This document shows, piece after piece, positions 1 to 64,000 of a DNA stretch of 64,000 bases. The translations under genes were made by a program, and so were the position numbers. Source of the stretch: Trichothermofontia sichuanensis B231. Lineage in GTDB: Bacteria; Cyanobacteriota; Cyanobacteriia; B231. Location of the stretch: positions 3,801,741 through 3,865,740 of the forward strand of contig NZ_CP110848.1 of the NCBI RefSeq assembly GCF_026240635.1, written 5' to 3'. Every line of letters begins with the position of its first letter. Positions within the stretch are counted from its first letter, which is position 1. The notes beneath the pieces are model-generated. The model did not search any database and was not told the DNA's origin. It worked only from the letters and a program-made list of their open reading frames with translations.

Positions 1-141
1 CTCCCAGAGCGGGAGAGGGACTTGCAAATCCGGCTCCCCTTCGCCCCTTTTGGGAGAAGGGGTTGGGGGATGAGGGCTGCCGGTCGGATCGAGATCCAAG
101 CCTTAACTGTGTACTGACTCAATTAGGTAAAGGCTGTAAGC
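1..141. repeat. Dispersed repeat cluster at left edge
   Basis: The segment opens with a CTCCCAGAGCGGGAGAGGG palindrome, continues with a GGGAGAAGGGGTTGGGGGATGAGGGCTG-like stretch, and ends in the motif GTAAAGGCTGTA (127-138). The same modules recur near 16.7, 20.6, 29.2, 38.9 and 50.4 kb, always between genes or at gene ends. A short open frame can be read across it, but its peptide reflects the repeat and I do not call it a gene. The rest of the gap to the first gene shows only one small hairpin (359-375). Confidence 0.6.
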
Positions 142-358
142 ATGGCTGCGATGTTGGTCAGGGTGGAAGGGCCTTATTGGCTTGGGTATTGGGGGGGAGG
201 TTGTCTGCCCGATCGAGCCATTGTCAGATGTACATATGTGAGATGTACATAGCCTAGGGGTTGGCCTACCGGTGATGCGGGTTCTGGTATGGAATCAAAC
301 GGGAGGGGTAGGCTGGGTCTCGGCTCAGGTGATACCTGCTAGGCTGTAAGACGTAAAG

Positions 359-375
359 CCGTCCTGGTAGGACGG
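359..375. other. Small hairpin just upstream of the first gene
   Basis: CCGTCC and GGACGG form a 6-bp stem with a 5-base loop, 22 bases before the ATG at 398. No T-run follows, so it is not a classic terminator. It could affect translation of the downstream fusion gene, but nothing else supports a role. Confidence 0.3.
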
Positions 376-397
376 GGTTGCGGACCCAAGTTTTTCG

Positions 398-3300
398 ATG
401 ACGCTAATGCAGGTTTGGGGGGCACTGGCGATCTTCATCTTGTGCCCCCTGCTGGGGGGCTTGCCGTTGATTGCGGGGATGACTCGCCTGTTGACGGGCA
501 AAAATCTGGCCCAACAGGGGACGGGAAATCTGAGTGTGTCGGCGGCGTTCTACCACGGGGGGGTGATCGTCGGTCTGTGTGCGGTGGTGTCGGAGGCGCT
601 GAAGGGGGTGCTGGCGGTGTTGCTGGCACGGCAATTTTTCCCAACCGGATCGGTGTGGGAGATTCTGGCGCTGATTGCTCTGGTGATGGGGCGCTACGCG
701 ATCGCTAGGGGGGCGGGCACCACTAATGTGTTTTGGGGCTACTGGGTGCATGACTGGCGGGTGGCGGCCCTGGTAACCCTGATTGGGGGGGTGAGCTTTA
801 CGGTGCTGCGGCAACGGCAACAGACCCAGTTTGGGATGCTGGTGTTGCTCCCCCTGGTGATCCTGTTGGTCTATCCCACGCAGGGCGATCGCTGGCTGGC
901 GACGCTGGCCTTGAGTGGGTGTCTGGCGGTTATCTATCGTAAGATTCCGGATGATCTGGGCCTTGCAGCCACGGCGGCCCAACCCCGAAGTCAGCGTATG
1001 TTGCGTTTTTTCCAGGGACATCCGGTCCTGCTGCCCCTCGATCGCGCACCGGCTGCGGCAAAAGTTGGTCAGAAGGCAGCCACGCTGGGGGAATTGTTGC
1101 GCCAGGGCTATCCGGTACCACCGGGATGGGTGCTGCTGCCAGGGGATGATCCGGCGGTTGCCTTAACCCAGCTACACCCAACGCCGATGCAGCCGCTGGT
1201 GGTGCGATCGTCGGCGATCGGGGAGGACAGCGTGGAGGCATCGGCAGCGGGTCAGTACCAAAGTTTTCTCCATATCCGCCATTCGGACCAATTGGCCCAG
1301 GCGATTCGGGATTGCTGGCAGTCCTACGATCGCCCGCAGGCGGTGCAATATCGCCGCGATCGGGGTTTACCGGACGGCAATTTGGCCATCATCATCCAAA
1401 CCCAAATCCGGGGGGTGGTTTCTGGGGTTGCCTTTAGCCGGGACCCGATCGCCCGGTGTGGTGAGGCGGTGATGATCGAGGCGCTGCCGGGGGAGGCAAC
1501 TCAGGTGGTGTCGGGACGGGTGACGCCTGCCGCCTATCGCGTATTGCTCTCGGAAGCAGCCTTTAGCCAAACCCTGGCCCAGGTTGAAACGGCGGTGGCG
1601 GGGGGGCGATTCTCCGAGGGAGACGCCACGGGAATGCTCCCAGAAGTTGATTGGCCGATCGTGCCCGCTGGTGATGCGGCCATCAACCCGGAGATTTCCC
1701 CCACCCTCTTGCGGCAGGTCGCCTTTCTGGCCCGTCGTCTGGAGGCCCACTTCCACGGCATTCCCCAGGATATTGAGTGGACCTATGATGGCGAACGGCT
1801 CTGGTTGCTGCAATCGCGTCCCATCACCACCCTGGTGCCCATCTGGACCCGTAAGATTGCGGCGGAAGTGATCCCAGGGTATATCCGGCCCCTCACTTGG
1901 TCGATTAATCGGCCCCTGACCTGTGGCGTGTGGGGGCAGTTATTCACGATCGTCCTGGGCGATCGTGCCCAGGGGCTGGACTTTAACCAAACCGCCACGC
2001 TCCTGGGGTCCGTTGCCTACTTTAATGCCACCCTGCTGGGAACGATTTTTCGGCGCATGGGGCTACCCCCGGAAAGCCTGGAGTTCCTGACGCGGGGGGC
2101 CAAATTCAGCAAGCCACCGCTCGGCTCCACCCTGCGCAATCTGCCCGGACTGCTGCGCCTGCTCGGTCGCGAGATTTATCTGGAAAAGGATTGGCGTCGA
2201 TCGTACCGACGAAACCTGGAACCCGTTTTGCACGCCCTGTCCCAGGAAACGCTAAGCGATCTGGATCTGCCCGCCCTGTGGGCGCGGGTCGACCGCCTGC
2301 TGACAGCCCTTGAGCAGACAACCTATTACAGCATTCTGGCTCCCTTGAGTTTGGCCCTGCGGCAGGCCATCCTGCGGGTACCGGAGACGGCCCTGGATAC
2401 CCAGTATTTACCCGAAGTTGCGGCCCTGCGAGCGTTGCGGGAGTTGGCAACGGCGATTCAGCATCTGCTGCCCCGCCCCGAATCACAGGGAGACACCCCC
2501 GCCTCCCTTCAAGGGGCTGCCCTCTTCGCCCAACTGGCGGAGTTGCCCGATGCCCGCTCGCTGCTCGAACGGTTTGATCAGATCCGCGATCGCTTTGGTT
2601 ATCTCAGCGAAGTGGCCACGGATATCGCCGTTCCCACCTGGCAGGAAGACCCGCTCCCCCTGCGCAACCTATTGGCCCAGTTTGTCGCCCAACCCCCCGT
2701 TACCCCGGCAGATCCAACTCCCGCCCCCACGCCACCCTCCCTGGCCCAACGCCTGGTACAGCGGCGGCTGATCCTGAAGGGGCAAGTGAGCGAGGTCTAT
2801 AATCGACTGTTGGCGGAACTGCGGTGGACCCTCCTGGCGATCGCCCGTCACTGGCAGGCAGCGGGAATTTTGCCTGAAATTGAGGATATTTTCTTCTTGG
2901 AACTGGCGGAAATTCAGCAGGGTATCGACGCCGGACCCGATATCGCGATCGCCCCCCTTCAGGCAAAGATTCACGATCGCCGTGCCCAATTCGAGGCCGA
3001 TCGCCAGCAACCCCAGCCGCCCCTCCTTGCCTACGGCAACCAACCCCTAACCGTCATGGCCCCGTCCCCGCCAGCGGGCGCGACGATTCTGTACGGATTA
3101 GGGACGAGTCCCGGCCAAGTCACGGGGTACGTCAAGATCCTTAAAACCTGGCAAGCCCTGCCTGCGATCGAGGCGAGCACGATCCTGGTGGTCCCCTATA
3201 CCGATGCGGGGTGGGCACCGCTGTTGGCCCAAGCCGGGGGCATTATTGCCGAAGTGGGTGGTCGGTTATCGCATGGAGCGATCGTGGCTCGTGAATATGG

Positions 3301-3403
3301 TATCCCAGCCGTAATGGATGTCCATAATGCGTGTCAACTGTTGCGCGATGGACAGCGGGTCTGCTTGGATGGACAACTGGGACGGGTTGAGGTCCTGGAT
3401 TGA
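398..3403 (+). CDS. PlsY-like / PEP-synthase-like fusion protein
   Basis: This 1001-residue protein joins two families. Residues 1 to about 190 are a multi-spanning membrane region resembling the glycerol-3-phosphate acyltransferase PlsY: GTGN near residue 41, a later EALKG, and a degenerate RGAGTTN where PlsY carries its glycine-rich third motif. Residues about 215-490 match the ATP-grasp (PEP/pyruvate-binding) domain of pyruvate phosphate dikinase and PEP synthase, with VVRSSAIGED and ending QSRPITT. The C-terminus has the mobile phosphohistidine domain, with the expected histidine at about 959 in GGRLSHGAIVAREYGIPAV. I see no typical C-terminal PEP/pyruvate TIM barrel, so it resembles the ATP-grasp plus His-domain dikinase-like proteins (as in rifampin phosphotransferase) more than a full PEP synthase. 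The substrate is unknown. The link to phospholipid synthesis is inference from the N-terminal domain, whose motifs are weak. Confidence 0.75.
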   Translation: MTLMQVWGALAIFILCPLLGGLPLIAGMTRLLTGKNLAQQGTGNLSVSAAFYHGGVIVGLCAVVSEALKGVLAVLLARQFFPTGSVWEILALIALVMGRYAIARGAGTTNVFWGYWVHDWRVAALVTLIGGVSFTVLRQRQQTQFGMLVLLPLVILLVYPTQGDRWLATLALSGCLAVIYRKIPDDLGLAATAAQPRSQRMLRFFQGHPVLLPLDRAPAAAKVGQKAATLGELLRQGYPVPPGWVLLPGDDPAVALTQLHPTPMQPLVVRSSAIGEDSVEASAAGQYQSFLHIRHSDQLAQAIRDCWQSYDRPQAVQYRRDRGLPDGNLAIIIQTQIRGVVSGVAFSRDPIARCGEAVMIEALPGEATQVVSGRVTPAAYRVLLSEAAFSQTLAQVETAVAGGRFSEGDATGMLPEVDWPIVPAGDAAINPEISPTLLRQVAFLARRLEAHFHGIPQDIEWTYDGERLWLLQSRPITTLVPIWTRKIAAEVIPGYIRPLTWSINRPLTCGVWGQLFTIVLGDRAQGLDFNQTATLLGSVAYFNATLLGTIFRRMGLPPESLEFLTRGAKFSKPPLGSTLRNLPGLLRLLGREIYLEKDWRRSYRRNLEPVLHALSQETLSDLDLPALWARVDRLLTALEQTTYYSILAPLSLALRQAILRVPETALDTQYLPEVAALRALRELATAIQHLLPRPESQGDTPASLQGAALFAQLAELPDARSLLERFDQIRDRFGYLSEVATDIAVPTWQEDPLPLRNLLAQFVAQPPVTPADPTPAPTPPSLAQRLVQRRLILKGQVSEVYNRLLAELRWTLLAIARHWQAAGILPEIEDIFFLELAEIQQGIDAGPDIAIAPLQAKIHDRRAQFEADRQQPQPPLLAYGNQPLTVMAPSPPAGATILYGLGTSPGQVTGYVKILKTWQALPAIEASTILVVPYTDAGWAPLLAQAGGIIAEVGGRLSHGAIVAREYGIPAVMDVHNACQLLRDGQRVCLDGQLGRVEVLD

Positions 3404-3675
3404 GGTCGGGGATTGGGATATTAAATAGACCGAGCTAATTAAACTGCGAAGTATCATCGTTCGCGCAAGGTCTGCGTAGGCGAGTTGCCCGCACCCCCAG
3501 CCTTTCCTAGAGTGGGCGAGGTGCTCATCAAGCCAGGGGTTTGGGGTTAAAGTCCCTTCGCCCCTTGTGGGAGAAGGGATTTAGGGATGAGGGGAAAAGA
3601 TTTGGCAGCCAACGAGGGATTTTGGGCTTAATGACACCTACTCACTGCATGAGGTTTGGAATTGAGGTCTTGGAT
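3404..3675. other. Intergenic gap with a repeat fragment
   Basis: This non-coding stretch holds a degenerate GTTCGCGCAAGGTCTGCGTAGG palindromic fragment near 3459-3480 and a GGGAGAAGGG-type repeat near 3540-3600 that is shared with other gaps in the window. I see no gene, RNA or terminator in it. Confidence 0.4.
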
Positions 3676-3772
3676 TATAGTTATTTCAGATTAGAAAGAG
3701 ATGTCTAAGCCCCTCTCCTCCTGTGGGAGAGGGGTTGGGGGTGAGGGGGCTGTTTCAGCCTCAATTGCTATA
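3676..3772. mobile_element. TATAG-ended MITE-like element, copy 1 (97 bp)
   Basis: The element begins TATAGTTATTTCAG and ends CAATTGCTATA. Its centre holds the CCCCTCTCC...GGGAGAGGGG palindrome and GGGGGCTGTTTCAG. Read in reverse, it matches the elements at 50416-50522 and 58055-58161. The ends suggest a TA target duplication, as in IS630/Tc1-type elements; that family is inferred. It lies only 11 bases before the ATG of the next gene, so it must form part of that gene's leader. Confidence 0.6.
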
Positions 3773-3783
3773 AAGGGGCAGCA

Positions 3784-5565
3784 ATGCAATTACGGCAAAC
3801 AGGGCGATTACGGAGACTGCTGGGTATTGTATTGGCTATCGTTGGGAGTAGCTTACTTCTGAGTGGCTGCAATCTCGATCGCTTTCGCGTAGAAGCGGTA
3901 CAAGTGCCGGAAATTATTACTAGTTTTTTAGGCGATCCCCAAACCTTTAATTCAGCCCTCAGTAAGACCTCACCTAATGTGTTTGCTCTGATTTATGAAG
4001 GATTGATTACCAGTCACGGGATTACCGGGGAAATTCAGCCCGCTCTGGCCGAATCCTGGGAAATTTCCGAGGATAATCTGGCGATTACCTTTCGCCTACG
4101 GAAGGGACTCCGGTGGTCCGATGGCCACCCGCTGACAGCCGATGATGTGATCTTTAGCTATCGCGACATCTACTTAAATGATGCAATTCCCACGGGAGCA
4201 CGCGATATCTTGCGGGTGGGGGTTACCGGTGCATTACCCACGGTTGAAAAAATAGACGATCGTCAGGTAGTCTTTCACGTTCCGGAACCCTTTGCTCCCT
4301 TCCTGCGGAACACGGGTTTACCAATACTGCCTCGTCATATCCTAGCCGCATCTGTCCAAACCCTGGATGCGGATGGAAAACCCCTTTTCCTGTCCAAGTG
4401 GGGAGTGGGGACTCCCCCCCAGGAAATTGTGACAAACGGTATGTATACGATCGCTAGCTACGTCACCGGCCAGCGCATTGTGTTGCAGCGCAATCCCTAC
4501 TACTGGCGGCGCGGCCCCATGGGGGAACCTCAACCCTATGTCCAACGGTTTATCTGGAAAATTGTTGAAAATCGGGATACCCAATTGCTCAAATTTCGTT
4601 CCGGCGATCTCGATGTAGCTGAACCCATGCGACCAGAGGATTTCCCCTTGCTCAAACGGGAGGAGAAACGCGGCAATTTCCGGGTGGAAATGGGCGGCCC
4701 CCGTCCTGGCACGGTCTTTATTTCCTTTAACCTCAACAAAGGCAGCCGCAATGGCAAACCCCTGGTTGATCCCATCAAGTCCAAATGGTTTAATACCCTG
4801 GCTTTCCGACAGGCCGTCGCCTATGCCATCGATCGTGACAAAATGATCGCCAACACCTTTCGGGGACTGGGGGCCAAAATTGATTCGCCGCTGACTAGCC
4901 AAAGCCCCTATTATCTGCCGCCGGCAGCCGGGTTGCCGGTTTATAATTACGACCCGGAAAAAGCCAAGCAACTCTTGTTAGAAGCCGGATTTCGGTATAA
5001 CGATCGTAATGAATTACTCGATGCCAATGGGAACCGGGTGCGCTTTACCCTATTAACCAATGCCGAAAATACGATCCGGGTCTCAATGGCGGCCCAAATT
5101 AAACAAGACCTGGCTAAGATCGGCATTCAGGTGGACTTTACCCCGATCGCCTTCAGTGCGCTGGTAGATAAGTTAGGGAATACCCTGGATTGGGAGTGTC
5201 ATTTACTCGGCTTTACCGGTGGGGTGGAACCCCATAGTGGGTTTAATATCTGGTCTCCCGATGGTTCACTCCATAGTTTTAACCAGAAACCCCTGCCCAA
5301 CCAACCGCCCATTGAAGGCCGACAGGTGGCCGATTGGGAGCAGAAAATTGGTGATTTATACATTCAGGGTGCCCAGGAATTAGATGAGGACAAACGTCGG
5401 CAAATTTACGCTCAAACCCAGATCATCGCCCAGGAACAACTCCCCTTCATTCATCTAGCGACAGAATTGCTCATGTCCGCCGTGCGCAACACCATCCAGG
5501 GAGTGCAATTCTCGGATCTCGAAGGTGCTTTGTGGAATTTATACGAGATCCAGGTAACACCCTGA
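3784..5565 (+). CDS. ABC transporter substrate-binding lipoprotein, peptide/nickel type
   Basis: This 593-residue protein is a family 5 extracellular solute-binding protein (DppA/OppA type). It has a positively charged start, a hydrophobic segment and an LLLSGC lipobox with the lipidated cysteine at residue 29, so it should be anchored to the outer face of the plasma membrane. Typical stretches include LAESWEISEDNLAITFRLRK, WSDGHPLTADDV and the AFRQAVAYAIDRDKM region. Ligand class (oligopeptide, nickel chelate or other) cannot be read from sequence. No permease or ATPase genes are adjacent, so it probably pairs with a transporter encoded elsewhere, as is common in cyanobacteria. The AAGGGG ribosome site abuts the MITE-like element immediately upstream. 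Confidence 0.88.
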   Translation: MQLRQTGRLRRLLGIVLAIVGSSLLLSGCNLDRFRVEAVQVPEIITSFLGDPQTFNSALSKTSPNVFALIYEGLITSHGITGEIQPALAESWEISEDNLAITFRLRKGLRWSDGHPLTADDVIFSYRDIYLNDAIPTGARDILRVGVTGALPTVEKIDDRQVVFHVPEPFAPFLRNTGLPILPRHILAASVQTLDADGKPLFLSKWGVGTPPQEIVTNGMYTIASYVTGQRIVLQRNPYYWRRGPMGEPQPYVQRFIWKIVENRDTQLLKFRSGDLDVAEPMRPEDFPLLKREEKRGNFRVEMGGPRPGTVFISFNLNKGSRNGKPLVDPIKSKWFNTLAFRQAVAYAIDRDKMIANTFRGLGAKIDSPLTSQSPYYLPPAAGLPVYNYDPEKAKQLLLEAGFRYNDRNELLDANGNRVRFTLLTNAENTIRVSMAAQIKQDLAKIGIQVDFTPIAFSALVDKLGNTLDWECHLLGFTGGVEPHSGFNIWSPDGSLHSFNQKPLPNQPPIEGRQVADWEQKIGDLYIQGAQELDEDKRRQIYAQTQIIAQEQLPFIHLATELLMSAVRNTIQGVQFSDLEGALWNLYEIQVTP

Positions 5566-6029
5566 AAAGGGGTTGGTAAAGGCTCGATCGAGAGACTGTT
5601 GACGACTAAAGTCGTTACTACAAACGGCAAACTTAACAAGCCTGAAGGATAGAGGTTTGGCCTATCTGTCCATTGAGGGCTGCATGACTTCCTTCAAGTT
5701 GACGCTTCAGGCTTGGCCGTTTAGGATGGGGGAAGAACCGAACAAGTCTGCCTAATTCGCTGCCGTTCTTCTCATGTCCAAATGTACTCACATTGTCAGC
5801 GGTAACGAAACGGGGGAACCAGTTAAGGGGCGTGTTTCCAACGTTGTCAAGTACCCAAGGTAGGGTTTTGGAAAAGGGCATCTCTCAGCCCTAGCCCGTC
5901 AGCTAACCTCGTCGGCATTGAGAGGAGATTGAATCGTCAGCCTTTTTGTCGTTGACTGTTTCAGTGTCCTAGGTCGTGGTGTGATCACGGCTTGTTCGCT
6001 GTCCATGAATACACTCGCAGGAGGGCTTC
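5566..6029. other. 464-bp gap with no convincing gene
   Basis: Near 5597-5612 there is a small inverted repeat, ACGACTAAAGTCGT. An 82-codon minus-strand frame at 5633-5881 has no motif I recognise and no clear ribosome site, so I do not call it; it may be the remnant of an inserted sequence. The last 15 bases before 6030 hold a good GGAGG site for the next gene. Confidence 0.35.
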
Positions 6030-6614
6030 ATGCAGCCTAGGCCACAAACCTGTGCGACGACCTCAGCCGGGTTACGGGTGGGTGGTGACACCCAGCCAAT
6101 ACCACCGGAGCAAGTCTCGCTGCAACCCGCTATTTCGCGTTTAGAAGCGACCCTATGCTATCCGAATTTGACTCAAGGCCGAATTCTTGTGCCGGCGTCA
6201 CCCCAGGCGCCGGTTACCCCCAGCCCAGAGCAAGCGACCAACTTAGTGGTTGGCTACAATGGCTCCGCCTATAGTCGGGCAGTGCTTGCGTTAACCCTGG
6301 CAATGGCCGAGCAAAAACAATTGCTACAATCCCATCTTGTCCTTGTTCATGTGGTGTATGTGATTGATAAAATCCAGCCCAAAACGATTGCTCAGGCCGA
6401 TCGCATTCTCTGGCAAGCCCGTTGTTTCGCCAGTGAGTGGCGCGGGAAACTCCATGCCCATTTACGAGTGGGTCCTGTAGCCCCAGCCCTCCATCAGACG
6501 GCGGGGGCGATCGCGGCAGAGGCACTCCTGGTTGGCTGCTATACTCCCAAGCATCCCCTTGTCCAAGAATTAGCATCAGAGGTTGCTTATCCCATCTTGG
6601 GCCTGCCTTGGTAG
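6030..6614 (+). CDS. Divergent universal-stress-protein (UspA-like) domain protein
   Basis: The protein has 194 residues. After a 70-residue N-terminal extension, the stretch NLVVGYNGSAYSRAVLALTLAMAE resembles the first strand and helix of the Usp fold (normally V-A-x-D-G-S), followed by HLVLVHVVYV and later AEALLVGCYTP and VAYPILGLPW. The ATP-binding G-2x-G-9x-G(S/T) motif of classical UspA is absent, so nucleotide binding is doubtful. GGAGG sits seven bases before the ATG. It stands alone between two repeat-containing gaps. The family call is by pattern only. Confidence 0.6.
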   Translation: MQPRPQTCATTSAGLRVGGDTQPIPPEQVSLQPAISRLEATLCYPNLTQGRILVPASPQAPVTPSPEQATNLVVGYNGSAYSRAVLALTLAMAEQKQLLQSHLVLVHVVYVIDKIQPKTIAQADRILWQARCFASEWRGKLHAHLRVGPVAPALHQTAGAIAAEALLVGCYTPKHPLVQELASEVAYPILGLPW

Positions 6615-6657
6615 GCGGAGCGTGAACCGGCCAGAAAACTGGGACGAATTCATTGCC

Positions 6658-6755
6658 TATAGTTATTTTCAGATTAGAAAGAGATGTCTAGGCCCCTCTC
6701 CCCCTGTAGGAGAGGGGTTGGGGGGGAGGTGGCTGTTTCAGTCTCAATTGAAATG
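6658..6755. mobile_element. TATAG-ended MITE-like element, copy 2
   Basis: The left end TATAGTTATTTTCAGATTAG and the central GGAGAGGGG palindrome match the element at 3676-3772. The right end, CAATTGAAATGA, has decayed and lacks the CTATA terminus, so the boundary is approximate. It lies about 100 bp upstream of rpoZ and probably within that gene's promoter or leader. Confidence 0.55.
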
Positions 6756-6855
6756 ACTACTCAACGTTCATTGTCTAAACGCCATAAGTCAACCCTGCAC
6801 TTTAAACTGGACCAAGAGAGAGTGCTCTGTCGTGTTCAACTACCCCGTTGTTTAT

Positions 6856-7083
6856 ATGCAAAAGCGCCCCCAAATTGACACCAGCAAAATCATGTATCAG
6901 GCTGAGGAGTTGATTAGTGCCGCCTCGAATCGGTATCGCATCACGGTGCAGGTAGCGAATCGGGCTAAACGCCGCCGCTACGAAGATTTTGACAGCGTAG
7001 ATGATCCCTTTCTCAAACCTGTTATCCGGGCGATTATCGAGATGTCAGATGAGTTGACCCAACCGGAAATTATCGGCGAATGA
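6856..7083 (+). CDS. rpoZ: DNA-directed RNA polymerase omega subunit
   Basis: The 75-residue product is the small omega subunit that helps assemble and stabilise RNA polymerase. It shows the cyanobacterial signature [20 protein letters not shown], then [13 protein letters not shown] and a C-terminal [21 protein letters not shown] chose the ATG at 6856 because family members begin at the M-x-KR motif; an upstream in-frame ATG at 6832 would add eight residues unlike the family. The stop overlaps the next start by four bases (ATGA), so the two genes are probably translationally coupled. Confidence 0.93.
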
Positions 7084-7868
7084 ACCAGCGCAGAAACCAT
7101 GTCCCGCTGGGAATGCTTCGCGCTTCTCCGGTGGAGATGTTACAGGAACACTCTCAGCCTTCTCTGACTGTGGGCCAACACCCTGCCCGTCTGCGACGGG
7201 GGTTGGTCCGCTTGGCCGGCGGGAGCGTCTCGCGATCGCTCCGCTTTGGCCTGATGCTGCTGACAATGGTGGGTTTGGTTTGGTTAGCCAATGCAATGGT
7301 TGTTGCCCAATCGCCAGCTTCGGTTTACTTAAGTCAATCCCCATCTCCGGCTAGCGCCACCTCAGCAGCGACCCGCCGGTTACGGCCCTGGGAAGTGGGG
7401 GCCGTCATCTACGACCTGTTTCCGGAATTGCCTAAGGAAAACCAATATCAGCCTCTGGCCAGTGCCGAGGCTGCGATCGATAACACCTTGGTGAGCCGCC
7501 TTATCCGCTATCACCTCTATGTCAAAAATCGCCCCAGTACCTATCGTCTGGATTGGAAATTGACCTTAGCAGATTACCTGGGGGTTAACGAAATGATGTG
7601 GGAAAGCCAATATCCCGGTCATGATACCCTGCGCACCAATCCCCTAGCAGGCGATCGGGCGGCGATCGCCCGGCTTTCCCGCCGGGACCGCGATCGTCTG
7701 GTGGAGTTGTTGGTACGGGCTTTCAATCCCCTGTACGATCGCCTCGTCCTAGAGGCCGCGACCTATAAACCGGTGCAAAGTCCTGCACCGGTGGCTTCCC
7801 CCCCATCGGCACCTTCTACCTTACCCCCCCTGCCCCGGCCAGGGGATGCGCAACTGCTGGCTCCCTAA
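7080..7868 (+). CDS. Conserved cyanobacterial protein, one membrane anchor
   Basis: I do not recognise a named family. The 262-residue product has a basic N-terminus, one hydrophobic segment at about residues 57-75 ([20 protein letters not shown]), a soluble domain of about 150 residues with many tryptophan/tyrosine and basic positions ([30 protein letters not shown]), and a proline-rich tail. This suggests a periplasmic or lumenal domain with a single N-terminal anchor. It overlaps rpoZ by four bases and its stop TAA overlaps an ATG (TAATG), which looks like the ancestral start of the next gene before a local duplication. Confidence 0.6.
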
Positions 7869-7958
7869 TGACAGCGCAAAAAGTACTCAAGCAATCTCTG
7901 TCCTCGCGGAAACCCAAGACAGAAAAGTCTAATGACAGCGCAAAAAGTACTCAAGCAA
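7865..7958 (+). repeat. 30-bp direct repeat duplicating a gene start (64-bp period)
   Basis: The 30 bases at 7865-7894 recur exactly at 7929-7958. Both begin CTAATGACAGCGC and encode the same first nine residues. The offset of 64 is not a multiple of three, so the upstream start is out of frame with the downstream gene. The simplest reading is a local duplication that separated a TAATG-overlapped gene pair by 64 bp. Confidence 0.85.
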
Positions 7959-8303
7959 GGCAAGGGCTGGCGCTTAGGCTGGGACCCAACGGCGATCGAA
8001 TTTGTAGGCCTGGTTGGTACGGATGAGTGGGCGATCGAACTAACAGCGGCGGAATTCCAGGACTTTTGCCGTTTACTGCAACAACTGGCTGAAACAATGA
8101 CCGCAATGGCGAGTGAACTGATGCCGGAAGAGCGCATCACCTGTGAAGCCGAGAGTGAATGGGTATGGCTGGCCGTAGAAGGCTATCCCCACGCCTACGG
8201 TCTTTCGGTCATCATCCATTCTGGGCGGCGGGCTGAGGGGTATTGGCCACCCGCAGCCGTCCCTGGATTATTGGCGGCCACGCAAACCTGGAGTGTATTC
8301 TGA
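7932..8303 (+). CDS. DUF1818 family protein
   Basis: The 123-residue soluble protein matches the cyanobacterial DUF1818 family by pattern: GKGWRLGWDP near the start, FVGLVGTDEWAIELTAAEF, and a C-terminal segment with SEWVWLAVEG and FSVIIHSGRRAEGYW-type sequence. Function is not established for the family. It follows the membrane-anchored gene in the same direction, and its start lies in the second unit of the 30-bp direct repeat. Confidence 0.72.
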   Translation: MTAQKVLKQGKGWRLGWDPTAIEFVGLVGTDEWAIELTAAEFQDFCRLLQQLAETMTAMASELMPEERITCEAESEWVWLAVEGYPHAYGLSVIIHSGRRAEGYWPPAAVPGLLAATQTWSVF

Positions 8304-8496
8304 TCTTCTCCCTCTGATCTTCTCCCTCTGAACCTTGTCACCCCATCGGCCAATATCACGCGGTTGGCGTTCCCTGACGCCCTAGCGATCCGGTTGTCAT
8401 TACGATTCGTTACAATCAACTATACGTCTTTATACCTAGAGACAGACGCTATTTGATTGGTAACTTCGATTGGTAACATTGAGGAGTGATGTGCCG

Positions 8497-9075
8497 ATGG
8501 TTCTTCCCAGCCCGTCTTTGGCTTCCCTAACCCTGCTAGAGTCTGCGTTTGCCGTGCCGATGACCGTAACCTTTGAACAAGCCATTACCCTCACCCAATC
8601 TCTCCTAGACCAACTCGTAGCTAACGACCTTGCGGATGCAGAACTGGAAGTGGCTGTGAGCCAACTGGTCCAGCATGAGAATGGTGCCCGTGGCTTTTTT
8701 GTTAGCTACCTGACCGATCCGCGCCCCGTGGCTGATACCCCATCCCCTGGTCTGATCCAAGCCCTGCGATCGTCCCCGGAGCAGGTAGCAGAATTACTGG
8801 TAAAAAATCTGGCAATGGCAACAGCGATGGCAGTGACCCACCGCCGTAACCAGAATGAAGATATGGCTCAGGGGTCTGAGCGGGTACAACAGCGGTTGCT
8901 GGGTTTGATCCAACAGGTCCAGCTACCTCAGGTGCAAACCAAGTTGGCCCAGATGCAAGCGAGCCTGACAACGGCTAACGGTCCTTACCAGACCTTCCTG
9001 GATCGCTGGGAATACGATGCGGAACAACGCCAAGCGATCGCCCAAGTCCTGTCGCAACTACCAGAGTCGCCCTAA
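8497..9075 (+). CDS. Conserved hypothetical protein, mostly helical
   Basis: The product is about 192 residues with no motif I recognise. It is acidic and helical, with a segment FVSYLTDPRPVADTPSPGLIQAL in the middle and a glutamine-rich C-terminal half (RVQQRLLGLIQQVQLPQVQTKLAQ) that could form a coiled coil. I prefer the ATG at 8497, ten bases after GAGGAG; a TTG at 8470 would add nine residues but has no ribosome site. It may be a scaffold or adaptor, but this is a guess. Confidence 0.55.
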   Translation: MVLPSPSLASLTLLESAFAVPMTVTFEQAITLTQSLLDQLVANDLADAELEVAVSQLVQHENGARGFFVSYLTDPRPVADTPSPGLIQALRSSPEQVAELLVKNLAMATAMAVTHRRNQNEDMAQGSERVQQRLLGLIQQVQLPQVQTKLAQMQASLTTANGPYQTFLDRWEYDAEQRQAIAQVLSQLPESP

Positions 9076-9152
9076 ACTTGGCCTACACTTAAGGGGAAGA
9101 TGCTAAGCGTCTGCATTCTGGCTGCTTTTGTCCACTCAGTTATTAAGTTGCC

Positions 9153-9512
9153 TTGACTAAATTTCCTGGGTCTGTCCTGCTATCGGTTCTTCCCTGCCCC
9201 CTGCGTGAACATTCCAGCAAGATTAACTGGCCTGCTTCGCTGGGGATCTTTAGCTCCACCTTTATCACCGTCCTCCTGGCTGAAATGGGGGATAAAACCC
9301 AGATTACGGTGCTGCTCATGAGTGCTGAATCCCAATCGCCCTGGCTAGTCTTTGTGGGGGCGGGTTCGGCCTTAATGATGACCAGCCTGTTAGGCGTCCT
9401 CGTTGGCCATTGGCTCTCCCACCATTTTCCCCCGCGGCTTCTGGAAACCGCAGCGGGTGCTCTCTTGCTCTTGATTGCGATCGGGCTACTGTGGGATGTG
9501 GTCCATCTGTAA
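9153..9512 (+). CDS. Half-size GDT1/UPF0016 (TMEM165-type) cation transporter subunit
   Basis: The 119-residue protein has three predicted membrane helices and the family signature E-x-G-D-K-(S/T) as AEMGDKTQ. Full-length members carry two such halves and move Mn2+ or Ca2+ out of the cytosol. In cyanobacteria the full-length protein is a manganese exporter, and half-size pairs have been described, as I recall, as hemi manganese exchangers. The start is a TTG at 9153, since no ATG precedes the motif. The complementary half begins 91 bp downstream, so the pair probably forms a heteromer in a membrane. Confidence 0.82.
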   Translation: MTKFPGSVLLSVLPCPLREHSSKINWPASLGIFSSTFITVLLAEMGDKTQITVLLMSAESQSPWLVFVGAGSALMMTSLLGVLVGHWLSHHFPPRLLETAAGALLLLIAIGLLWDVVHL

Positions 9513-9603
9513 ATACTCGATTCAATCTGGCACCCCTGCGCCCCATCCCCCCCAAAATAGGTAAAGGCTGTATTCGATACATCTCGAGCAATAGAGTGAT
9601 TTT

Positions 9604-9894
9604 ATGGATTGGAGTTTACTTTGGTTAAGTTTTGTGGCGGTGTTTCTCTCCGAGTTAGGAGATAAAAGTCAGCTAGCCGCGATCGCTCTGAGCGGGAGTT
9701 CCCGTGCCCCCTGGGCCGTTTTTCTGGGAACTTCAGCCGCTTTGCTGCTTGCCACCTTTGTAGGTGTCATTCTGGGGCATGGGACGGCCCAATTATTCCC
9801 CTCTCCTCGTTTGGTCAAGTCCCTAGCCGCTTTGGGATTTGCCCTCATGGCCGTCCGCTTGCTCTGGCCAAGTCGTGACTTACCTAATGCCTAA
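9604..9894 (+). CDS. Half-size GDT1/UPF0016 transporter, partner subunit
   Basis: This 96-residue membrane protein carries the second-half signature SELGDKSQLAAIAL, followed by two further hydrophobic helices (AVFLGTSAALLLATFVGVILG and LVKSLAALGFALMAVRLLW). In full-length proteins this motif faces the EMGDKT motif of the first half to form the metal site. Gene order and spacing support co-expression with the upstream half. The 91-bp spacer contains one copy of the dispersed GTAAAGGCTGTA motif (9561-9572). Confidence 0.84.
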   Translation: MDWSLLWLSFVAVFLSELGDKSQLAAIALSGSSRAPWAVFLGTSAALLLATFVGVILGHGTAQLFPSPRLVKSLAALGFALMAVRLLWPSRDLPNA

Positions 9895-9992
9895 AGGGTC
9901 AACCAACGAAGTTGGAATCCACTGATAGAATAAACCCAGTGTCAGTGGGGTTACCCCCCAGTGCCATTCTATTGGAACCCCAGCATTAATTC

Positions 9993-10766
9993 ATGGCTAA
10001 GATTGTTTCTGTTCACTCCTTCCGCGGGGGGACTGGTAAATCTAACTCCACTGCCAATATTGCGTCTACGATTGCCCGTCATGGCCATCGGGTGGCGATC
10101 GTGGATACGGATATTCAATCCCCTGGCATTCACGTCTTGTTCGGATTTGATGAAGAAAAAATTGAGCGATCGCTCAATGATTACCTATGGGGGCGCTGTG
10201 CAATTTCAGATACTGCCTACGACGTGAGTGAGGTTTTGAGACGGCATCACTCGCCCACGCAACCAGGGGGCAAAATCTTCCTGATTCCGTCGAGCCTGAA
10301 GGCAGGTGAAATTGCGCGGGTATTGCGTGAAGGCTATGATGTGGGTCTCTTGAATGATGGTTTCCAAGAGCTAATTGAAAACTTAGCACTCGATTATCTA
10401 TTTATTGATACGCACCCCGGTCTGAATGAAGAAACCCTACTGTCCATCACAATTTCAGATATTTTGCTGCTGATCCTGCGACCCGATCGCCAAGATTTTC
10501 AGGGAACAGCCGTAACCGTCGATGTTGCCCGCAAATTGGAAGTGCCGAAAATGCTACTGATGATTAACAAGGCTCTCCCTTCCTATGACTTTGATGCCAT
10601 GCGGGAAAGTGTTGAAGCAACCTATAGCGTACCTGTGGCTGGAATCATGCCGCTCTCGGAAGAAATGATTCAACTAGCCAGTAGCGAGATCTTTGTGCTG
10701 CGCTATCCCGATCATCCGCTGAGCAAAGTCATTGAGGTAGTTGCCCAACAAGTTATGGCTGCATAG
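9993..10766 (+). CDS. MinD/ParA-like P-loop ATPase
   Basis: The 257-residue protein has a deviant Walker A motif, RGGTGKSN, near residue 11 with the signature lysine of the MinD/ParA/Mrp class, then a VAIVDTDIQSPG switch and DYLFIDTHPGLNEETLL (Walker B). No amphipathic MinD membrane-targeting helix is obvious at the C-terminus. Such ATPases position cargo on the nucleoid or membrane, or load iron-sulfur or regulatory partners. A small winged-helix gene follows 15 bp later, suggesting a two-gene unit in which the ATPase works with a DNA-binding partner. The target is unknown. Confidence 0.8.
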   Translation: MAKIVSVHSFRGGTGKSNSTANIASTIARHGHRVAIVDTDIQSPGIHVLFGFDEEKIERSLNDYLWGRCAISDTAYDVSEVLRRHHSPTQPGGKIFLIPSSLKAGEIARVLREGYDVGLLNDGFQELIENLALDYLFIDTHPGLNEETLLSITISDILLLILRPDRQDFQGTAVTVDVARKLEVPKMLLMINKALPSYDFDAMRESVEATYSVPVAGIMPLSEEMIQLASSEIFVLRYPDHPLSKVIEVVAQQVMAA

Positions 10767-10781
10767 TTAGGGAGCGCCGGT

Positions 10782-11102
10782 ATGAGTGAACCAACCAATG
10801 ACTTTTCCGTGCAAGGCCAAAGTGGTGAAGACACTTCGATCAGTATGATTGATATTTTCACCCTGCCCGACTCACTGCGACAACTTCTCAGTTGGATGCT
10901 TCGCAAGGGAGAAGTTAGTGTTCAGGAGGTAGCCCAACATCTCAAACAAGATGAGGCAACCGTTACCCCCCTGTTAGAGCACTTAGTCGAAGATGGTATG
11001 CTGCGGACACGACAGGTGGGACAAGAGCGCTGCTTCCGCGTCCTGCTGGCCCACAAGAGCAATCGTCAAGTCTCAGAAGATATCTGGAGCTTCCTAGAGT
11101 AA
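10782..11102 (+). CDS. Winged-helix DNA-binding protein, ParA partner candidate
   Basis: This 106-residue protein has a winged helix-turn-helix fold by pattern: IFTLPDSLRQLLSWMLRKGEVSVQEVAQHL (first helices), DEATVTPLLEHLVEDGMLRTRQ (recognition helix and wing) and RCFRVLL (wing strand). The order resembles ArsR/MarR-like domains but has no metal-binding cysteines. It starts 15 bp after the MinD-like ATPase and is probably co-transcribed. The 112-bp mobile element begins one base after its TAA, and the 8-bp target duplication contains that stop codon, so the protein itself is intact. Confidence 0.72.
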   Translation: MSEPTNDFSVQGQSGEDTSISMIDIFTLPDSLRQLLSWMLRKGEVSVQEVAQHLKQDEATVTPLLEHLVEDGMLRTRQVGQERCFRVLLAHKSNRQVSEDIWSFLE

Positions 11103-11103
11103 C

Positions 11104-11215
11104 AGCTCTTCTGAGTTTATGGAGTAAACCGTATAGGTAACTACACATCAAAGAGCCAAAACGCTGGGTTTATGGTGGGGGCGCTACGCGCCCCCACCAT
11201 AAACCCAGGAAAGCC
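11104..11215 (+). mobile_element. 112-bp hairpin MITE, copy 1, with 8-bp target duplication
   Basis: The element is flanked by perfect direct repeats AGAGTAAC at 11096-11103 and 11216-11223. Its ends are imperfect inverted repeats: AGCTCTTCTGAGTTTATGG on the left, and GGCTTTCCTGGGTTTATGG on the complementary strand of the right end. At offset 60 it contains a perfect 21-bp stem with a 3-base loop (11164-11184 and 11188-11208). A second copy of identical length and layout is at 50933-51044. There is no coding capacity, so a transposase must act in trans. The 8-bp duplication and GGCTCT-type ends are compatible with ISL3-like transposition; this family call is inference. Confidence 0.9.
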
Positions 11216-11330
11216 AGAGTAACCTCGATGAGTGATTTCGATGCATTCTTGTGAAGCGTTGGAGTGTGCTGCGTATACCCTAGTAGTGAGTATCAGTATG
11301 CTCTCTTAATATAAAATTTAGGAGATGACT

Positions 11331-11939
11331 TTACTCGCACCACAAACTCGCATCACAAAGAGTAATGATCTGGTCGATAAAAGCCTTCATTTCTGGACAG
11401 GCTTGGATTGCAATCATAAGATCATTATCCTTCAAGATTCTTTTTCCATGAATAGGCTTATTATAGTCCTGCTGCCCGCCTAATTGGAAAATTTCTTTAA
11501 TGTGGGAAGCAGGCGGTTTCTGATAGTTAATTGTTTCCGGCGGACCACTAGGAGCCGATCGATTATGCTTAGCTAAAGCCTGAATGGTCTTCCAGTAGGG
11601 AAGCAGCCAAGCTTCAAAATCATGAAGGGCCACGTGGGGATAAAAGTTAGGATTATGCCCCGTCCACTCTCTCATTTTTTTCGTAGCATCTGCTGCATCT
11701 TTAAAGTCTTTTGTCCCCGTATAAACGTCGGTCAGAGCAATTACAGCATCATAGGCTTGACTTCCAGAAAGTAGATTGTTAACAATACGTTTAAGTCTCT
11801 CCCCTTTAGGAATACGACCATGTGGTGGAATAAACTTTAGTCTTGGCATGTTTTGCCCAAGGCGTGTTTGGAGAAATTCACACAGTTTTTCTTTGAAAGC
11901 CCGCTCAGTTTCACCTTCAACTACAATAGCAATTTTCAT
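11331..11939 (-). CDS. DUF4276 family (TOPRIM-like) protein, candidate defence effector
   Basis: The 202-residue protein starts MKIAIVVEGETERAF, the strand plus acidic residue typical of DUF4276/TOPRIM-like proteins, followed by VIALTDVYTG, where a TOPRIM fold places its metal-binding acidic residues, and HVALHDFEAWLLPY, a conserved DUF4276 stretch. I chose the ATG at 11939 because it overlaps the upstream ATPase stop by four bases (ATGA) and begins at the family motif. Pairs of a SMC/OLD-like ATPase with a TOPRIM-type protein, such as PARIS, are anti-phage systems; DUF4276 itself is often found beside such ATPases. Nuclease or effector activity here is inferred. Confidence 0.75.
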   Translation of the reverse strand: MKIAIVVEGETERAFKEKLCEFLQTRLGQNMPRLKFIPPHGRIPKGERLKRIVNNLLSGSQAYDAVIALTDVYTGTKDFKDAADATKKMREWTGHNPNFYPHVALHDFEAWLLPYWKTIQALAKHNRSAPSGPPETINYQKPPASHIKEIFQLGGQQDYNKPIHGKRILKDNDLMIAIQACPEMKAFIDQIITLCDASLWCE

Positions 11940-13109
11940 GGACGACCACCGAGCAAATTCATTGCCCAAAGCTGATCAAGACTGTAATCCCGCAGCCACT
12001 TATCTAAATCAAGTGTATCTGCCCAAGTCATTTGGGTACTGCCTTCTTCAAGATCACAAACAAGGACTTCTTTCGGTTCAAGGAATCCGATCAGTCGATC
12101 GGAATGAGTTGCGACAATAAGCTGTGTGTGTTTTGAAGCTCCTCGCATCAAGTAGACTAAATGTTGCAGAAGTTCAGGATGTAGACTAACTTCTGGCTCA
12201 TCTAACAGAGTAATTGTCGTTAAGTGTTGACTTTGTAAAAGCGTCGCTAACCACAGAAAACGCAGTGTTCCTTCTGACAGCTCATGGATATAGATAGGTT
12301 GAGAAAAATTCTTATCTGTCCAAGTCATGGAAAGAGTCCCAGCTGCAACAGGCGGAAAATTTAATCGCTTGAAATCTGGAAAGGCTGTTGAGAGAATATC
12401 TTCAAGCATCTCAAAGCGATCGGCATCCGTCTCTCGAAGATTATAGAGGCAGGAGACTAAATCTTCACCCCTGGCACCCGGCAATTTGGCAGGGCGCATG
12501 GACTGGGGTAAGCGAATTGGGCTTTTATCAGAAACATCAAGTGCCCCATAATAGGTACAGGAAGCAAGGCTTTTCCTTAAGCTTTCTGGCTCACGGTACA
12601 TCTTGGGGACTTGTGACAGGGATGTTTCTAGATAATTATGTTCCCAATTAGGGCGCAGAAGCCGCTGCTCATCTTGGCTGAAATACTTAATATCTAAACC
12701 ATGAGATTCAATATATTTAAACGGTTGAGGTGCATTCGGATCGCTCTGTTGAGTTAAAGTTTCTTCCCTAATTTCATAGGATAATCCTTTGGGTGATAGA
12801 GCTAAGCTATACTGAAGCGGTTTTCTGTTAGGTACTTGCTTTGAAACGGTAATACTTAAGTCCTGAGCCTTACCTCTTGTCAAAATCTCATTGAGTCCGC
12901 CTTTAGAGTCCGCCTTTAGATTGCAGTGTTTCTTGTAATTTACCGTTTGCGGAAGCGGATAAAATTGAGATAACATCTAAAAAAGATGTCTTGCCAGCTC
13001 CGTTTACACCGATAAGAACAATTAAATCTCTCATCGCTAGATCAATATCTCGGAGGCGACGAAAGCCCTTGACTGAGATATTTTCAAACCTATCCATCAG
13101 ACTGGTCAT
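11936..13109 (-). pseudogene. AAA (SMC/OLD-like) ATPase split by a 13-bp tandem duplication
   Basis: The N-terminal piece (about 13109 to 12903) holds the Walker A motif LIGVNGAGKTSFLD. The C-terminal piece, in another frame down to 11936, holds the ABC-type signature ELSEGTLRFLW, Walker B LLDEPEVSLHPELL and a VATHSDRLI switch. The first frame ends at a TAA created inside a 13-bp exact tandem repeat (12893-12918). Deleting one unit joins ...LQSKGGL directly to NEILTRGKAQ... and gives one ATPase of about 380-390 residues. Starts at 13109 or 13097 are both possible. The DUF4276 gene follows with an ATGA overlap. As read, the ATPase should not be made unless slippage or reversion occurs. Confidence 0.85.
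12893..12918. repeat. 13-bp exact tandem duplication causing a frameshift
   Basis: GAGTCCGCCTTTA occurs at 12893-12905 and again at 12906-12918. Thirteen is not a multiple of three, so the extra unit shifts the minus-strand ATPase frame and produces a stop at once. Tandem repeats of this kind can expand or contract by slippage, so a reversible on/off switch is possible as well as simple loss. Confidence 0.93.
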
Positions 13110-13173
13110 GAGTGAATTGGTAATACAAGCCGTTGGGCAGTACAAATATGGCTAGCGGCTACTCAGGAATTCC

Positions 13174-13569
13174 CTAGTCGGGGACAACGGCGATACAGTC
13201 AATCTCAACCAACACGTCCTTAGGTAGGCGTGAAACCTCTACACAGGCACGAGCTGGGGCGATCGCGGCATCAAAATAACGGGCATAAACGGCATTCATC
13301 GCCGCAAAGTCGTTCATATCTGCCAGAAATACCGTCGTCTTAACCACATCCGCCCAGGTAGCGCCCGCTGCCGTGAGCACTGCTTCGAGATTGGCCATCA
13401 CCCGTTCCGTTTGTTGGGCGACATCCCCCACCCCCACAATCTCACCAGTCGCTGGGTCGAGGGCAATTTGGCCGGCGGCAAAGAGCATCTGCCCGCTGGT
13501 CACGATCGCCTGGTTATAGGGGCCTACGGGAGCCGGTGCTTGGTCGGTTTGAATAATGCGACGGGTCAT
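13174..13569 (-). CDS. ridA: RidA family enamine/imine deaminase
   Basis: This 131-residue Rid/YjgF protein hydrolyses reactive enamines and imines, such as those released by threonine dehydratase, protecting PLP enzymes in the cytosol. Family marks include [40 protein letters not shown], and near the end [24 protein letters not shown] with the catalytic arginine in ARACVEV. The ATG at 13569 gives the usual length; an earlier ATG at 13605 would add an atypical leader. It points away from petJ. Confidence 0.92.
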
Positions 13570-13824
13570 GGGTGTATTTGCGGAAAACTGATTAACAGGA
13601 AACAACAGCTCAAGGGCACTCAGGTTAGCACTGCGGTTCTGGCTGCTGATGAGAAGCCCTCCCCAACATTTGCCTCTGGCTCGATCCTAGATCCTAGCGT
13701 AGATAGGACACCCTGGTTTGACAGGCCGTCTTTTGACAGGGGCGATCGCTGCTACCCAAGATCATCGGTGATAACAACCAAGATCTTTAAGGATCTGGAC
13801 AATGATCTGGATGAGGAGACCATA

Positions 13825-14157
13825 ATGCAACGCTTACTGTTGATCCTGCTGGGAACGATTGTCTTCTGGGTAGCGAGTGTAACAACGCCAGCGATCGCCG
13901 CAGATTTGGCCAATGGGGCCAAAGTATTTAGTGCAAATTGTGCCGCCTGTCATGCCGGGGGCTTGAATGTGGTGAATGCCACTAAAACGCTCCAAAAGGC
14001 CGATCTGGATAAATATGGCATGGCCTCTATGGAGGCAATCCAGACCCAGGTGACTAAAGGAAAGGCTGCAATGCCCGCCTTCCTGGGACGCCTAACGCCA
14101 GAGCAGATTGAGGATGTGGCTGCTTATGTCTTAGCTCAGGCAGAAAAGGGATGGTAG
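13825..14157 (+). CDS. petJ: Cytochrome c6 precursor
   Basis: The 110-residue precursor has a signal peptide ([24 protein letters not shown]) ending at an AIA cleavage site, then [21 protein letters not shown] with the CxxCH heme-c motif, the distal axial methionine in [11 protein letters not shown], and the C-terminal helix [16 protein letters not shown]. The mature protein works in the thylakoid lumen, carrying electrons from cytochrome b6f to photosystem I (or oxidase), in exchange with plastocyanin. AGGAG lies about eight bases before the ATG. It is monocistronic as far as can be seen. Confidence 0.95.
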
Positions 14158-15065
14158 GCTAGTGCCGTCACCATCAAGGCTCATAATGTCAGGTCATAAC
14201 GTCAGGGGTAACGCAGTCCTCAATAACTCCAGTCGTTGCAAACCTGCAATTTAGTCATCTCTCGATGAGATCGGTACAATCCTAATATATCGTAATATCC
14301 CATTTGGGCAAGGTTTCAGACTGCTGTCCTAGTTGACTGACCCATCTTTTCCCCTTGCACGAAGAGAGAGGCGAGAGAAAAGAGAACAGAGATAGTCACT
14401 TGTCCAAATGGTTTATACCCGCTTGTGACCCGATCAGTACCCCCCATACCGCTGGACCGATCGGCTACTCTACACTCATGTCATTGTCCAAGGTCTTTAT
14501 CCAAGGTCTTTGTCCAAAGTCGGAATGGTGAGCATTAGGGTGCCTTGGTGAACGCCTATAGGCCCTGGGTATGCCCTGAAATGATCTGGGTCGCACCAAG
14601 ATTTGGACAGAGCGATTTGGACAGAGCAGGCGAATCGCCCTCACGCCCAGCCCCTTTCCTGGGCCCCTATAAGTGGAGATGGGGCGAGGGAAACTGGAGA
14701 GGGCCGCCAGCAACTGCCAGTAAGCTGACTGTTTTCACCAACCGCTAGCCGCAACCTGCCAGTTGTGACCGGGATGCCCGCGCCAGAGTCAACTGGTTGA
14801 TACCTCCATAACTTCCCATCCTTAGAACTGCTCGATACCCTGTCGGACCTGCCCATTCTCACCTAACCGCAGCGCATGTACCTGCGAACCTAGGGGGAAG
14901 CAGCAGGTGCCCCCCTATGATCTCAGGAGGCCGCCGCTGACACCTGTGCCTGGGTGATCATACGTCTTTTACAGGCACAACTGTTAAAGTGGATGTAACA
15001 AACTAAAGTAAATATAACAAACTCTTAATGAAAGTTTTTGTCAAACTGTTGCCAGGAGTATCGTC
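14158..15065. other. 900-bp non-coding region with a D-family repeat
   Basis: No frame here looks like a gene. Positions 14330-14402 match, in the opposite sense, the repeat at 34700-34870. At 14486-14520 the word TCCAAGGTCTTT occurs in near-tandem. The last 80 bases before the radical-SAM gene are AT-rich, with GATGTAACAAACT at 14992-15004 and a near copy ATATAACAAACT at 15012-15023, which resemble a promoter or operator. The length and the GC-rich palindromic stretch at 14560-14760 leave room for a small RNA, but I recognise none. Confidence 0.4.
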
Positions 15066-16658
15066 ATGCGGGTCCTATTGATTTATCCATTGTTTCCCAA
15101 GACCTTCTGGTCCTACGAAAAAATCCTGGAACTAGTCAACCGTAAGGTTTTGTTACCCCCCCTAGGACTGATCACCGTCGCGGCGATTCTGCCCCAAACC
15201 TGGGAGTTTAAGCTGGTCGATCGCAATGTGCGCGATGTGCGCGAAGATGAGTGGGACTGGGCCGAGCTGGTCATCTGCTCGGCCATGATTGTGCAAAAGG
15301 AAGACCTGCTGGCGCAAATCCGGGAGGCTAAACGGCGGGGCAAACGGGTGGCTGTGGGGGGTCCCTATCCTACCTCTATGCCAGAGGAAGTGTTACCGGC
15401 AGGGGCTGACTACCTGGTCCTGGATGAGGGGGAAATTACTCTGCCCATGTTTGTGGAAGCTCTGGAGCGCGGCGAAACCCAGGGGATTTTTCGTGCCAAT
15501 GGTGAAAAACCTGATATCACCCAGACCCCCATTCCCCGCTATGACTTGCTGGAGCTAGATGCCTATGACTCCATGTCGGTGCAGTTTTCACGCGGTTGCC
15601 CTTTCCAGTGCGAATTTTGCGACATTATTGTTCTCTATGGTCGTAAACCCCGGACAAAGACCCCACAACAGTTGCTTAGGGAACTGGATACCCTCTACGA
15701 GTTAGGTTGGCGACGGGGGGTATTTATGGTTGATGATAACTTTATTGGCAACAAGCGTAATGTTAAATTGTTGCTCAAGGAACTCAAGGTATGGCAGGAA
15801 GAGCACCAGTATCCCTTTGCCTTTAATACGGAAGCCTCGGTGGATCTGGCCCAAGATCAAGAACTGATGGATTTAATGGTGGACTGTTACTTTGATGCGG
15901 TTTTCCTAGGGATTGAAACGCCCGATGAAGAAAGCTTGTCTCTGACGAAAAAATTCCAGAATACCCGCAGTTCTTTGATTGATGCGGTACAAACGATCGC
16001 CAAAGCCGGATTACGGGTGATGGCCGGGTTCATCATTGGTTTTGATGGCGAAAAACCGGGAGCCGGACGTCGCATTATCGAGTTTGCAGAAGCAACCGGG
16101 ATTCCGACCACTACCTTTGCCATGCTCCAAGCTTTGCCCCATACGGCCCTCTGGCATCGGTTGGAAAAAGAAGGTCGGTTGCGCGATCGCAGTGGTAACC
16201 TGAACCAAACGACTCTGATGAACTTTGTGCCTACCCGTCCGTTAGCAGAAATTGCGAGGGAATATGTGGAAGCGTTTTGGGAGCTTTATGATCCAGAAAA
16301 GTATCTCGATCGTACCTATCGTCATTTTTTAATGATGGGCGCACCCAGGGCCAAGCGTCCCTTCCAGTGGCCGAGTTTAGTTGACCTGCGAGCACTGGCG
16401 ATCATCGTTTGGCGGCAGGGGATCAAGCGACGCACCCGCTGGAAGTTCTGGCATCATTTATTTTCAATACTGCGCCGCAACCCTGCTGTCTGGGTACATT
16501 ATTTAACCGTTTGTGCCCATAATGAGCATTTTCTGGAGTATCGCGAGATTGTACGATCGCAAATCGAGCAGCAACTGGCTACCCTTGAACCTGATGCTTC
16601 TATCGCCTCACCCGATGCCTTGGAATCTCCGGTGGAGGTCATGCAGCCGATCGCCTAG
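15066..16658 (+). CDS. B12-binding-domain radical SAM protein
   Basis: The 530-residue enzyme has an N-terminal cobalamin-binding-like Rossmann domain (LPPLGLITVAAILP, then VAVGGPYPT) without a clear DxHxxG motif, followed by the radical-SAM cluster motif CPFQCEFCD near residue 180, which binds a [4Fe-4S] cluster and SAM. Downstream are DDNFIGNK, FNTEASVDLAQ, FLGIETPDEESL and the DUF4070-like C-terminal region common in this family. Members methylate or rearrange carbon centres in lipids, cofactors or natural products; the substrate here cannot be told. A strong AGGAG site precedes the ATG. Confidence 0.85.
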   Translation: MRVLLIYPLFPKTFWSYEKILELVNRKVLLPPLGLITVAAILPQTWEFKLVDRNVRDVREDEWDWAELVICSAMIVQKEDLLAQIREAKRRGKRVAVGGPYPTSMPEEVLPAGADYLVLDEGEITLPMFVEALERGETQGIFRANGEKPDITQTPIPRYDLLELDAYDSMSVQFSRGCPFQCEFCDIIVLYGRKPRTKTPQQLLRELDTLYELGWRRGVFMVDDNFIGNKRNVKLLLKELKVWQEEHQYPFAFNTEASVDLAQDQELMDLMVDCYFDAVFLGIETPDEESLSLTKKFQNTRSSLIDAVQTIAKAGLRVMAGFIIGFDGEKPGAGRRIIEFAEATGIPTTTFAMLQALPHTALWHRLEKEGRLRDRSGNLNQTTLMNFVPTRPLAEIAREYVEAFWELYDPEKYLDRTYRHFLMMGAPRAKRPFQWPSLVDLRALAIIVWRQGIKRRTRWKFWHHLFSILRRNPAVWVHYLTVCAHNEHFLEYREIVRSQIEQQLATLEPDASIASPDALESPVEVMQPIA

Positions 16659-17117
16659 GGGGTTATCGCAATATCAGGCGGGTGCAGCCCGCGGATGCGG
16701 CCCTCACCCTCAATCCCTCTCCCAGAGCGGGAGAGCGACTTGAAAATCTGGCTCCCCTTCTCCCTACTTGGGAGAAGGGGAGTGAAAAACTGTATCGTTC
16801 TTATTGGGATTGACCCTAACTGTGTACTGAGTAAATTAAGTAAAGGCTGTACCAGGAACACTCCCCTGAGAATCCAGCCAGTTGACTCAAACTGTTTACT
16901 CAAACTGTTCTAGGGTGATCGCAGCGGCGGGTTACATCGTCCACGGTAGCCACGCCGTTAGGACTAGCCCCAGGCAGCGATCGCCGCCTATAGGCGCTGG
17001 TTTGACCACTGCCCTGAAAACCTTTGCCAGAGCTTAACCTGCTACTAAAGGCATGATTACCCATTGCGACGAGCAAACTTCTAGAATAGCGGCAAAGAAG
17101 TGTATTGGGGATTACCT
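16659..17117. other. Intergenic gap with a composite dispersed repeat
   Basis: From about 16700 to 16852 the gap carries CTCTCCCAGAGCGGGAGAG, then the MITE-like end CTGTATCGTTCTTATTGGGA (near 16790-16810), then GTAAAGGCTGTA (16840-16851). This is the same order as at 38847-38917. The remaining 260 bp show no gene or RNA I can support. Confidence 0.5.
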
Positions 17118-17765
17118 ATGCCGCCCACCGCGACTTCCGAGGTCTTAGCGCCGCAGGACCTTCGGCAACTCTTGGAGGAATACTACCAAGAGCGGACCCT
17201 GATTCCCTACCAGGCTGGCCAGAACATTAGCCTCCAACCGGATGAAATCTGGATTGTCGGGCGGGGGGTAGTGGTGTTGAGTACCCTGTACCAATCAGGA
17301 GATGAGGCCTTGCTGGGGCTAGCGGGTCCGGCGATGCCCTTTGGGTTGCCCTTGACGGCGATCGCTCCCTATCAAGCGACAGCCCTCTCGGACGTGGATG
17401 TCATGCGCCTGACGATGGTTGAAATTGAATCCTCCCCCCTGTTGCAGCACGAAATTGATCGCCAGTTAGCCCGACGGTTACGCCAAACTGAGGCCCTGTT
17501 GGCCCTGAGTGGTTACCGCCGCGTTGAAGAACGTCTGCGGCAACTCCTCCTCCTCCTAGCGCAAGAAATGGGCCAACCAACCCCCGACGGCATACGGTTG
17601 AGTGTGCGGCTCACCCATCAGCATCTTGCCAACGCGATCGGAACTACACGGGTGACGGTTACGCGCTTAATCGGGCAACTGCGGCGGGAAAAGTGGCTGG
17701 CACTAGATGCTTCACGCCACCTTATCCTGCACTATCCAGCTCAACTCGGGTTTGCTGCCCTCTAG
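17118..17765 (+). CDS. Crp/Fnr family transcriptional regulator
   Basis: The product is 215 residues. Residues about 30-120 form a short cNMP-binding-like beta-roll (YQAGQNISLQPDEIWIVGRGVVVL), a central helix follows (EIDRQLARRLRQTEALL), and the C-terminal winged HTH contains RLTHQHLANAIGTTRVTVTRLIGQL, the typical Crp recognition helix. The phosphate-binding cassette of cAMP-type members is not obvious, so the effector is unknown. It resembles the cyanobacterial Crp group that includes NtcA but lacks its specific ligand residues. It precedes tyrS by about 70 bp. The ATG at 17118 is preferred over a GTG at 17100. Confidence 0.83.
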   Translation: MPPTATSEVLAPQDLRQLLEEYYQERTLIPYQAGQNISLQPDEIWIVGRGVVVLSTLYQSGDEALLGLAGPAMPFGLPLTAIAPYQATALSDVDVMRLTMVEIESSPLLQHEIDRQLARRLRQTEALLALSGYRRVEERLRQLLLLLAQEMGQPTPDGIRLSVRLTHQHLANAIGTTRVTVTRLIGQLRREKWLALDASRHLILHYPAQLGFAAL

Positions 17766-17836
17766 GCTCAAATGCAGGAACGGATTGCAGTATTGTATTG
17801 AAGTTGGATGACTGCTAAGCCGTTACTGATTGGCCC

Positions 17837-19066
17837 ATGACCGCTGAACCTACACCGCCGCCCCTCAAGCCCGACTGGCTCTATCGGGGGATTTGTGAGA
17901 TTTTTCCCGATCATCCCACTGCTGAGGATGTTAACGAAAGCTTGGTTTACCGCCTACAACAGAGTGATCGACCGCTGCGGGTGAAGTTGGGCATTGATCC
18001 TACGGGAACGGATATTCACCTGGGACATGGCATTGTCTTTCGTAAACTGCGGGCCTTTCAGGATGCAGGCCATACAGCGGTGTTGATTATTGGCGATTTC
18101 ACAGCCCGAATTGGGGACCCTACGGGTAAATCTGAAGTTCGGCGCCAGTTAACAGCGGCAGAGGTGGCGGCCAATGCAGCAACCTATCTCAAGCAACTGC
18201 GCCCACTTTTAGATTTCGATACCCCTGGCCGATTGGAAATTCGCTACAACTCGGAGTGGTTGGCAGCGTTGGATCTGTCCAAAGTTCTAGAATTATTAGG
18301 GACAATGACCGTGGGTCAAATGTTAGCTAAAGAGGGGTTTGCTGAACGCTACAAGCAGGGAAATCCAGTCTATTTGCATGAGTTTCTCTATCCCCTGATG
18401 CAGGGGTATGATTCTGTTGCTGTGCAGGCAGATGTGGAATTAGGCGGTACGGACCAGAAGTTTAACCTGGCTGTGGGCCGGGATTTACAGCGCCATTTTG
18501 GACAGCGGCCCCAGTTTGGCTTGCTGATGCCGATTTTGCTGGGAACTGACGGGGTACAGAAAATGTCCAAATCCTTGGGTAACTATGTGGGGTTGGCAGA
18601 AGATGCCCTGAGTATGTATTCCAAGCTCGAAAAAATCCCCGATAGTATTATTCGGGACTATTTTGAACTGCTGACCAATTTACCGCTGGATCAATTGCCG
18701 AAGAACCCCCGCGATCGCCAGAAATTGCTCGCACTCACAGTTGTTAGCCAATTTCACGGAGAGGAGGCTGCTCGTCAGGCGCAGCAAGCGGCCCAAGCCT
18801 TGGTTATGGGGGGCCAAGCGGCGGTGGAGGCCGTTCCAGAATTCTCATTGGCGGCGGTCCAGTTTCCGGCTAAGTTATTTTATATCCTGAGTGCCAGTGG
18901 CCTCTGTAGGAGTAGTGGGGAAGCCCGTCGCCAGATTGAGGGGGGGGCAGTGCGGCTGGCGGGCGATCGCGTAGACAGTGTGGACCTGATCATTGACACC
19001 CCTGACGACCTCATTGGCAAAGTATTACAGGTGGGGAAAAAGAAATTTGTTCGCCTAGTCGCTTAA
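17837..19066 (+). CDS. tyrS: Tyrosyl-tRNA synthetase
   Basis: The 409-residue class I synthetase charges tRNA-Tyr with tyrosine in the cytosol. It shows the HIGH-type motif as HLGHG in [15 protein letters not shown], the KMSKS loop exactly ([15 protein letters not shown]), and a C-terminal S4 RNA-binding domain ([21 protein letters not shown]). Length and motif spacing fit the shorter bacterial TyrZ-like form. There is a direct ATG at 17837. Confidence 0.96.
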
Positions 19067-19118
19067 AGTTAGGCAGTGGTTGAGGCACGCCTAGTTACCG
19101 AGTTCACAAGGGTCATAC

Positions 19119-19162
19119 ACAAGGCTGGCACAAGGCTGGCACAAGGCTAGCACAAGGCTGGC
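19119..19162. repeat. Four tandem 11-bp units upstream of pyrF
   Basis: The unit CACAAGGCTGG, with one G-to-A change in the third copy, repeats about four times. The 11-bp period is close to one helical turn of DNA. It is 55 bp before the pyrF start. The short uniform spacing without unique spacers rules out a CRISPR array. Confidence 0.8.
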
Positions 19163-19216
19163 TGAAGCTTGGAAGACTGAGTGCCTGAGTGGTGGATACC
19201 TGGAGCAAAAATCAAG

Positions 19217-19939
19217 ATGAATACAGTTGCCGATCGCCTGATTGTGCCCCTCGATGTTCCGAGCCTCCCAGCGGCGATCGCGTGGGTTGAGCGCTTACCC
19301 CAGGTCAGCTTCTGGAAAGTCGGACTGGAATTATTTGTCAGCACCGGACCCGCCATTTTGACCGAACTCAAGCAACGCCAGAAACATATTTTTTTAGACC
19401 TGAAATTCCACGATATCCCCAATACGGTGGCCGGTGCCTGTCGAGCCGTGGCGACCTATGGCGTTGATCTGGTTACCCTCCATGCCGCGGCAGGCCCCGC
19501 AGCCCTCAAAGCCGCCCAAACGGCCATCAGCGAAGCTGCCACCGCTACTGGCCAAGCACCGCCGCAATTGTTAGCCATTACCGTGTTGACAAGTCTCACA
19601 GCGCGATCGCTCGCCCTGGATCTGAAAATTCCCATAGAATTACCGGAATATGCCCTGCATCTGGCCCGCCTAGCCCAGCAACAGGGAATTGCCGGTGCCG
19701 TCTGTTCGCCCCAGGAGGTGGCCCAATTACGTGAGATCTGCGGTCCTCATTTTCGGCTGGTATGTCCCGGTGTGCGTCCGGACTGGGCGGCCAAGGGGGA
19801 TCAAAAGCGGACCCTTACCCCTGCAATGGCCGTCAAAGCGGGGGCTGATTACCTGGTCATTGGTCGTCCCATCACACAAGCCTCTGACCCGGCGGCGGCC
19901 TTTCAACGCATTTGTGATGAACTGGCAACAGTGGTTTAA
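19217..19939 (+). CDS. pyrF: Orotidine-5'-phosphate decarboxylase
   Basis: The 240-residue enzyme catalyses the last step of UMP synthesis, OMP to UMP. Conserved features: [10 protein letters not shown] at the start, WKVGLELF, the catalytic [13 protein letters not shown] (the D-x-K-x-x-D segment), [12 protein letters not shown], and CPGVRP near the end with [11 protein letters not shown] chose ATG 19217, which gives the normal start at the first strand; an upstream ATG at 19181 would add 12 unlikely residues. Confidence 0.94.
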
Positions 19940-19960
19940 ATTCAGCCGTGGTTTCAATCA

Positions 19961-20563
19961 ATGATGGATCAACGCTCGTGGTATCGTCCTCACCTGTACG
20001 GATGGCTCCTGCTGTTGGCAGGTTTAGGGTTGAGGACGTGGGGAGTTTCCCCGGCAGTGATCGCTCGCCACCCAGCCCCAGTGTTCGCATCCCGGACAGT
20101 ACCCGCCACCTGTCCACTGGATTTGGCAACCCTGGCCGATCGCCTTGCCCAGGATCTGCCCGCCTATGCCAACCGGGTGGGCCAGCGTTCACGCCTATCC
20201 CCGGATTGGCAACCCAGCACCATGCTCATTGCCAGTCGTCCGGACCTGGAACCGCTGCCTTTGGGGGGAATCGACGGTGGTTCGACCCTTTCACCCCCAT
20301 CGGCGAGTGACCCTATCCAACAAATCTTCCTGACTACCCTGAGTCGTCGCTCGATCCTTGGTCGGTCTATTATCCTCCAGCAATTTCACTGGCTCCTGCT
20401 CAGCCGTAACGACCAGGGCTGGTGGTTGGTTATGAGCTTTAGCCGGATTGGCGGCTATCCCCTTACCCAACCGCCCACGCCCCCTCAAGACAGTAGTCAG
20501 GGGGTCGTCGCTCAAGCCGTGCGTCTGTGGTTACGGGATTGTCGAGCGGGGTCACTGCGTTGA
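19961..20563 (+). CDS. Conserved cyanobacterial hypothetical protein
   Basis: The 200-residue product begins with a membrane or signal-like segment (LYGWLLLLAGLGLRTWGVSPAV) and continues as a soluble domain with ATCPLDLATLADRLAQDLPAYANRVGQR, TMLIASRPDLEPLPLG and a C-terminal FHWLLLSRNDQGWWLVMSFSRIGGYP. I recognise this as a small conserved cyanobacterial protein of unknown function, possibly a lumenal or periplasmic one. It lies 21 bp downstream of pyrF in the same direction and may be co-transcribed. Confidence 0.55.
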   Translation: MMDQRSWYRPHLYGWLLLLAGLGLRTWGVSPAVIARHPAPVFASRTVPATCPLDLATLADRLAQDLPAYANRVGQRSRLSPDWQPSTMLIASRPDLEPLPLGGIDGGSTLSPPSASDPIQQIFLTTLSRRSILGRSIILQQFHWLLLSRNDQGWWLVMSFSRIGGYPLTQPPTPPQDSSQGVVAQAVRLWLRDCRAGSLR

Positions 20564-20583
20564 CTGCTGCGTTAATCGCTAAA

Positions 20584-20680
20584 TCCCTCTCCCAGAAACG
20601 GAGAGGGATTTAGGGTGAGGGCGGCACCCAGCTTACCCAGACACAACTGTACTTCATGATTAAGGTAAAGACCGTATTGG
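20584..20680. repeat. Dispersed repeat cluster (palindrome plus GTAAAG motif)
   Basis: The block starts with CTCTCCCAGAAACGGAGAGGG and ends with GTAAAGACCGTA (20665-20676), a two-mismatch version of the motif found seven times in the window. Between this and the next gene (to 21042) I see no gene; an AT-rich stretch at 20760-20900 may be leader or promoter. Confidence 0.55.
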
Positions 20681-21042
20681 CTCATCCTCTCGTCCTCAAC
20701 TTCCCATGTCCTGCCCATTGGACACTATGAATAGCGAGCATTGGCATTCATAGTTAAGTAAAGATACCGTCTGCGATAAAACATTTAAATCAACAGCCGC
20801 CACCACCACTGTCATTTGGGTAAGGTAAATTGATAGACTATTAAGCAAAGCTAAAAATCTCATAGGGAAACAAGGATAATTTACCGTTATTGATTACCCT
20901 GGCTCCTGCCGTGTTCTCGATATGGCCAGTGCCGTAACGGGAGCTTATTGTATTAAACTCAGCATGGCCAATGACCACCACCAGAACCAGAACCGGGCGA
21001 AATCTCCGATCCAAGACCGTGGTAGCAGCGGGAGAAACGTCG

Positions 21043-21576
21043 ATGGATAGTCACACCAATGAAATCGAAACGCCATCCACCGAGAATGGCGCTAGGGTTG
21101 TAAACCTGTCAGCCGAGAGGGAAGACACAAAAACCGTGGCAACGAAACAAGATACATCCAAGGGAACCGGGTCCTTAGCTGTCCGTAAGTCCAGCACCAG
21201 CAAGTCCAAAAGTTCTGGCGGGCTGGTGGTCCATGAATCCACTGGTTTACCCAATAACCGACCCATTATTTCGAGTGGGGTTCAGATCGTGGGCACGTTT
21301 GTCGATGGGGGCATTCGACCGATCGGGGCTAGCGACTCGCACCTCGTTGAGCCGGACTATCACTATGGCAATCGTCCGATCGCTGCCAACTATCCGGAAG
21401 TGACTAGTCTGGTCCATCTGGAGGACGCTCCCCTCTTTTACGGACGTCCGGTGGCAGCCAACTATCCAGATGTTGCCCGCCGGGTCAATCTCGAAAATGC
21501 CGAAACTTTCTATAACCGTCCGATCGCGTCCAACGACATTGATGATCCTATTACCTTGATGGGTTATCTCGACTAA
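21043..21576 (+). CDS. Disordered protein with repeated RP(I/V) motifs
   Basis: The product is 177 residues from ATG 21043, with GGGAGA seven bases upstream; an in-frame ATG at 20971 would add 24 residues but has no ribosome site. The first 70 residues are Lys/Ser/Thr-rich and look disordered. The C-terminal part is five related units: NRPIISSGVQIV, IRPIGASDSHLV, NRPIAANYPEV, GRPVAANYPDV and NRPIASNDID, spaced 19, 19, 24 and 24 residues, ending in LMGYLD. I recall similar RPI-x-A/S-N proteins in other cyanobacteria but no assigned function. Such short linear repeats often bind several partners. A rho-independent terminator follows at 21698. Confidence 0.65.
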   Translation: MDSHTNEIETPSTENGARVVNLSAEREDTKTVATKQDTSKGTGSLAVRKSSTSKSKSSGGLVVHESTGLPNNRPIISSGVQIVGTFVDGGIRPIGASDSHLVEPDYHYGNRPIAANYPEVTSLVHLEDAPLFYGRPVAANYPDVARRVNLENAETFYNRPIASNDIDDPITLMGYLD

Positions 21577-21697
21577 GCCTTGGATTTGGGTGATAGGCGG
21601 TCACCGGCTCCTTAAGGCTGTTGGCTTCTGGCTAGACTGCCAGGAATTTGCTCCAGCAACCTAACGATCTATCGGCCCAATTGGTTTGGTATCACCC

Positions 21698-21731
21698 CCC
21701 CTGGATTGTATGCAACAGCCCAGGGGTTTTT
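21698..21731 (+). terminator. Rho-independent terminator
   Basis: CCCCTGG (21698-21704) pairs with CCAGGGG (21720-21726), and five T residues follow at once. It is 120 bp downstream of the repeat-protein stop and ahead of the convergent Uma2 gene. Confidence 0.75.
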
Positions 21732-21761
21732 GAATTTAGGCATATTGTAATTATTTTGTAA

Positions 21762-22589
21762 TTATTCGCAGTTAGGGGCATTCGAGAGTCTAGCCTGGAC
21801 AACCGCTAGGGGTAGTCCGAGGGCAGTGGCAATTTGGTCAGGGGTTAATCCCAGCCGATGCAGGTGATCGATCGCAGCTAACCGTGCTTCTCGTTCTTGT
21901 TGGGCTTGGGCTTGGGCCTGTTGGGCTTGGGCTTGGGCCTGTTGGGCTTGGGCTTGGGCCTGTTGTTCCCGTTCGATGGCAGAGGGGTAGCGATTGCCCT
22001 GCTGGTCAAACCAGGAGAGGATTTCGCGCTCAATGCCATCTAGGTTCCCTTGACAGCGTCCGATCGCCAGACCCACTTCTGGCATCCAATAGGGTTCACC
22101 GGTCTGGAGGCGATACTGTCCATCTACCAGTTTGTAGACCTCAAAGGGTTGATGCCGGTCCCGCTCCCAAAACTCTGGGTTATAGATCACGTAGTACAGC
22201 ACCCCTAACCGTTGGTATAGGGCCAGCTTGTCATCATATTCACCACCCGGCGTCCAGGACACCATCTCCAGCACCAGCGTGGGTACAATCCCCGCTTCTT
22301 CCCAGACGACATAACTGCGCCGGGACTTATTGCCGGGTTTCCGCCGGGGGACACCCAAACTCAGAAAGGCATCGGGAACGACAGGTATCCGTGGATTGGA
22401 ACCAGCGGTGTGATAGATGCCCATATCGACGCCAAAGTACCAATCGTAGCGATCGGTCCACATCTGTCCCAGCAATGCCAGTAGGTAATTGGGTAATAGA
22501 TTTTGATCCTCGTTATCCACGGGTGTATCGTCGGAGTCGGGTAGCTCGTCACTGCTGGGTAAGTTTTGATAGCGATCGGCGATGATCAT
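21762..22589 (-). CDS. Uma2 family (DUF820) protein with coiled glutamine repeats
   Basis: The 275-residue protein belongs to the Uma2 family, whose core is a restriction-endonuclease-like fold: VPDAFLSLGVPR (family D), LVLEMVSWTPGGEYDDKLALYQRLGVLYYVIYNP (E-x-x and Y-x-x-x-G-V-x-x-Y-W). The common final tryptophan is replaced by VLYYVIYN. After the domain there is a low-complexity coiled segment of three AQAQQAQ units encoded by 18-bp DNA repeats, then a C-terminal HTH-like LGLTPDQIATALGLPLAVVQARL. Uma2 genes are amplified in cyanobacteria; their cellular job is unproven. Confidence 0.85.
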   Translation of the reverse strand: MIIADRYQNLPSSDELPDSDDTPVDNEDQNLLPNYLLALLGQMWTDRYDWYFGVDMGIYHTAGSNPRIPVVPDAFLSLGVPRRKPGNKSRRSYVVWEEAGIVPTLVLEMVSWTPGGEYDDKLALYQRLGVLYYVIYNPEFWERDRHQPFEVYKLVDGQYRLQTGEPYWMPEVGLAIGRCQGNLDGIEREILSWFDQQGNRYPSAIEREQQAQAQAQQAQAQAQQAQAQAQQEREARLAAIDHLHRLGLTPDQIATALGLPLAVVQARLSNAPNCE

Positions 22590-22722
22590 AGCTCTAACCC
22601 CGGAAGTGCCTTTGATTCATCATAAGTGCATCAGTGTTTGGGATGCATGGGGCCACATGCCTAAGATTCGTAAAAGATTCATAGAAAGGAGTCCAGGTGG
22701 AGCGCAGTCCCCCGTGGCTTCC

Positions 22723-24828
22723 CTAGAAGCGATCGCCAAACCCGAAATGTAAACGACTGTCCCCTTGATCATTAAACCCATAGTCCACCCGTACCAGACC
22801 GACGGGGGTTTTCACGCGCACGCCTGCACCATAGCCTAGGCCACTGCCCAGTTTATCCCGCACGCCACCGGGATCACCTGGTACGGTGTCACTGCTGCCC
22901 AAATCGGTGGCCGCGTCTAGGAAGAGGGTACCCCCCACGATCGAGACAATGGGGAAACGGTATTCCGCCGATGCCTGCACATAGCTGCGACTGCTGGCGA
23001 GATCACCGCGATTGTAGCCGCGTACCGAATCCGTCCCTCCCAGGGCAAAAGCTTCATAGGGGGGCAGATCGCCGATGACCGTGCCGCCCTGCACATTCAA
23101 GGCCAAAGCTTCTGAGTGCGGGGTAAAGCGAGTGAACTGCACGGGTAGATAGACGCTGTAGCTCCCGGTGACCCGATTCATCAAAATATGTCCGGCTCCG
23201 ATCGGGGCCGACTGCTCCGTGCTCAGGCGGAGTAAGGACCCTTGGGTGGGTTGCTCCCGCTGGTTACGGCGATCCTGCACCGCTGCTAATTCCACCGTAT
23301 ACAACTCATCCCGACCGGTACCGCTGAAGCTGAGGGCGTTGCCCTGTTCATCCTGGGGGCTAAGGCGTCCCGATTCATCCTGGACCAGGACCCGTTGGTA
23401 TTGGGTGCCCAGGGAGACTTGCCAGTCATCCGCTAGGGGACGGCTAAACCGAATCCCGCCGCCTAGGCGATCGAGACGGGGTTGATCGCCATTAAGTAAA
23501 TCGACGGGGGTTGCGCCGCCCTCAAATACAAGGGAGGTACCACGGCGCTTGAAAACATTGGCCGTATAGCCGGTCCGACGGGTATCTCCAATGATCCAGG
23601 GATCGGTAAAGCGCACATCATAGAGGACCCCCTGACGTTCGCGAAGCGTTCCCTTGGGGAAATCGACCTGGACATCTGCGCTCAACTGTTGGTGATTCCC
23701 CCCAACATTGTTCTGTTGCAACTTCAAGCCCACCGACAGGCCCCCACTGGTGCTATAGCCGGCATTCGGCATAAACTGCCCCGTTTTTTGCTCAGCCAGA
23801 TGGATGACAACCCCCACCGTGTCCGGTTGTTGACCGGGCTTGAGGGTTACCCCCACATCGCTGAATAAACCGAGGCTGTATAGTCGTTGGAGATCCTGCG
23901 TGAGGGTAGTGCGATTGAATACCGTGCCCGGCTGGGTTTGCAACTCGCGGGTGATGACGACCTCACGGGTCTTACCCTTAATGGGCTTGCCATTGGCGTC
24001 GGTCGGATTGCCTTCACTATCGACGAATTGGACTTGGACCGAATCAATCACCCCTTCAGCGACCGTGACGACTAGGGTTCCTGTAGGTTCTCCCCAGCGC
24101 ACATTCACCACTTGGCCCAAGCTATAGCCATTTTTCTCATACCACTGGTTCAGGTTTTCAATGCGGGGTTTGAGTTCATTCAGGTTGAGGGGACGACCAT
24201 AGAGATCCCGGAATGCTGCCGCGATCGTTGCCTGGGGCAACACCTGATTCCCCCGCATTTGCACCGCACGCAGGATGGGGTTGGGCTGGACCTGGTAGGT
24301 GAGATGCACCCCCTGGGGTGTGGTAACGCGAATGGCCTGTACATCAGCAAATAGACCGATCGCCTGAATTGCCGCAATATCTGCATCGATCTGCGCTGCC
24401 GGTACGGTTTGGCCTGCCTGGGTCCGAATCACCGCCGCCACTTGGGCTTGTAAGTCCCCGGCCCCGGCGATCGTCACCTGACGAATGGTGAGATCGGGCG
24501 GGGGTGCTGGGGGCAAATGGGGCTGCGAACGCATGGTATCGACGACGACCCCCGCATTGGCAACCGTTTGACGTGCACTGGTGGGAGGTGCAGTTCTGGC
24601 TCCTGGGCGATCCGCCAGGGGCGACGCGACGCGAACGGTTTCGGGGCTGAGTGCCACGGGAACTGCAACGATGTTGCCGGAGGAGACGGGGGGCGAGACC
24701 GGGGAGTCTGCTCGCGGAACGGAGGGTTGCCCCAGGGCGGGCAGCCTAGGGGTCAGTAAGACGGTACTGGCGATGACCAGTGGTAGCCACGACAAATTGG
24801 ACAGGCGAAAACAGGTCCTCTGGTGCAT
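22723..24828 (-). CDS. Omp85/BamA family outer-membrane protein
   Basis: The 701-residue protein has an N-terminal signal region (LPLVIASTVLLTPRLPALGQ), a proline-rich linker, about three POTRA domains (residues about 110-330: IRQVTIAGAGDLQAQVAAVI, QMRGNQVLPQATIAAAFRDL, TREVVITRELQTQPGTVFNRTTLTQDLQRLYSLGLFSDV) and a C-terminal 16-strand beta-barrel, with the conserved VRGY of the L6 loop as DSVRGYNRG and a terminal LHFGFGDRF. It inserts outer-membrane proteins, as BamA and chloroplast Toc75 do. A stand-alone Omp85 with this length is usual in cyanobacteria. Confidence 0.9.
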   Translation of the reverse strand: MHQRTCFRLSNLSWLPLVIASTVLLTPRLPALGQPSVPRADSPVSPPVSSGNIVAVPVALSPETVRVASPLADRPGARTAPPTSARQTVANAGVVVDTMRSQPHLPPAPPPDLTIRQVTIAGAGDLQAQVAAVIRTQAGQTVPAAQIDADIAAIQAIGLFADVQAIRVTTPQGVHLTYQVQPNPILRAVQMRGNQVLPQATIAAAFRDLYGRPLNLNELKPRIENLNQWYEKNGYSLGQVVNVRWGEPTGTLVVTVAEGVIDSVQVQFVDSEGNPTDANGKPIKGKTREVVITRELQTQPGTVFNRTTLTQDLQRLYSLGLFSDVGVTLKPGQQPDTVGVVIHLAEQKTGQFMPNAGYSTSGGLSVGLKLQQNNVGGNHQQLSADVQVDFPKGTLRERQGVLYDVRFTDPWIIGDTRRTGYTANVFKRRGTSLVFEGGATPVDLLNGDQPRLDRLGGGIRFSRPLADDWQVSLGTQYQRVLVQDESGRLSPQDEQGNALSFSGTGRDELYTVELAAVQDRRNQREQPTQGSLLRLSTEQSAPIGAGHILMNRVTGSYSVYLPVQFTRFTPHSEALALNVQGGTVIGDLPPYEAFALGGTDSVRGYNRGDLASSRSYVQASAEYRFPIVSIVGGTLFLDAATDLGSSDTVPGDPGGVRDKLGSGLGYGAGVRVKTPVGLVRVDYGFNDQGDSRLHFGFGDRF

Positions 24829-24946
24829 ACAAGAGTCCTCAGGCAGGCTGCGTCAGTGTGAGAATAGGGTTTAGCCGGGGCCATGTTCTAGCGATCGGGC
24901 ACCCGGCTGGCAGGCCGATCGTGATGGCCGTGGGGCGATCGCCGCC

Positions 24947-24982
24947 GCAATATAGCTCGGTGTTGCAATATAGCTCGGTGTT
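24947..24982. repeat. 18-bp tandem duplication
   Basis: GCAATATAGCTCGGTGTT occurs twice in succession, at 24947-24964 and 24965-24982, in the gap upstream of the Omp85 gene. It is intergenic, so no reading frame is affected. Confidence 0.8.
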
Positions 24983-25130
24983 TATCCTCGAGACATAGCC
25001 CAATCGAGCCGATTTCCCTTCTTAGAAGTCGTTTAGGCGAAAAAGTTTCCGGATGCTACGATGACGTTCGCGTAGCACCTTCTCCGGAGCATTGCGTTCT
25101 ATCTCTCCTCACACTTCCTATCCCAGTGTT

Positions 25131-25466
25131 ATGCCTTTCTTCCGGCAACCCGTCCCCTCCGACGTGACCCGCGATTTTCCCGGCCAAGACCTGCGAGGAT
25201 ACCGGTTTGACCAGCAGGATCTCACCGCCGCTGATTTCAGCCATGCGGATTTGCGGGGGGCCAGCTTTCGCAAGGCGATCCTCGTTGGGGCTAACTTTAG
25301 CTAGACAAAAATGGGCATGACTCGTACTTGGTCAGCAATCCTCCTCACCTTTTCCCTAGCCCTTTCGGCGTTAGCAGGCGTGATTGCGGCGAGGGCTGGC
25401 AGTTACATTCAGAATTTGCTGGCCTCGGCCTACGACTCATTGAGTGGACCCAATTGCTGGAGATAG
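25131..25466 (+). pseudogene. Pentapeptide-repeat membrane protein with in-frame stop
   Basis: Residues after ATG 25131 read VTRDFPGQDLRGYRF, DQQDLTAADFSHADLRGASFRKAILVGANFS: pentapeptide repeats of the A(D/N)LXX type common in cyanobacteria. A TAG follows at 25302-25304, and the same frame then continues with KMGMTRTWSAILLTFSLALSALAGVIAA, the transmembrane segment that normally follows this repeat in the family, and ends at 25466, inside the 3' end of the convergent phosphatase gene. So a single stop, or read-through, interrupts it, and the C-terminus appears truncated. This is by pattern; a comparison with full-length homologues would settle it. Confidence 0.55.
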
Positions 25467-27730
25467 TCTAAATGGGGCTGTAACTTCACCCGCACTAATA
25501 GGACGGTGATGTTGTCGTGACCGTTATATTGGTTCGCGAGATCGATCAACTTTTGGGCACCCTCATCCAAATTGGCACGGGAACTCAGCAGGGGTAGGAG
25601 ATGGGTTTGCCAGTGTTCTTCGACGACATTATTGTCCGACAGGCCATCCGAGCACAGCAAAAACAAGGTATCTTCATGCAGGTCGAGAAATTTAATGTCA
25701 GGATGCATAAAATCAGTATTCCGGGGACCTAATGCCTGGGTGAGTTGGTAAGCATCGGCGTGGGCATAGGCAATGTCAGGGTCAACGCCTCTTTGGATTT
25801 CCTGTTGCCCCACTTCGTGGTCGATCGTCAACTGCTCGAGCAGTTGCTTGCGCGTAATCCGATACAGCCGACTATCCCCCACATGGGCGATCGCCACCTT
25901 TGAGTCTTGTAGCAACAAGAGGACTAGCGTGGTACCCATCCGGCCACTCCCGGCACTGGCATTTTGCTGATTGATTTCATAGATAGCCTGATTGGCCAGA
26001 TTAATCCCCTGAATAATCAGTTCACGGCTGGGTAAATCCTGGCGGAGCGGCTCTGCCTCGGCATTGAACCAGGCATCCAGGAAAAACTGTCGGAGCGTAT
26101 CGGCGGCCAAGGTACTGGCCACTTCGCCACCGGCATGGCCCCCCATCCCATCACACAAGATATAAACTCCCCGGGCTGACACGCTACGTCCGAGAGGGGT
26201 TTCCAGTTTTTGGCATTCAGCCAGAATACTGAAATAATCTTCGTTGCGCTGGCGTTTGCAGCCCACATCCGTGCGGCCCGCATCTTGAATACTGGCTAGC
26301 CGCATGGGAAGGGCGACCGTGGCCGCTTCCTCTTCGTCCTCGATCAGGTCATTGGCTTGGGCGTCCTGATCGAGTTGTGCCTGGAGGATGGCCTGCATGT
26401 CTGGCGTTAGGGGAATGTCGTTGAAGTCCGGTAAATCCAGGGGACCAGTGGTCTCCGCGATCGCGAGATCCGCTGGGGGTGGGGTCTGCGCAATCGTGGT
26501 TCCATACCATTCGGGCAACTCGTCGGTGGGGGTGTCGGCGATCGTGATATCCGCATCCATTTGTGGTTGCTGAATGTCCTGGGCCAGCGCTTCAATCCGC
26601 GATCGCAATGCCGTGGGGGTTGTAATCCTTCCCTGATCGAGAGCGTGCAAGAGTTCAAGGATAGGCTCTGGCAATGTTGCTTGCGACTGTGCCAGTAAGC
26701 GTTGCCAGACTTGACCTAGGTGTGCCAGGGTGGGCGGGGCCGTCGGGTCGTCGGGGTAAAGCTGCTGTAGGCAGAGCACCTGATCCTCATCTAGGCGCAA
26801 ATTTTGAGGTTCCAGCAGGCTTTGGCAGCAGTGCCAGCCGGCCAAAATCGTCCACAGGACAACCATCTCGTGGAGCCAGTGCAACATCTCCAGCGGGGCA
26901 ACGGTGCCATCTTGCCAATGATCGATGAAGGTGGGCCAATCGGAGCGATCTTCCAAGAGAGCAATGGCATAGTCCTCGGTCTGCCACGCATCGTGCAGGG
27001 CCGGCAGTACCTGCCCCAGTTGCGAGGGCAGCAGGAGGTAAGGTTCAGCGATCGCCGGAATGGTCGGCGAGTTGGCAGCCGCCGGTTGGCCAAGCTCCCC
27101 AGACGAGGACTCCCCGTCTAGGTCGTCCTCGGCAGCCGGAGGAGTTGAGACCGCGATCGTGTCGAGGGTCGAAACTTGCAGAGGCTTACAGTCTAGGACC
27201 CTGGCGCAATGATAAAGCATCTGGGGAGGCGTGGGTAGCCACTCTAGCACCTGGTACCGTTGCTGAGGATCTAGGTATTGTCCAACCGGAAACGGTGGGA
27301 GTGAAACAGAGTTGGGCACTGAGCAGACCGGATCGTCTCCCCTTGGTTCACGCTCAGTTGCAGTCGCTGCCACGATCGCCTCATTCCGATCGCCCCGATC
27401 ATCGGGATGGGTCAGAACATCGGCAGCAGCCCCATCTGCTGAGTTGGTCAGAACATCAGTATCCGTATCTGTATCAATACCAATACCCGTATCAGTCGAA
27501 TCCGCCGTAAGCTCATGGGAGGTGGGAGCCACCGGTTCACGGACTAGGGGTTCGATGATCGCTAGCCACAGGGTACCAATGCGATCGCCACAACTGGGAC
27601 AATACTCAGCTTGATAGGAAGCGTCTGCGCCACAGGTGGGACAGGGGCGCAGGATTAGAGAAGTGCCACACTCTTGACAGAAGCGATGGTGGTCCGGATT
27701 CTCGAACTGACACTGGGGGCAGATGAGCAT
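25430..27730 (-). CDS. Zinc-ribbon PP2C-type serine/threonine phosphatase
   Basis: This 766-residue protein has two adjacent zinc-ribbon segments at the N-terminus (CPQCQFENPDHHRFCQECG and CPTCGADASYQAEYCPSCG), a long acidic, low-complexity linker with an unclassified middle region, and a C-terminal PP2C domain: TDVGCKRQRNEDYF, VYILCDGMGGHAGGEVAS, IAHVGDSRLYRI, LFLLCSDGLSDNNVV, GHDNITVLLV. All metal-binding aspartates of the family are visible, so it should dephosphorylate protein Ser/Thr. Position of the ribosome site (AAGGAAG, eight bases upstream) selects the ATG at 27730. The partner kinase is not in this window. Confidence 0.88.
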   Translation of the reverse strand: MLICPQCQFENPDHHRFCQECGTSLILRPCPTCGADASYQAEYCPSCGDRIGTLWLAIIEPLVREPVAPTSHELTADSTDTGIGIDTDTDTDVLTNSADGAAADVLTHPDDRGDRNEAIVAATATEREPRGDDPVCSVPNSVSLPPFPVGQYLDPQQRYQVLEWLPTPPQMLYHCARVLDCKPLQVSTLDTIAVSTPPAAEDDLDGESSSGELGQPAAANSPTIPAIAEPYLLLPSQLGQVLPALHDAWQTEDYAIALLEDRSDWPTFIDHWQDGTVAPLEMLHWLHEMVVLWTILAGWHCCQSLLEPQNLRLDEDQVLCLQQLYPDDPTAPPTLAHLGQVWQRLLAQSQATLPEPILELLHALDQGRITTPTALRSRIEALAQDIQQPQMDADITIADTPTDELPEWYGTTIAQTPPPADLAIAETTGPLDLPDFNDIPLTPDMQAILQAQLDQDAQANDLIEDEEEAATVALPMRLASIQDAGRTDVGCKRQRNEDYFSILAECQKLETPLGRSVSARGVYILCDGMGGHAGGEVASTLAADTLRQFFLDAWFNAEAEPLRQDLPSRELIIQGINLANQAIYEINQQNASAGSGRMGTTLVLLLLQDSKVAIAHVGDSRLYRITRKQLLEQLTIDHEVGQQEIQRGVDPDIAYAHADAYQLTQALGPRNTDFMHPDIKFLDLHEDTLFLLCSDGLSDNNVVEEHWQTHLLPLLSSRANLDEGAQKLIDLANQYNGHDNITVLLVRVKLQPHLDYLQQLGPLNES

Positions 27731-28071
27731 GGCAGCACTTCCTTGCATTCGGGTGTTAGGACTCGCAGAAGCTAGGACAGCTTAGGGAACTTGTGTGATG
27801 TCGCACCCAGCGGTGGACACGCAGTTGCCAACAATTAGGGTGGTTGAGTAACCCCCTGCCTACCCCTGAGTACAGGGTAACGGATTTCCCCAACAACCTA
27901 TTGAGCTTCTACGCCCCAAGTGGTTCAGGGGCAGGCAGAACCCTTTGACAGCCTAATCTACCATGTCATTTGGGCTAGACAGTCACTCAATGTCTTTTGG
28001 CCTTTTCCCCCTGCTAAGCGTCAGTATTCCCCTAAAATTAGCAAAAGTTGCTGCAGCCGTGACGATCGCCG
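27731..28071. other. 340-bp gap, nothing recognised
   Basis: The gap lies between the phosphatase start and the cyclophilin stop, both on the minus strand. I see no gene, repeat or hairpin with a T-run in it. Confidence 0.4.
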
Positions 28072-28944
28072 TTACGGTGAGGGGGGACTGGTGCTCGTCT
28101 GTGGTTGATCTGTAACCGATACCACCCTAGCGTCATCAATACGATCGCCTTGTTGGATTTGATCTACGACCTCCATTCCTTGGGTAACGTAGCCAAATAC
28201 GGCATAGTTGCCATCGAGGAACTGTTGATCGGCCAGGGTGATGTAAAACTGGGATGAGGCGGAATCGGGAAGTTGTGATCGGGCCATCGCCACGGCTCCC
28301 CGGCGATGGGGCAACTGGGGTGGTTGCAGGATACCAGCCTGTTGGAAAGTTTTGCTATAGATCGGCACAGCCGCCCCAGCCGGTTTAATTTCCAGGGGAA
28401 TGTTGCGGGCGCAGCCAACTTCCGGTGGGACTCCTGGTGGTAAAGCTTGAACATCACAGGGGACTGCCGGATCCACAAACCCACCGGCCCCAACTTGAGC
28501 CTCGAAGGCTGGATTCTTACTAAGGGGATCACCGCCCTGGACCACAAAGGGAGTGGGGTCGCGCACCACCCGGTGGAAGGTTGTTCCATTGTAAACCCCC
28601 CGCTGGACAAGATCAACAAAATTTCCCGCCGTAATCGGGGCATTTACCCCATCGACCGCGATCGTAATCGGAGCACCCTTGACCGTGAGTTCCACGATCG
28701 CTTCCCCCTTTAAGCGAGGCAAATTGGGGAATGCATTGGCAGGACTGACCGTGGGCGTTGGGCTGGGGCTACTGACCGGGGTCGTGGTGGCGGCAACGGG
28801 TGTTTCCGGTGACGGTGAGGGGATTGCCGCTTGCGGGGTGGTACAGGCGGACAGTGTCAGACTCAGCACCAGGCAAACGACACTGAGCCATTGCCCAGGA
28901 TGCCAGTGGCGGGGAAATCGGTTTAGCAGCAAGGGTATACCCAT
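28072..28944 (-). CDS. Cyclophilin-type peptidyl-prolyl isomerase, lipoprotein
   Basis: The 290-residue protein starts with a signal segment ending in the lipobox LTLSAC, so it should be a lipoprotein. The cyclophilin domain carries [39 protein letters not shown], a longer [15 protein letters not shown] insert, [42 protein letters not shown] with the FxxQ-type substrate pocket. It catalyses cis-trans isomerisation of prolyl bonds in secreted or periplasmic proteins. The ATG at 28944 gives a normal signal peptide; the longer start at 29040 would not. Confidence 0.9.
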
Positions 28945-29109
28945 GAGTGATGTTCTATCGGCTCCTATCAGGGTTACAGACTCGATGACAGACACAGTTG
29001 CAGGCAAGGGTACTTCCTCCCACTGTGTACTTCCTCCCAAAATAATAAGGAAAGTGGGCGATCGTGGTCAGACCCGTTAGGTCACAATGTGGCAGTTCAG
29101 CCGCACTTT

Positions 29110-29262
29110 TATGGTCAATCCAAATAAGAACATAAATAAGAACAATACAGTGTTCACTCTCCTTCTCCCAAGTGGGGAGAAGGGGTTGGGGGATGCGGGC
29201 TGCCGGTCGGATCCAGCTCCAAACCCTAATGGTGTACTGAGCAAGTTAGGTACAGGCTGTAG
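29110..29262. repeat. Composite dispersed repeat at the 3' end of the next gene
   Basis: It begins TATGGTCAATCCAAATAAGAA, matching the reverse of the MITE-like right end at 50522, and contains a short internal duplication of CATAAATAAGAAC. It ends with GTACAGGCTGTA (29250-29261), one mismatch from the common motif. The stop codon of the minus-strand gene at 29246 lies inside this last module. Confidence 0.6.
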
Positions 29263-30823
29263 ATGGCCCCAATGATAGCCTCTGAATGGCCGTTTCCAGG
29301 TCAGCCAAGGGGCGATCGGTGTCTATCCTAATGACTAAGGGCTTTTCCTCTGGACCATAGGGTTCCAAAGTTTGCTGGTGCAGAATGGTTACAGTAGCAT
29401 CGGCAATATCCCCAGTCCGCTGGTGTAGACGGTCCTCTAACACGGCTTGGGGAGCATCGCAGTGGAGGATGTGGACAGGCAGCCCGTGGGCCGCCGCTTG
29501 GGTGAGCACGGGTCGGCGGAGGGACTGGCGATCGTATTTCGCATCCAGAATCACAGTGTACCCCTGGCGAGCAAGCTGGATACCGAGTTGGCAGAGACGA
29601 TCGTAGGTTTTGGCCGTCATGTCAGGGGTGTACAGGTCATCTCCCCCTCGCTGCATGAGGGGAATCCCCGCCAAGTGTTTGCGCACGGCATCTGATCGCA
29701 GGTGAATCGCGCCCCGATGACGGGCCAGGATACCGGCCACGGTGGACTTGCCAGACCCCGATAAGCCGGACATGATAACCAACTGACCGTGATCCAGGCG
29801 GGTATATTGCCATGCCAGGTGATAGTAGTGGGCAGCGGTTTTCCAGGCGGCTTGCTTTTCAGCTTCCCCAATGCTGGGATCATCCAGCAGGAAGGAGGTC
29901 ACCTTGGCGCGGACGTAGGCTTGGCGGCTGAGGTACAGCGGCAGAACCTGCAAGCCTTGCCAATCGCCGGTTTGTTCCAGGTAGGCATTCAGGAACGCAT
30001 TGGCCAGATCGGGGCGCGCGCGGGCCTCCAGGTCCATGACGGTAAAGGCGACATCATACATGACATCGACAAACCGGAAGGGTTCGTTAAATTCAATGCA
30101 GTCGAATAGGTAGAATCGATCGTGCCAGAGGCAGATATTGCGCAGGTGAAGGTCACCGTGGCATTCCCGAATGCGATCGGCCTCAAGGCGTTGGGCAAAC
30201 CAATCAGCATGATCCTCAAAGAAGCGATCGCAGTAGGCTTGGGTTTCGTCGTACTGCTGCCGCGTCTGGGGACCGTGGCCGTCCCGTTCGATATACCCCG
30301 TCGTCTGCTGGAAGTTTTCATCAATCGCGCGGCGAATTTGCGCCACGGTGCCATAGCTGCGGATGTGGTCATTGGTTGCGGCTTGGGCGTGAAATGCTGC
30401 GACGACTTGAGCCAAGGTCTGCATCTGCTCGGCAGTGACGTTGCCTTTTTCAAACTGGTCCAGTAGCAGGGCCGCTTGGGGAAACTGCCGCATCCGCAGG
30501 ACATATTCAACGGGTTCGCCGCCGCCGTTTAGCTGATAGGTATCCCCTGCCAGGGTGATGGGTAAGACATCCAGGTAGAGGTCCCCGGCCCCCCGCTGGT
30601 TGAGACGCAGTTCTTCCTGGCAGAAGTGGTGGCGTTTTTCCAGCGTCGAATAGTCGAGGAAGCCAAAATTCACGGGCTTTTTGACCTTATAGGCATAGTC
30701 CCCGGTCAGGAGCACGTAGGAAACATGGGTTTGGATCAGCGCGATCGGGGCTTGCACCGGATGGGGGTAAAACGTCGGTTGCTGCATCTGGACAATCAGC
30801 GGCGGTAAAGCAGTTTCACTCAT
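29246..30823 (-). CDS. Aminoglycoside-phosphotransferase-like / P-loop kinase fusion
   Basis: The 525-residue protein has an N-terminal APH-like kinase domain (YAYKVKKPVNFGFLDYSTLEKRHHFCQEELRLN, RIRECHGDLHLRNICLW with catalytic HGDLHLRN, DCIEFNEPFRFVDVMYDVAF) and a C-terminal gluconate-kinase-like P-loop domain (VIMSGLSGSGKSTVAGILA Walker A, HLRSDAVRKHL, VILDAKYD). Substrate is unknown; similar fusions occur in many bacteria and are often annotated only as AAA/APH proteins. I chose the ATG at 30823 for the family start. The last residues STACT and the stop derive from the dispersed repeat at 29231-29262, which suggests the original C-terminus was replaced. Confidence 0.8.
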   Translation of the reverse strand: MSETALPPLIVQMQQPTFYPHPVQAPIALIQTHVSYVLLTGDYAYKVKKPVNFGFLDYSTLEKRHHFCQEELRLNQRGAGDLYLDVLPITLAGDTYQLNGGGEPVEYVLRMRQFPQAALLLDQFEKGNVTAEQMQTLAQVVAAFHAQAATNDHIRSYGTVAQIRRAIDENFQQTTGYIERDGHGPQTRQQYDETQAYCDRFFEDHADWFAQRLEADRIRECHGDLHLRNICLWHDRFYLFDCIEFNEPFRFVDVMYDVAFTVMDLEARARPDLANAFLNAYLEQTGDWQGLQVLPLYLSRQAYVRAKVTSFLLDDPSIGEAEKQAAWKTAAHYYHLAWQYTRLDHGQLVIMSGLSGSGKSTVAGILARHRGAIHLRSDAVRKHLAGIPLMQRGGDDLYTPDMTAKTYDRLCQLGIQLARQGYTVILDAKYDRQSLRRPVLTQAAAHGLPVHILHCDAPQAVLEDRLHQRTGDIADATVTILHQQTLEPYGPEEKPLVIRIDTDRPLADLETAIQRLSLGPSTACT

Positions 30824-30906
30824 GGGCAGGTTCACACTCCCAACACGACAATTCAGGCATATTACTGTACTGTGTTGGCGATCCAGGGAGAGACGCCGTG
30901 GGGGGT

Positions 30907-31347
30907 TTACTCGCTCTCTGGTAGCCAAGTTTCAGGCAAGACTAATTCCAGGGGATAGGGACACTGCTCTGGAAACGTGATGATCTCCAGGCCCGTTTGC
31001 TGAGTAGTCGCCTGCTGCCGCGCCCGCTGATAACTGACCTCCGGTTGTGCTTCAGGATATGTCCGCAGGCTGGGACTATCTGCGATCGCGAATTCAATTT
31101 GCATCCGGGCATCAGTGATGGCATCCAACCAGCTATCGGTGCGGCGTTGGGGTTGATACTGCCACTTGAGTAAATGCACCAACAACCGTGTGAGTTGACT
31201 GGTAATGCCCCGTCGTTCACTTTTACCCAAACCCTCAATTTCCTCAACCAAATGGGGTATGTCAACTTCTTGCCAACGGCCTGCCTGCAAGAGTTGTATG
31301 GTTTGGTGAATCCACTCACTAAAATCCGTCTCATACAACTGATTCAT
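30907..31347 (-). CDS. DUF29 family protein
   Basis: The 146-residue protein matches DUF29: YETDFSEWIHQTIQLLQAGRWQEVDIPHLVEEIEGLGKSERRGITSQLTRLLVHLLKWQYQPQRR, then W-x-DAITDARMQIEFAIADSPSLR and a C-terminal FPEQCPYPLE. DUF29 proteins are abundant in cyanobacteria and have no proven function. GGAGG five bases before the ATG at 31347 supports this start. Confidence 0.85.
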   Translation of the reverse strand: MNQLYETDFSEWIHQTIQLLQAGRWQEVDIPHLVEEIEGLGKSERRGITSQLTRLLVHLLKWQYQPQRRTDSWLDAITDARMQIEFAIADSPSLRTYPEAQPEVSYQRARQQATTQQTGLEIITFPEQCPYPLELVLPETWLPESE

Positions 31348-31455
31348 CCTAACCTCCGCCTCGCGACGATTCACTAACCCCAATACTGCCTATGTCAGGT
31401 CGGTCCTGCTCACCCTGATCACAGGGATACGGCGTATTCATGGGATTCATACGCC

Positions 31456-31809
31456 TTAAAACCGCAGGTGAATGCGGGGATTGAGCAGGCGATCGACGGG
31501 TTGGCCACCCTGTAGGTGCTCCTCGGCGATGATCGCGACGTCTTCTGGGGTTAAGCGGGCATACCAAATGTTATCCGGCAAAACCTGCGCATTCGGCCCA
31601 ATACTGCACTGGCCCAAACACTCACTGGTCTGAATCGTGACACCGGGCACCCGCACCTGCGCAAACGCACTCATGACGGCTGCCGCCCCGTGGCGAAGGC
31701 AGGTCCGATGCTGGCACACGAGCACACAGCGATGTATCTGGGGAGATGGCGTATCCGGGAGGGCATTACCAGGGTAGGGGGGGAGCTTGCTCGATGGCGA
31801 CGGATTCAT
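31456..31809 (-). CDS. Thioredoxin-like (2Fe-2S) ferredoxin
   Basis: The 117-residue protein has CQHRTCLRHGA near residue 33 and CLGQCSIGPNAQVLPD further on, the four cysteines typical of thioredoxin-like [2Fe-2S] ferredoxins, which resemble the NuoE/HoxE iron-sulfur domain. A short N-terminal proline-rich extension precedes it. The role may be electron transfer or cluster carriage in the cytosol. It follows a 2TM protein on the same strand but with a 132-bp gap. Confidence 0.82.
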   Translation of the reverse strand: MNPSPSSKLPPYPGNALPDTPSPQIHRCVLVCQHRTCLRHGAAAVMSAFAQVRVPGVTIQTSECLGQCSIGPNAQVLPDNIWYARLTPEDVAIIAEEHLQGGQPVDRLLNPRIHLRF

Positions 31810-31941
31810 TCACAGAACTCATGAAACACGGTGACGATCGGGGAGCAGACACATCGGGAACAGGAGAGAGGTCGCTGTTGCTGCGTCAGGTCTGCTGGCA
31901 AAGGGTAACGGACGCTTCCCACCGCCCACCGCGATTCCAGA

Positions 31942-32403
31942 CTATTCCTTCAGCCAACGAGCAAGAAACCGGTTCACCGAGTGTTGAAGCTGACGTTTAC
32001 GCCGCCATTGTTGCAGCGATCGCTCGTAATCCTCGCCAGAGGTCTGAAAAGTGCGCCAGGTCTCTAAAGCCAAGGCCATCCCCCAAATCAGCGAGATCGC
32101 AAGGAGGGAGTGCCAGTGTAAGAAAACGATCGCGGCGAGGAGGAAGGCATTGGTAATCACATACTTCACGACCTGGTCTTTCCAGCGGGCACGCCGATAG
32201 GTATTAAACAAATTTAATTCCTGAGCAGCTTCACGCTGGGCCAGCCACTCCTTTTCGGCAGCTTCGAGATCAACCGGCGAAATGCCCAACTCGGCGGCAA
32301 TCTCCCGAAGTTGGGCCTGGGTGAGTTTTCCCGTGTCTGTCTGCCGGGCGATCGCAAGCTGAAGAATTTGCTGGACATCTTCCTGACTATAGGATAGGGC
32401 CAT
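31942..32403 (-). CDS. 2TM domain protein with N-terminal helical segment
   Basis: The 153-residue product has an N-terminal soluble helical part with an SHOCT/HTH-like QAQLREIAAELGISPVDLEAAEKEWLAQREAAQE, then two close hydrophobic helices (KYVITNAFLLAAIVFLHW and SLLAISLIWGMALALETW) that fit the 2TM domain family, and a short cytoplasmic tail. A membrane anchor or adaptor role is likely; no specific function is known. Confidence 0.7.
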   Translation of the reverse strand: MALSYSQEDVQQILQLAIARQTDTGKLTQAQLREIAAELGISPVDLEAAEKEWLAQREAAQELNLFNTYRRARWKDQVVKYVITNAFLLAAIVFLHWHSLLAISLIWGMALALETWRTFQTSGEDYERSLQQWRRKRQLQHSVNRFLARWLKE

Positions 32404-32812
32404 AGGTCGCAGGGGAATACCAACCGGATGCGGATGCTGAAGATCGTAATAGACTCGACTGGATCACAGAACTGATCAAAATCAGGCTGCAATCCCACCC
32501 TCTCTACTGTAACCAATCCCTGTGATGAATCCCCACACCCCCGGAATGTCGCTGCGATCAGTAGACCGCCCGGTTTTGATGCCTCGCCTCACACGCCTGG
32601 GTTCCCTCATTGCTAAAACGGCTTCAGACACCTGGCTAGCTCCCGTCCGCTGAGGCAGTAGAGCAAACCTTTATACTGCCATTGTCATTTTTGCAAGCAC
32701 GCGTCAAAAAAAATTTGCATAAAGCCGCTTAACCTGGTAATAAAGTAGTCAAGATGTAACAAACTTTCACCTGATCGTTAGGATTGTTAACATTCGTAGT
32801 GTGAGTTGCAAT
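32404..32812. other. Divergent promoter region
   Basis: This 400-bp gap separates divergent genes. GATGTAACAAACT at 32753-32765 is identical to 14992-15004, upstream of the radical-SAM gene; both are within 100 bp of a start and followed by an AT-rich stretch. Nothing else stands out. Confidence 0.4.
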
Positions 32813-33136
32813 ATGGCCCCCATTACCGCCCCCTCTAAACCCCAGTCCTCCCTTTCCCCTGCGGAGCAATTGCAGACCTGTTTGTCCTTGGCCGCAGATC
32901 TAGAACAACGAGCGGCGGCGGAAGCCATCTTTGAACAACTGCGCGATCGCGTGAGTGGTGATCGCGAAGAGGCCTCTGCACTGATGAATTGCTTGTGGAA
33001 GGAATTGATCGCAGCCCGTCATTCAGCCAGTTTCTGGCGCAAGGTCGCGGATGTGGAGAAGGAAATTTCCGAGCGCTTAGCCGCTAGCCACGCCCAACTT
33101 CAGCAAAACCACATCCGCCTTGTCCAGGAACAGTAG
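32813..33136 (+). CDS. Conserved cyanobacterial small helical protein
   Basis: The 107-residue product is predicted almost entirely helical: SPAEQLQTCLSLAADLEQRAAAEAIFEQLRDRV, ALMNCLWKELIAARHSASFWRKVADVEKEISERLAASHAQLQQNHIRL. It resembles small cyanobacterial proteins of unknown function. I take the ATG at 32813, four codons inside an upstream alternative (32801), because it better fits typical starts. The upstream GATGTAACAAACT element suggests its own promoter. Confidence 0.55.
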   Translation: MAPITAPSKPQSSLSPAEQLQTCLSLAADLEQRAAAEAIFEQLRDRVSGDREEASALMNCLWKELIAARHSASFWRKVADVEKEISERLAASHAQLQQNHIRLVQEQ

Positions 33137-33403
33137 GCTCCAGGCACAAAAACGTTTAAGCGTCTTAGCAACGGCACGTTTGCACTTTTGGTTTGCCAAC
33201 GTTATCGCCCCAGGCGTTCGTATTAGAATCAAGGAGCGAGATTAATCTGGGGCGATTTGGGCACCCGGGTTAGCGAGTCACCGAGCCTTGGGTTGAAGTG
33301 TGACTTGGCTCAGGGGATACCTCTGCTTGGCAGAGGATCCACTCCTGGCAGGTGGGATGCCTACCGCCCGCTTCAAACTCCCTACCGTGTATTCCCAACT
33401 CCT

Positions 33404-34645
33404 GTGACCCCACTGCCGTATAGCTTGCTCTCCCATCTAGAGTGTGCCCGTTGTCAACAGCAGTATGAGGCCGATCGCCTGCACAATACCTGTGCCTGTG
33501 GTTCGCCGCTGGTGGCCCGTTACGATCTGGCCGCGATCGCCCAGCGGCTGACGCCAGCAGCGATCGCCGCTAGATCGCCTACCCTCTGGCGCTACCACGA
33601 ACTGTTGCCCGTGCAGCAGCCGAGCCAAATCGTTTCGCTAGGGGAAGGTTTTACCCCCTTGTACCCCCTGCCCCGCTTGGCCCAGTCCCTGGGCGTGGGG
33701 CAGCTCTTGATCAAGGACGAAAGTGTTAACCCCGGTGATACCTTTAAGGCGCGGGGGGCTGCCGTGGGCCTTTCACGGGCGATGGCGTTGGGGGCCGAAA
33801 AACTGGCGATCGCGACCAATGGCAATGCAGGGGAAGCCTGGGCACTCTACGCCGCGCGAGCCGGGATTCCCCTCACCGTGATCATGCCCCAGGATGCGAA
33901 CCCCATGTCCCAACGGCTGTGTGCCTTGGCTGGGGCAGAAACCTATTTAGTACAGGGGTTGATTTCCGATGCTGGGAAGTGGATTCAACACCATTTTCAA
34001 CCGCGGGGTTGGTTTGATGTGTCCACCCTCAAGGAACCCTATCGCCTGGAGGGAAAAAAGACGATGGGGTATGAAATTGTTGAGCAACTGGGTTGGCAGT
34101 TTCCGGAGGCGATCGTATTTCCCACCGGCGGGGGGATTGCCATCATTGCCATGTATAAAGCCTTCTTAGAACTCCAAGCATTGGGTTGGGTTAAGGGACC
34201 CCTTCCCCGACTGATAGCCGTCCAGGCCAATGGCTGTGCGCCCTTAGTCCAGGCCTTTCACGCCCAGGCCCCCACCTCAGAATATTGCCAGAATGCCCAG
34301 ACCTTTGCCACAGGGCTACGGGTCCCCAAATCGTTTGGGGATTTTATGGTATTGGAGGCCCTGTATGCTACCGATGGCTATGCGATCGCGGTCTCGGATG
34401 CCGATATCGCAGCGGCAATCCCCCACACCCTCCAAAAGGAGGGCATTTTCCTGGGACCAGAGGCTGCCTCCGTCGTCCCCGCCATTCAAACCCTGGGTCA
34501 AAAGGGCATTTTGCAACCCGACGATCGCGTGGTGATCTTGGGGTCCGGCAGTGGCCTGAAATATCCTGATCTCCTGCCGGTTCCGGCACTGAAGGCATTG
34601 CCGCGTGAGGTGACGGGCGATCGTGCCCCTGTGCCGCCAGACTGA
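33404..34645 (+). CDS. thrC: Threonine synthase
   Basis: The protein (about 413 residues) converts O-phosphohomoserine to threonine with PLP. An N-terminal zinc-ribbon-like region has C-x-x-C pairs (LECARCQQQY, NTCACGSPL). The PLP lysine sits in VNPGDTFKARGAAVG, followed by IATNGNAGEAWALYAARAG, VFPTGGGIAIIAMYKAF and a C-terminal GSGSGLKYPDLL. The usual ATG is missing: upstream in-frame codons are not ATG, so a GTG at 33404 is the most plausible start; a much longer reading from 33257 is unlike family members. Confidence 0.92.
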   Translation: MTPLPYSLLSHLECARCQQQYEADRLHNTCACGSPLVARYDLAAIAQRLTPAAIAARSPTLWRYHELLPVQQPSQIVSLGEGFTPLYPLPRLAQSLGVGQLLIKDESVNPGDTFKARGAAVGLSRAMALGAEKLAIATNGNAGEAWALYAARAGIPLTVIMPQDANPMSQRLCALAGAETYLVQGLISDAGKWIQHHFQPRGWFDVSTLKEPYRLEGKKTMGYEIVEQLGWQFPEAIVFPTGGGIAIIAMYKAFLELQALGWVKGPLPRLIAVQANGCAPLVQAFHAQAPTSEYCQNAQTFATGLRVPKSFGDFMVLEALYATDGYAIAVSDADIAAAIPHTLQKEGIFLGPEAASVVPAIQTLGQKGILQPDDRVVILGSGSGLKYPDLLPVPALKALPREVTGDRAPVPPD

Positions 34646-34699
34646 GGCCGAGGGATCACCGTTCCCGCCGTCTGGAGGGCAGATAAGATACCAACCCTG

Positions 34700-34870
34700 A
34701 TTGACTGACAAAACTCGAACTGCCCTCACCCCAGGGTGAACGGTCTGCCTCTCTGTCCTTAAGGTACAAGGAGTAAGGATAGAGGCGTGAGAAGCGAGGG
34801 AAACTGAGTGACTATCTCTCTTCTCTCTTCTCTGTCCTCACGTGAGGGGAAAAGATGGGGCAGTCAACTA
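34700..34870 (-). repeat. D-family dispersed repeat, reverse copy
   Basis: The block starts TTGACTGACAAAACTCGAAC and ends GGGGCAGTCAACTA. Its reverse complement aligns with 58171-58318 and 56751-56905, and the GGGGAAAAGATGGGGCAGTCAACTA end matches 14330-14402 in the opposite sense. The internal part is low-complexity CT/GA sequence. No coding content. Confidence 0.65.
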
Positions 34871-35030
34871 GGATATCAACCTCACCGGGTCCTGGCATGG
34901 AATGAACGATCGACTCAGGCCATTGGCTCAGGTAATTGTCGTCGATGAACACATGGGGGAACATAGGGAAGCACATCGGGTCAATCATTTTGACTTGTTA
35001 TTGAAGGATCAAGGATCAAGGATCGTAGAT

Positions 35031-35840
35031 ATGAAGGTTCGTTCGACGCTTGCCGCTAGTGTTGCCCTCGCGTTACTGAGTGGCACGATCGTCACGGCTG
35101 TCGCCGGTGGGGCCAGTATCCTGCTCCCCTCCCCCAGTGCCGTGGCCCAACAGGCCACTTTAAATCTGGCAGGAGAAGGTGAGGGGACCTTATCGCTGCG
35201 GGGGCGTCCTAACCAAATCATTACCTTTGTAACCGTTGCCAGTCGTCCCAACCGACAAACCAACATTTCCCTGCGCTTAGCTGACGGTAACCTCATGCAA
35301 TGGACAGGACGGTTGCTCAGCCGGAAGGCGACTGAGGCTAGAATCCGTCTAACCAATGCCGGGATGGCGGATGCCACCGGGACCCTCACCCTCCGTTTTC
35401 AGGGGGATCGCCTGATCTCCTTAATCGGGAATGGCAGCATTGATAGTCAACCCATGTCCGTACGCTTTACCATTGGTGACGATAGTGTGAACCGTCCGCC
35501 TACCACTGCGACTGCCCGGACCCTGGCTCAGTCTGGACGAGGTATCTTTGGCCTTCAAGGTCGCCCCAACCGCCCCATTACCTTTGCCTCAGCGAGCATC
35601 CAGGCCAATGGTCAGGCCGAACTATCCATTCGCCTGAATGATGGTAGTCTCATCAGTTTTGGGGGACAACAAACCCACCAGAATGCCTATGAAATTGTCT
35701 TGAATCTGACCAGTTCTGGGATGGCCGATGCTCGGGGGACGGCCAATATTCGATATGGGGCTAACAATTCGATTAAGGAGATTGTGGCGAATGGCACGAT
35801 GGATGGCCAATCGTTCTTTATTCAATTTACCGGCCAGTAG
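35031..35840 (+). CDS. Secreted protein with a tandemly duplicated beta-domain
   Basis: The 269-residue protein has a signal peptide (STLAASVALALLSGTIVTAVAGGASILL, cleaved near AVAQQ) and two homologous units of about 95 residues. Unit 1 contains GTLSLRGRPNQIITFVTVAS, ISLRLADGNLMQWTGR, LTNAGMADATGTLTLRF and MSVRF; unit 2 contains GIFGLQGRPNRPITFASASI, LSIRLNDGSLISFGGQ, LTSSGMADARGTANIRY and FFIQF. The alternating hydrophobic pattern suggests beta-sandwich domains. I take the ATG at 35031 as the start, because earlier frames lack a signal. The role is unknown; an extracellular or periplasmic binding role is a guess. Confidence 0.7.
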   Translation: MKVRSTLAASVALALLSGTIVTAVAGGASILLPSPSAVAQQATLNLAGEGEGTLSLRGRPNQIITFVTVASRPNRQTNISLRLADGNLMQWTGRLLSRKATEARIRLTNAGMADATGTLTLRFQGDRLISLIGNGSIDSQPMSVRFTIGDDSVNRPPTTATARTLAQSGRGIFGLQGRPNRPITFASASIQANGQAELSIRLNDGSLISFGGQQTHQNAYEIVLNLTSSGMADARGTANIRYGANNSIKEIVANGTMDGQSFFIQFTGQ

Positions 35841-36089
35841 TCGCTAAGGCCCAATACTGCCTTCCCCGCGTTCTGACCCCGGTTGTCCCTCAGATCGCTC
35901 GATCGCTCTAGCCCATACTGGCCCCGCCCGATGCAACGAGACCGACGCAACCCCCTTGAGGACAACTGGAGGACAGATCGAGGACAAGGATATCAATGTA
36001 GGCATCGACTTCCCATTACCCCCCAGCGCATCAGGAATTTTGGTAAAATAATGTAAACTTTTCTCAGAATTCCAGAGGGCGGGTGACCC

Positions 36090-37277
36090 ATGCGGGTAAT
36101 TTTACTGACTGGCAAAGGCGGTGTGGGCAAAACATCCGTCGCCGCAGCAACCGGGCTGCGCTGTGCCGAGCTGGGGTATAAGACCCTGGTGCTGAGTACT
36201 GATCCGGCTCATTCGTTGGCGGACAGTTTTGATTTAGAACTCAGCCACGAGCCGCGATCGGTGAAACCCAATTTGTGGGGAGCTGAACTAGATGCCCTCA
36301 TGGAGTTGGAAAATAACTGGGGAGCAGTGAAGCGCTATATTACCCAGGTGTTGCAGGCACGGGGGCTAGAAGGCGTTGAGGCGGAAGAATTAGCGATCCT
36401 CCCCGGCATGGATGAGATTTTTAGCCTGGTGCGGATGAAACGCCATTATGACGAAGGGGAGTTTGATGTCCTAATTATTGACTCAGCTCCCACGGGTACA
36501 GCTCTGCGTTTATTGAGTTTGCCGGAAGTGGCGGGATGGTATATGCGCCGCTTTTATAAGCCTTTGCAGCGGATGTCGATCGCCCTCCGTCCCGTTTTTG
36601 AACCCATTTTCAAGCCGCTAACTGGGTTTTCCCTGCCCGATCGCGAGGTGATGGATGCCCCCTACGAATTCTATGAACAGATCGAGGCCTTGGAGAAGGT
36701 TCTGACTGACAATACCCAAACCTCAGTCCGGCTGGTGACAAATCCCGAAAAAATGGTGATTAAGGAGTCTCTACGCGCCCATGCCTATTTGAGTTTGTAT
36801 AACGTTGGGACGGATCTGGTGATCGCCAACCGCATTATTCCCGATACGGTGACCGATCCCTTTTTCCAACGTTGGAAAGAATCGCAGCAGCAGTACCGGC
36901 AGGAAATTCGGGATAATTTTCAGCCTTTGCCGATCAAAGAAGTTCCCCTCTATTCAGAGGAACTCTGTGGGCTGACGGCCCTAGAGCGGCTGAAGGAAAC
37001 TCTCTATGCCGAGGAGGATCCCACCCAAGTTTATTACAAGGAAACCACCTTGCGCGTTACCCAACAACAGGATCAATATAGCCTGGAAATCTATCTGCCC
37101 GGCATCCCCAAAAATCAGGTTGAACTGAGTAAGTCAGGGGATGAATTAAACATTCGGATTGGTAACCATCGCCGTAATCTGGTCCTCCCCCAAGCCCTGG
37201 CTGCCTTGCAACCGGCGGGGGCCAAAATGGAGGAGGATTATCTGAAGATCCGTTTTGCCAACCCTGTGGGTGTTTAG
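36090..37277 (+). CDS. Get3d-like ArsA family ATPase with alpha-crystallin-like tail
   Basis: The 395-residue protein has a Walker [10 protein letters not shown], switch [31 protein letters not shown] and [15 protein letters not shown] of the ArsA/Get3 family. It lacks the CxxC zinc pair of eukaryotic Get3. The C-terminal ~85 residues ([45 protein letters not shown]) resemble an alpha-crystallin/Hsp20 fold, as described for Get3d proteins of photosynthetic organisms. The likely role is binding hydrophobic clients with ATP-driven cycles, perhaps in membrane-protein biogenesis. A ribbon-helix-helix gene starts 25 bp later. Confidence 0.88.
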
Positions 37278-37302
37278 GGTGTTTAAGGTTAGGGGGTTTA
37301 AT

Positions 37303-37692
37303 ATGAATCTGCCCCTCAGTATGGGCACACAACTAGAAACGATCGTGTTGCAATTGCCGGTGGCCCTAGATGCGGCCCTTGCGGCGCAAGCGACGCGATC
37401 GGGCCGATCCAAATCTGAGATAGTCGCAGCGCTTTTACAGGCCCATTTGACTCTAGATCTTCCCAAGCCAGAACCGGATCCTCTCCTGAGCGATCGGCTT
37501 GTTGCCTTGCAAGAGCGCCTGACCCAGATTGAACATCACCTGACTTATTATCAATTGCTTTTCCAGAAACAACCCTTGAAAGGTCCCCCTCCTTTCCCCA
37601 TAGACGATGACATTGTCGATGAGCCGGATGAAATCCTCGAAGGATTTCTAGATTGGGAGCACAGACAGAACCGACCGCGTATGGTAGATTAA
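37303..37692 (+). CDS. Ribbon-helix-helix-like small protein
   Basis: The 129-residue protein has an Arc/CopG-type segment near the start (TIVLQLPVALDAALAAQATRSGRSKSEIVAALLQAHLTL), which would form the beta-strand and two helices of a dimeric DNA-binding fold. A helical ERLTQIEHHLTYYQLLF follows, with an acidic C-terminal tail. It lies 25 bp after the Get3d-like gene and may share its transcript. No toxin partner is visible, so it is not obviously an antitoxin. I take ATG 37303. Confidence 0.6.
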   Translation: MNLPLSMGTQLETIVLQLPVALDAALAAQATRSGRSKSEIVAALLQAHLTLDLPKPEPDPLLSDRLVALQERLTQIEHHLTYYQLLFQKQPLKGPPPFPIDDDIVDEPDEILEGFLDWEHRQNRPRMVD

Positions 37693-37894
37693 CAGTGAGT
37701 ATAGTTTTGCGCGAAGGCAGGCGTTTCTAGCCTTTAATCTTGTCCCGCCATTGTTTGACCTGAACTCGCTTGAGCATTGCTGCGAGAGCTGAATTTAGCC
37801 AGCAGGGTCTGCGAGCGCGATCGGGCAAGTATTGGGGCTGATCAGTCCCTTAGATTGGTTTTTACTGACGTGATGGCGAATTACGGGATCAGGC

Positions 37895-38845
37895 ATGAGT
37901 CGCTTAGATGCTGTCCAAGTTGAGCAACTGGAAGAAATTGGGACCTACCTACAAGCGATTCGGGAGAGACAGGGCAAATCCCTGGATGAGATCGCCACGA
38001 AGACATTTATTCCCCTACGGTTGCTGAAAGCTATTGAGGCCGGTAATGCCCATCCCTTACCTGAACCCGTCTTTGTTCAGGGGTTTATCCGCCGCTATGC
38101 GGAGGCCCTAGGTCTGGATGGGCGGGATCTGTCGCAACGGTTTTCGGTGGAAGCAACTGTTGCCCCACAAGCGGGGGAAGATGTCCCAACGTTGCCGATC
38201 GTTGATCCTGCCTCCCTCGGTTCGACGCCGCCGACTGATTCGTCTGTTCCCAATGGGCCGCCCCCGGCGGGCCAATTAGTCGATTCGGTGCTCCCCTCTA
38301 GCCCCCATCGTCCCAATTGGGTACCAGCCTATGTGGTCGGTGGTCTGATCGTCTTAATTGGGCTAGGGTATGTGGGGATGGGCCGATTGCGGCCTGTTAC
38401 TGAGGCGCCTAAATCGCCGGCAGCCCTAACGGCGCCGGAGGTTCCCCGTCAACTACCCCAATCAGCCCCAGAACTGCCAGCCGTTGCGGTATCCCCTACG
38501 GCCAATACGACCCCAGCAAACCCATCTGTCAGCGCTACCCCCAGTCTGCCAGTGGCTTCTGCCCCTGCCCAACCATCGCCGGCGGCCAATACGGGGCCGG
38601 TGGCGGTAGACGTCAGTTTCCAGGGAACTTCCTGGGTTGAGGTCACGATCGATGGGGAAGTGGTTTTTGAAGGGACGTTAGAGGCGGGGACCCAACGCGC
38701 TTGGTCAGGGAAGGAGCAGGTGACGATCGTGGCTGGGAATGCCGGAGCGGTCCTCGTGAGCTACAACCAGGGGAAAGCAGTGCCGATGGGGGAGCTAGGG
38801 GAAGTCCAGGAGCGCTCGTTCCCGCCTGCCCCAACGGTCCCCTAA
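37895..38845 (+). CDS. RodZ-like helix-turn-helix membrane protein
   Basis: The 316-residue protein has an N-terminal HTH of RodZ type (LQAIRERQGKSLDEIATKTFIPLRLLKAIEAGN, PVFVQGFIRRYAEALGLDGRDLSQRF), a Pro/Ser/Thr-rich region, one transmembrane helix (VPAYVVGGLIVLIGLGYVGM) and a C-terminal DUF4115-like periplasmic domain (VSFQGTSWVEVTIDGEVVFEGTLEAGTQRAWSG, EQVTIVAGNAGAVLVSYN). RodZ links MreB to the membrane in rod-shaped cells; the architecture agrees, although mreB is not in the window. Confidence 0.83.
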   Translation: MSRLDAVQVEQLEEIGTYLQAIRERQGKSLDEIATKTFIPLRLLKAIEAGNAHPLPEPVFVQGFIRRYAEALGLDGRDLSQRFSVEATVAPQAGEDVPTLPIVDPASLGSTPPTDSSVPNGPPPAGQLVDSVLPSSPHRPNWVPAYVVGGLIVLIGLGYVGMGRLRPVTEAPKSPAALTAPEVPRQLPQSAPELPAVAVSPTANTTPANPSVSATPSLPVASAPAQPSPAANTGPVAVDVSFQGTSWVEVTIDGEVVFEGTLEAGTQRAWSGKEQVTIVAGNAGAVLVSYNQGKAVPMGELGEVQERSFPPAPTVP

Positions 38846-38846
38846 T

Positions 38847-38917
38847 GAAGGGGAGTGAAAAGCTGTATCGTTCTTATTTGGATTGACCATACTTTATGAT
38901 TGAAGTAAAGGCTGTAT
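38847..38917. repeat. Composite dispersed repeat after rodZ-like gene
   Basis: Immediately after the stop comes GAAGGGGAGTGAAAAGCTG, then the MITE-like end TCTTATTTGGATTGACCATA, then GTAAAGGCTGTA (38905-38916). The order is the same as at 16780-16851. The remaining 300 bp to ribH contain no gene and no FMN riboswitch that I can see. Confidence 0.6.
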
Positions 38918-39235
38918 TTCCGTCCGAGTTGCAGGGGATAAGTTGGTGAGTTGAGTAGACGATTGGGAATCAGGTGCTTGAGGATTTGCCAATTACAACA
39001 AATGCAACAAATGAGCCTAGCCACTCTAGCGGTTGTTGTTGCAATAAGGAATCTGAGTCACGTGTCAAGGTTTATAGCGTCCGAGTTATGGCAAAATATT
39101 ATTCCAAGTTGCTCGCCTCCTAACTTCACTGATGTGCTGCACTAGTAGGCGAGATGCCTACGGCGGGGATCTATTGCTTGGCAGGTGGGATGTCTCCCCC
39201 ACGAGACTGATTGAACTTCCCAGGAAATCCACAGC

Positions 39236-39781
39236 ATGGCTGTTTTTGAAGGCTCGTTTACTGATACTGAGGCGTTGCGATTTGCGATCGTGATTGCCCG
39301 TTTCAATGATCTGATCACGGGTAAATTGCTGAGCGGGTGTCAGGATTGCCTCAAGCGCCACGGGGTTGATCCGGATGGCCCGCAGGTGGATTATATCTGG
39401 GTTCCGGGTAGTTTTGAGATTCCCTTGGTAGCACGGCAAGTCGCCCAGACCTATCGCTACGATGCTGTGATTTGCCTGGGGGCAGTCATCCAGGGCCAAA
39501 CGCCCCATTTTGATTATGTGGCTGCTGAGGTGTCGAAGGGGATCGCCGCGGCGGGGTATCAGACGGGGGTGCCGGTGATTTTTGGGATTCTGACGGCGGA
39601 TACGATGCAGCAGGCCCTCGAACGGGCGGGGATTAAGAGTAATAAGGGTTGGGATTACGCCATGAATGCGATCGAGATGGCGAGTCTTATGCGGCAATTG
39701 AAGCAAAAGGGGGGAATTGAGGTCACGCTTCCCGGTGCGATCGCGGGCAAGATGCCGCCTTCCTTACCCACCTCCCTATGA
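39236..39781 (+). CDS. ribH: 6,7-dimethyl-8-ribityllumazine synthase
   Basis: The 181-residue enzyme forms the lumazine precursor of riboflavin. Conserved features: [53 protein letters not shown] with the catalytic histidine in TPHFDYV, and [20 protein letters not shown]. The C-terminal tail, 20 residues past the usual end, is not conserved in family members. Its TGA overlaps the next gene's ATG by four bases. Confidence 0.94.
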
Positions 39782-40575
39782 CGTTTCCCTTCCCTGGCAT
39801 GAACCCCTATTTGGAAAATCCGGCCCTGTGGCCAGAGGTTCACGCCTGGTTAATCGTGGGATTGGCCCGGACTCTCAACCCCATCCTGAAACCGAAATAC
39901 CGAGCCGCCGTCGAGCAGCGAGTTTACCAGGATGCTGTGTTGGTGGGTGTCCCTGATGTTGCTGTTTTCCAGCAGCCATCCGAACCCACGCGTGCCACAA
40001 CCCTGACCCGCTCTGTTGGTCAACCCCTGACGGTCACTCTCCCCATGCCCACCGAAGTGCGAGAGCGCTACTTGGAAATTCACCAGATTAGCACGGGTCA
40101 AGTGGTCACGGTCATCGAAGTCCTCTCACCGAAAAATAAGCGTCCCGGCGAGGGGCAGAACCAATACACAACAAAACGGCTGAAAGTCCTGGAAAGTCAG
40201 AGTCACCTGATTGAGGTTGATCTCCTGCGATCGGGTGACCCACCCTTCATCGCTGGGGGGATTCCTTCCGACTATCGCATTCTCGTCAGTCGTGCCCAGG
40301 ACCGCCCCCAAGCCACTCTCTATCCTTTTAACTTGAGAGACGCAATCCCCACCTTCCCGCTGCCCCTGCAACCCGGTGATCCTGAACCTGCGATCGACTT
40401 GCAGTCACTTCTTCAGGCGATTTATGACGAGGCTGCCCTTGATCTGGTTATTGACTATCATCAACCGCCGATCCCGCCGTTAACGGAGAGCGATTGGGAG
40501 TGGTTGCAAACCTATGTCCAGGAGACAGGCGATTCTCCTGCGGCGACGCAGGGCGATCGGGCCAAATCCCCGTAA
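39778..40575 (+). CDS. DUF4058 family protein
   Basis: The 265-residue protein begins with the DUF4058 signature [18 protein letters not shown], followed by [31 protein letters not shown] (the E-x-x-SPxNK segment), and [13 protein letters not shown]4058 resembles the PD-(D/E)XK nuclease-like Uma2 superfamily; function is not established. It is translationally coupled to ribH by the ATGA overlap. No membrane segment or signal is present. Confidence 0.88.
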
Positions 40576-40710
40576 AACTCAAGACAAGGATGTTTTAGAG
40601 CGCTTAAGATGCAGTCTGGGCAGGCAGAAATTTTATCGAAATAGAATTACAACTCCCCTTCTCCCACAAGGGGCGAAGGGGTGGGGGGATGAGGGGCAAA
40701 TAGAAAGACT

Positions 40711-41529
40711 CTACTCAGTCAATCGCTTCATGGCTAACGCAACATGGCCTGCATCTGCCTCACAGCCAATAAATTGCCGACCTAATGATAAAGCTGCAAC
40801 GCCCGTTGTGCCGGAGCCGCAAAATGGATCAAAGACTAAATCCCCTGGGTTAGTACTGGCGCGGAGGCAGCGGGCCACCAGATCGACCGGTTTTTGGGTG
40901 GGGTGTTTGCCGTAGCGTTTTTCCTGTTTGCTAGGGGCCGGTAGTCGCCAGACATTCTTCATCTGTTTATCGCCATTCTCAGCCTTCATCGCCTCATAAT
41001 TGAAGGTGTAATGCTCTTTGCCTTTACGCGCCTTCGTTGCCCACAGGATTAGCTCGGTTGAATGTGTAAAGCAGCGACAGCCTAGATTGGGAGGGGGAGC
41101 CGGTTTTTCCCAGATAATGTCATTGAGAATCCGAAATCCAAGCTGCTGCATCGCAAACCCAACTGAGGGGTATACATGGAGCGTTCCAGTTACCCATATC
41201 GTGCCCGTGGGTTTGAGTAAACGGTAGCAAGCCGCCAACCAGGCTTTGTTAAATTCATGGTCTCGCTCAACCCCCTGGCTGCGATCCCACTCCCCTTTGT
41301 TAACGTTCACCATCCGCCCAGCCACACAGGTTACCCCGTCATTGGAAAGGTTGTAGGGAGGATCAGTCCAGATGCAGTCGATGCTGGCCGCAGGCAGAGC
41401 CGCCATCAGGGCCAAACTATCCCCGTGGTACAAACAAGAAAGCCCATCAGTAGACTGCCAGACCACCGCTGGCATGTTTGGTGTCACCGTTTCGTGGGGA
41501 TTGGCTTCGAGTGTTACCCGTGCTGTCAT
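40711..41529 (-). CDS. Orphan N6-adenine DNA methyltransferase, DpnA-like
   Basis: The 272-residue enzyme shows the amino-MTase catalytic motif TDPPYNLSNDG early and the SAM-binding motif VFDPFCGSGTTGVAAL late, which is the order of beta-class N6-adenine methylases. Its LNDIIWEKPAPPPNLGCRCFTHSTELILWA, KQMKNVW and GKHPTQKPVDLVAR stretches closely resemble DpnA/HindIII-like enzymes (GATC or AAGCTT type). No restriction gene is near, so it looks orphan. The start is unclear: ATG 41529 is used; a GTG at 41634 would add 35 residues including a repeat-encoded LEQLELEQLEQN. GATC lies in the HIP1 octamer common here, but target is inferred only. Confidence 0.85.
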   Translation of the reverse strand: MTARVTLEANPHETVTPNMPAVVWQSTDGLSCLYHGDSLALMAALPAASIDCIWTDPPYNLSNDGVTCVAGRMVNVNKGEWDRSQGVERDHEFNKAWLAACYRLLKPTGTIWVTGTLHVYPSVGFAMQQLGFRILNDIIWEKPAPPPNLGCRCFTHSTELILWATKARKGKEHYTFNYEAMKAENGDKQMKNVWRLPAPSKQEKRYGKHPTQKPVDLVARCLRASTNPGDLVFDPFCGSGTTGVAALSLGRQFIGCEADAGHVALAMKRLTE

Positions 41530-41809
41530 GGGCTTTGTGTTTTGCTCCAATTGCTCCAATTCCAATTGCTCCAATACAGACCTGGATAATACATGAAGAT
41601 CTGAACAATATAGATCTGGAGTACTATTCACCACAGGATAGCATTTAACCGCGCCTAACGTTAGTTTTGGGGGGAACGGTGCGAAGGACGGTGCCCAGAG
41701 CGGATGGGGCTATCATTGGGAAAGTATTAAGACGATCGTTTACATCACGATCGCGGCGTATCGCTGGTCACGCAGCACGCCGCCAACGATAGGAGAATTG
41801 AGCTTTACC

Positions 41810-43435
41810 ATGACCACCGACCTGGAAACCGAATTGCGCAACGCCGTTGACCAACGCCGCAATTTTGCGATTATTTCCCACCCCGATGCTGGGAAAACGA
41901 CGCTAACGGAAAAACTCCTGCTCTACGGGGGGGCGATCCACGAGGCTGGTGCGGTCAAGGCCCGTCGGAGTCAACGTCATGCCACGTCGGACTGGATGGC
42001 AATGGAGCAACAGCGGGGGATTTCGATTACCTCCACCGTGCTGCAATTCTTCTATCGGGGTTACCACATCAACCTACTCGACACCCCCGGTCACCAGGAC
42101 TTTAGTGAAGACACCTACCGCACCCTCGCCGCTGCTGATAACGCCGTCATGCTCGAAGATGCAGCCAAGGGCCTCGAACCCCAAACCCGCAAGCTATTTG
42201 AAGTTTGCCGCCTGCGGGGGCTACCGATTTTCACCTTCATTAACAAGATGGATCGTCCAGGGCGCGAGCCATTGGAACTGCTCGACGAAATCGAGCGGGA
42301 ACTGGGCTTGCAAACCTATGCCGTCAACTGGCCGATCGGGATGGGCGATCGCTTCACGGGCGTATTCGATCGTCGCCACCGTCAGATCCATCTGTTCGAG
42401 CGCAGCCGCCACGGCAGCCGCGAAGCCACCACCACCGTATTTGATCTGGGTGATCCGCGTTTAGAAGACTTAATCGACCAGGATCTTTATTACCACTTCA
42501 AGGACGAACTAGAGCTACTCGAAGAAGTGGGTACCGAGTTAGATCTAGAGCAAGTTCATCGCGGCAAAATGACCCCCGTCTTCTTTGGCAGTGCCATGAC
42601 CAACTTTGGCGTCGAACTGTTCCTGGATGCCTTTTTGGCCTATGCCCTCAAGCCCGCAGGCCGCAATAGCAACCTGGGACGGATCGAACCCACCCATCCC
42701 GAATTCTCCGGCTTTGTCTTCAAACTGCAGGCCAACATGGACCCTAAACACCGCGATCGCATTGCCTTTGTACGGGTTTGTTCCGGCAAATTCGAGAAAG
42801 ACATGGTGGTCAACCACACCCGAACCGGCAAAACCGTGCGCCTTTCGCGGCCCCAAAAACTCTTTGCCCAAGAGCGCATGTCCCTCGATGAAGCCTACCC
42901 CGGCGACGTAATTGGGTTGAACAATCCCGGCGTCTTTGCGATCGGTGACACCATCTACACCGGGTCTACCGTTGCCTTTGGTCCCGAACCGCCGCGTTAC
43001 GAAGGCATCCCCTGCTTTTCCCCGGAACTCTTCGCCTACCTGAAAAACCCCAACCCCTCCAAATTCAAGCAATTCAGCAAAGGCGTTGCCGAGCTACAGG
43101 AAGAAGGAGCCATCCAAATCATGTATTCGATCGACGACAGCAAACGCGACCCCATCCTTGCCGCCGTCGGCCAACTCCAGTTTGAAGTTGTCCAGTTCCG
43201 GATGCAGAACGAATACGGCGTCGAAACCCTACTCGAACCCCTTCCCTTCACCGTTGCCCGTTGGGTCGAAGGCGGTTGGGATGCCCTCCAGGCTGCCGGT
43301 CGCCTCTTCAACACCGCCACCGTCAAAGACAACTGGGGTCGTCCTGTCCTCCTCTTCCGCAACGAATGGAACTGCCAGCAAATCGAAGCCGATCATCCCA
43401 AACTCAAACTGAGCGCGATCGCTCCCCTCACCTAA
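41810..43435 (+). CDS. prfC: Peptide chain release factor 3
   Basis: The 541-residue GTPase recycles release factors RF1/RF2 from the ribosome. G motifs: [48 protein letters not shown] and [10 protein letters not shown]. The later regions match RF3 domains 2 and 3 ([46 protein letters not shown]). ATG 41810 follows AGGAGA at 41791 by 13 bases, slightly long; a TTG at 41798 is close to the ribosome site but less likely. Confidence 0.95.
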
Positions 43436-43584
43436 AAATTGGCTCCCCCTGCGTGCCCCTTTGTGTCCTTCGTGCCTTGGTGGTGAAATTGCCCTACCCT
43501 TCCCAAAGACAGCCAAGATAGCCATCCACAAACCACAATGATAGCCAAGATAGCCATCCCCCACGCTTAAGTCCCTGCTCCTCC

Positions 43585-46086
43585 ATGACTGCCCCGATCG
43601 ACCCTCCCCCAGATGCCCAACCAGCGACCGTCCCAGCCGATCTAGCCCAGGGACTCCAAGCCCTCAACCAAGGCGACTACCCCACCGCGATCGCCCACCT
43701 CGAAGCCCTCTGCCAAACCCTTCCCGCCAATCCCATCTTGGCACGGGCACAAATGGGACTTGCCCTCGCCTACGCCAAAACCGGTCGCGAAGCCGACGCC
43801 CTCATCCTCTGCCAATCCTTGCTCAACGATCCCGATCCAACCGTCAGCCAGTGGGCCGATCGCAACCTTACCACCCTGTATCTTGAATTCCCGGCCCTAT
43901 CTGCCTTTCCCATTGAGTCTCCTGCCCCGACTGAGGAAGCGACGCCCCCTGTCATAGATACTCCCCCCACAACCCTAGAACCCCCTAGGGATGCCACCGG
44001 CTTCGTTCCCCTGAGTAACGAGACGCCTGCCAAGCGCAAACGCCGCCCCAAACCCCTGGCTCGTCCGGCTGCCGCCGCGATTTCCCCGCCGATTGCGGCT
44101 CAACCAGAACCATCGCCAACCGCAACCCCACCCGCCCCCCTCCCTGGAGAGAGAGTCCCGATCGCACCCGCCCCCTCTGCATCAGTCCCCAAGGTAACAG
44201 ACCTACCCGATCGCCCACCCACGATCGCCTGGATAAACAGTCACCGGGCCAGCACTTGGCAACCCCTGCCCCCCCTGAATCCGCTGCCGATCTGGGTGGG
44301 AGAAATCCTGGCCACGATCGCCGTCCTTGGGCTGCTCCGGCTGCAATGCCAATGGATGCTAGTTCTGCTGCGCCAACTCTTCAATTTTCTGAATACCTGG
44401 GCTTATCGATTCAATAACTGGCTGGAGCTAGCTAATATCCCCGCTTGGCTGAGATTGCCAACCTTCGGCTCCCTGGGGTGGACCTATTTTGATCCGATCG
44501 GGCTGCTGGTGGGGATTAGCGGCCTACTCTTGCTTCTGTCTCCCTGGTTGCTCGATCTCCTCCTACGCGGGTTATACGGCCTGAAACCATTCCAACTGTC
44601 AGCCCTCCAAACCTACAGCCCCGAAGCCGTGCGCCTGCTACAACGGGTGGGGCGACAAATGGGCTGCGCGCCCCCTCGCCTTCACCTGTTGCCCACGACC
44701 GCCCCGCTGCTGCTGACCTACGGCTGTTTACCCCGCTTCAGCCGAATTGTGGTCAGCCAGGGATTACTCGATCAATTGACCGAGGAGGAAATCGCCACCC
44801 TGTATGCCGCCGAATTGGGCCACTGGCGATCGCGATCGCTGGGCCTCTTCTCCGGCCTACTGCTTATTTTGCAACTCCCCTTTAGCCTCTACGTGCTGGT
44901 TAGCCGCTGGGGCGATGCCCTCAGCTCAGGGCGATCGAGCCGGTTAGCCCTGCTCCGTTCCTGGGGAGCCGGTTTGTGTACCCTCATCGCCGCCCTAAGC
45001 TATGGCAGCTTTCGATTATTACGTCTGCCGCTGCTTATCCCAGCCCGTGGCCGGTTCCGCCACAGCGATCGCTTCGCCGCCAGCCTCACGGGTAACCCCA
45101 ATGCCCTGATCCGCGCCCTGATCAAAACAGCCCAGGGAATTACCGTGGCCACCTATCAAGCGGATGCGAACGGTCGCTATTTGCTCGAAGGGTTCGAGCC
45201 AGGGGTCCCGATCGCCGCCCGCCAAGCCTGGTTACTGAGCCACTGCCCCGATATCGAGAGCATCACCACCGTCCTAGCCTGGGACTGCGCCGACCCGGCC
45301 CGCACCTGGCTACCCATCAACCAAGCCCAGCCCCTGCTAGGGGTTCGCCTGCAACCCCTCATCCGCTATGCCCGTCGCTGGTCCCTCCTGCCCGAATTGG
45401 ATCTGCCCCAACCTCGCCCCCAACCCCTATCCCAGGCCGCCTTCCAAACCCTCCTCAGCCAAACAGCTCCCTGGCTTGGTGCGGGCATTGGCCTTTTCCT
45501 GGGGGCCTTCCTCTGGAGTATTGGCGGGATTGGCGAGGTCTTCCGTTGGGCGCCACTCGATTGGATGGCCGGCGATCGTGCCCTGTTGTGGGGATTTGGG
45601 CTGGTGGGTTGGGGGGCGGGCCTGTTCCTGCGTAGCCAGCAGCAATTTCCAGACGCTCAGGCCCAGCAACTGCCCAGCACCGGCCACCTCCAGCATCTGT
45701 GGCAACAGGTGCAAACAGCGCCCATGACCGGCCACCCCGCCCGTCTACAAGGAATTTTGCTGGGTCAATCGGGAACTGGCAATTGCCTGGGACAGCACCT
45801 CCTGCTGTACACCGCCGAAGGAGTCGTGAAACTCCATCTGACCACCGCGATCGGGGTCATCGGCAACCTGCTCCCGGCCCGCCGCCGTCTTCTAGCCACT
45901 GGCTACCAGCAAGCCGTAACGGTTCAGGGGTGGCTCCACCGGGGCGCATCCGTCTGGATGACCGTGGATTACCTGCGCTTGCCCCAAGGTAAAACCCTGT
46001 CAAGCTATCCCACGATCGCCACAACCCTCACGGTTTTCCTCCTGCTGCTCTGGGGCACGATCACGATCGCCCGCGGTCAGGGGTAA
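43585..46086 (+). CDS. M48-type membrane protein with TPR-like start and lost HExxH
   Basis: The 833-residue protein has an N-terminal TPR-like helical pair (GLQALNQGDYPTAIAHLEALCQTLP), a proline-rich linker, several membrane segments, and an M48-type domain. At about residue 408 the usual zinc motif HExxH appears as AELGH (LTEEEIATLYAAELGHW), so the first zinc ligand is missing and it is probably not an active metalloprotease. The rest, with two more hydrophobic blocks and a C-terminal LTTAIGVIGNLLPARRR region, fits related cyanobacterial proteins. It may be a scaffolding pseudo-protease; the change is visible in the sequence, the role is inferred. Confidence 0.72.
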   Translation: MTAPIDPPPDAQPATVPADLAQGLQALNQGDYPTAIAHLEALCQTLPANPILARAQMGLALAYAKTGREADALILCQSLLNDPDPTVSQWADRNLTTLYLEFPALSAFPIESPAPTEEATPPVIDTPPTTLEPPRDATGFVPLSNETPAKRKRRPKPLARPAAAAISPPIAAQPEPSPTATPPAPLPGERVPIAPAPSASVPKVTDLPDRPPTIAWINSHRASTWQPLPPLNPLPIWVGEILATIAVLGLLRLQCQWMLVLLRQLFNFLNTWAYRFNNWLELANIPAWLRLPTFGSLGWTYFDPIGLLVGISGLLLLLSPWLLDLLLRGLYGLKPFQLSALQTYSPEAVRLLQRVGRQMGCAPPRLHLLPTTAPLLLTYGCLPRFSRIVVSQGLLDQLTEEEIATLYAAELGHWRSRSLGLFSGLLLILQLPFSLYVLVSRWGDALSSGRSSRLALLRSWGAGLCTLIAALSYGSFRLLRLPLLIPARGRFRHSDRFAASLTGNPNALIRALIKTAQGITVATYQADANGRYLLEGFEPGVPIAARQAWLLSHCPDIESITTVLAWDCADPARTWLPINQAQPLLGVRLQPLIRYARRWSLLPELDLPQPRPQPLSQAAFQTLLSQTAPWLGAGIGLFLGAFLWSIGGIGEVFRWAPLDWMAGDRALLWGFGLVGWGAGLFLRSQQQFPDAQAQQLPSTGHLQHLWQQVQTAPMTGHPARLQGILLGQSGTGNCLGQHLLLYTAEGVVKLHLTTAIGVIGNLLPARRRLLATGYQQAVTVQGWLHRGASVWMTVDYLRLPQGKTLSSYPTIATTLTVFLLLLWGTITIARGQG

Positions 46087-46888
46087 GCTCCCCCCATCGC
46101 CACCCAACACCTCCTATCCCCAGCCACTTGAGTTCCGGGTTCCCGGCATTGTCTCCTTTACAGAAAGATGTTACATTTCTTTACGTCATCCCCACAGGAG
46201 GGTTAACCCTGCTGTTTCCGGGTAAGGCTTTTAACATCAGTGGCCCCTGCTAGCGGATGCCGATTCCCCAGAGAGGTCTTGGGGCTGGTGTACTGCCTGC
46301 CCTAACCGAGCGGTAAGATGGGAAAAATGTCACGTTAGCTTGATTGCCAGATTCGATCAGTAAGGGGCATCCGTCTGTTACAGTAATAAACTGGGTTGGA
46401 TTTCTCGATAGCGGGAAGTACTTGATTTCGGCGATAGTCTAGCCGTCTATTCCCTAGTACCTGATCGAGGCTGAGAGCAGCGTTATTCAATACACAGTTT
46501 TAACAAGGTTTTTTAGATACCTGAACATGATAATGTTAGGAACAGGCAGATATTTTGAGGCGGACCAGTACGCATTGCAAGTCACCTGTCCACAGGATTT
46601 AGGGCCTCGTACTGGGAACGGTAAACTAGGAACGGCAGAGGGATGCCTGTTTTTTCTAGTAAACCCACGCCTGCATCCGGCCTTGATGCCTTTGATAGCA
46701 GTGGGCTTTTGGCAAGCTTGTATCGAGACTTTTCAATGAAACGGTTTAATTGGCCTTATGGAAAAACGTGACGGGTGGCATTAGCTATCTAGGACTGGTT
46801 GGATAAGATTGCGACATGCCTACGGCATCACCTAACGCTCATAACCTATTCACCTGCATGGACATTCAAACTGGGAGGTATCTTTAGT
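46087..46888. other. 800-bp non-coding region upstream of the RNA-binding protein gene
   Basis: I see no gene that I can support; a 70-codon frame at 46527 lacks a ribosome site and motifs. Between 46664 and 46710 is a loose CCCAC...GTGGG pairing followed by CTTTT that could end a small RNA, but pairing is interrupted. Cyanobacterial rbp genes have long, cold-responsive leaders, so the last 150-200 bases may be leader. Confidence 0.35.
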
Positions 46889-47356
46889 ATGTCAGTCCGT
46901 CTCTACGTTGGTAATCTGCCTAAAGAACTGGAACGTCAGGAGCTGGAAGCTGTCTTTGCCGAGACTGAAACCGTTTCTACTAAGGTGATTACCGATCGCA
47001 AAACAGGTAAGTGCCGGGGCTTTGGCTTTGTGACGGTAAAAACGGATGAAGAGGCGGATCAACTGATTGAGAAGTTCAACGGCCACCTGATCCACGAGAA
47101 TCCGATCAAAATTGAAAAAGCGCTACCTCGTGCCACCAAGGCGAAACCAGAGGCACAGGAGTCGGTGGCCAGTACGGCCAATAACAGTGGAGGGGGTGGG
47201 AATAGCAGCCGCCGCAGCAAGGGTAAATCTTCGCGTCGAGGGGGAAGCACTGGCGGTGCCAGTCAGGATACGGGCGTGGCTCAACCCGATCCCCGTTGGG
47301 CACAGGAGCTAGAAAAGCTTAAGGAACTGTTGGCTGCCCAGACTGCTAATTCCTGA
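46889..47356 (+). CDS. RRM-type RNA-binding protein, cyanobacterial Rbp family
   Basis: The 155-residue protein has a single RNA recognition motif: RNP2 as LYVGNL near the start, and RNP1 as CRGFGFVTV near residue 47. A glycine/serine/arginine-rich linker (NSGGGGNSSRRSKGKSSRRGG) and a C-terminal WAQELEKLKELLAAQ helix follow. Rbp proteins bind mRNA and are often cold-induced; some take part in localising photosystem mRNAs. GGAGGT eleven bases before the ATG selects the start at 46889. A longer upstream reading is not supported. Confidence 0.9.
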   Translation: MSVRLYVGNLPKELERQELEAVFAETETVSTKVITDRKTGKCRGFGFVTVKTDEEADQLIEKFNGHLIHENPIKIEKALPRATKAKPEAQESVASTANNSGGGGNSSRRSKGKSSRRGGSTGGASQDTGVAQPDPRWAQELEKLKELLAAQTANS

Positions 47357-47392
47357 GCGCTAACCCATCGGGTTCATGAACAGGAGTGAGAC

Positions 47393-48391
47393 TTGGGATC
47401 CCCCCATCCGACGATTTTAGTGACCGGGGGAGCTGGTTATATTGGCTCCCATGCCGTTCTGGCCCTCAAGGCAGCGGGCTACGATGTGATCGTTCTCGAT
47501 AATCTGGTGTATGGGCATCGGGAACTGGTCGAATCAGTTCTTCAGGTGGAACTGGTGGTCGGCGATACCAACGATCGTGCCTTGTTGAATGCGTTGTTTG
47601 CCCAGCGCCCGATCGCGGCAGTGCTGCACTTTGCTGCCTATGCCTATGTGGGTGAATCGGTCCTGGCTCCCGCTAAGTATTACCGCAACAATGTGGTGGG
47701 TACGTTGACCCTCCTGGAGGCCATGCAGGCGGCGGGGGTTTCAGCCCTGGTGTTCTCCTCCACCTGTGCCACCTATGGCGAGCCAAGTGTAGTGCCTATT
47801 CCGGAAGATCATCCCCAAGCCCCCATCAATCCCTATGGACGCTCGAAGTGGATGGTGGAGCAGATCTTAAACGATTTTGCAGAAGCCTATGGGTTGCGAT
47901 CGGTGCAGTTTCGGTATTTCAATGCAGCGGGGGCTGATCCCCAGGGGCGCCTGGGGGAAGATCATGATCCAGAGACCCATTTGATGCCGCTGCTGCTGCT
48001 GACTGCCCTGGGAAAACGGGAGTCAGTCTCGCTCTTTGGCACGGACTATCCCACCGCAGATGGGACCTGTATCCGCGACTATATTCATGTGAGTGACTTG
48101 GCAATGGCCCATGTCCTGGGACTGGAATATCTGCTGGCGGGGGGTAAAACTATGGCGGTCAATTTGGGTAACGGCCATGGGTTTTCGGTGCGCGAGGTGA
48201 TTGAGATGGCTCGCCAGGTAACCCAGCGCCCGATTACGGTGATTGAGTCAGCCCGACGACCGGGGGATCCACCGGTTCTGGTGGGCAGTAGTGACAAGGC
48301 GCGACAAGTATTGGGTTGGCAACCTCAATACAGCGATCTGCAAACGATTATTGAACATGCATGGCAGTGGCACCAAAAACGTCATGCTTAG
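47393..48391 (+). CDS. galE: UDP-glucose 4-epimerase
   Basis: The 332-residue short-chain dehydrogenase interconverts UDP-glucose and UDP-galactose. It has the NAD motif VTGGAGYIGSHAVLAL, the conserved YHFAA-like LHFAAYAYVGESV, active-site NPYGRSKWMVEQ (Y-x-x-x-K), and FRYFNAAGADPQGRLGEDHDPETHL. The start is a TTG at 47393, with AGGAG six bases upstream; no suitable ATG precedes the NAD motif. It probably supplies sugars for polysaccharides. Confidence 0.94.
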   Translation: MGSPHPTILVTGGAGYIGSHAVLALKAAGYDVIVLDNLVYGHRELVESVLQVELVVGDTNDRALLNALFAQRPIAAVLHFAAYAYVGESVLAPAKYYRNNVVGTLTLLEAMQAAGVSALVFSSTCATYGEPSVVPIPEDHPQAPINPYGRSKWMVEQILNDFAEAYGLRSVQFRYFNAAGADPQGRLGEDHDPETHLMPLLLLTALGKRESVSLFGTDYPTADGTCIRDYIHVSDLAMAHVLGLEYLLAGGKTMAVNLGNGHGFSVREVIEMARQVTQRPITVIESARRPGDPPVLVGSSDKARQVLGWQPQYSDLQTIIEHAWQWHQKRHA

Positions 48392-48566
48392 GGTCAGTCC
48401 TGTATTGAGGTGTCTCTCAGGAATCCGTGCTGCGAAGGGAGGGGGGCGTCCAAACGGGGGCTTGAGGTGTTAGGCTTTTTGTCTGGACTTGACCCAATGC
48501 GATATTCGCTAGCGGCAAGCGCTTCCTTCCATCAGCAAGCTGTTAATTCCACCCAGGGGCCAGGTT

Positions 48567-49514
48567 GTGACACGGTTGATTCCTGTAATCCAAACTATCA
48601 TTTGGCTACCGATCGGGACGATCGCGGCTGCTGACGCAGCTACTGACGCGGTGATGGCTTCCCCAATCAAAACCACCTTAACTGTGGGACAGGCATTTGT
48701 CCTAGGTCTGATCCAGGGGCTAACGGAGTTTTTGCCGATCAGTAGCACGGCCCATCTAAAAGTCGTCCCCGTGGTATTGGGCTGGGGTGATCCGGGGGTT
48801 GCCTTTACAGCGGTGATCCAACTGGGCAGCATTGTGGCGGTGATTAGTTATTTCTGGCGAGATCTTGTCCACATTAGCCGTGGCAGTCTGCGTGCTCTAC
48901 TTACCCATAAGTATCAAACCCTGGAATTTCGGATGGCGGTGGGGATTGTCCTCGGAACATTGCCGATCGTGGTGGCAGGTATCCTGATCAAGGTGTTAAT
49001 CCCTGATTTTGATCGCTCCCCTTTGCGTAGCTTGGGGGCGATCGCGGGAGCCTCGATCGTCATGTCCCTGCTGCTAGCTGCGACCGAAAAGTGGGGCGCT
49101 CACCAGCGGAAAATGGCGACTCTGACGGTACGGGATGGCGTGAGTATGGGGCTAGCCCAGGCCCTGGCTCTGATTCCGGGGGTGTCTCGTTCCGGTTCTA
49201 CGCTTACGGCTGGGTTAGCGATCGGTCTCCAGCGGGCCGCGGCAGCCCGATTTTCGTTCTTGCTGGGGATTCCGGCTATTACCCTAGCTGGGGTGGTGGA
49301 ATTACTGGGCGTGCTTAAGGATCATCCCAATGGCGGTAGTCTGCTGGTCTTAGCCGTCGGCGTGATTTCGTCCACCATTTTTTCCTACCTGGCGATCGCC
49401 TGGTTACTGCGCTACCTACAAAACCACAATACTTGGGTCTTCGTCTGGTATCGCTTGATCTTTGGTAGCCTCATCCTCTTGGGGATAGCCTTGGGGATTC
49501 TTGGCAATCGTTAA
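48567..49514 (+). CDS. uppP: Undecaprenyl-diphosphatase
   Basis: The 315-residue membrane enzyme recycles the lipid carrier for peptidoglycan by dephosphorylating undecaprenyl diphosphate. Motifs: QGLTEFLPISSTAHL (with E-x-x-x-P-I-S-S-T-x-H) and PGVSRSGSTLTAGLAIG, each on a loop between helices, seven or eight of which are visible. A GTG at 48567 gives an N-terminal extension seen in cyanobacterial homologues; an ATG at 48654 is possible. Confidence 0.94.
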   Translation: MTRLIPVIQTIIWLPIGTIAAADAATDAVMASPIKTTLTVGQAFVLGLIQGLTEFLPISSTAHLKVVPVVLGWGDPGVAFTAVIQLGSIVAVISYFWRDLVHISRGSLRALLTHKYQTLEFRMAVGIVLGTLPIVVAGILIKVLIPDFDRSPLRSLGAIAGASIVMSLLLAATEKWGAHQRKMATLTVRDGVSMGLAQALALIPGVSRSGSTLTAGLAIGLQRAAAARFSFLLGIPAITLAGVVELLGVLKDHPNGGSLLVLAVGVISSTIFSYLAIAWLLRYLQNHNTWVFVWYRLIFGSLILLGIALGILGNR

Positions 49515-49587
49515 ATTTCGGGTTGTTTCACTGTCTAGTCGATTATTTCTATAATGAGAGTGTAAATAAATGTAAATGCTTCTCATC

Positions 49588-50286
49588 ATGCCTCTCTTCA
49601 ACCTCGAAACGATCGCCACCCAACTGGAAAGCGAAAACTCCCGTGACCGGATGTTAGCGTTGGTTTCCCTACGGGATGTCCCTGCCGAGGAAGCTGTGCC
49701 CCTGATTAAGAAAGTCTTGACGGATGAAAGCTTACAGGTTCGCTCGATGGCCGTTTTTGCCCTAGGGATTAAGCCAACGCCGGAATGTTTGCCCCTATTA
49801 GCCCAATTACTTGGCAGCGATACTGACTATGGAGTACGGGCTGCTGCCGCTGGTGCCTTGGGCTATCTGGGCGATCGTCAAGCCTTCGAGCCATTGGTCC
49901 GTGCCTTTTACGAAGATACGGAATGGCTCGTGCGCTTTAGTGCCGCCGTTGCCCTTGGCAATCTTCAGGACCCCCGCGCCCAGACTGTCCTAGTGGAAGC
50001 GCTCGATAGTGAAGATGTCGTCATTCAACAGGCCGCGATCGCGGCGATCGGAGAAATTCGTGCCCTGGATGCCGTCGAGGCCATTCTCAAGTTTGCCCAA
50101 TCCGAAGACTGGCTTACCCGTCAGCGTTTAGCCGAAGCCCTAGGCCATCTCCCTAGTCCCAAAAGTGTAGCAGCCCTCCGGTATCTTGCTAAAGATAACC
50201 ACCCCCAGGTGAGGGCAGCCGCCACCTTCTCGCTCGAACGCTTGGAGGGCGAGCGCGAGCGCTTGGAAAGCGAGAATAGGGAATAG
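49588..50286 (+). CDS. HEAT-repeat protein, NblB-like
   Basis: The 232-residue protein is a series of five to six HEAT repeats (ENSRDRMLALVSLRDVPAEEAVPLIKKVL, YGVRAAAAGALGYLGDRQAFEPLVRAF, WLVRFSAAVALGNLQDPRAQTVLVEAL, VVIQQAAIAAIGEIRA). Its start, MPLFNLETIATQLESENSRDRMLALVSL, resembles NblB, which takes part in phycobilisome breakdown, and the bilin-lyase-like HEAT group. Symbol is withheld since lyase-like and NblB proteins look alike. ATG 49588 begins the conserved start. A charged GERERLESENRE tail ends it. Confidence 0.75.
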   Translation: MPLFNLETIATQLESENSRDRMLALVSLRDVPAEEAVPLIKKVLTDESLQVRSMAVFALGIKPTPECLPLLAQLLGSDTDYGVRAAAAGALGYLGDRQAFEPLVRAFYEDTEWLVRFSAAVALGNLQDPRAQTVLVEALDSEDVVIQQAAIAAIGEIRALDAVEAILKFAQSEDWLTRQRLAEALGHLPSPKSVAALRYLAKDNHPQVRAAATFSLERLEGERERLESENRE

Positions 50287-50415
50287 ATGTCAACTTTCTA
50301 GCGGAGGGGAGGGACGGCTGGTGCAGCAGACAAGTGCAGCACACTGTATCGCAGTACATTTACATAATTAATCGGGATGATGTACAGCCTTTACCTCAAT
50401 CATAAAGTCCAGCTT

Positions 50416-50522
50416 TATAGTCATTGCCATTTAGGCTGAAACAGCCCCCTCACCCCCAGCCCCTCTCCCAGAACGGGAGAGGGGATCGAAGAACCGTATC
50501 GTTCTTATTTGGATTGACCATA
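50416..50522. mobile_element. TATAG-ended MITE-like element, copy 3 (107 bp)
   Basis: Left end TATAGTCATTGCCATTTAGG; right end complement TATGGTCAATCCAAATAAGA. The interior holds CTGAAACAGCCCCCTCACC and the CTCTCCCAGAACGGGAGAGG palindrome. Same length as the copy at 58055-58161. The right end supplies the codons for the final YGQSK and stop of the minus-strand Uma2 remnant. A reverse copy of the GTAAAGGCTGTA motif (50383-50394) lies just outside. Confidence 0.7.
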
Positions 50523-51305
50523 GCTGCGGGTAGTGGGTTGAAACTGAGTCATTAACCAGGCCCCCACCTGTGACTGATCATCAGTACGACTTTGTTGTAA
50601 CGCTTGGTCTAAAATCGCAATTGCCAACCCAGGAAACACGCGGGAAACCTCAATGCGTTGACTCCCACGATCGCTCATCTGGTAGGCCAATACCTCCGCT
50701 GTTTCCACCTTCACAATCCAATATTCAGCAATTCCCATGTCTTCATAGAGCACTCGTTTTACTGTGCGATCGTCGAGTAGGGAGGACTTCGCCACTTCCA
50801 CAACCAGATCCGGCACAGGATACTGATCAAGATTCACGACATCCGTACCACTGGGAATAGCCTTGGCCTTGGTACCCACGTAATAGGCTAAGTCTGGTTG
50901 AAATTCGGCATACCCCGTTTTACGAAAAGAACGGTTCTTCTGGGATTTTGGGGTAAGCAGTATCAGCAGCTACAAATAAACGATCGCAAATGCTGAGTTT
51001 ATGGTGGGGGCGCGTAGCGCCCCCACCATAAACTCAGAAGAGCCAAAAGAACAGTTATCCAAAACCGTGAACGGAATGCCTTTTAAAATGCCATAGAGGT
51101 TGATGGCTAGGGCAATAACCCCATGATCTTGACTGTGGTCAAAGCCTACGGATACCTGCATTTCTAATCGCATCTGGCCATGACAATAGTAGCCCTTTGA
51201 CTTGCCATAGGCTGGGTCATCCACAATCTGGAGGAATTCTGCCCAGGTGGCCGGTATCCAGGTGTCACTGGGAACCAAGGTGGGAGAGGGGGGGGTGGGA
51301 GTCAT
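50505..51305 (-). pseudogene. Uma2 family gene interrupted by the 112-bp MITE
   Basis: The N-terminal part (51305 down to 51045) reads TWAEFLQIVDDPAYGKSKGYYCHGQMRLEM and LDNCSF, the usual Uma2 start. The C-terminal part (50932 down to 50505) carries RKTGYAEFQPDLAYYVGTK, VPDLVVEVAKSSLLDD and LYEDMGIAEYWIV. Between them sits the element at 50933-51044, which ends the N-terminal frame. Removing element plus one 8-bp duplication (120 bp) joins LDNCSF to RKTGYAEF in frame. So this was an intact Uma2 gene until a recent insertion. The final YGQSK comes from another repeat. Confidence 0.88.
50933..51044 (+). mobile_element. 112-bp hairpin MITE, copy 2, with 8-bp target duplication
   Basis: Flanked by perfect AAAAGAAC at 50925-50932 and 51045-51052. 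Ends: GGTTCTTCTGGGATTTTGG left; complement of right end GGCTCTTCTGAGTTTATGG. The internal 21-bp perfect stem with 3-base loop is at 50993-51013 and 51017-51037, offset 60 as in the copy at 11104-11215. Non-hairpin halves of the two copies align without gaps but with many substitutions, so the copies are old relatives or come from different source elements. Confidence 0.92.
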
Positions 51306-51435
51306 ACCTGGGGAAGCACTATGTTTTAAGAGCTATGCTTATTGTATTCCCGTCAATTCAAGGGGCGATCGCCAGAGCGGGATCTAAGCATGAGGCTGTA
51401 AGCATAAGACTGAGTGTTGCCTAGGCAGTGGGTGA

Positions 51436-52665
51436 CTAATCCACGGGGGGCAACCCCGATCCCTTGGTCCGGCGGGATAAGCCACTCAACAGCGCGATCG
51501 CGATCGCAACTCCCCCTCCCACATAGAACACCCCTATTCCCGTCTGTCGCCACACCGGACCCAACAGCAGCGGCGAGATAAACTGACCTAGGGAAGAGCA
51601 GCCCGTCCCGATCGCTAACACCCCCGCCCGTTGCTGATTGGGAGCCAGATCCGATAGCACACTATAGAGATTTGGCATGATAATCCCAAAGCCTACCCCG
51701 AACAGGAGTGCCGTTAGCACAATCCAGGGCACAAACGTTAGGGTTGGAATGGTGATTAGCGTTAAGGCCATCAAGCCGAATCCTAGGGCGATCGCGTAGG
51801 TAGAGCCTAACCAGCTTGCCAATCGACTGGCTCCCACCGCCGAGATCACCGCTGCGCCAACCGCCCGTGAAGCCAGGATCAAACCATTGAGCAACGTATC
51901 GGCCCCGATCGCCGCCCGAAAATGCAGGGGTGCATAAATGATCACAATGTAAAAGAGAATCGAAGCCAGCCCCAACCCCAGGAACAGAACCAGCACCTGC
52001 GAGCGTTGCAAAGTTTGCCGTAATGCCTGCATTTGACCTAGGTGCACCGCAGCCGCCTGGGAGGCTGCAGGTTCACGCAGAATCCAGAGTGCCGCCACCG
52101 CCACCGGAATTCCCAAGCCATAAAGGGTGAAGGCCCACTGCCAACCCCAAGTCCGTCCGATCGCCCCGCTCAAGATCGGGAAAATAATCGTCGCCACCGA
52201 CAGGACACTGGTGGCATAGCCCATCAGCTTGGTGCGGGACTCGCCTTCATAGAGACTGCTCAATACCCCAATACTGGCTGCCGCAATCCCCGCACTGGCC
52301 ATCCCCACCAGTGCCCGCGACAGCAGCAAACTGGCAAAACTGGTCATATAGGCCCCGATCGCGCCAAACAGGGCATAGGCCAGCAGAGCGGGCACCAAAA
52401 CCTTCACCTTGCCAATCCGATCGGCCAGAATTCCCCATACTGGGCTGAAGAGAGCCGTTGTCAGCGTATGCATACTGACCAGTAGACCGGCCCAACGGGT
52501 ATCTATCTGGAGTGTAGTTACGATTTCCGGGAAAAGGGGCGTCACGATCGTCCCCGTAACACTGGTTAAGCTGCCCGCTGCTAACATCACCAGCAGGATC
52601 GGACGCTGTTCCGGTTTAATAAAATTGAAGTGTCCCTGGGGACGAAAGGTTTGGGGATCTGTCAT
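51436..52665 (-). CDS. MFS transporter, drug-efflux type
   Basis: The 409-residue protein has about 12 membrane helices. The MFS loop 2/3 motif GILADRIGKVKVLV is clear, and the motif C-like GSLTSVTGTIVTPLFPEI near the first helix suggests a DHA1-like exporter. Substrate is unknown. It lies divergent to the oxoamine-synthase-like gene, which might make its cargo, though divergent orientation is weak evidence. I use ATG 52665; a GTG at 52707 would add 14 residues. Confidence 0.82.
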   Translation of the reverse strand: MTDPQTFRPQGHFNFIKPEQRPILLVMLAAGSLTSVTGTIVTPLFPEIVTTLQIDTRWAGLLVSMHTLTTALFSPVWGILADRIGKVKVLVPALLAYALFGAIGAYMTSFASLLLSRALVGMASAGIAAASIGVLSSLYEGESRTKLMGYATSVLSVATIIFPILSGAIGRTWGWQWAFTLYGLGIPVAVAALWILREPAASQAAAVHLGQMQALRQTLQRSQVLVLFLGLGLASILFYIVIIYAPLHFRAAIGADTLLNGLILASRAVGAAVISAVGASRLASWLGSTYAIALGFGLMALTLITIPTLTFVPWIVLTALLFGVGFGIIMPNLYSVLSDLAPNQQRAGVLAIGTGCSSLGQFISPLLLGPVWRQTGIGVFYVGGGVAIAIALLSGLSRRTKGSGLPPVD

Positions 52666-52929
52666 ACGGGTGGGTGTCGATGACCGGGTTAGGGCGTGCT
52701 CAGTCACTCTTTGCGACTATACCTTAGCCACTGCCGACACAGCGACCCCCCAACAAGGTTACAGCGAGGTTAACCCAGCGATCGGAGCCTTGCAGCGAGT
52801 AATAGTCGGGCAATACGAACAGTTTATGCAACAATCTAAACAGTTTGCCGCGCTGCTAAACGGGAGTACTGAGGGACACCAAACCTGTCGCTGAATCGGC
52901 TGTCTAAACATCGGTCAATGGAGTAGATC

Positions 52930-54210
52930 GTGGAAGTAATTCAGGAGTATATGCAGGCCATCTATAAGCATGGTCTCTATCCAGATGAGTATATTTGTCA
53001 CCACAAGCAAGGGAGTTGGGTGGAAATCGAGGCCGTACCCAGTGGACAACGTTCCAAGGTTTTAAGCTTTTGCAGCAATGACGTGTTGGGGCTGGTCCAG
53101 TCGGATGCGGTTAAGCAAGCCGCGATCGACGCCATTTTGCACTATGGCACCTCGAATAGCTCCTGCTCCTCCCTCAGTGGCCGCATTGACCTGCATCGAC
53201 AACTCGAACAAGAGATTTCGGCCTTCAAGCATCTTCCCCATACCCAACTGTTCCTCAATGCTTGGATGGCCATGCAGGCCCTCATTGATGCCTATTGTCA
53301 CCTGGCGATTCCGGTCCCTGGCTTCCAAAATACCCGCGAAACCTTGATCATGACCGATGTGCTGAACCACGGTTGTATCGTCTCCGCTGTGGCCAATGCG
53401 GACAATCGCTCCGGCAAAATGTTCAGCCACAGCCCCAACGTGCGGGTCAAAGCCTACCGCCATTGTGATACGGAGGATCTGGCTCGGAAATTGCGGCGCT
53501 ATGCGAAGCCGAACGATCGCATTCTGGTGGTGTCGGATGCAGTGTTCTCGATGGACGGGGATCTGGCCCCCCTGCCGCAGATGGTCGATATTCTGGAACA
53601 CTATCCCGGTAGTGTGCTGGTGATGGATGAGGCCCATGCCAGTGGAGCGATTGGGGCCAATGGGGGAGGTATTTATGAACACTTTGGCATGACCCCCCAA
53701 CAGGTTCTCGATCGCGGGGTAGTGCCGTTGATTATGACTACATTTTCTAAGTTTGCGGCCTCAGCAGGGGCCGCGATTAGTAGCCACCTGCCAGAGTTGA
53801 TCGACCTCCTAGAGGCCTCGCCCACGTCGATTGGAACCATTTCCCTGCCCCCGGCCACAACGGCGGCAGCCCTCGAAAGTATTCGCCAGGTCCGTCGCCA
53901 CCCGGAATTGGTGCATACCCTCCAAGCCAATACTCGTTATCTCCGAGCGCGACTGACTGAGGAAGGCTTTCAAGCGATCGGGGAAACCAATGTCATTCCT
54001 GTGCTATTACCGCCAGAAATTAATCCTAAACCCTTTGCCCGCCATTTGTTAGAACACCACAGGGTTTGGATTTCACCCATCTGGTTTATTGCTAAACCTC
54101 GCCTGCGGATCACGGCGACAGCCCTCCATACCCAGGCAGATATGGAGCAATTGGTGGCCGGGATGGTGGCTACCCGTGAGGCGTTTTATAAGTCAATGAT
54201 TAGTGCCTAA
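52930..54210 (+). CDS. Alpha-oxoamine synthase-like PLP enzyme
   Basis: The 426-residue PLP enzyme belongs to the fold-type I group with BioF, KBL, ALA synthase and serine palmitoyltransferase: SFCSNDVLGL, HYGTSNSSCSSLSGRIDLHRQLEQEISAF, VSDAVFSMDGDLAPLPQMVD, VLVMDEAHASGAIGANGGG and the Schiff-base lysine in TTFSKFAASAGAAI (near residue 278). These enzymes join an amino acid with an acyl-CoA or acyl-ACP. It lacks neighbours of biotin or sphingolipid synthesis, so the substrate is open. Start is GTG 52930; ATG 52951 is possible. A P-type ATPase follows 18 bp later. Confidence 0.83.
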   Translation: MEVIQEYMQAIYKHGLYPDEYICHHKQGSWVEIEAVPSGQRSKVLSFCSNDVLGLVQSDAVKQAAIDAILHYGTSNSSCSSLSGRIDLHRQLEQEISAFKHLPHTQLFLNAWMAMQALIDAYCHLAIPVPGFQNTRETLIMTDVLNHGCIVSAVANADNRSGKMFSHSPNVRVKAYRHCDTEDLARKLRRYAKPNDRILVVSDAVFSMDGDLAPLPQMVDILEHYPGSVLVMDEAHASGAIGANGGGIYEHFGMTPQQVLDRGVVPLIMTTFSKFAASAGAAISSHLPELIDLLEASPTSIGTISLPPATTAAALESIRQVRRHPELVHTLQANTRYLRARLTEEGFQAIGETNVIPVLLPPEINPKPFARHLLEHHRVWISPIWFIAKPRLRITATALHTQADMEQLVAGMVATREAFYKSMISA

Positions 54211-54228
54211 CGGTTACGAGAGTGAACT

Positions 54229-56787
54229 ATGCCTGTTACCCCTGACGTTGCTTCGCCGGTGATCGCGACTCCTCCCTCGGAGACAGAGGCCACCCCAGAC
54301 ATGCCGGTATCAACCTTGGTGTTGGATGTGGAGGGAATGCGCTGTGCAGGGTGTGTCCAGGCTGTGGAGCGACGCTTGCGGCAACAGCCAGGGGTCATTG
54401 CAGCGTCGGTCAATTTGATCACGAAGGTGGCAACGGTGCGGGTGGCCACTCCTTCAGCAAACGCCGATGAGCCAAAAGTCCCAACTGCCGAAACCCTGGC
54501 TGCCCAATTAACCCAAATGGGGTTTCCCAGCCAACCGCGACTAGAGGCATCCTTTTCCCAAGCAACAGCCCTGGCCAAACTGGAAACAGAGCAACAACAG
54601 GCATTCCAGGCGCAACTGTCCCAATTGCTGCTGGCGGTCGGGTTACTGGTGTTGTCGGCGATCGGGCATTTAGCCCACATTCTGGACATCGATCTTCCGG
54701 GTTTCGACAATATCTGGTTCCATGCCGGGTTGGCGACCTTGGCCTTGCTGGGGCCAGGTCGGGCGATCCTGCGGGATGGTGCTCAGGGGCTATACCACGG
54801 CGTTCCCAATATGAACACCCTGGTGGGGCTAGGGATGCTTAGTGCTTACTTGGCCAGTGGTGTGGCGTTGCTATTCCCCCAGTTGGGCTGGGAGTGCTTT
54901 TTCGATGAACCCGTGATGCTGGTCGGTTTTATCCTCCTGGGCCGCACGCTGGAGCAGCGTGCTCGCGATCGGGCTTCGGCTTCCTTGCGTCACCTAATGA
55001 CGCTGCAACCCGCGATCGCACGGTTGGTCACCGATCGGCCTGAACTAGCCGATAGCTATGTCCCTACCCAACACGTTGAAATTGCGACCGAGTCCGTGCG
55101 CATTGGGGATTGGCTCTATGTATTACCGGGGGAAAAAATCCCGGTGGATGGCATCGTGCGCATCGGCCAAACCCGTGTTGATGAATCAATGCTCACGGGC
55201 GAAGCCCTGCCTGTGGTGAAGCAGGTGGGGGATACCATTGCGGCGGGCACCCTGAATCAGTCGGGGGCGATCGTCCTAGAGGCCACCCACACTGGCCAGA
55301 ACACGAGGCTAGCCCAGATTATTGCCCTCGTGGAAGCCGCCCAAACCCGCAAAGCTCCCATTCAACGCTTGGCCGATCAGGTAGCGGGCTATTTCACCTA
55401 CGGTGTAATGACGATCGCTGTGCTCACCTTCGTGTTTTGGTATTACCTGGGAACCCATCTTTTCCCAGATGTTCTGTTGCCACCCACCCACTGGATGAGC
55501 CACGGTCACTGGACAATGGCCACAGCCGCTATACTGCCCACCTCACCACTGTTATTGAGTTTAAAACTGGCGATCGCGGTACTGGTGGTGGCCTGTCCCT
55601 GTGCTCTGGGGCTGGCGACCCCGACGGCAATCCTCGTAGGAACAGGGCTAGGGGCTGAACGGGGCCTCCTGATTCGGGGCGGGGATGTGCTGGAGCGGGT
55701 GCATCGGATTGACACGATCGTCTTTGATAAAACCGGCACCCTGACCACGGGCACCCCACAAGTGACCGATTGTGTGCTGCTGAGCCAAATAGCAGCAGAG
55801 CCTTTCATCCAACCCTTCCAACACAATCTGTCCACCCCGCCCACTAACCCTGATGTTGTGCTGCAACTGGCAGCCACTGTGGAACAGGGTACGGATCATC
55901 CCCTGGCTGCTGCTATCCTGCAAGCAGCGACTGACCGGCACCTGCCCCTCCTGGCAGCGCAAGCGATCCAAACGGAAGCGGGGTTTGGTGTCACCGCGAT
56001 CGTGGCGGATCAACAGATCAGTGTTGGTCGAGCTATCTGGCTGCAACAACAAGGGGTGGCGATCGACCCTGACCAGCCCCCCGGCAGCGATTTAGAAGCT
56101 CAGGGAAAAACGGTTGTTTATGTAGCCGTTAATCGCCAACTCGTTGGTTGGTTAGCGATTGCTGATACCCTACGGGAAGATGCTCCGGAGACCATCGCCG
56201 CCCTGCAACGGTTGGGACTACGGGTCATGCTCATGACGGGGGACCGCCCCCCCGTGGCTGCCGCGATCGCTCAACATCTGCACCTCGAGCCCGACCATGT
56301 CCTAGCCGAAGTCAATCCAGCGACAAAAGCGGCTGTGATTCAAGCCCTACAAGCCCAAGGTCAGCGAGTGGCGATGGTAGGGGATGGCATTAACGACGCC
56401 CCTGCCCTAGCGCAAGCGGATGTGGGAATTGCCCTGGCATCGGGGACCGAGATTGCCGCTGAATCCGCCCAGATCCTACTCCTGAGCGATCGACTCAGGG
56501 ATGTCCTCGCCGCGATCGCCCTCAGTCGCGCCACGTTTAACAAAATCCAGCAAAACCTCTTCTGGGCCTTTGCCTATAACTTAGTGGCCATTCCCGCCGC
56601 TGCTGGGGCCTTCTTACCCGCCTGGGGGCTACTCCTGAGTCCGGCGATGGCCGGAGCACTGATGGCTAGTAGTTCGGTTACCGTGGTGGTGAATGCCTTG
56701 TTGTTACGAGCGCAGCCGGGACCTATCACTGCTTGCAAATTGTCCCCCAGTTGCCCTCGCTTCTCACTTCTCTATCCTCACTCCTAA
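54229..56787 (+). CDS. copA: Copper-transporting P1B-type ATPase
   Basis: The 852-residue pump has an N-terminal HMA domain ([17 protein letters not shown] with CxxC-type C-A-G-C), membrane helices, TGEALPV, the CPC metal gate [16 protein letters not shown], phosphorylation motif [19 protein letters not shown] and [14 protein letters not shown]. It exports Cu+ from the cytosol, or into thylakoids for plastocyanin (CtaA/PacS type); the two cannot be separated here. The family normally ends soon after VVVNALLLR, but this protein has an extra tail. The last 12 or so codons ([11 protein letters not shown]) lie within a dispersed repeat that also occurs at 58171. So the C-terminus seems to have been replaced. 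Confidence 0.93.
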
Positions 56788-56905
56788 ATGCCTGCTCCCA
56801 CCAGGGGCAACGGGACTTTAACCCCAACCCCTGGCTCATGAGCACCTCTCTCGCCCTAGGCGAGGGGTGGGGGTAAGGGCAGTCCGAGTTTTGTCAGTCA
56901 ATTAG
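56751..56905 (+). repeat. D-family dispersed repeat overlapping the copA 3' end
   Basis: The segment from TTGCCCTCGCTTCTCACTTC, running through CTATCCTCACTCCTAAATGC and CCACCAGGGGCAACGGGACT, to GTTTTGTCAGTCAATTAG matches 58171-58318 closely over the first 70 bases. It includes the copper ATPase stop codon. Confidence 0.75.
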
Positions 56906-57372
56906 CCCCCCGCTCCCCCCCTGCCCCATCGTTTAGTAACGAGAACTCAGCATAGTAGCGGGATTTATGCTACAACGAATTTGGTATCATCAATTTTTGT
57001 CTCTTACCTAACTCGTCCAGCTGCGATCGCAGCCCATCCGGTGATCAAACCAAAGCCCAGGCGCTAGCCACAAGGAATAACCCAGGCGTCTTTGACCCGA
57101 GGCAATCTATGTTCGGCAGGGGGTGTAAAATCGAAGGAGAAGGGGGTGATAGGTAACAAGCATCAGGAAAAGCAACCCGCTTGTGATCGCCTTCAAGCCC
57201 TGCTCTAATCACTACCCTCACGGCAGCAAGCGAGATGTCCTGTGCATTTTTCAAAGCTGAGATCTGGGGCAACTCTGACTTCTGACCAAAGACGAATGTC
57301 GCTGTATACTGGTGAAGTGATTTCTAAAGTAATTTCTGGTGCCCGCAGTGCTGGCGTACTTAACGTACCTAA
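56906..57372. other. 470-bp gap, no supported gene
   Basis: A minus-strand frame (57045-57272) has no motif and ends inside AT-rich leader-like sequence. The region between 57280 and 57370 probably contains the promoter of the FHA gene. Nothing else was recognised. Confidence 0.4.
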
Positions 57373-57801
57373 ATGACATTAGATACAAAACAACACCTAT
57401 TGATTGTTGAAGATGATAAGGGGCGGCGTGAGTTTGTCTTAAACGCTTCCTTGTATTCAATCGGGCGTGATCCTCGCTGCGATATCCGTCTGGCTTCCCA
57501 ATTTGTATCACGACGCCATGCCACCCTGGTTCAATTACCCCAGGAAGATGGTACTTTCTACTATCGAGTTGTGGATGGGAACCTCAAAGGTAAACCCAGT
57601 GCCAATGGTCTGTTGATTAACGGGCGTAAGCTTCAGGCGCATGACCTGCAAAATGCCGATGAGATCGTCTTTGGGCCGCAAGTACGGGCAATCTACTATT
57701 TACTGAACCGAGATGAGGGGACACCTGTTCCTCCCGATGAGTTTGACATTACCTTGATTAGCCCCAACATGGTTGGGCGACCAGAGGAGTCAGCCTCGTA
57801 G
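57373..57801 (+). CDS. FHA domain protein
   Basis: The 142-residue protein is nearly only an FHA domain, which binds phosphothreonine peptides: SIGRDPRCDIRL, SRRHATLVQL (S-x-x-H), and SANGLLINGRKL (N-G). A short C-terminal tail follows. Similar single-FHA proteins occur in many cyanobacteria and are thought to link Ser/Thr kinase signalling to targets. Together with the PP2C gene (25.4 kb) it shows such signalling in the organism, but the genes are far apart. Confidence 0.9.
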   Translation: MTLDTKQHLLIVEDDKGRREFVLNASLYSIGRDPRCDIRLASQFVSRRHATLVQLPQEDGTFYYRVVDGNLKGKPSANGLLINGRKLQAHDLQNADEIVFGPQVRAIYYLLNRDEGTPVPPDEFDITLISPNMVGRPEESAS

Positions 57802-58054
57802 CTGCTTAGCCCTATCTCAGCATTTTTGCAGCATTGGTAGCCATAACAGCCGCAACACAATTGTTGCAACAACGTTAGTCGTTTTCAGTGGTCGTTTCCT
57901 AAGAACTTATCATACTCATCATACTCTCATCATACTCGTTTGCAAAAAGACTGCCGATAGCCCTCGCCTGGGGGCGTTGAGGTGAGCCAATCCAATGGAG
58001 GACACGCCTGTCCCTCTATTGCCCAAACCCACCTCCTTTATCCCCCATCAGTCG

Positions 58055-58161
58055 TATAGTCATTGCAATTTAGGCTGAAACAGCACCCTCACTCCCAGCC
58101 CCTCTCCCAGGGCGGGAAAGGGGAGTGAAAGACTGTATCGTTCTTATTTGGATTGACCATA
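58055..58161. mobile_element. TATAG-ended MITE-like element, copy 4 (107 bp)
   Basis: Left end TATAGTCATTGCAATTTAGG; right end complement TATGGTCAATCCAAATAAGA. The interior repeats the CTGAAACAGCACCCTCAC and CTCTCCCAGGGCGGGAAAGG palindrome. It is collinear with the copy at 50416-50522 over its full length. A D-family repeat follows directly. Confidence 0.72.
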
Positions 58162-58170
58162 GTCACTCAC

Positions 58171-58318
58171 TTGCCCTCACTACTCACTTCTCTATCCTCA
58201 CTCCTAAATGCCTTCTCCCACCAGGGGCAACGGGACTTTAACCCAAAAACTTGGCTCGCAGGCTCGCCCGCTCTGGCAGAGGGGTGAGGGCAATTTGAGT
58301 TTGGTCAGTCAATCAACT
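58171..58318 (+). repeat. D-family dispersed repeat
   Basis: The block from TTGCCCTCACTACTCACTTC to GTTTGGTCAGTCAATCAAC matches 56751-56905 and, in reverse, 34700-34870. It contains no gene and abuts the MITE-like element at 58161. Confidence 0.7.
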
Positions 58319-58336
58319 AGGCAGGCTGAGGCCGAA

Positions 58337-58696
58337 TTAGGCAGGAGTCTGCGAAACCTGAAGGGAACGATTGAGTTCGGCCACAAGTTGGGCTAGCCGT
58401 TCCCGAACTTCATCGATTGCGGGGGCCGGTTGCTCTTCGATTCCCATTGCCACCAGTTGTAGTCCTAGTTCCAAAGCATCTTCTAAGCTAACAATAAGAG
58501 TCAACATATCAGCCGGATGTTGGCTACCGACAATTTCCAAGTTGACATGGACAGCAGCAGGATTTTGCTGCTCTTGACCGGCGATCGCGCCAATGTGGGA
58601 GATGGTTTTGCCCCGAACAGTCGCTACATCAGAGACATGACCCATGATCGTGATGTCACCAGTTGGCAAAGGATGGGTCACGTATTTAACAGTCAT
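58337..58696 (-). CDS. Small conserved hypothetical protein
   Basis: The 119-residue product has no motif I recognise. It begins TVKYVTHPLPTGDITIMGHVSDVATVRGKTISHIGAI, continues with VHVNLEIVGSQHPADMLTLIVSLEDALELGLQLVAMGIEE, and ends in a helical tail. ATG 58696 starts at the conserved-looking VKYVTHP; the ATG at 58750 would overlap the upstream gene by one base. It lies downstream of DUF3122 and the SQR-like gene on the same strand and may be co-transcribed with them. Confidence 0.5.
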   Translation of the reverse strand: MTVKYVTHPLPTGDITIMGHVSDVATVRGKTISHIGAIAGQEQQNPAAVHVNLEIVGSQHPADMLTLIVSLEDALELGLQLVAMGIEEQPAPAIDEVRERLAQLVAELNRSLQVSQTPA

Positions 58697-58749
58697 AGTC
58701 TTACTCCATTGGTTAAATAGGTTTTTTAGTGAGGCATAGGGTTTGCCCA

Positions 58750-59346
58750 CTACACCTCTGATGGGGGAGGATTAAGCACTGCTTGCCATTCCTGCACAAG
58801 GGCTGGGGGAATGTTAAGCACTACAGTGTTGCCATCAGTCATGGCTAGACTGAGGCTCAGGGGTAAACCAGCCGGTAATTTGGCTACGATCGGCTCCAAG
58901 TCATACTGGCTCACGTTGGGTTCTGGACGGCTAGCGTCGGTAAAAATTTGGCCAGAGGCATCGTCTGCCGTCAGCACCTGGCCGAGGGAGGTTGTGAGCG
59001 TCAGGGGCTGAGATCGATCAATGTCAGCTATCCCTGGAAAACCCACCAACCGCAGGTAGACCGATCGCTCACCGTTGGGTTTTAACCGCTCGAAGGCGAT
59101 CACTTGCCAGGTATGACCGTCACGATCGCGAACGCTCTGGCGGGATTGGTAGACAACCTGCCCCGGTGCTTCCTCCACTTGGCGGAGAACTGCCAGGGCC
59201 GGTGGCGGCACGATCGCCCCCGTTAGCAGTATCACGAGGGCCAACCCAATGCTGAAGCAGCCCTGGCGGCAGATAACCACCCCTTGCGCTATCCAGCTAG
59301 AGACCCCTGTAAAGATGCTTGATCGCAGGGTTGTTAGCGGCGACAT
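58750..59346 (-). CDS. DUF3122 family secreted protein
   Basis: The 198-residue protein has a signal-like hydrophobic region (FSIGLALVILLTGAIVPPPALA, cleavage after ALA) and a periplasmic or lumenal domain matching DUF3122: GQVVYQSRQSVRDRDGHTWQVIAFERLKPNGERSVYLRLVGFPG, then IDRSQPLTLTTSLGQVLTADDASG. It is a cyanobacterial family of unknown role. It lies 59 bp after the SQR-like gene's stop on the same strand, so a shared transcript is likely. Confidence 0.75.
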   Translation of the reverse strand: MSPLTTLRSSIFTGVSSWIAQGVVICRQGCFSIGLALVILLTGAIVPPPALAVLRQVEEAPGQVVYQSRQSVRDRDGHTWQVIAFERLKPNGERSVYLRLVGFPGIADIDRSQPLTLTTSLGQVLTADDASGQIFTDASRPEPNVSQYDLEPIVAKLPAGLPLSLSLAMTDGNTVVLNIPPALVQEWQAVLNPPPSEV

Positions 59347-59405
59347 AAGATGGCGATATAAGATGCAGGAGGGACAAGAGAACCAGAAGGGAAAACGTGA
59401 TCGGC

Positions 59406-60710
59406 TTAGACACTGGCAACTTCCTTCGGTGCCACCGGTGGTTGGGGGCGCACTAAATCTACCCCGAACAGGAGACGCAGTCCCAAGCGTTCAAACCAGG
59501 GCATGGCAGATCCCGCCCGCATTTTGACCATGAAGTAGCGTTCAAAGGCGGTCTTCGCCCAGACAACCCAGGGACCTTGCACCGCATAGGAATAGCGACG
59601 CTGGCCGGTAACCGGGTCGGGGATAACGGGGGCAGCGACATAGAGAATGCCAGTATCCCCAAATTCAGCAAAGCAAATAGCTTCGAGGGTGGGAACCTGG
59701 GGAGATCCCGCCACTGCCCCTAGGGCCACGGCAATATTACGGGCAACGGCCATCCCCATCGCTTCGGTCATCTGGCCACTCTTGGGCATCCCGATCGGCA
59801 CCCGCGTCTTATCCGGTTGGGCCAGGTGAACACTCACGCCAAGGGCATAAACCGATGGGAATTGGGGATGCTGGTGCGTGGGCAGAATGGGAATAAAACC
59901 TTTGTCATTGCCCAAGCCGGGGACTTGATGGATAAATTGCACCCCTCGAAAAGCGGGCAGAATCATCGCATAGCGTTGGGGAATCCGGCGACCATCCTCA
60001 AGGATCACCTGGTCAGCCGTAATTTCGGTGATAGCAGCGTTGTCGATCGCCTCAATGCCTTGCTTCTGCAACAACCCCTGGGTTAACTCCTTGGCATTTT
60101 TAACGCCACTCACTCCCAGGTGACCGGTATAGGGTTCAGGCGTCACCATTGTGATAGGCACCCGATCGCGAATCCCTTTACGCCGTAGAATCCAGTCAGC
60201 CATTAGCGCAAATTCATAGGCAGGCCCAAAACAGCCAGCTCCCGGCGCAGCCCCCACAACCAACGGACCAGGATCGTCTAAAAATGCTAACCACGCTTCC
60301 CGCGCTTCAAGGGCATGGGAGGCATTACAGACAGAATGGGTATACCCCCCGTGGGGACCAAAACCGGGAATCTGATCAAAAGCTAGCCCTGGTCCCGTCG
60401 CGATCGCCACATAGTCGTAGGCGATCGTGCGCCCATCGGCAACGGTAATCTGTTGGGCCTGTAGATCCATGTGAGTGACGCGACTCGTCACCAGTTCCAG
60501 ACCATGTCGCTTAGCCAAGGGGGCCAATGGCAACTGCATGTGCGCTATCGGCTCCAGATCAAGCGCAACGCGGATCAAGCCTGGGATAAAGGTAAATTGA
60601 GGGTGCTCCGCAATCAAGGTAACCGTATGCTCTGACGGCAGGAGATGCCGCAGTTCATAGGCCGTCGGTAGTCCCCCTAAGCCAGCCCCAATAACCACTA
60701 CGTTTGCCAT
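59406..60710 (-). CDS. Sulfide:quinone oxidoreductase-like flavoprotein
   Basis: The 434-residue enzyme has FAD motif VVVIGAGLGGLPTAYELR, and ATGPGLAFDQIPGF. Cysteines 128 (in SVCNASHAL), 160 (in GAGCFGPAYEF) and 346 (in EAICFAEFGDTG) correspond in spacing to the three redox cysteines of known SQRs (128, 160 and 356 in one well-studied enzyme). It would oxidise sulfide to polysulfur and reduce quinone at the membrane. NDH-2-like enzymes lack these cysteines. ATG 60710 starts the protein at the FAD motif. A possible operator lies about 220 bp upstream. Confidence 0.78.
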   Translation of the reverse strand: MANVVVIGAGLGGLPTAYELRHLLPSEHTVTLIAEHPQFTFIPGLIRVALDLEPIAHMQLPLAPLAKRHGLELVTSRVTHMDLQAQQITVADGRTIAYDYVAIATGPGLAFDQIPGFGPHGGYTHSVCNASHALEAREAWLAFLDDPGPLVVGAAPGAGCFGPAYEFALMADWILRRKGIRDRVPITMVTPEPYTGHLGVSGVKNAKELTQGLLQKQGIEAIDNAAITEITADQVILEDGRRIPQRYAMILPAFRGVQFIHQVPGLGNDKGFIPILPTHQHPQFPSVYALGVSVHLAQPDKTRVPIGMPKSGQMTEAMGMAVARNIAVALGAVAGSPQVPTLEAICFAEFGDTGILYVAAPVIPDPVTGQRRYSYAVQGPWVVWAKTAFERYFMVKMRAGSAMPWFERLGLRLLFGVDLVRPQPPVAPKEVASV

Positions 60711-61147
60711 AAGTGAATGTTGACTCCTAATACAACGTCTGGATGACAGGCCATGCCAGGATAACCAGACACCGCCTGGATAACTACAGCCAGTCCCCCC
60801 ACCCTCTCCAGTTAACGCCCAATCGCGCCTGCCCCCCCTTAAGACCCTGCCAATTGCGGGTGCGAACGGACACAGAAGCAAGGAATCGGAGTAGTGAAAA
60901 GCCTGGATCTTGTATTTTATTTATACACTAATATAACCATATAGTTATAAATAAAGCAAGTAAAGTTAATGTTATCCGGATCGGGAGGGATCGGACTTTA
61001 TGGGTTCTGAATGGACAGTGTGATTTATCTCAAGCCATTGGGATCAAGGTGGGCGGGAGTCGTGGCAGGGACTCAACCAAGGCAGTGAGTTGGCAGCCGA
61101 GGGGGCGTGTTGGGGTTATTGACAGGGTTTTGGGGTTATTGACAGGG
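60711..61147. other. Intergenic region with promoter-like and tandem repeat parts
   Basis: This gap on the minus strand contains the AT-rich operator-like palindrome, a poly-A/T stretch near 60900-60960, and at 61110-61160 a near-tandem GGGGTTATTGACAGGGTTTT pattern that runs into the stop of yidD. No RNA gene or protein is supported. Confidence 0.4.
60932..60949. promoter_or_regulatory. Candidate operator: TATAAC-N6-GTTATA inverted repeat
   Basis: TATAAC (60932-60937) and GTTATA (60944-60949) are perfect inverse halves with a 6-base AT-rich spacer, inside an AT-rich island upstream of the SQR-like gene. Sulfide- and persulfide-responsive ArsR repressors (SqrR/BigR) bind AT-rich palindromes before sqr genes. 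No regulator gene is adjacent, so the link is inferred. Confidence 0.35.
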
Positions 61148-61399
61148 TTATTGACAGCGTTGTTTACGGCGTGGCGTGCTTGCTTCTAAAGGAGGCACGG
61201 GATCGTAGCCACCGGGATGGAGGGGATGGCAACGCAGGAGGCGGCGCAGGGCCAGCCAACTTCCCCGGATTGGCCCAAAGCGCTCGATCGCTTCGATCGC
61301 ATACTGGGAGCAGGTCGGTTGAAAGCGACACACGGGCGGGAACAGCGGCGAAATGAAGGTGCGGTAGAAACGAATCGGCAGAATTAATAGGAACTTCAT
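61148..61399 (-). CDS. yidD: YidD membrane protein insertion efficiency factor
   Basis: The 83-residue YidD protein assists YidC-dependent insertion of inner-membrane proteins. It carries the family pattern [61 protein letters not shown] with conserved cysteines C-R-F-x-P-T-C-S. The last residues (RRKQRC) run into the tandem-repeat region. The ATG at 61399 is the normal start. Confidence 0.95.
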
Positions 61400-61495
61400 G
61401 GCAACACCCCTTGTCGCCTCATGGATTAGCGATTTGTCCGTATGTTCAGTCGTGCGACCTACCCCACTGTTGGAGCGGCTGAGGTTAGCTGAAGG

Positions 61496-62182
61496 TTATT
61501 CGATCGTCTCGATCTGGCGCGATCGTCCGCCACTGGCTTCGGGACTACTTTCTGCATTCGTCTTGAGTTTGGCCTTGGCTTTGGCCGCACTCTTACGCAG
61601 GGATTGCAGACGGGACTCGTAGCGGCTGCGCTGGCGTTTTTTCGGCGTTTGTTCGATCAGGGTTTTCAGGGCACTGCCTAGGCTCTTGTAAGCATTGGGC
61701 AGCGAGTAGCCAAACCGCACAGCTAGGGCGATCGCCTTTTCGTCGGCTTCGATTGCCTCCCGTAGGCGCTTCTCGCCATTGTTTTTTACATACAGCCGCC
61801 AACCGGCAAAGCCCGACAGGGACAGGGCCAACAGCAACAACAGGCCATCCTGCACCCAGAGTTCCCCCACAGCCCCCCCTAGACCGATGGCGAGGGCCGC
61901 CATTTCCCAACCGTCTCTGGGAATTGTATCGTTTTGGATGCGGGCAACCTCATGCCAGAATAGGAGATTGCGTTGGTCGAGGGCAAATTGATCCCAACGG
62001 GCTAGATCAATTTGAATTTCCACCTCGTCCTTGCCCAATTCCTCACAGGTAATTAGCGGTGGATTGACTCCCGTTGCCGCCTCCACCACGACCCAGCTTT
62101 GCAACTCTGGCGGTAGTAACCCTTTCAAACGCCGGAGTTCACTCATTTCTGATCGGGCAGTGGAAGCAGCATAGGAAGTCAT
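61496..62182 (-). CDS. DUF3318 family protein with membrane hairpin
   Basis: The 228-residue protein matches cyanobacterial DUF3318: EMSELRRLKGLLPPELQSWVVVEAATGVNPPLITCEELGKDEVEIQIDLARWDQFALDQRNLLFWHEVARIQNDT, followed by two hydrophobic stretches (WEMAALAIGLGGAVGELW and LLLLLALSLSGFAGWRLYV) and a lysine-rich C-terminal helix. The LFWHEVARI segment recalls a metalloprotease-like helix HEhxx but lacks the second histidine. Function is unknown. ATG 62182 is used; a longer upstream reading is unlikely. Confidence 0.75.
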   Translation of the reverse strand: MTSYAASTARSEMSELRRLKGLLPPELQSWVVVEAATGVNPPLITCEELGKDEVEIQIDLARWDQFALDQRNLLFWHEVARIQNDTIPRDGWEMAALAIGLGGAVGELWVQDGLLLLLALSLSGFAGWRLYVKNNGEKRLREAIEADEKAIALAVRFGYSLPNAYKSLGSALKTLIEQTPKKRQRSRYESRLQSLRKSAAKAKAKLKTNAESSPEASGGRSRQIETIE

Positions 62183-62439
62183 AGCCAATCTGTACCAATC
62201 TGTAAAGATTTTTGAATGGTGTCTCTCTAGTCTCTCTATTTTAACTTGCCAGACCCCTACCCCTATACTTTCAGGGGATAAAAATCGGGGGTGAACGGGC
62301 GGTTTCCGGAAATCTGTGCTATAGACTATGCCCAAGCTTTACCCTATCCTCCCCGTCGGTATGCAGCCGTCGGTGTTTTGCCGGCATCAGGGTAAGCCCA
62401 GTCTCACATCAACACTTTGCAAGGTTTCTGGAGGCAAGG

Positions 62440-64000
62440 ATGACCGATTGGCAATTCCTAATCCAAAGGGCGGGCGATCGTGCTTGGTTGCCCCTGGATG
62501 CATCCAGTACCGAGATCCTGGAGGGGCGTTATCGGATTGTGGCCCGTTCTAGCCGGAGTAATGTGCCTGCCGAGATTCGCATTACCCACTACGCGCTCGC
62601 GGAAATCCCCCCAAAGCGGCGGGTACAACGGCGATCTAGCCGCATCAATGCCGATGGGTTAATGATGATTTTGCCCTTTACCCTGCTGAAGCCGGGGGTA
62701 TGGGAAGTGTGCTGTATGGCGGATGTCATGGCTGACTTTTTTGGGGAAAGCTGGTCGCATTCAGTCCGGCTTCAGGTCCTGGCTAGCTCGGAAGCCCTAG
62801 ATGACGGGGATTTAGAGGCGCCATTACCGGGAGAGCCAGAACCTGCCGTGGTCAAGGTTCCTGCCACGCGAGTGGCCAACGCTGAGCCGGCGATTCTCCT
62901 AGGGAGACGCTGCGCGAACGCCCCGGCTCCCCGGCTCCCCCATCCCCTGTCGCCTCCTACCCTGCCGGACCCATCTCCGGCGGACTTACCCCTGGTGGCG
63001 GCAACCGCAACGGAGCCAGACCCTGCGTCAGGTGTGCCTGCGCCCGTCCCCGAGTTAGCCGCGATCGCCCCACCTCTACCGGACGCGATCGCCCTGGAGC
63101 CCCAACCAGAACCCGTGGCTTCCTCCTCGGCAGAGGAGTTGGCTCAGAGCCTAGCCCAGGATCTCGATCAGGCCATGCAGAGCTTGTTGGCGACCTTAGC
63201 GACGGCGCCCCTGGATCCCGCAGCGATGGCTTCTGGTATGACCGCTGGGGGGGCGGCTAACTTGGGTCCTCTGACGACGGCGGCGGCACCGGATCACCCG
63301 CCAGCGGTAGCTGTTCCTGAGGTCCAGGAACGCTTGCAGGCGATCGCCCAGCAAATTTCAGAGCAGGTGGTGGAGCGTGCTCTCCAGGAATTTGATCTCG
63401 ATGCCGTGTTTTCTGGCCTCCAGGAGTGGTTGGAAACCCTGCCCGCTTCTACAGCGGCGGCTACAGCGGCAACCCCCGATCGGACGCCGACAGCTAGGGA
63501 AATCCCCCTGGTTGCCAAGCTGAGCGATACCCCACCCGCCGCTGCTGTTGACGTATCTGACGTAGCTGGCTTATTCGACTTATCCGACCTATCCGACTCA
63601 ACAGTTGGGCTGCCCGATGCAGATCTGTTGTTACTGGGTCCCCTGCAATTGTCACTGGAGCAGGAGGCCTATGTCGTCCGTCGCGGCCAACCCTTGCGCT
63701 TACAGGGGGTTGTTAGTCCCAGTGATGAGGTGGTAGAGATAACCACGACGGCGATCGGGGAATTACAGCTATATCTGCGGGACCCCCAAACCTTGAAAGT
63801 GCTGGCCAGTACCTACCAGTTATTGCCGATCGCAACCCTACCCGTGGACTTTAGTTGTGAAGTCAGGATCCCGTCGGATTGTGCGACCCAACTGTTGCTA
63901 GGGGAAGTGAATTTAGTTCAACTCACCCAACCCGATGCGCCGCTGTTAACGGATGAATTGCCCTGGGCCGAGCGGCAACGGTTACAAGAGGAGGCGGCAG
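62440..64000 (+). CDS. Long cyanobacterial protein, 3' end beyond the window
   Basis: The frame from ATG 62440 (GGAGG at 62430-62434) is open to the right edge, so at least 520 residues. It begins TDWQFLIQRAGDRAWLPLDASSTEILEGRYRIVARSSRSNVPAEIRITHYAL, a beta-rich domain with SWSHSVRLQVL, then a long Pro/Ala-rich linker. Next come a helical EELAQSLAQDLDQAMQSLLATL and EVQERLQAIAQQISEQVVERALQEFD, and a second beta-like domain (LSLEQEAYVVRRGQPLRLQGVVSP). In the linker, codons near 62899-62920 correspond to a CTAGGGAGACGCTGCGCGAACG-type repeat and give RRCANA. I do not recognise a named family. Confidence 0.7.
   Translation, partial: MTDWQFLIQRAGDRAWLPLDASSTEILEGRYRIVARSSRSNVPAEIRITHYALAEIPPKRRVQRRSSRINADGLMMILPFTLLKPGVWEVCCMADVMADFFGESWSHSVRLQVLASSEALDDGDLEAPLPGEPEPAVVKVPATRVANAEPAILLGRRCANAPAPRLPHPLSPPTLPDPSPADLPLVAATATEPDPASGVPAPVPELAAIAPPLPDAIALEPQPEPVASSSAEELAQSLAQDLDQAMQSLLATLATAPLDPAAMASGMTAGGAANLGPLTTAAAPDHPPAVAVPEVQERLQAIAQQISEQVVERALQEFDLDAVFSGLQEWLETLPASTAAATAATPDRTPTAREIPLVAKLSDTPPAAAVDVSDVAGLFDLSDLSDSTVGLPDADLLLLGPLQLSLEQEAYVVRRGQPLRLQGVVSPSDEVVEITTTAIGELQLYLRDPQTLKVLASTYQLLPIATLPVDFSCEVRIPSDCATQLLLGEVNLVQLTQPDAPLLTDELPWAERQRLQEEAA

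What the first reader, a model, noticed from the sequence alone, without database searches (positions are those of the whole stretch)
398..3403. Fusion of a PlsY-like membrane domain to a phosphohistidine dikinase-like enzyme
An acyltransferase-like membrane region precedes an ATP-grasp plus phosphohistidine module without the PEP TIM barrel. The PlsY motifs are degenerate. It may be a membrane-bound phosphotransfer enzyme acting on a lipid or lipid-like substrate.
Basis: partly seen in the sequence, partly recalled or inferred. Interest (0 to 1): 0.5.

Follow-up and report, generated by a model that had tools for sequence, protein, structure and literature searches.

The report
Membrane acyltransferase fold fused to dikinase
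Many cyanobacteria carry one uncharacterised membrane protein that joins a relative of the lipid-building enzyme PlsY, with its substrate site rebuilt, to an ATP-driven phosphate-transfer machine resembling the one that inactivates the antibiotic rifampicin; it may be an unrecognised lipid-modifying enzyme.

Summary
ORF 398-3403 (+, 1001 aa) has an N-terminal PlsY-fold membrane domain (Pfam 50.5 bits, cut-off 24.1; model vs PlsY crystal 5xj7 Z 19.0, rmsd 2.8 over 180 residues), then an ATP-grasp, a ~410-residue middle domain and a C-terminal phosphohistidine domain. The PlsY-like domain is found in 230 of 388 sampled genomes of the class (117 of 160 genera); the window's genome also has a canonical PlsY.

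Among 92 full-length sequences, key ATP-site residues and the phosphohistidine are invariant. RPH's acceptor-site Arg-Glu is replaced, mostly by Lys-Gly. PlsY's acyl-phosphate side is partly kept, its glycerol-3-phosphate clamp is lost, and the replacements are themselves invariant. In three degenerate copies inspected both halves decay together; in one MAG the halves sit on separate proteins. So the membrane part looks like a remodelled active site, not a dead anchor.

Best reading (0.35): the dikinase makes an activated phosphate, probably an acyl phosphate, for a PlsY-like domain that acylates something other than glycerol-3-phosphate. Substrates are unproven. New variant of known kinds.

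The parts
398..3403 (+). whole fusion gene, 1001 aa
   Evidence: homologues
410..967 (+). PlsY-fold membrane domain, aa 5-190
   Evidence: PF02660; 5xj7 Z 19.0; profile alignment to canonical cyanobacterial PlsY, probability 97.0
518..562 (+). motif-1 counterpart aa 41-55 (G-T-G-N-x-x-V-S-A-A-F-Y-H-G-G); T42 = PlsY Ser35, N44 = Asn37, S48 = Thr41, Y52 = Arg45
   Evidence: alignment to 5xj5; counts in 92 sequences
593..607 (+). E66-A67-x-K69-G70, counterpart of the D-x-x-K-G stretch of PlsY
689..739 (+). motif-2 counterpart aa 98-114 (G-R ... A-G-x-T-N-x-x-W-G); R99 = PlsY His92; the Lys104 place is Ala106 or Gly107
   Evidence: the two alignments differ by one residue here
1019..1837 (+). ATP-grasp domain aa 208-480; K226 and R270 take the places of RPH Lys22 and Arg117; 44 residues between them against 95 in RPH
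   Evidence: RPH numbers from PMC4844700
1838..3067 (+). middle, acceptor-type domain aa 481-890, RPH-like layout
2777..2800 (+). K794-G795 ... Y801 where RPH has Arg666-Glu667 and Lys670
   Evidence: counts; spacing read by eye (HMMER itself places gaps here); free-standing paralogue keeps RE..K at that spacing
3080..3400 (+). C-terminal swivel phosphohistidine domain aa 895-1001; His959 at 3272-3274
   Evidence: PF00391 (H959 in 92 of 92)

Best explanation
The protein is a membrane-built, two-centre enzyme. Step 1 (inferred from conserved residues): the ATP-grasp domain cleaves ATP to AMP and Pi and leaves a phosphate on His959. Step 2 (inferred from architecture): the swivelling His domain carries the phosphate to an acceptor bound in the middle domain, whose acceptor site differs from that of RPH. 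I think the likeliest acceptor is a carboxylate such as a free fatty acid, giving an acyl phosphate. Step 3 (inferred): this labile product passes to the attached PlsY-fold domain, which keeps part of PlsY's acyl-phosphate side but has lost the glycerol-3-phosphate clamp, and which therefore acylates some other, unknown acceptor at the membrane. Shown here: fold, layout, residue conservation, spread, joint decay in the few degenerate copies inspected. Not shown: any substrate, product or activity.
For: First half-reaction residues are intact: K226, R270, E460 and H959 in 92 of 92; position 289 (RPH Thr136) S53/T39. PlsY donor side partly kept: S48 91 Ser + 1 Thr (Thr41; T41S keeps 45% in PlsY), and a basic residue R99 92/92 for His92; also T42 92/92 (Ser35; S35T keeps 17%) and N44 92/92 (Asn37) (activities from PMC5700162, passages). 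PlsY acceptor side replaced: Arg45 by Y52 92/92, Lys104 by Ala or Gly, no conserved His or Asn in the motif-3 region. 22 of 25 invariant positions among residues 1-190 fall in four stretches, 80 of 190 positions, that I chose as matching PlsY's active-site loops. The domain is about as conserved as the enzyme domains (mean pairwise identity 0.588; ATP-grasp 0.572, middle 0.542, swivel 0.650). Joint decay of both centres in the three degenerate proteins inspected. In one MAG (G386) a protein keeps 23 of 25 PlsY-like invariants but lost 17 of 42 ATP-grasp invariants, while a separate dikinase without the PlsY-like domain keeps 112 of 116. Precedent for the idea: PlsY fused to a FakB-like fatty-acid carrier, read by its authors as acyl-phosphate channelling (PMC5700162 Discussion part 1).
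Against: No RPH-type dikinase that I read about makes an acyl phosphate; those read act on hydroxyls (PMC4844700, PMC12167813, passages). PlsY His92 tolerates change poorly (H92K keeps about 2%), so R99 may mean that acyl phosphate is no longer the donor. RPH's Arg666-Glu667, essential for its second transfer, is replaced, so even phosphotransfer to a small molecule is not assured. Divergent members of family f11 vary at Y52, K69, A106 and T108. No conserved operon points to lipid metabolism. The MAG case could be a binning error.
Confidence: 0.35

Rival explanations
1. Lipid-alcohol dikinase: the PlsY-fold domain only holds a lipid or isoprenoid alcohol in the membrane, and the phosphohistidine domain phosphorylates its head group; no acyl transfer takes place.
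For: RPH-type acceptors read about are hydroxyls. The PlsY fold has a groove that opens sidewise to the membrane (PMC5700162). The G3P clamp is gone. One copy (L174, G170) lacks the middle domain altogether.
Against: The large middle acceptor-type domain is present in the 92 full-length members (a set chosen by coverage from end to end), which would leave two acceptor sites; the L174 copy is otherwise degenerate; Asn44 and Ser48 of the PlsY site are kept.
Confidence: 0.25
2. Membrane-anchored small-molecule dikinase: the PlsY-like domain is an inactive anchor or docking platform, and the middle domain phosphorylates a soluble compound.
For: Most PlsY acceptor-side residues are lost; the genome has a separate, canonical PlsY.
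Against: Conservation clusters in the active-site stretches and is about as strong as in the catalytic domains. In G386 the dikinase has no anchor while 23 of 25 PlsY-like invariants persist on another protein.
Confidence: 0.2
3. Two linked but separate steps: the PlsY-like domain uses acyl phosphate made by PlsX to acylate a special acceptor, and the dikinase phosphorylates that acceptor or the product.
For: Same residue evidence; canonical PlsY implies an acyl-phosphate pool in the cell (PMC5700162; inference; PlsX was not searched for).
Against: Nothing here separates it from the best explanation; it needs one more substrate.
Confidence: 0.15

Closest known systems
Rifampin phosphotransferase (RPH-Lm) and the small-molecule dikinases around it
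   Same: Order ATP-grasp, large acceptor domain, C-terminal swivel His; Lys22, Arg117, Glu297 and His825 counterparts kept; top structural match by Z
   Different: Arg666-Glu667...Lys670 replaced by invariant Lys, mostly Gly, and a variable residue; shorter N-lobe; membrane domain in front; below the RPH model's cut-off (221 against 999 bits)
PlsY, acyl-phosphate:glycerol-3-phosphate acyltransferase
   Same: PlsY fold (Z 19.0), motif-1 and motif-2 loops in place, PF02660 over its cut-off
   Different: Glycerol-3-phosphate clamp lost; His92 is Arg; own set of invariant residues; only marginal against PlsY crystals by sequence profile (E 0.13)
PlsY-DegV (FakB-like) fusions of Bellilinea caldifistulae and Thermanaerothrix daxensis (as told in PMC5700162; sequences not looked at)
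   Same: PlsY domain fused at its C-terminus to a protein concerned with acyl phosphate
   Different: The partner there is a fatty-acid carrier; here it is a complete phosphohistidine dikinase
Prodigiosin / undecylprodigiosin ligases PigC and RedH
   Same: RedH is the second-best NCBIfam score (238 bits); related enzyme layout, greasy substrates (recalled)
   Different: Far below their cut-offs (RedH 1350, PigC 1300); that they have no PlsY-like domain is recalled, not tested

Membership tests
RPH-type small-molecule dikinases (wider family) | ATP-grasp, acceptor domain and C-terminal swivel His in that order | tested here: met
RPH-type small-molecule dikinases (wider family) | ATP-site Lys and Arg and the phosphohistidine | tested here: met
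   K226, R270, H959 in 92 of 92
RPH-type small-molecule dikinases (wider family) | acceptor-site Arg-Glu with Lys, reported as kept even in the most distant clade Q | tested here: not met
   794 K92; 795 G87 A4 N1; 798 T52 A20 N8 G7 S5; motif present in free-standing paralogue in L073; clade Q from PMC4844700. Register read by eye. So: it works like this family in layout and first step, but the acceptor site is changed, and I do not file it as RPH
RPH proper (rifamycin-inactivating) | NCBIfam NF041857 over cut-off | tested here: not met
   221.4 of 999 bits
PlsY (G3P acyltransferase) | PlsY fold | tested here: met
PlsY (G3P acyltransferase) | G3P phosphate clamp Ser35, Arg45, Lys104, Asn180 and the G3P-binding His177 | tested here: not met
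   Ser35 has a hydroxyl counterpart (T42), Arg45 is Tyr, Lys104 is Ala or Gly; no conserved Asn or His in the motif-3 region
PlsY (G3P acyltransferase) | acyl-phosphate site Thr41 and His92 | tested here: inconclusive
   S48 in 91 of 92, R99 in 92 of 92; loop register differs by one residue between two alignments
PEP synthase / PPDK | PEP-binding TIM barrel at the C-terminus, His domain central | tested here: not met
   no TIM-barrel family matched in 45 of 45 scanned; His domain is C-terminal
any of these | actual enzyme activity | not testable with these tools
   needs protein

The most novel reading that the evidence does not exclude
A self-contained acyl-phosphate synthetase-acyltransferase: a phosphohistidine dikinase activates a carboxylic acid and hands the labile acyl phosphate straight into a PlsY-type cavity rebuilt for an acceptor that is not glycerol-3-phosphate, bypassing PlsX and producing an undescribed acylated cyanobacterial lipid or conjugate.
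Probability: 0.3. Interest if true: 0.8.

Novelty: new variant of a known kind. Interest (0 to 1): 0.5.

Why it matters
In what I read, the PlsY fold serves as the glycerol-3-phosphate acyltransferase that starts phospholipid synthesis. A version spread over 117 of 160 sampled genera of the class, with a different conserved pocket and its own ATP-driven phosphotransfer machine, suggests that the fold has been reused for a second job. It is also a concrete place to test substrate channelling of acyl phosphate, which the PlsY structure authors raised (PMC5700162), and whether phosphohistidine dikinases can activate carboxylates.

Tried and rejected
Ordinary PEP synthase with a lost barrel: rejected, since the layout matches RPH and the genome has another, stronger PPDK_N protein of 429 bits. 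Gene-model or assembly artefact: rejected. Fusion replacing canonical PlsY in two genomes (G051, G064) where only the fusion matched PF02660: followed by synteny and dropped, because in one of them a neighbouring stretch is masked; in the other the absence is unexplained. Not used as evidence either way. Natural split into two genes in G215: it is a frameshift in the linker, so not counted as a split. Conserved operon: none found in 73 loci, several with little flank; partial recurrences are listed under noticed. Literature: searches found no paper; some searches listed 3, 10 and 1 papers, none of whose titles or abstract starts describes this fusion; one search listed nothing on carboxylate activation by such enzymes; some searches gave the PlsY, RPH and fatty-acid-kinase papers (the last seen as listing only). 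Plasmids: 19 records matched, none covering 80% of the protein.

Rows dropped before counts. The 92-sequence set required a match from residue <30 to >980 and length >850, and so favours intact fusions. Left out: L025 (frameshift), L086 (starts at residue 35), L092 and L107 (broken frames), L096, L101, L103, L104, L105 (incomplete), L102 (no PlsY-like domain), L108 and L109 (other phyla) and own-genome loci L002-L005; L006 is the window itself. The divergent f11 members L149, L178, L179, L180 were looked at apart: they keep K794 but have V, I, I, S at Y52, R at K69, G at A106, V at T108 and G, N, N, S at 795. They weaken any claim that Y52 or K69 is essential. The Pfam check of homologues used 45 of the 92, the structure model 64.

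Full report
What is there. The ORF 398-3403 (+) encodes 1001 aa. Pfam finds PF02660 (PlsY family) at 16-181, PF01326 (dikinase ATP-grasp) at 264-479 and PF00391 (phosphohistidine domain) at 925-995, all over their cut-offs, and no PEP TIM barrel; 45 of 45 homologues scanned show the same three families and no other at E<=0.01. A 64-sequence alignment gave a confident model (pLDDT 87.2). Against solved structures, residues 6-207 match PlsY (5xj7 Z 19.0, rmsd 2.8 over 180 residues) and residues 209-1001 match rifampin phosphotransferase (5hv1 Z 24.7, 672 residues; the high rmsd of 17.9 reflects domain placement). By sequence profile alone PlsY was only a marginal PDB hit (E 0.13), while profile-profile comparison with cyanobacterial PlsYs gave probability 97.0.

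Spread. A protein search of 386 genomes of the phylum found a match at E<=1e-30 in 107; this includes some that are not this fusion, such as G013 and G050, which look like ordinary relatives. The named-genome scan gave 74 loci: 72 (L036-L107) from records titled as cyanobacteria, except L091, titled as a Gracilibacteria MAG, and two distant ones from other phyla. The window's genome also has a canonical PlsY (181 bits), and PF02660 matched 376 of 386 genomes in the phylum sample.

The dikinase half. Of the residues tested by mutation in RPH-Lm (PMC4844700, passages), the counterparts of Lys22, Arg117, Glu297 and His825 (K226, R270, E460, H959) are invariant in 92 of 92 full-length sequences; the Thr136 place is Ser 53 or Thr 39. 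The authors found Glu297 dispensable, so E460 adds little. The residue correspondences come from the alignments and, for Lys22 and for Arg666-Lys670, from my reading of spacing. The acceptor-site Arg666-Glu667-x-x-Lys670 is Lys (92 of 92), Gly (87; Ala 4, Asn 1) and Thr 52, Ala 20, Asn 8, Gly 7, Ser 5. A free-standing RPH-like protein near one fusion (L073) keeps RE..K at the same spacing, which supports the register. So the first phosphotransfer should work and the second probably differs.

The membrane half. In PlsY (PMC5700162: passages; Discussion part 1 of 2) Thr41, His92 and the Lys104-Ala107 backbone hold acyl phosphate; Ser35, Arg45, Lys104, Asn180, Ser142 and His177 hold glycerol-3-phosphate. 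In the fusion, Thr42, Asn44, Tyr52, Glu66, Lys69, Arg99, Ala106, Gly107, Thr109, Asn110, Trp113 and Gly114 are invariant in 92 of 92, Ser48 in 91. Twenty-two of the 25 invariant positions among residues 1-190 fall in four stretches, 80 positions in all, that I set to match the PlsY loops; an even spread would give about 10 or 11. The Lys104 place is Ala106 or Gly107 depending on the alignment; neither is basic. Mean pairwise identity of this domain (0.588) is no lower than that of the ATP-grasp (0.572) or middle domain (0.542), though below the swivel domain (0.650). That argues for a working pocket with a new partner. Against it, four divergent f11 proteins outside the 92 have other residues at Y52, K69, A106 and T108.

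Natural experiments. In the two f14/g18 proteins inspected (G058, G211; G083 was not inspected) the motif-1 stretch, the ATP-site loop and the His (now Gln) are all lost, yet frames of about 900 residues persist; a second copy in G170 (601-aa frame) lacks the middle domain and is degenerate in both motif 1 and the ATP site, while keeping the His motif. In G386, a MAG, one protein (500-aa frame, L208) keeps 23 of 25 PlsY-like invariants (Gly70 and Gly114 changed) but has lost 17 of 42 ATP-grasp invariants and ends there, and another, L102, has no PlsY-like domain and keeps 112 of 116 dikinase invariants. GC of the two regions is 0.63 and 0.61, compatible with one genome but not proof. These few cases suggest that both centres are kept or lost together.

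Context. Upstream in this genome is histidinol dehydrogenase, downstream a family-5 solute-binding protein. Across 73 loci no operon is conserved.

Reading. Fold, layout and joint conservation are shown. That the membrane domain is catalytic is inferred; that the product of the dikinase is an acyl phosphate is a hypothesis, favoured because PlsY is built around acyl phosphate, because donor-side features are partly kept, and because PlsY fused to a FakB-like protein has been reported. The main contrary facts are that the RPH-type enzymes I read about phosphorylate hydroxyls, and that His92 of PlsY tolerates replacement poorly.

Noticed in passing
window 5775-5932 (+): c-di-AMP riboswitch (RF00379, 61.6 bits, gathering 38) about 100 bases ahead of the ORF 6030-6614, which has no Pfam match at E<=0.001.
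   Followed up: no
L175 (G211), L177 (G058): Degenerate relatives with the motif-1, ATP-site and His signatures lost, still open over about 900 residues, between an aminotransferase-like gene and a membrane glycosyltransferase-like gene (my reading of the sequence).
   Followed up: partly
L174 (G170), frame of 601 aa: Second, middle-domain-less copy; five other genomes of the same genus label (G420, G437, G525, G608, G614) also show two matches but were not inspected.
   Followed up: partly
L208 / L213 and L102 (G386): The two halves on separate proteins in one MAG.
   Followed up: partly
G064: No canonical PlsY found by PF02660 or by a protein search at E<=1, in a 2-contig genome given as 99% complete; masking elsewhere is not excluded. 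Unexplained.
   Followed up: partly
L049, L055, L063, L088, L097, L107: A YegS-type diacylglycerol-kinase gene lies downstream on the same strand, with an ExoD gene in the same loci, in 6 of 73 loci.
   Followed up: partly
L048, L049, L088, L097: Small cupin gene overlapping the last four bases of the fusion gene in 4 of 73 loci.
   Followed up: partly
window 3784-5565; L064, L065, L066, L072, L073, L075: Peptide-type ABC transporter parts (binding protein, permease or ATPase; by my reading apart from the window's) nearby in 7 of 73 loci, different parts and orientations; perhaps chance.
   Followed up: partly
L052, L059, L068, L069, L070, L076, L085, L095, L099 and L174: A short-chain dehydrogenase close by in 9 of 73 loci of two groups (37-38% identity between them) and an SDR-like ORF (my reading) beside the G170 second copy.
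   Followed up: no
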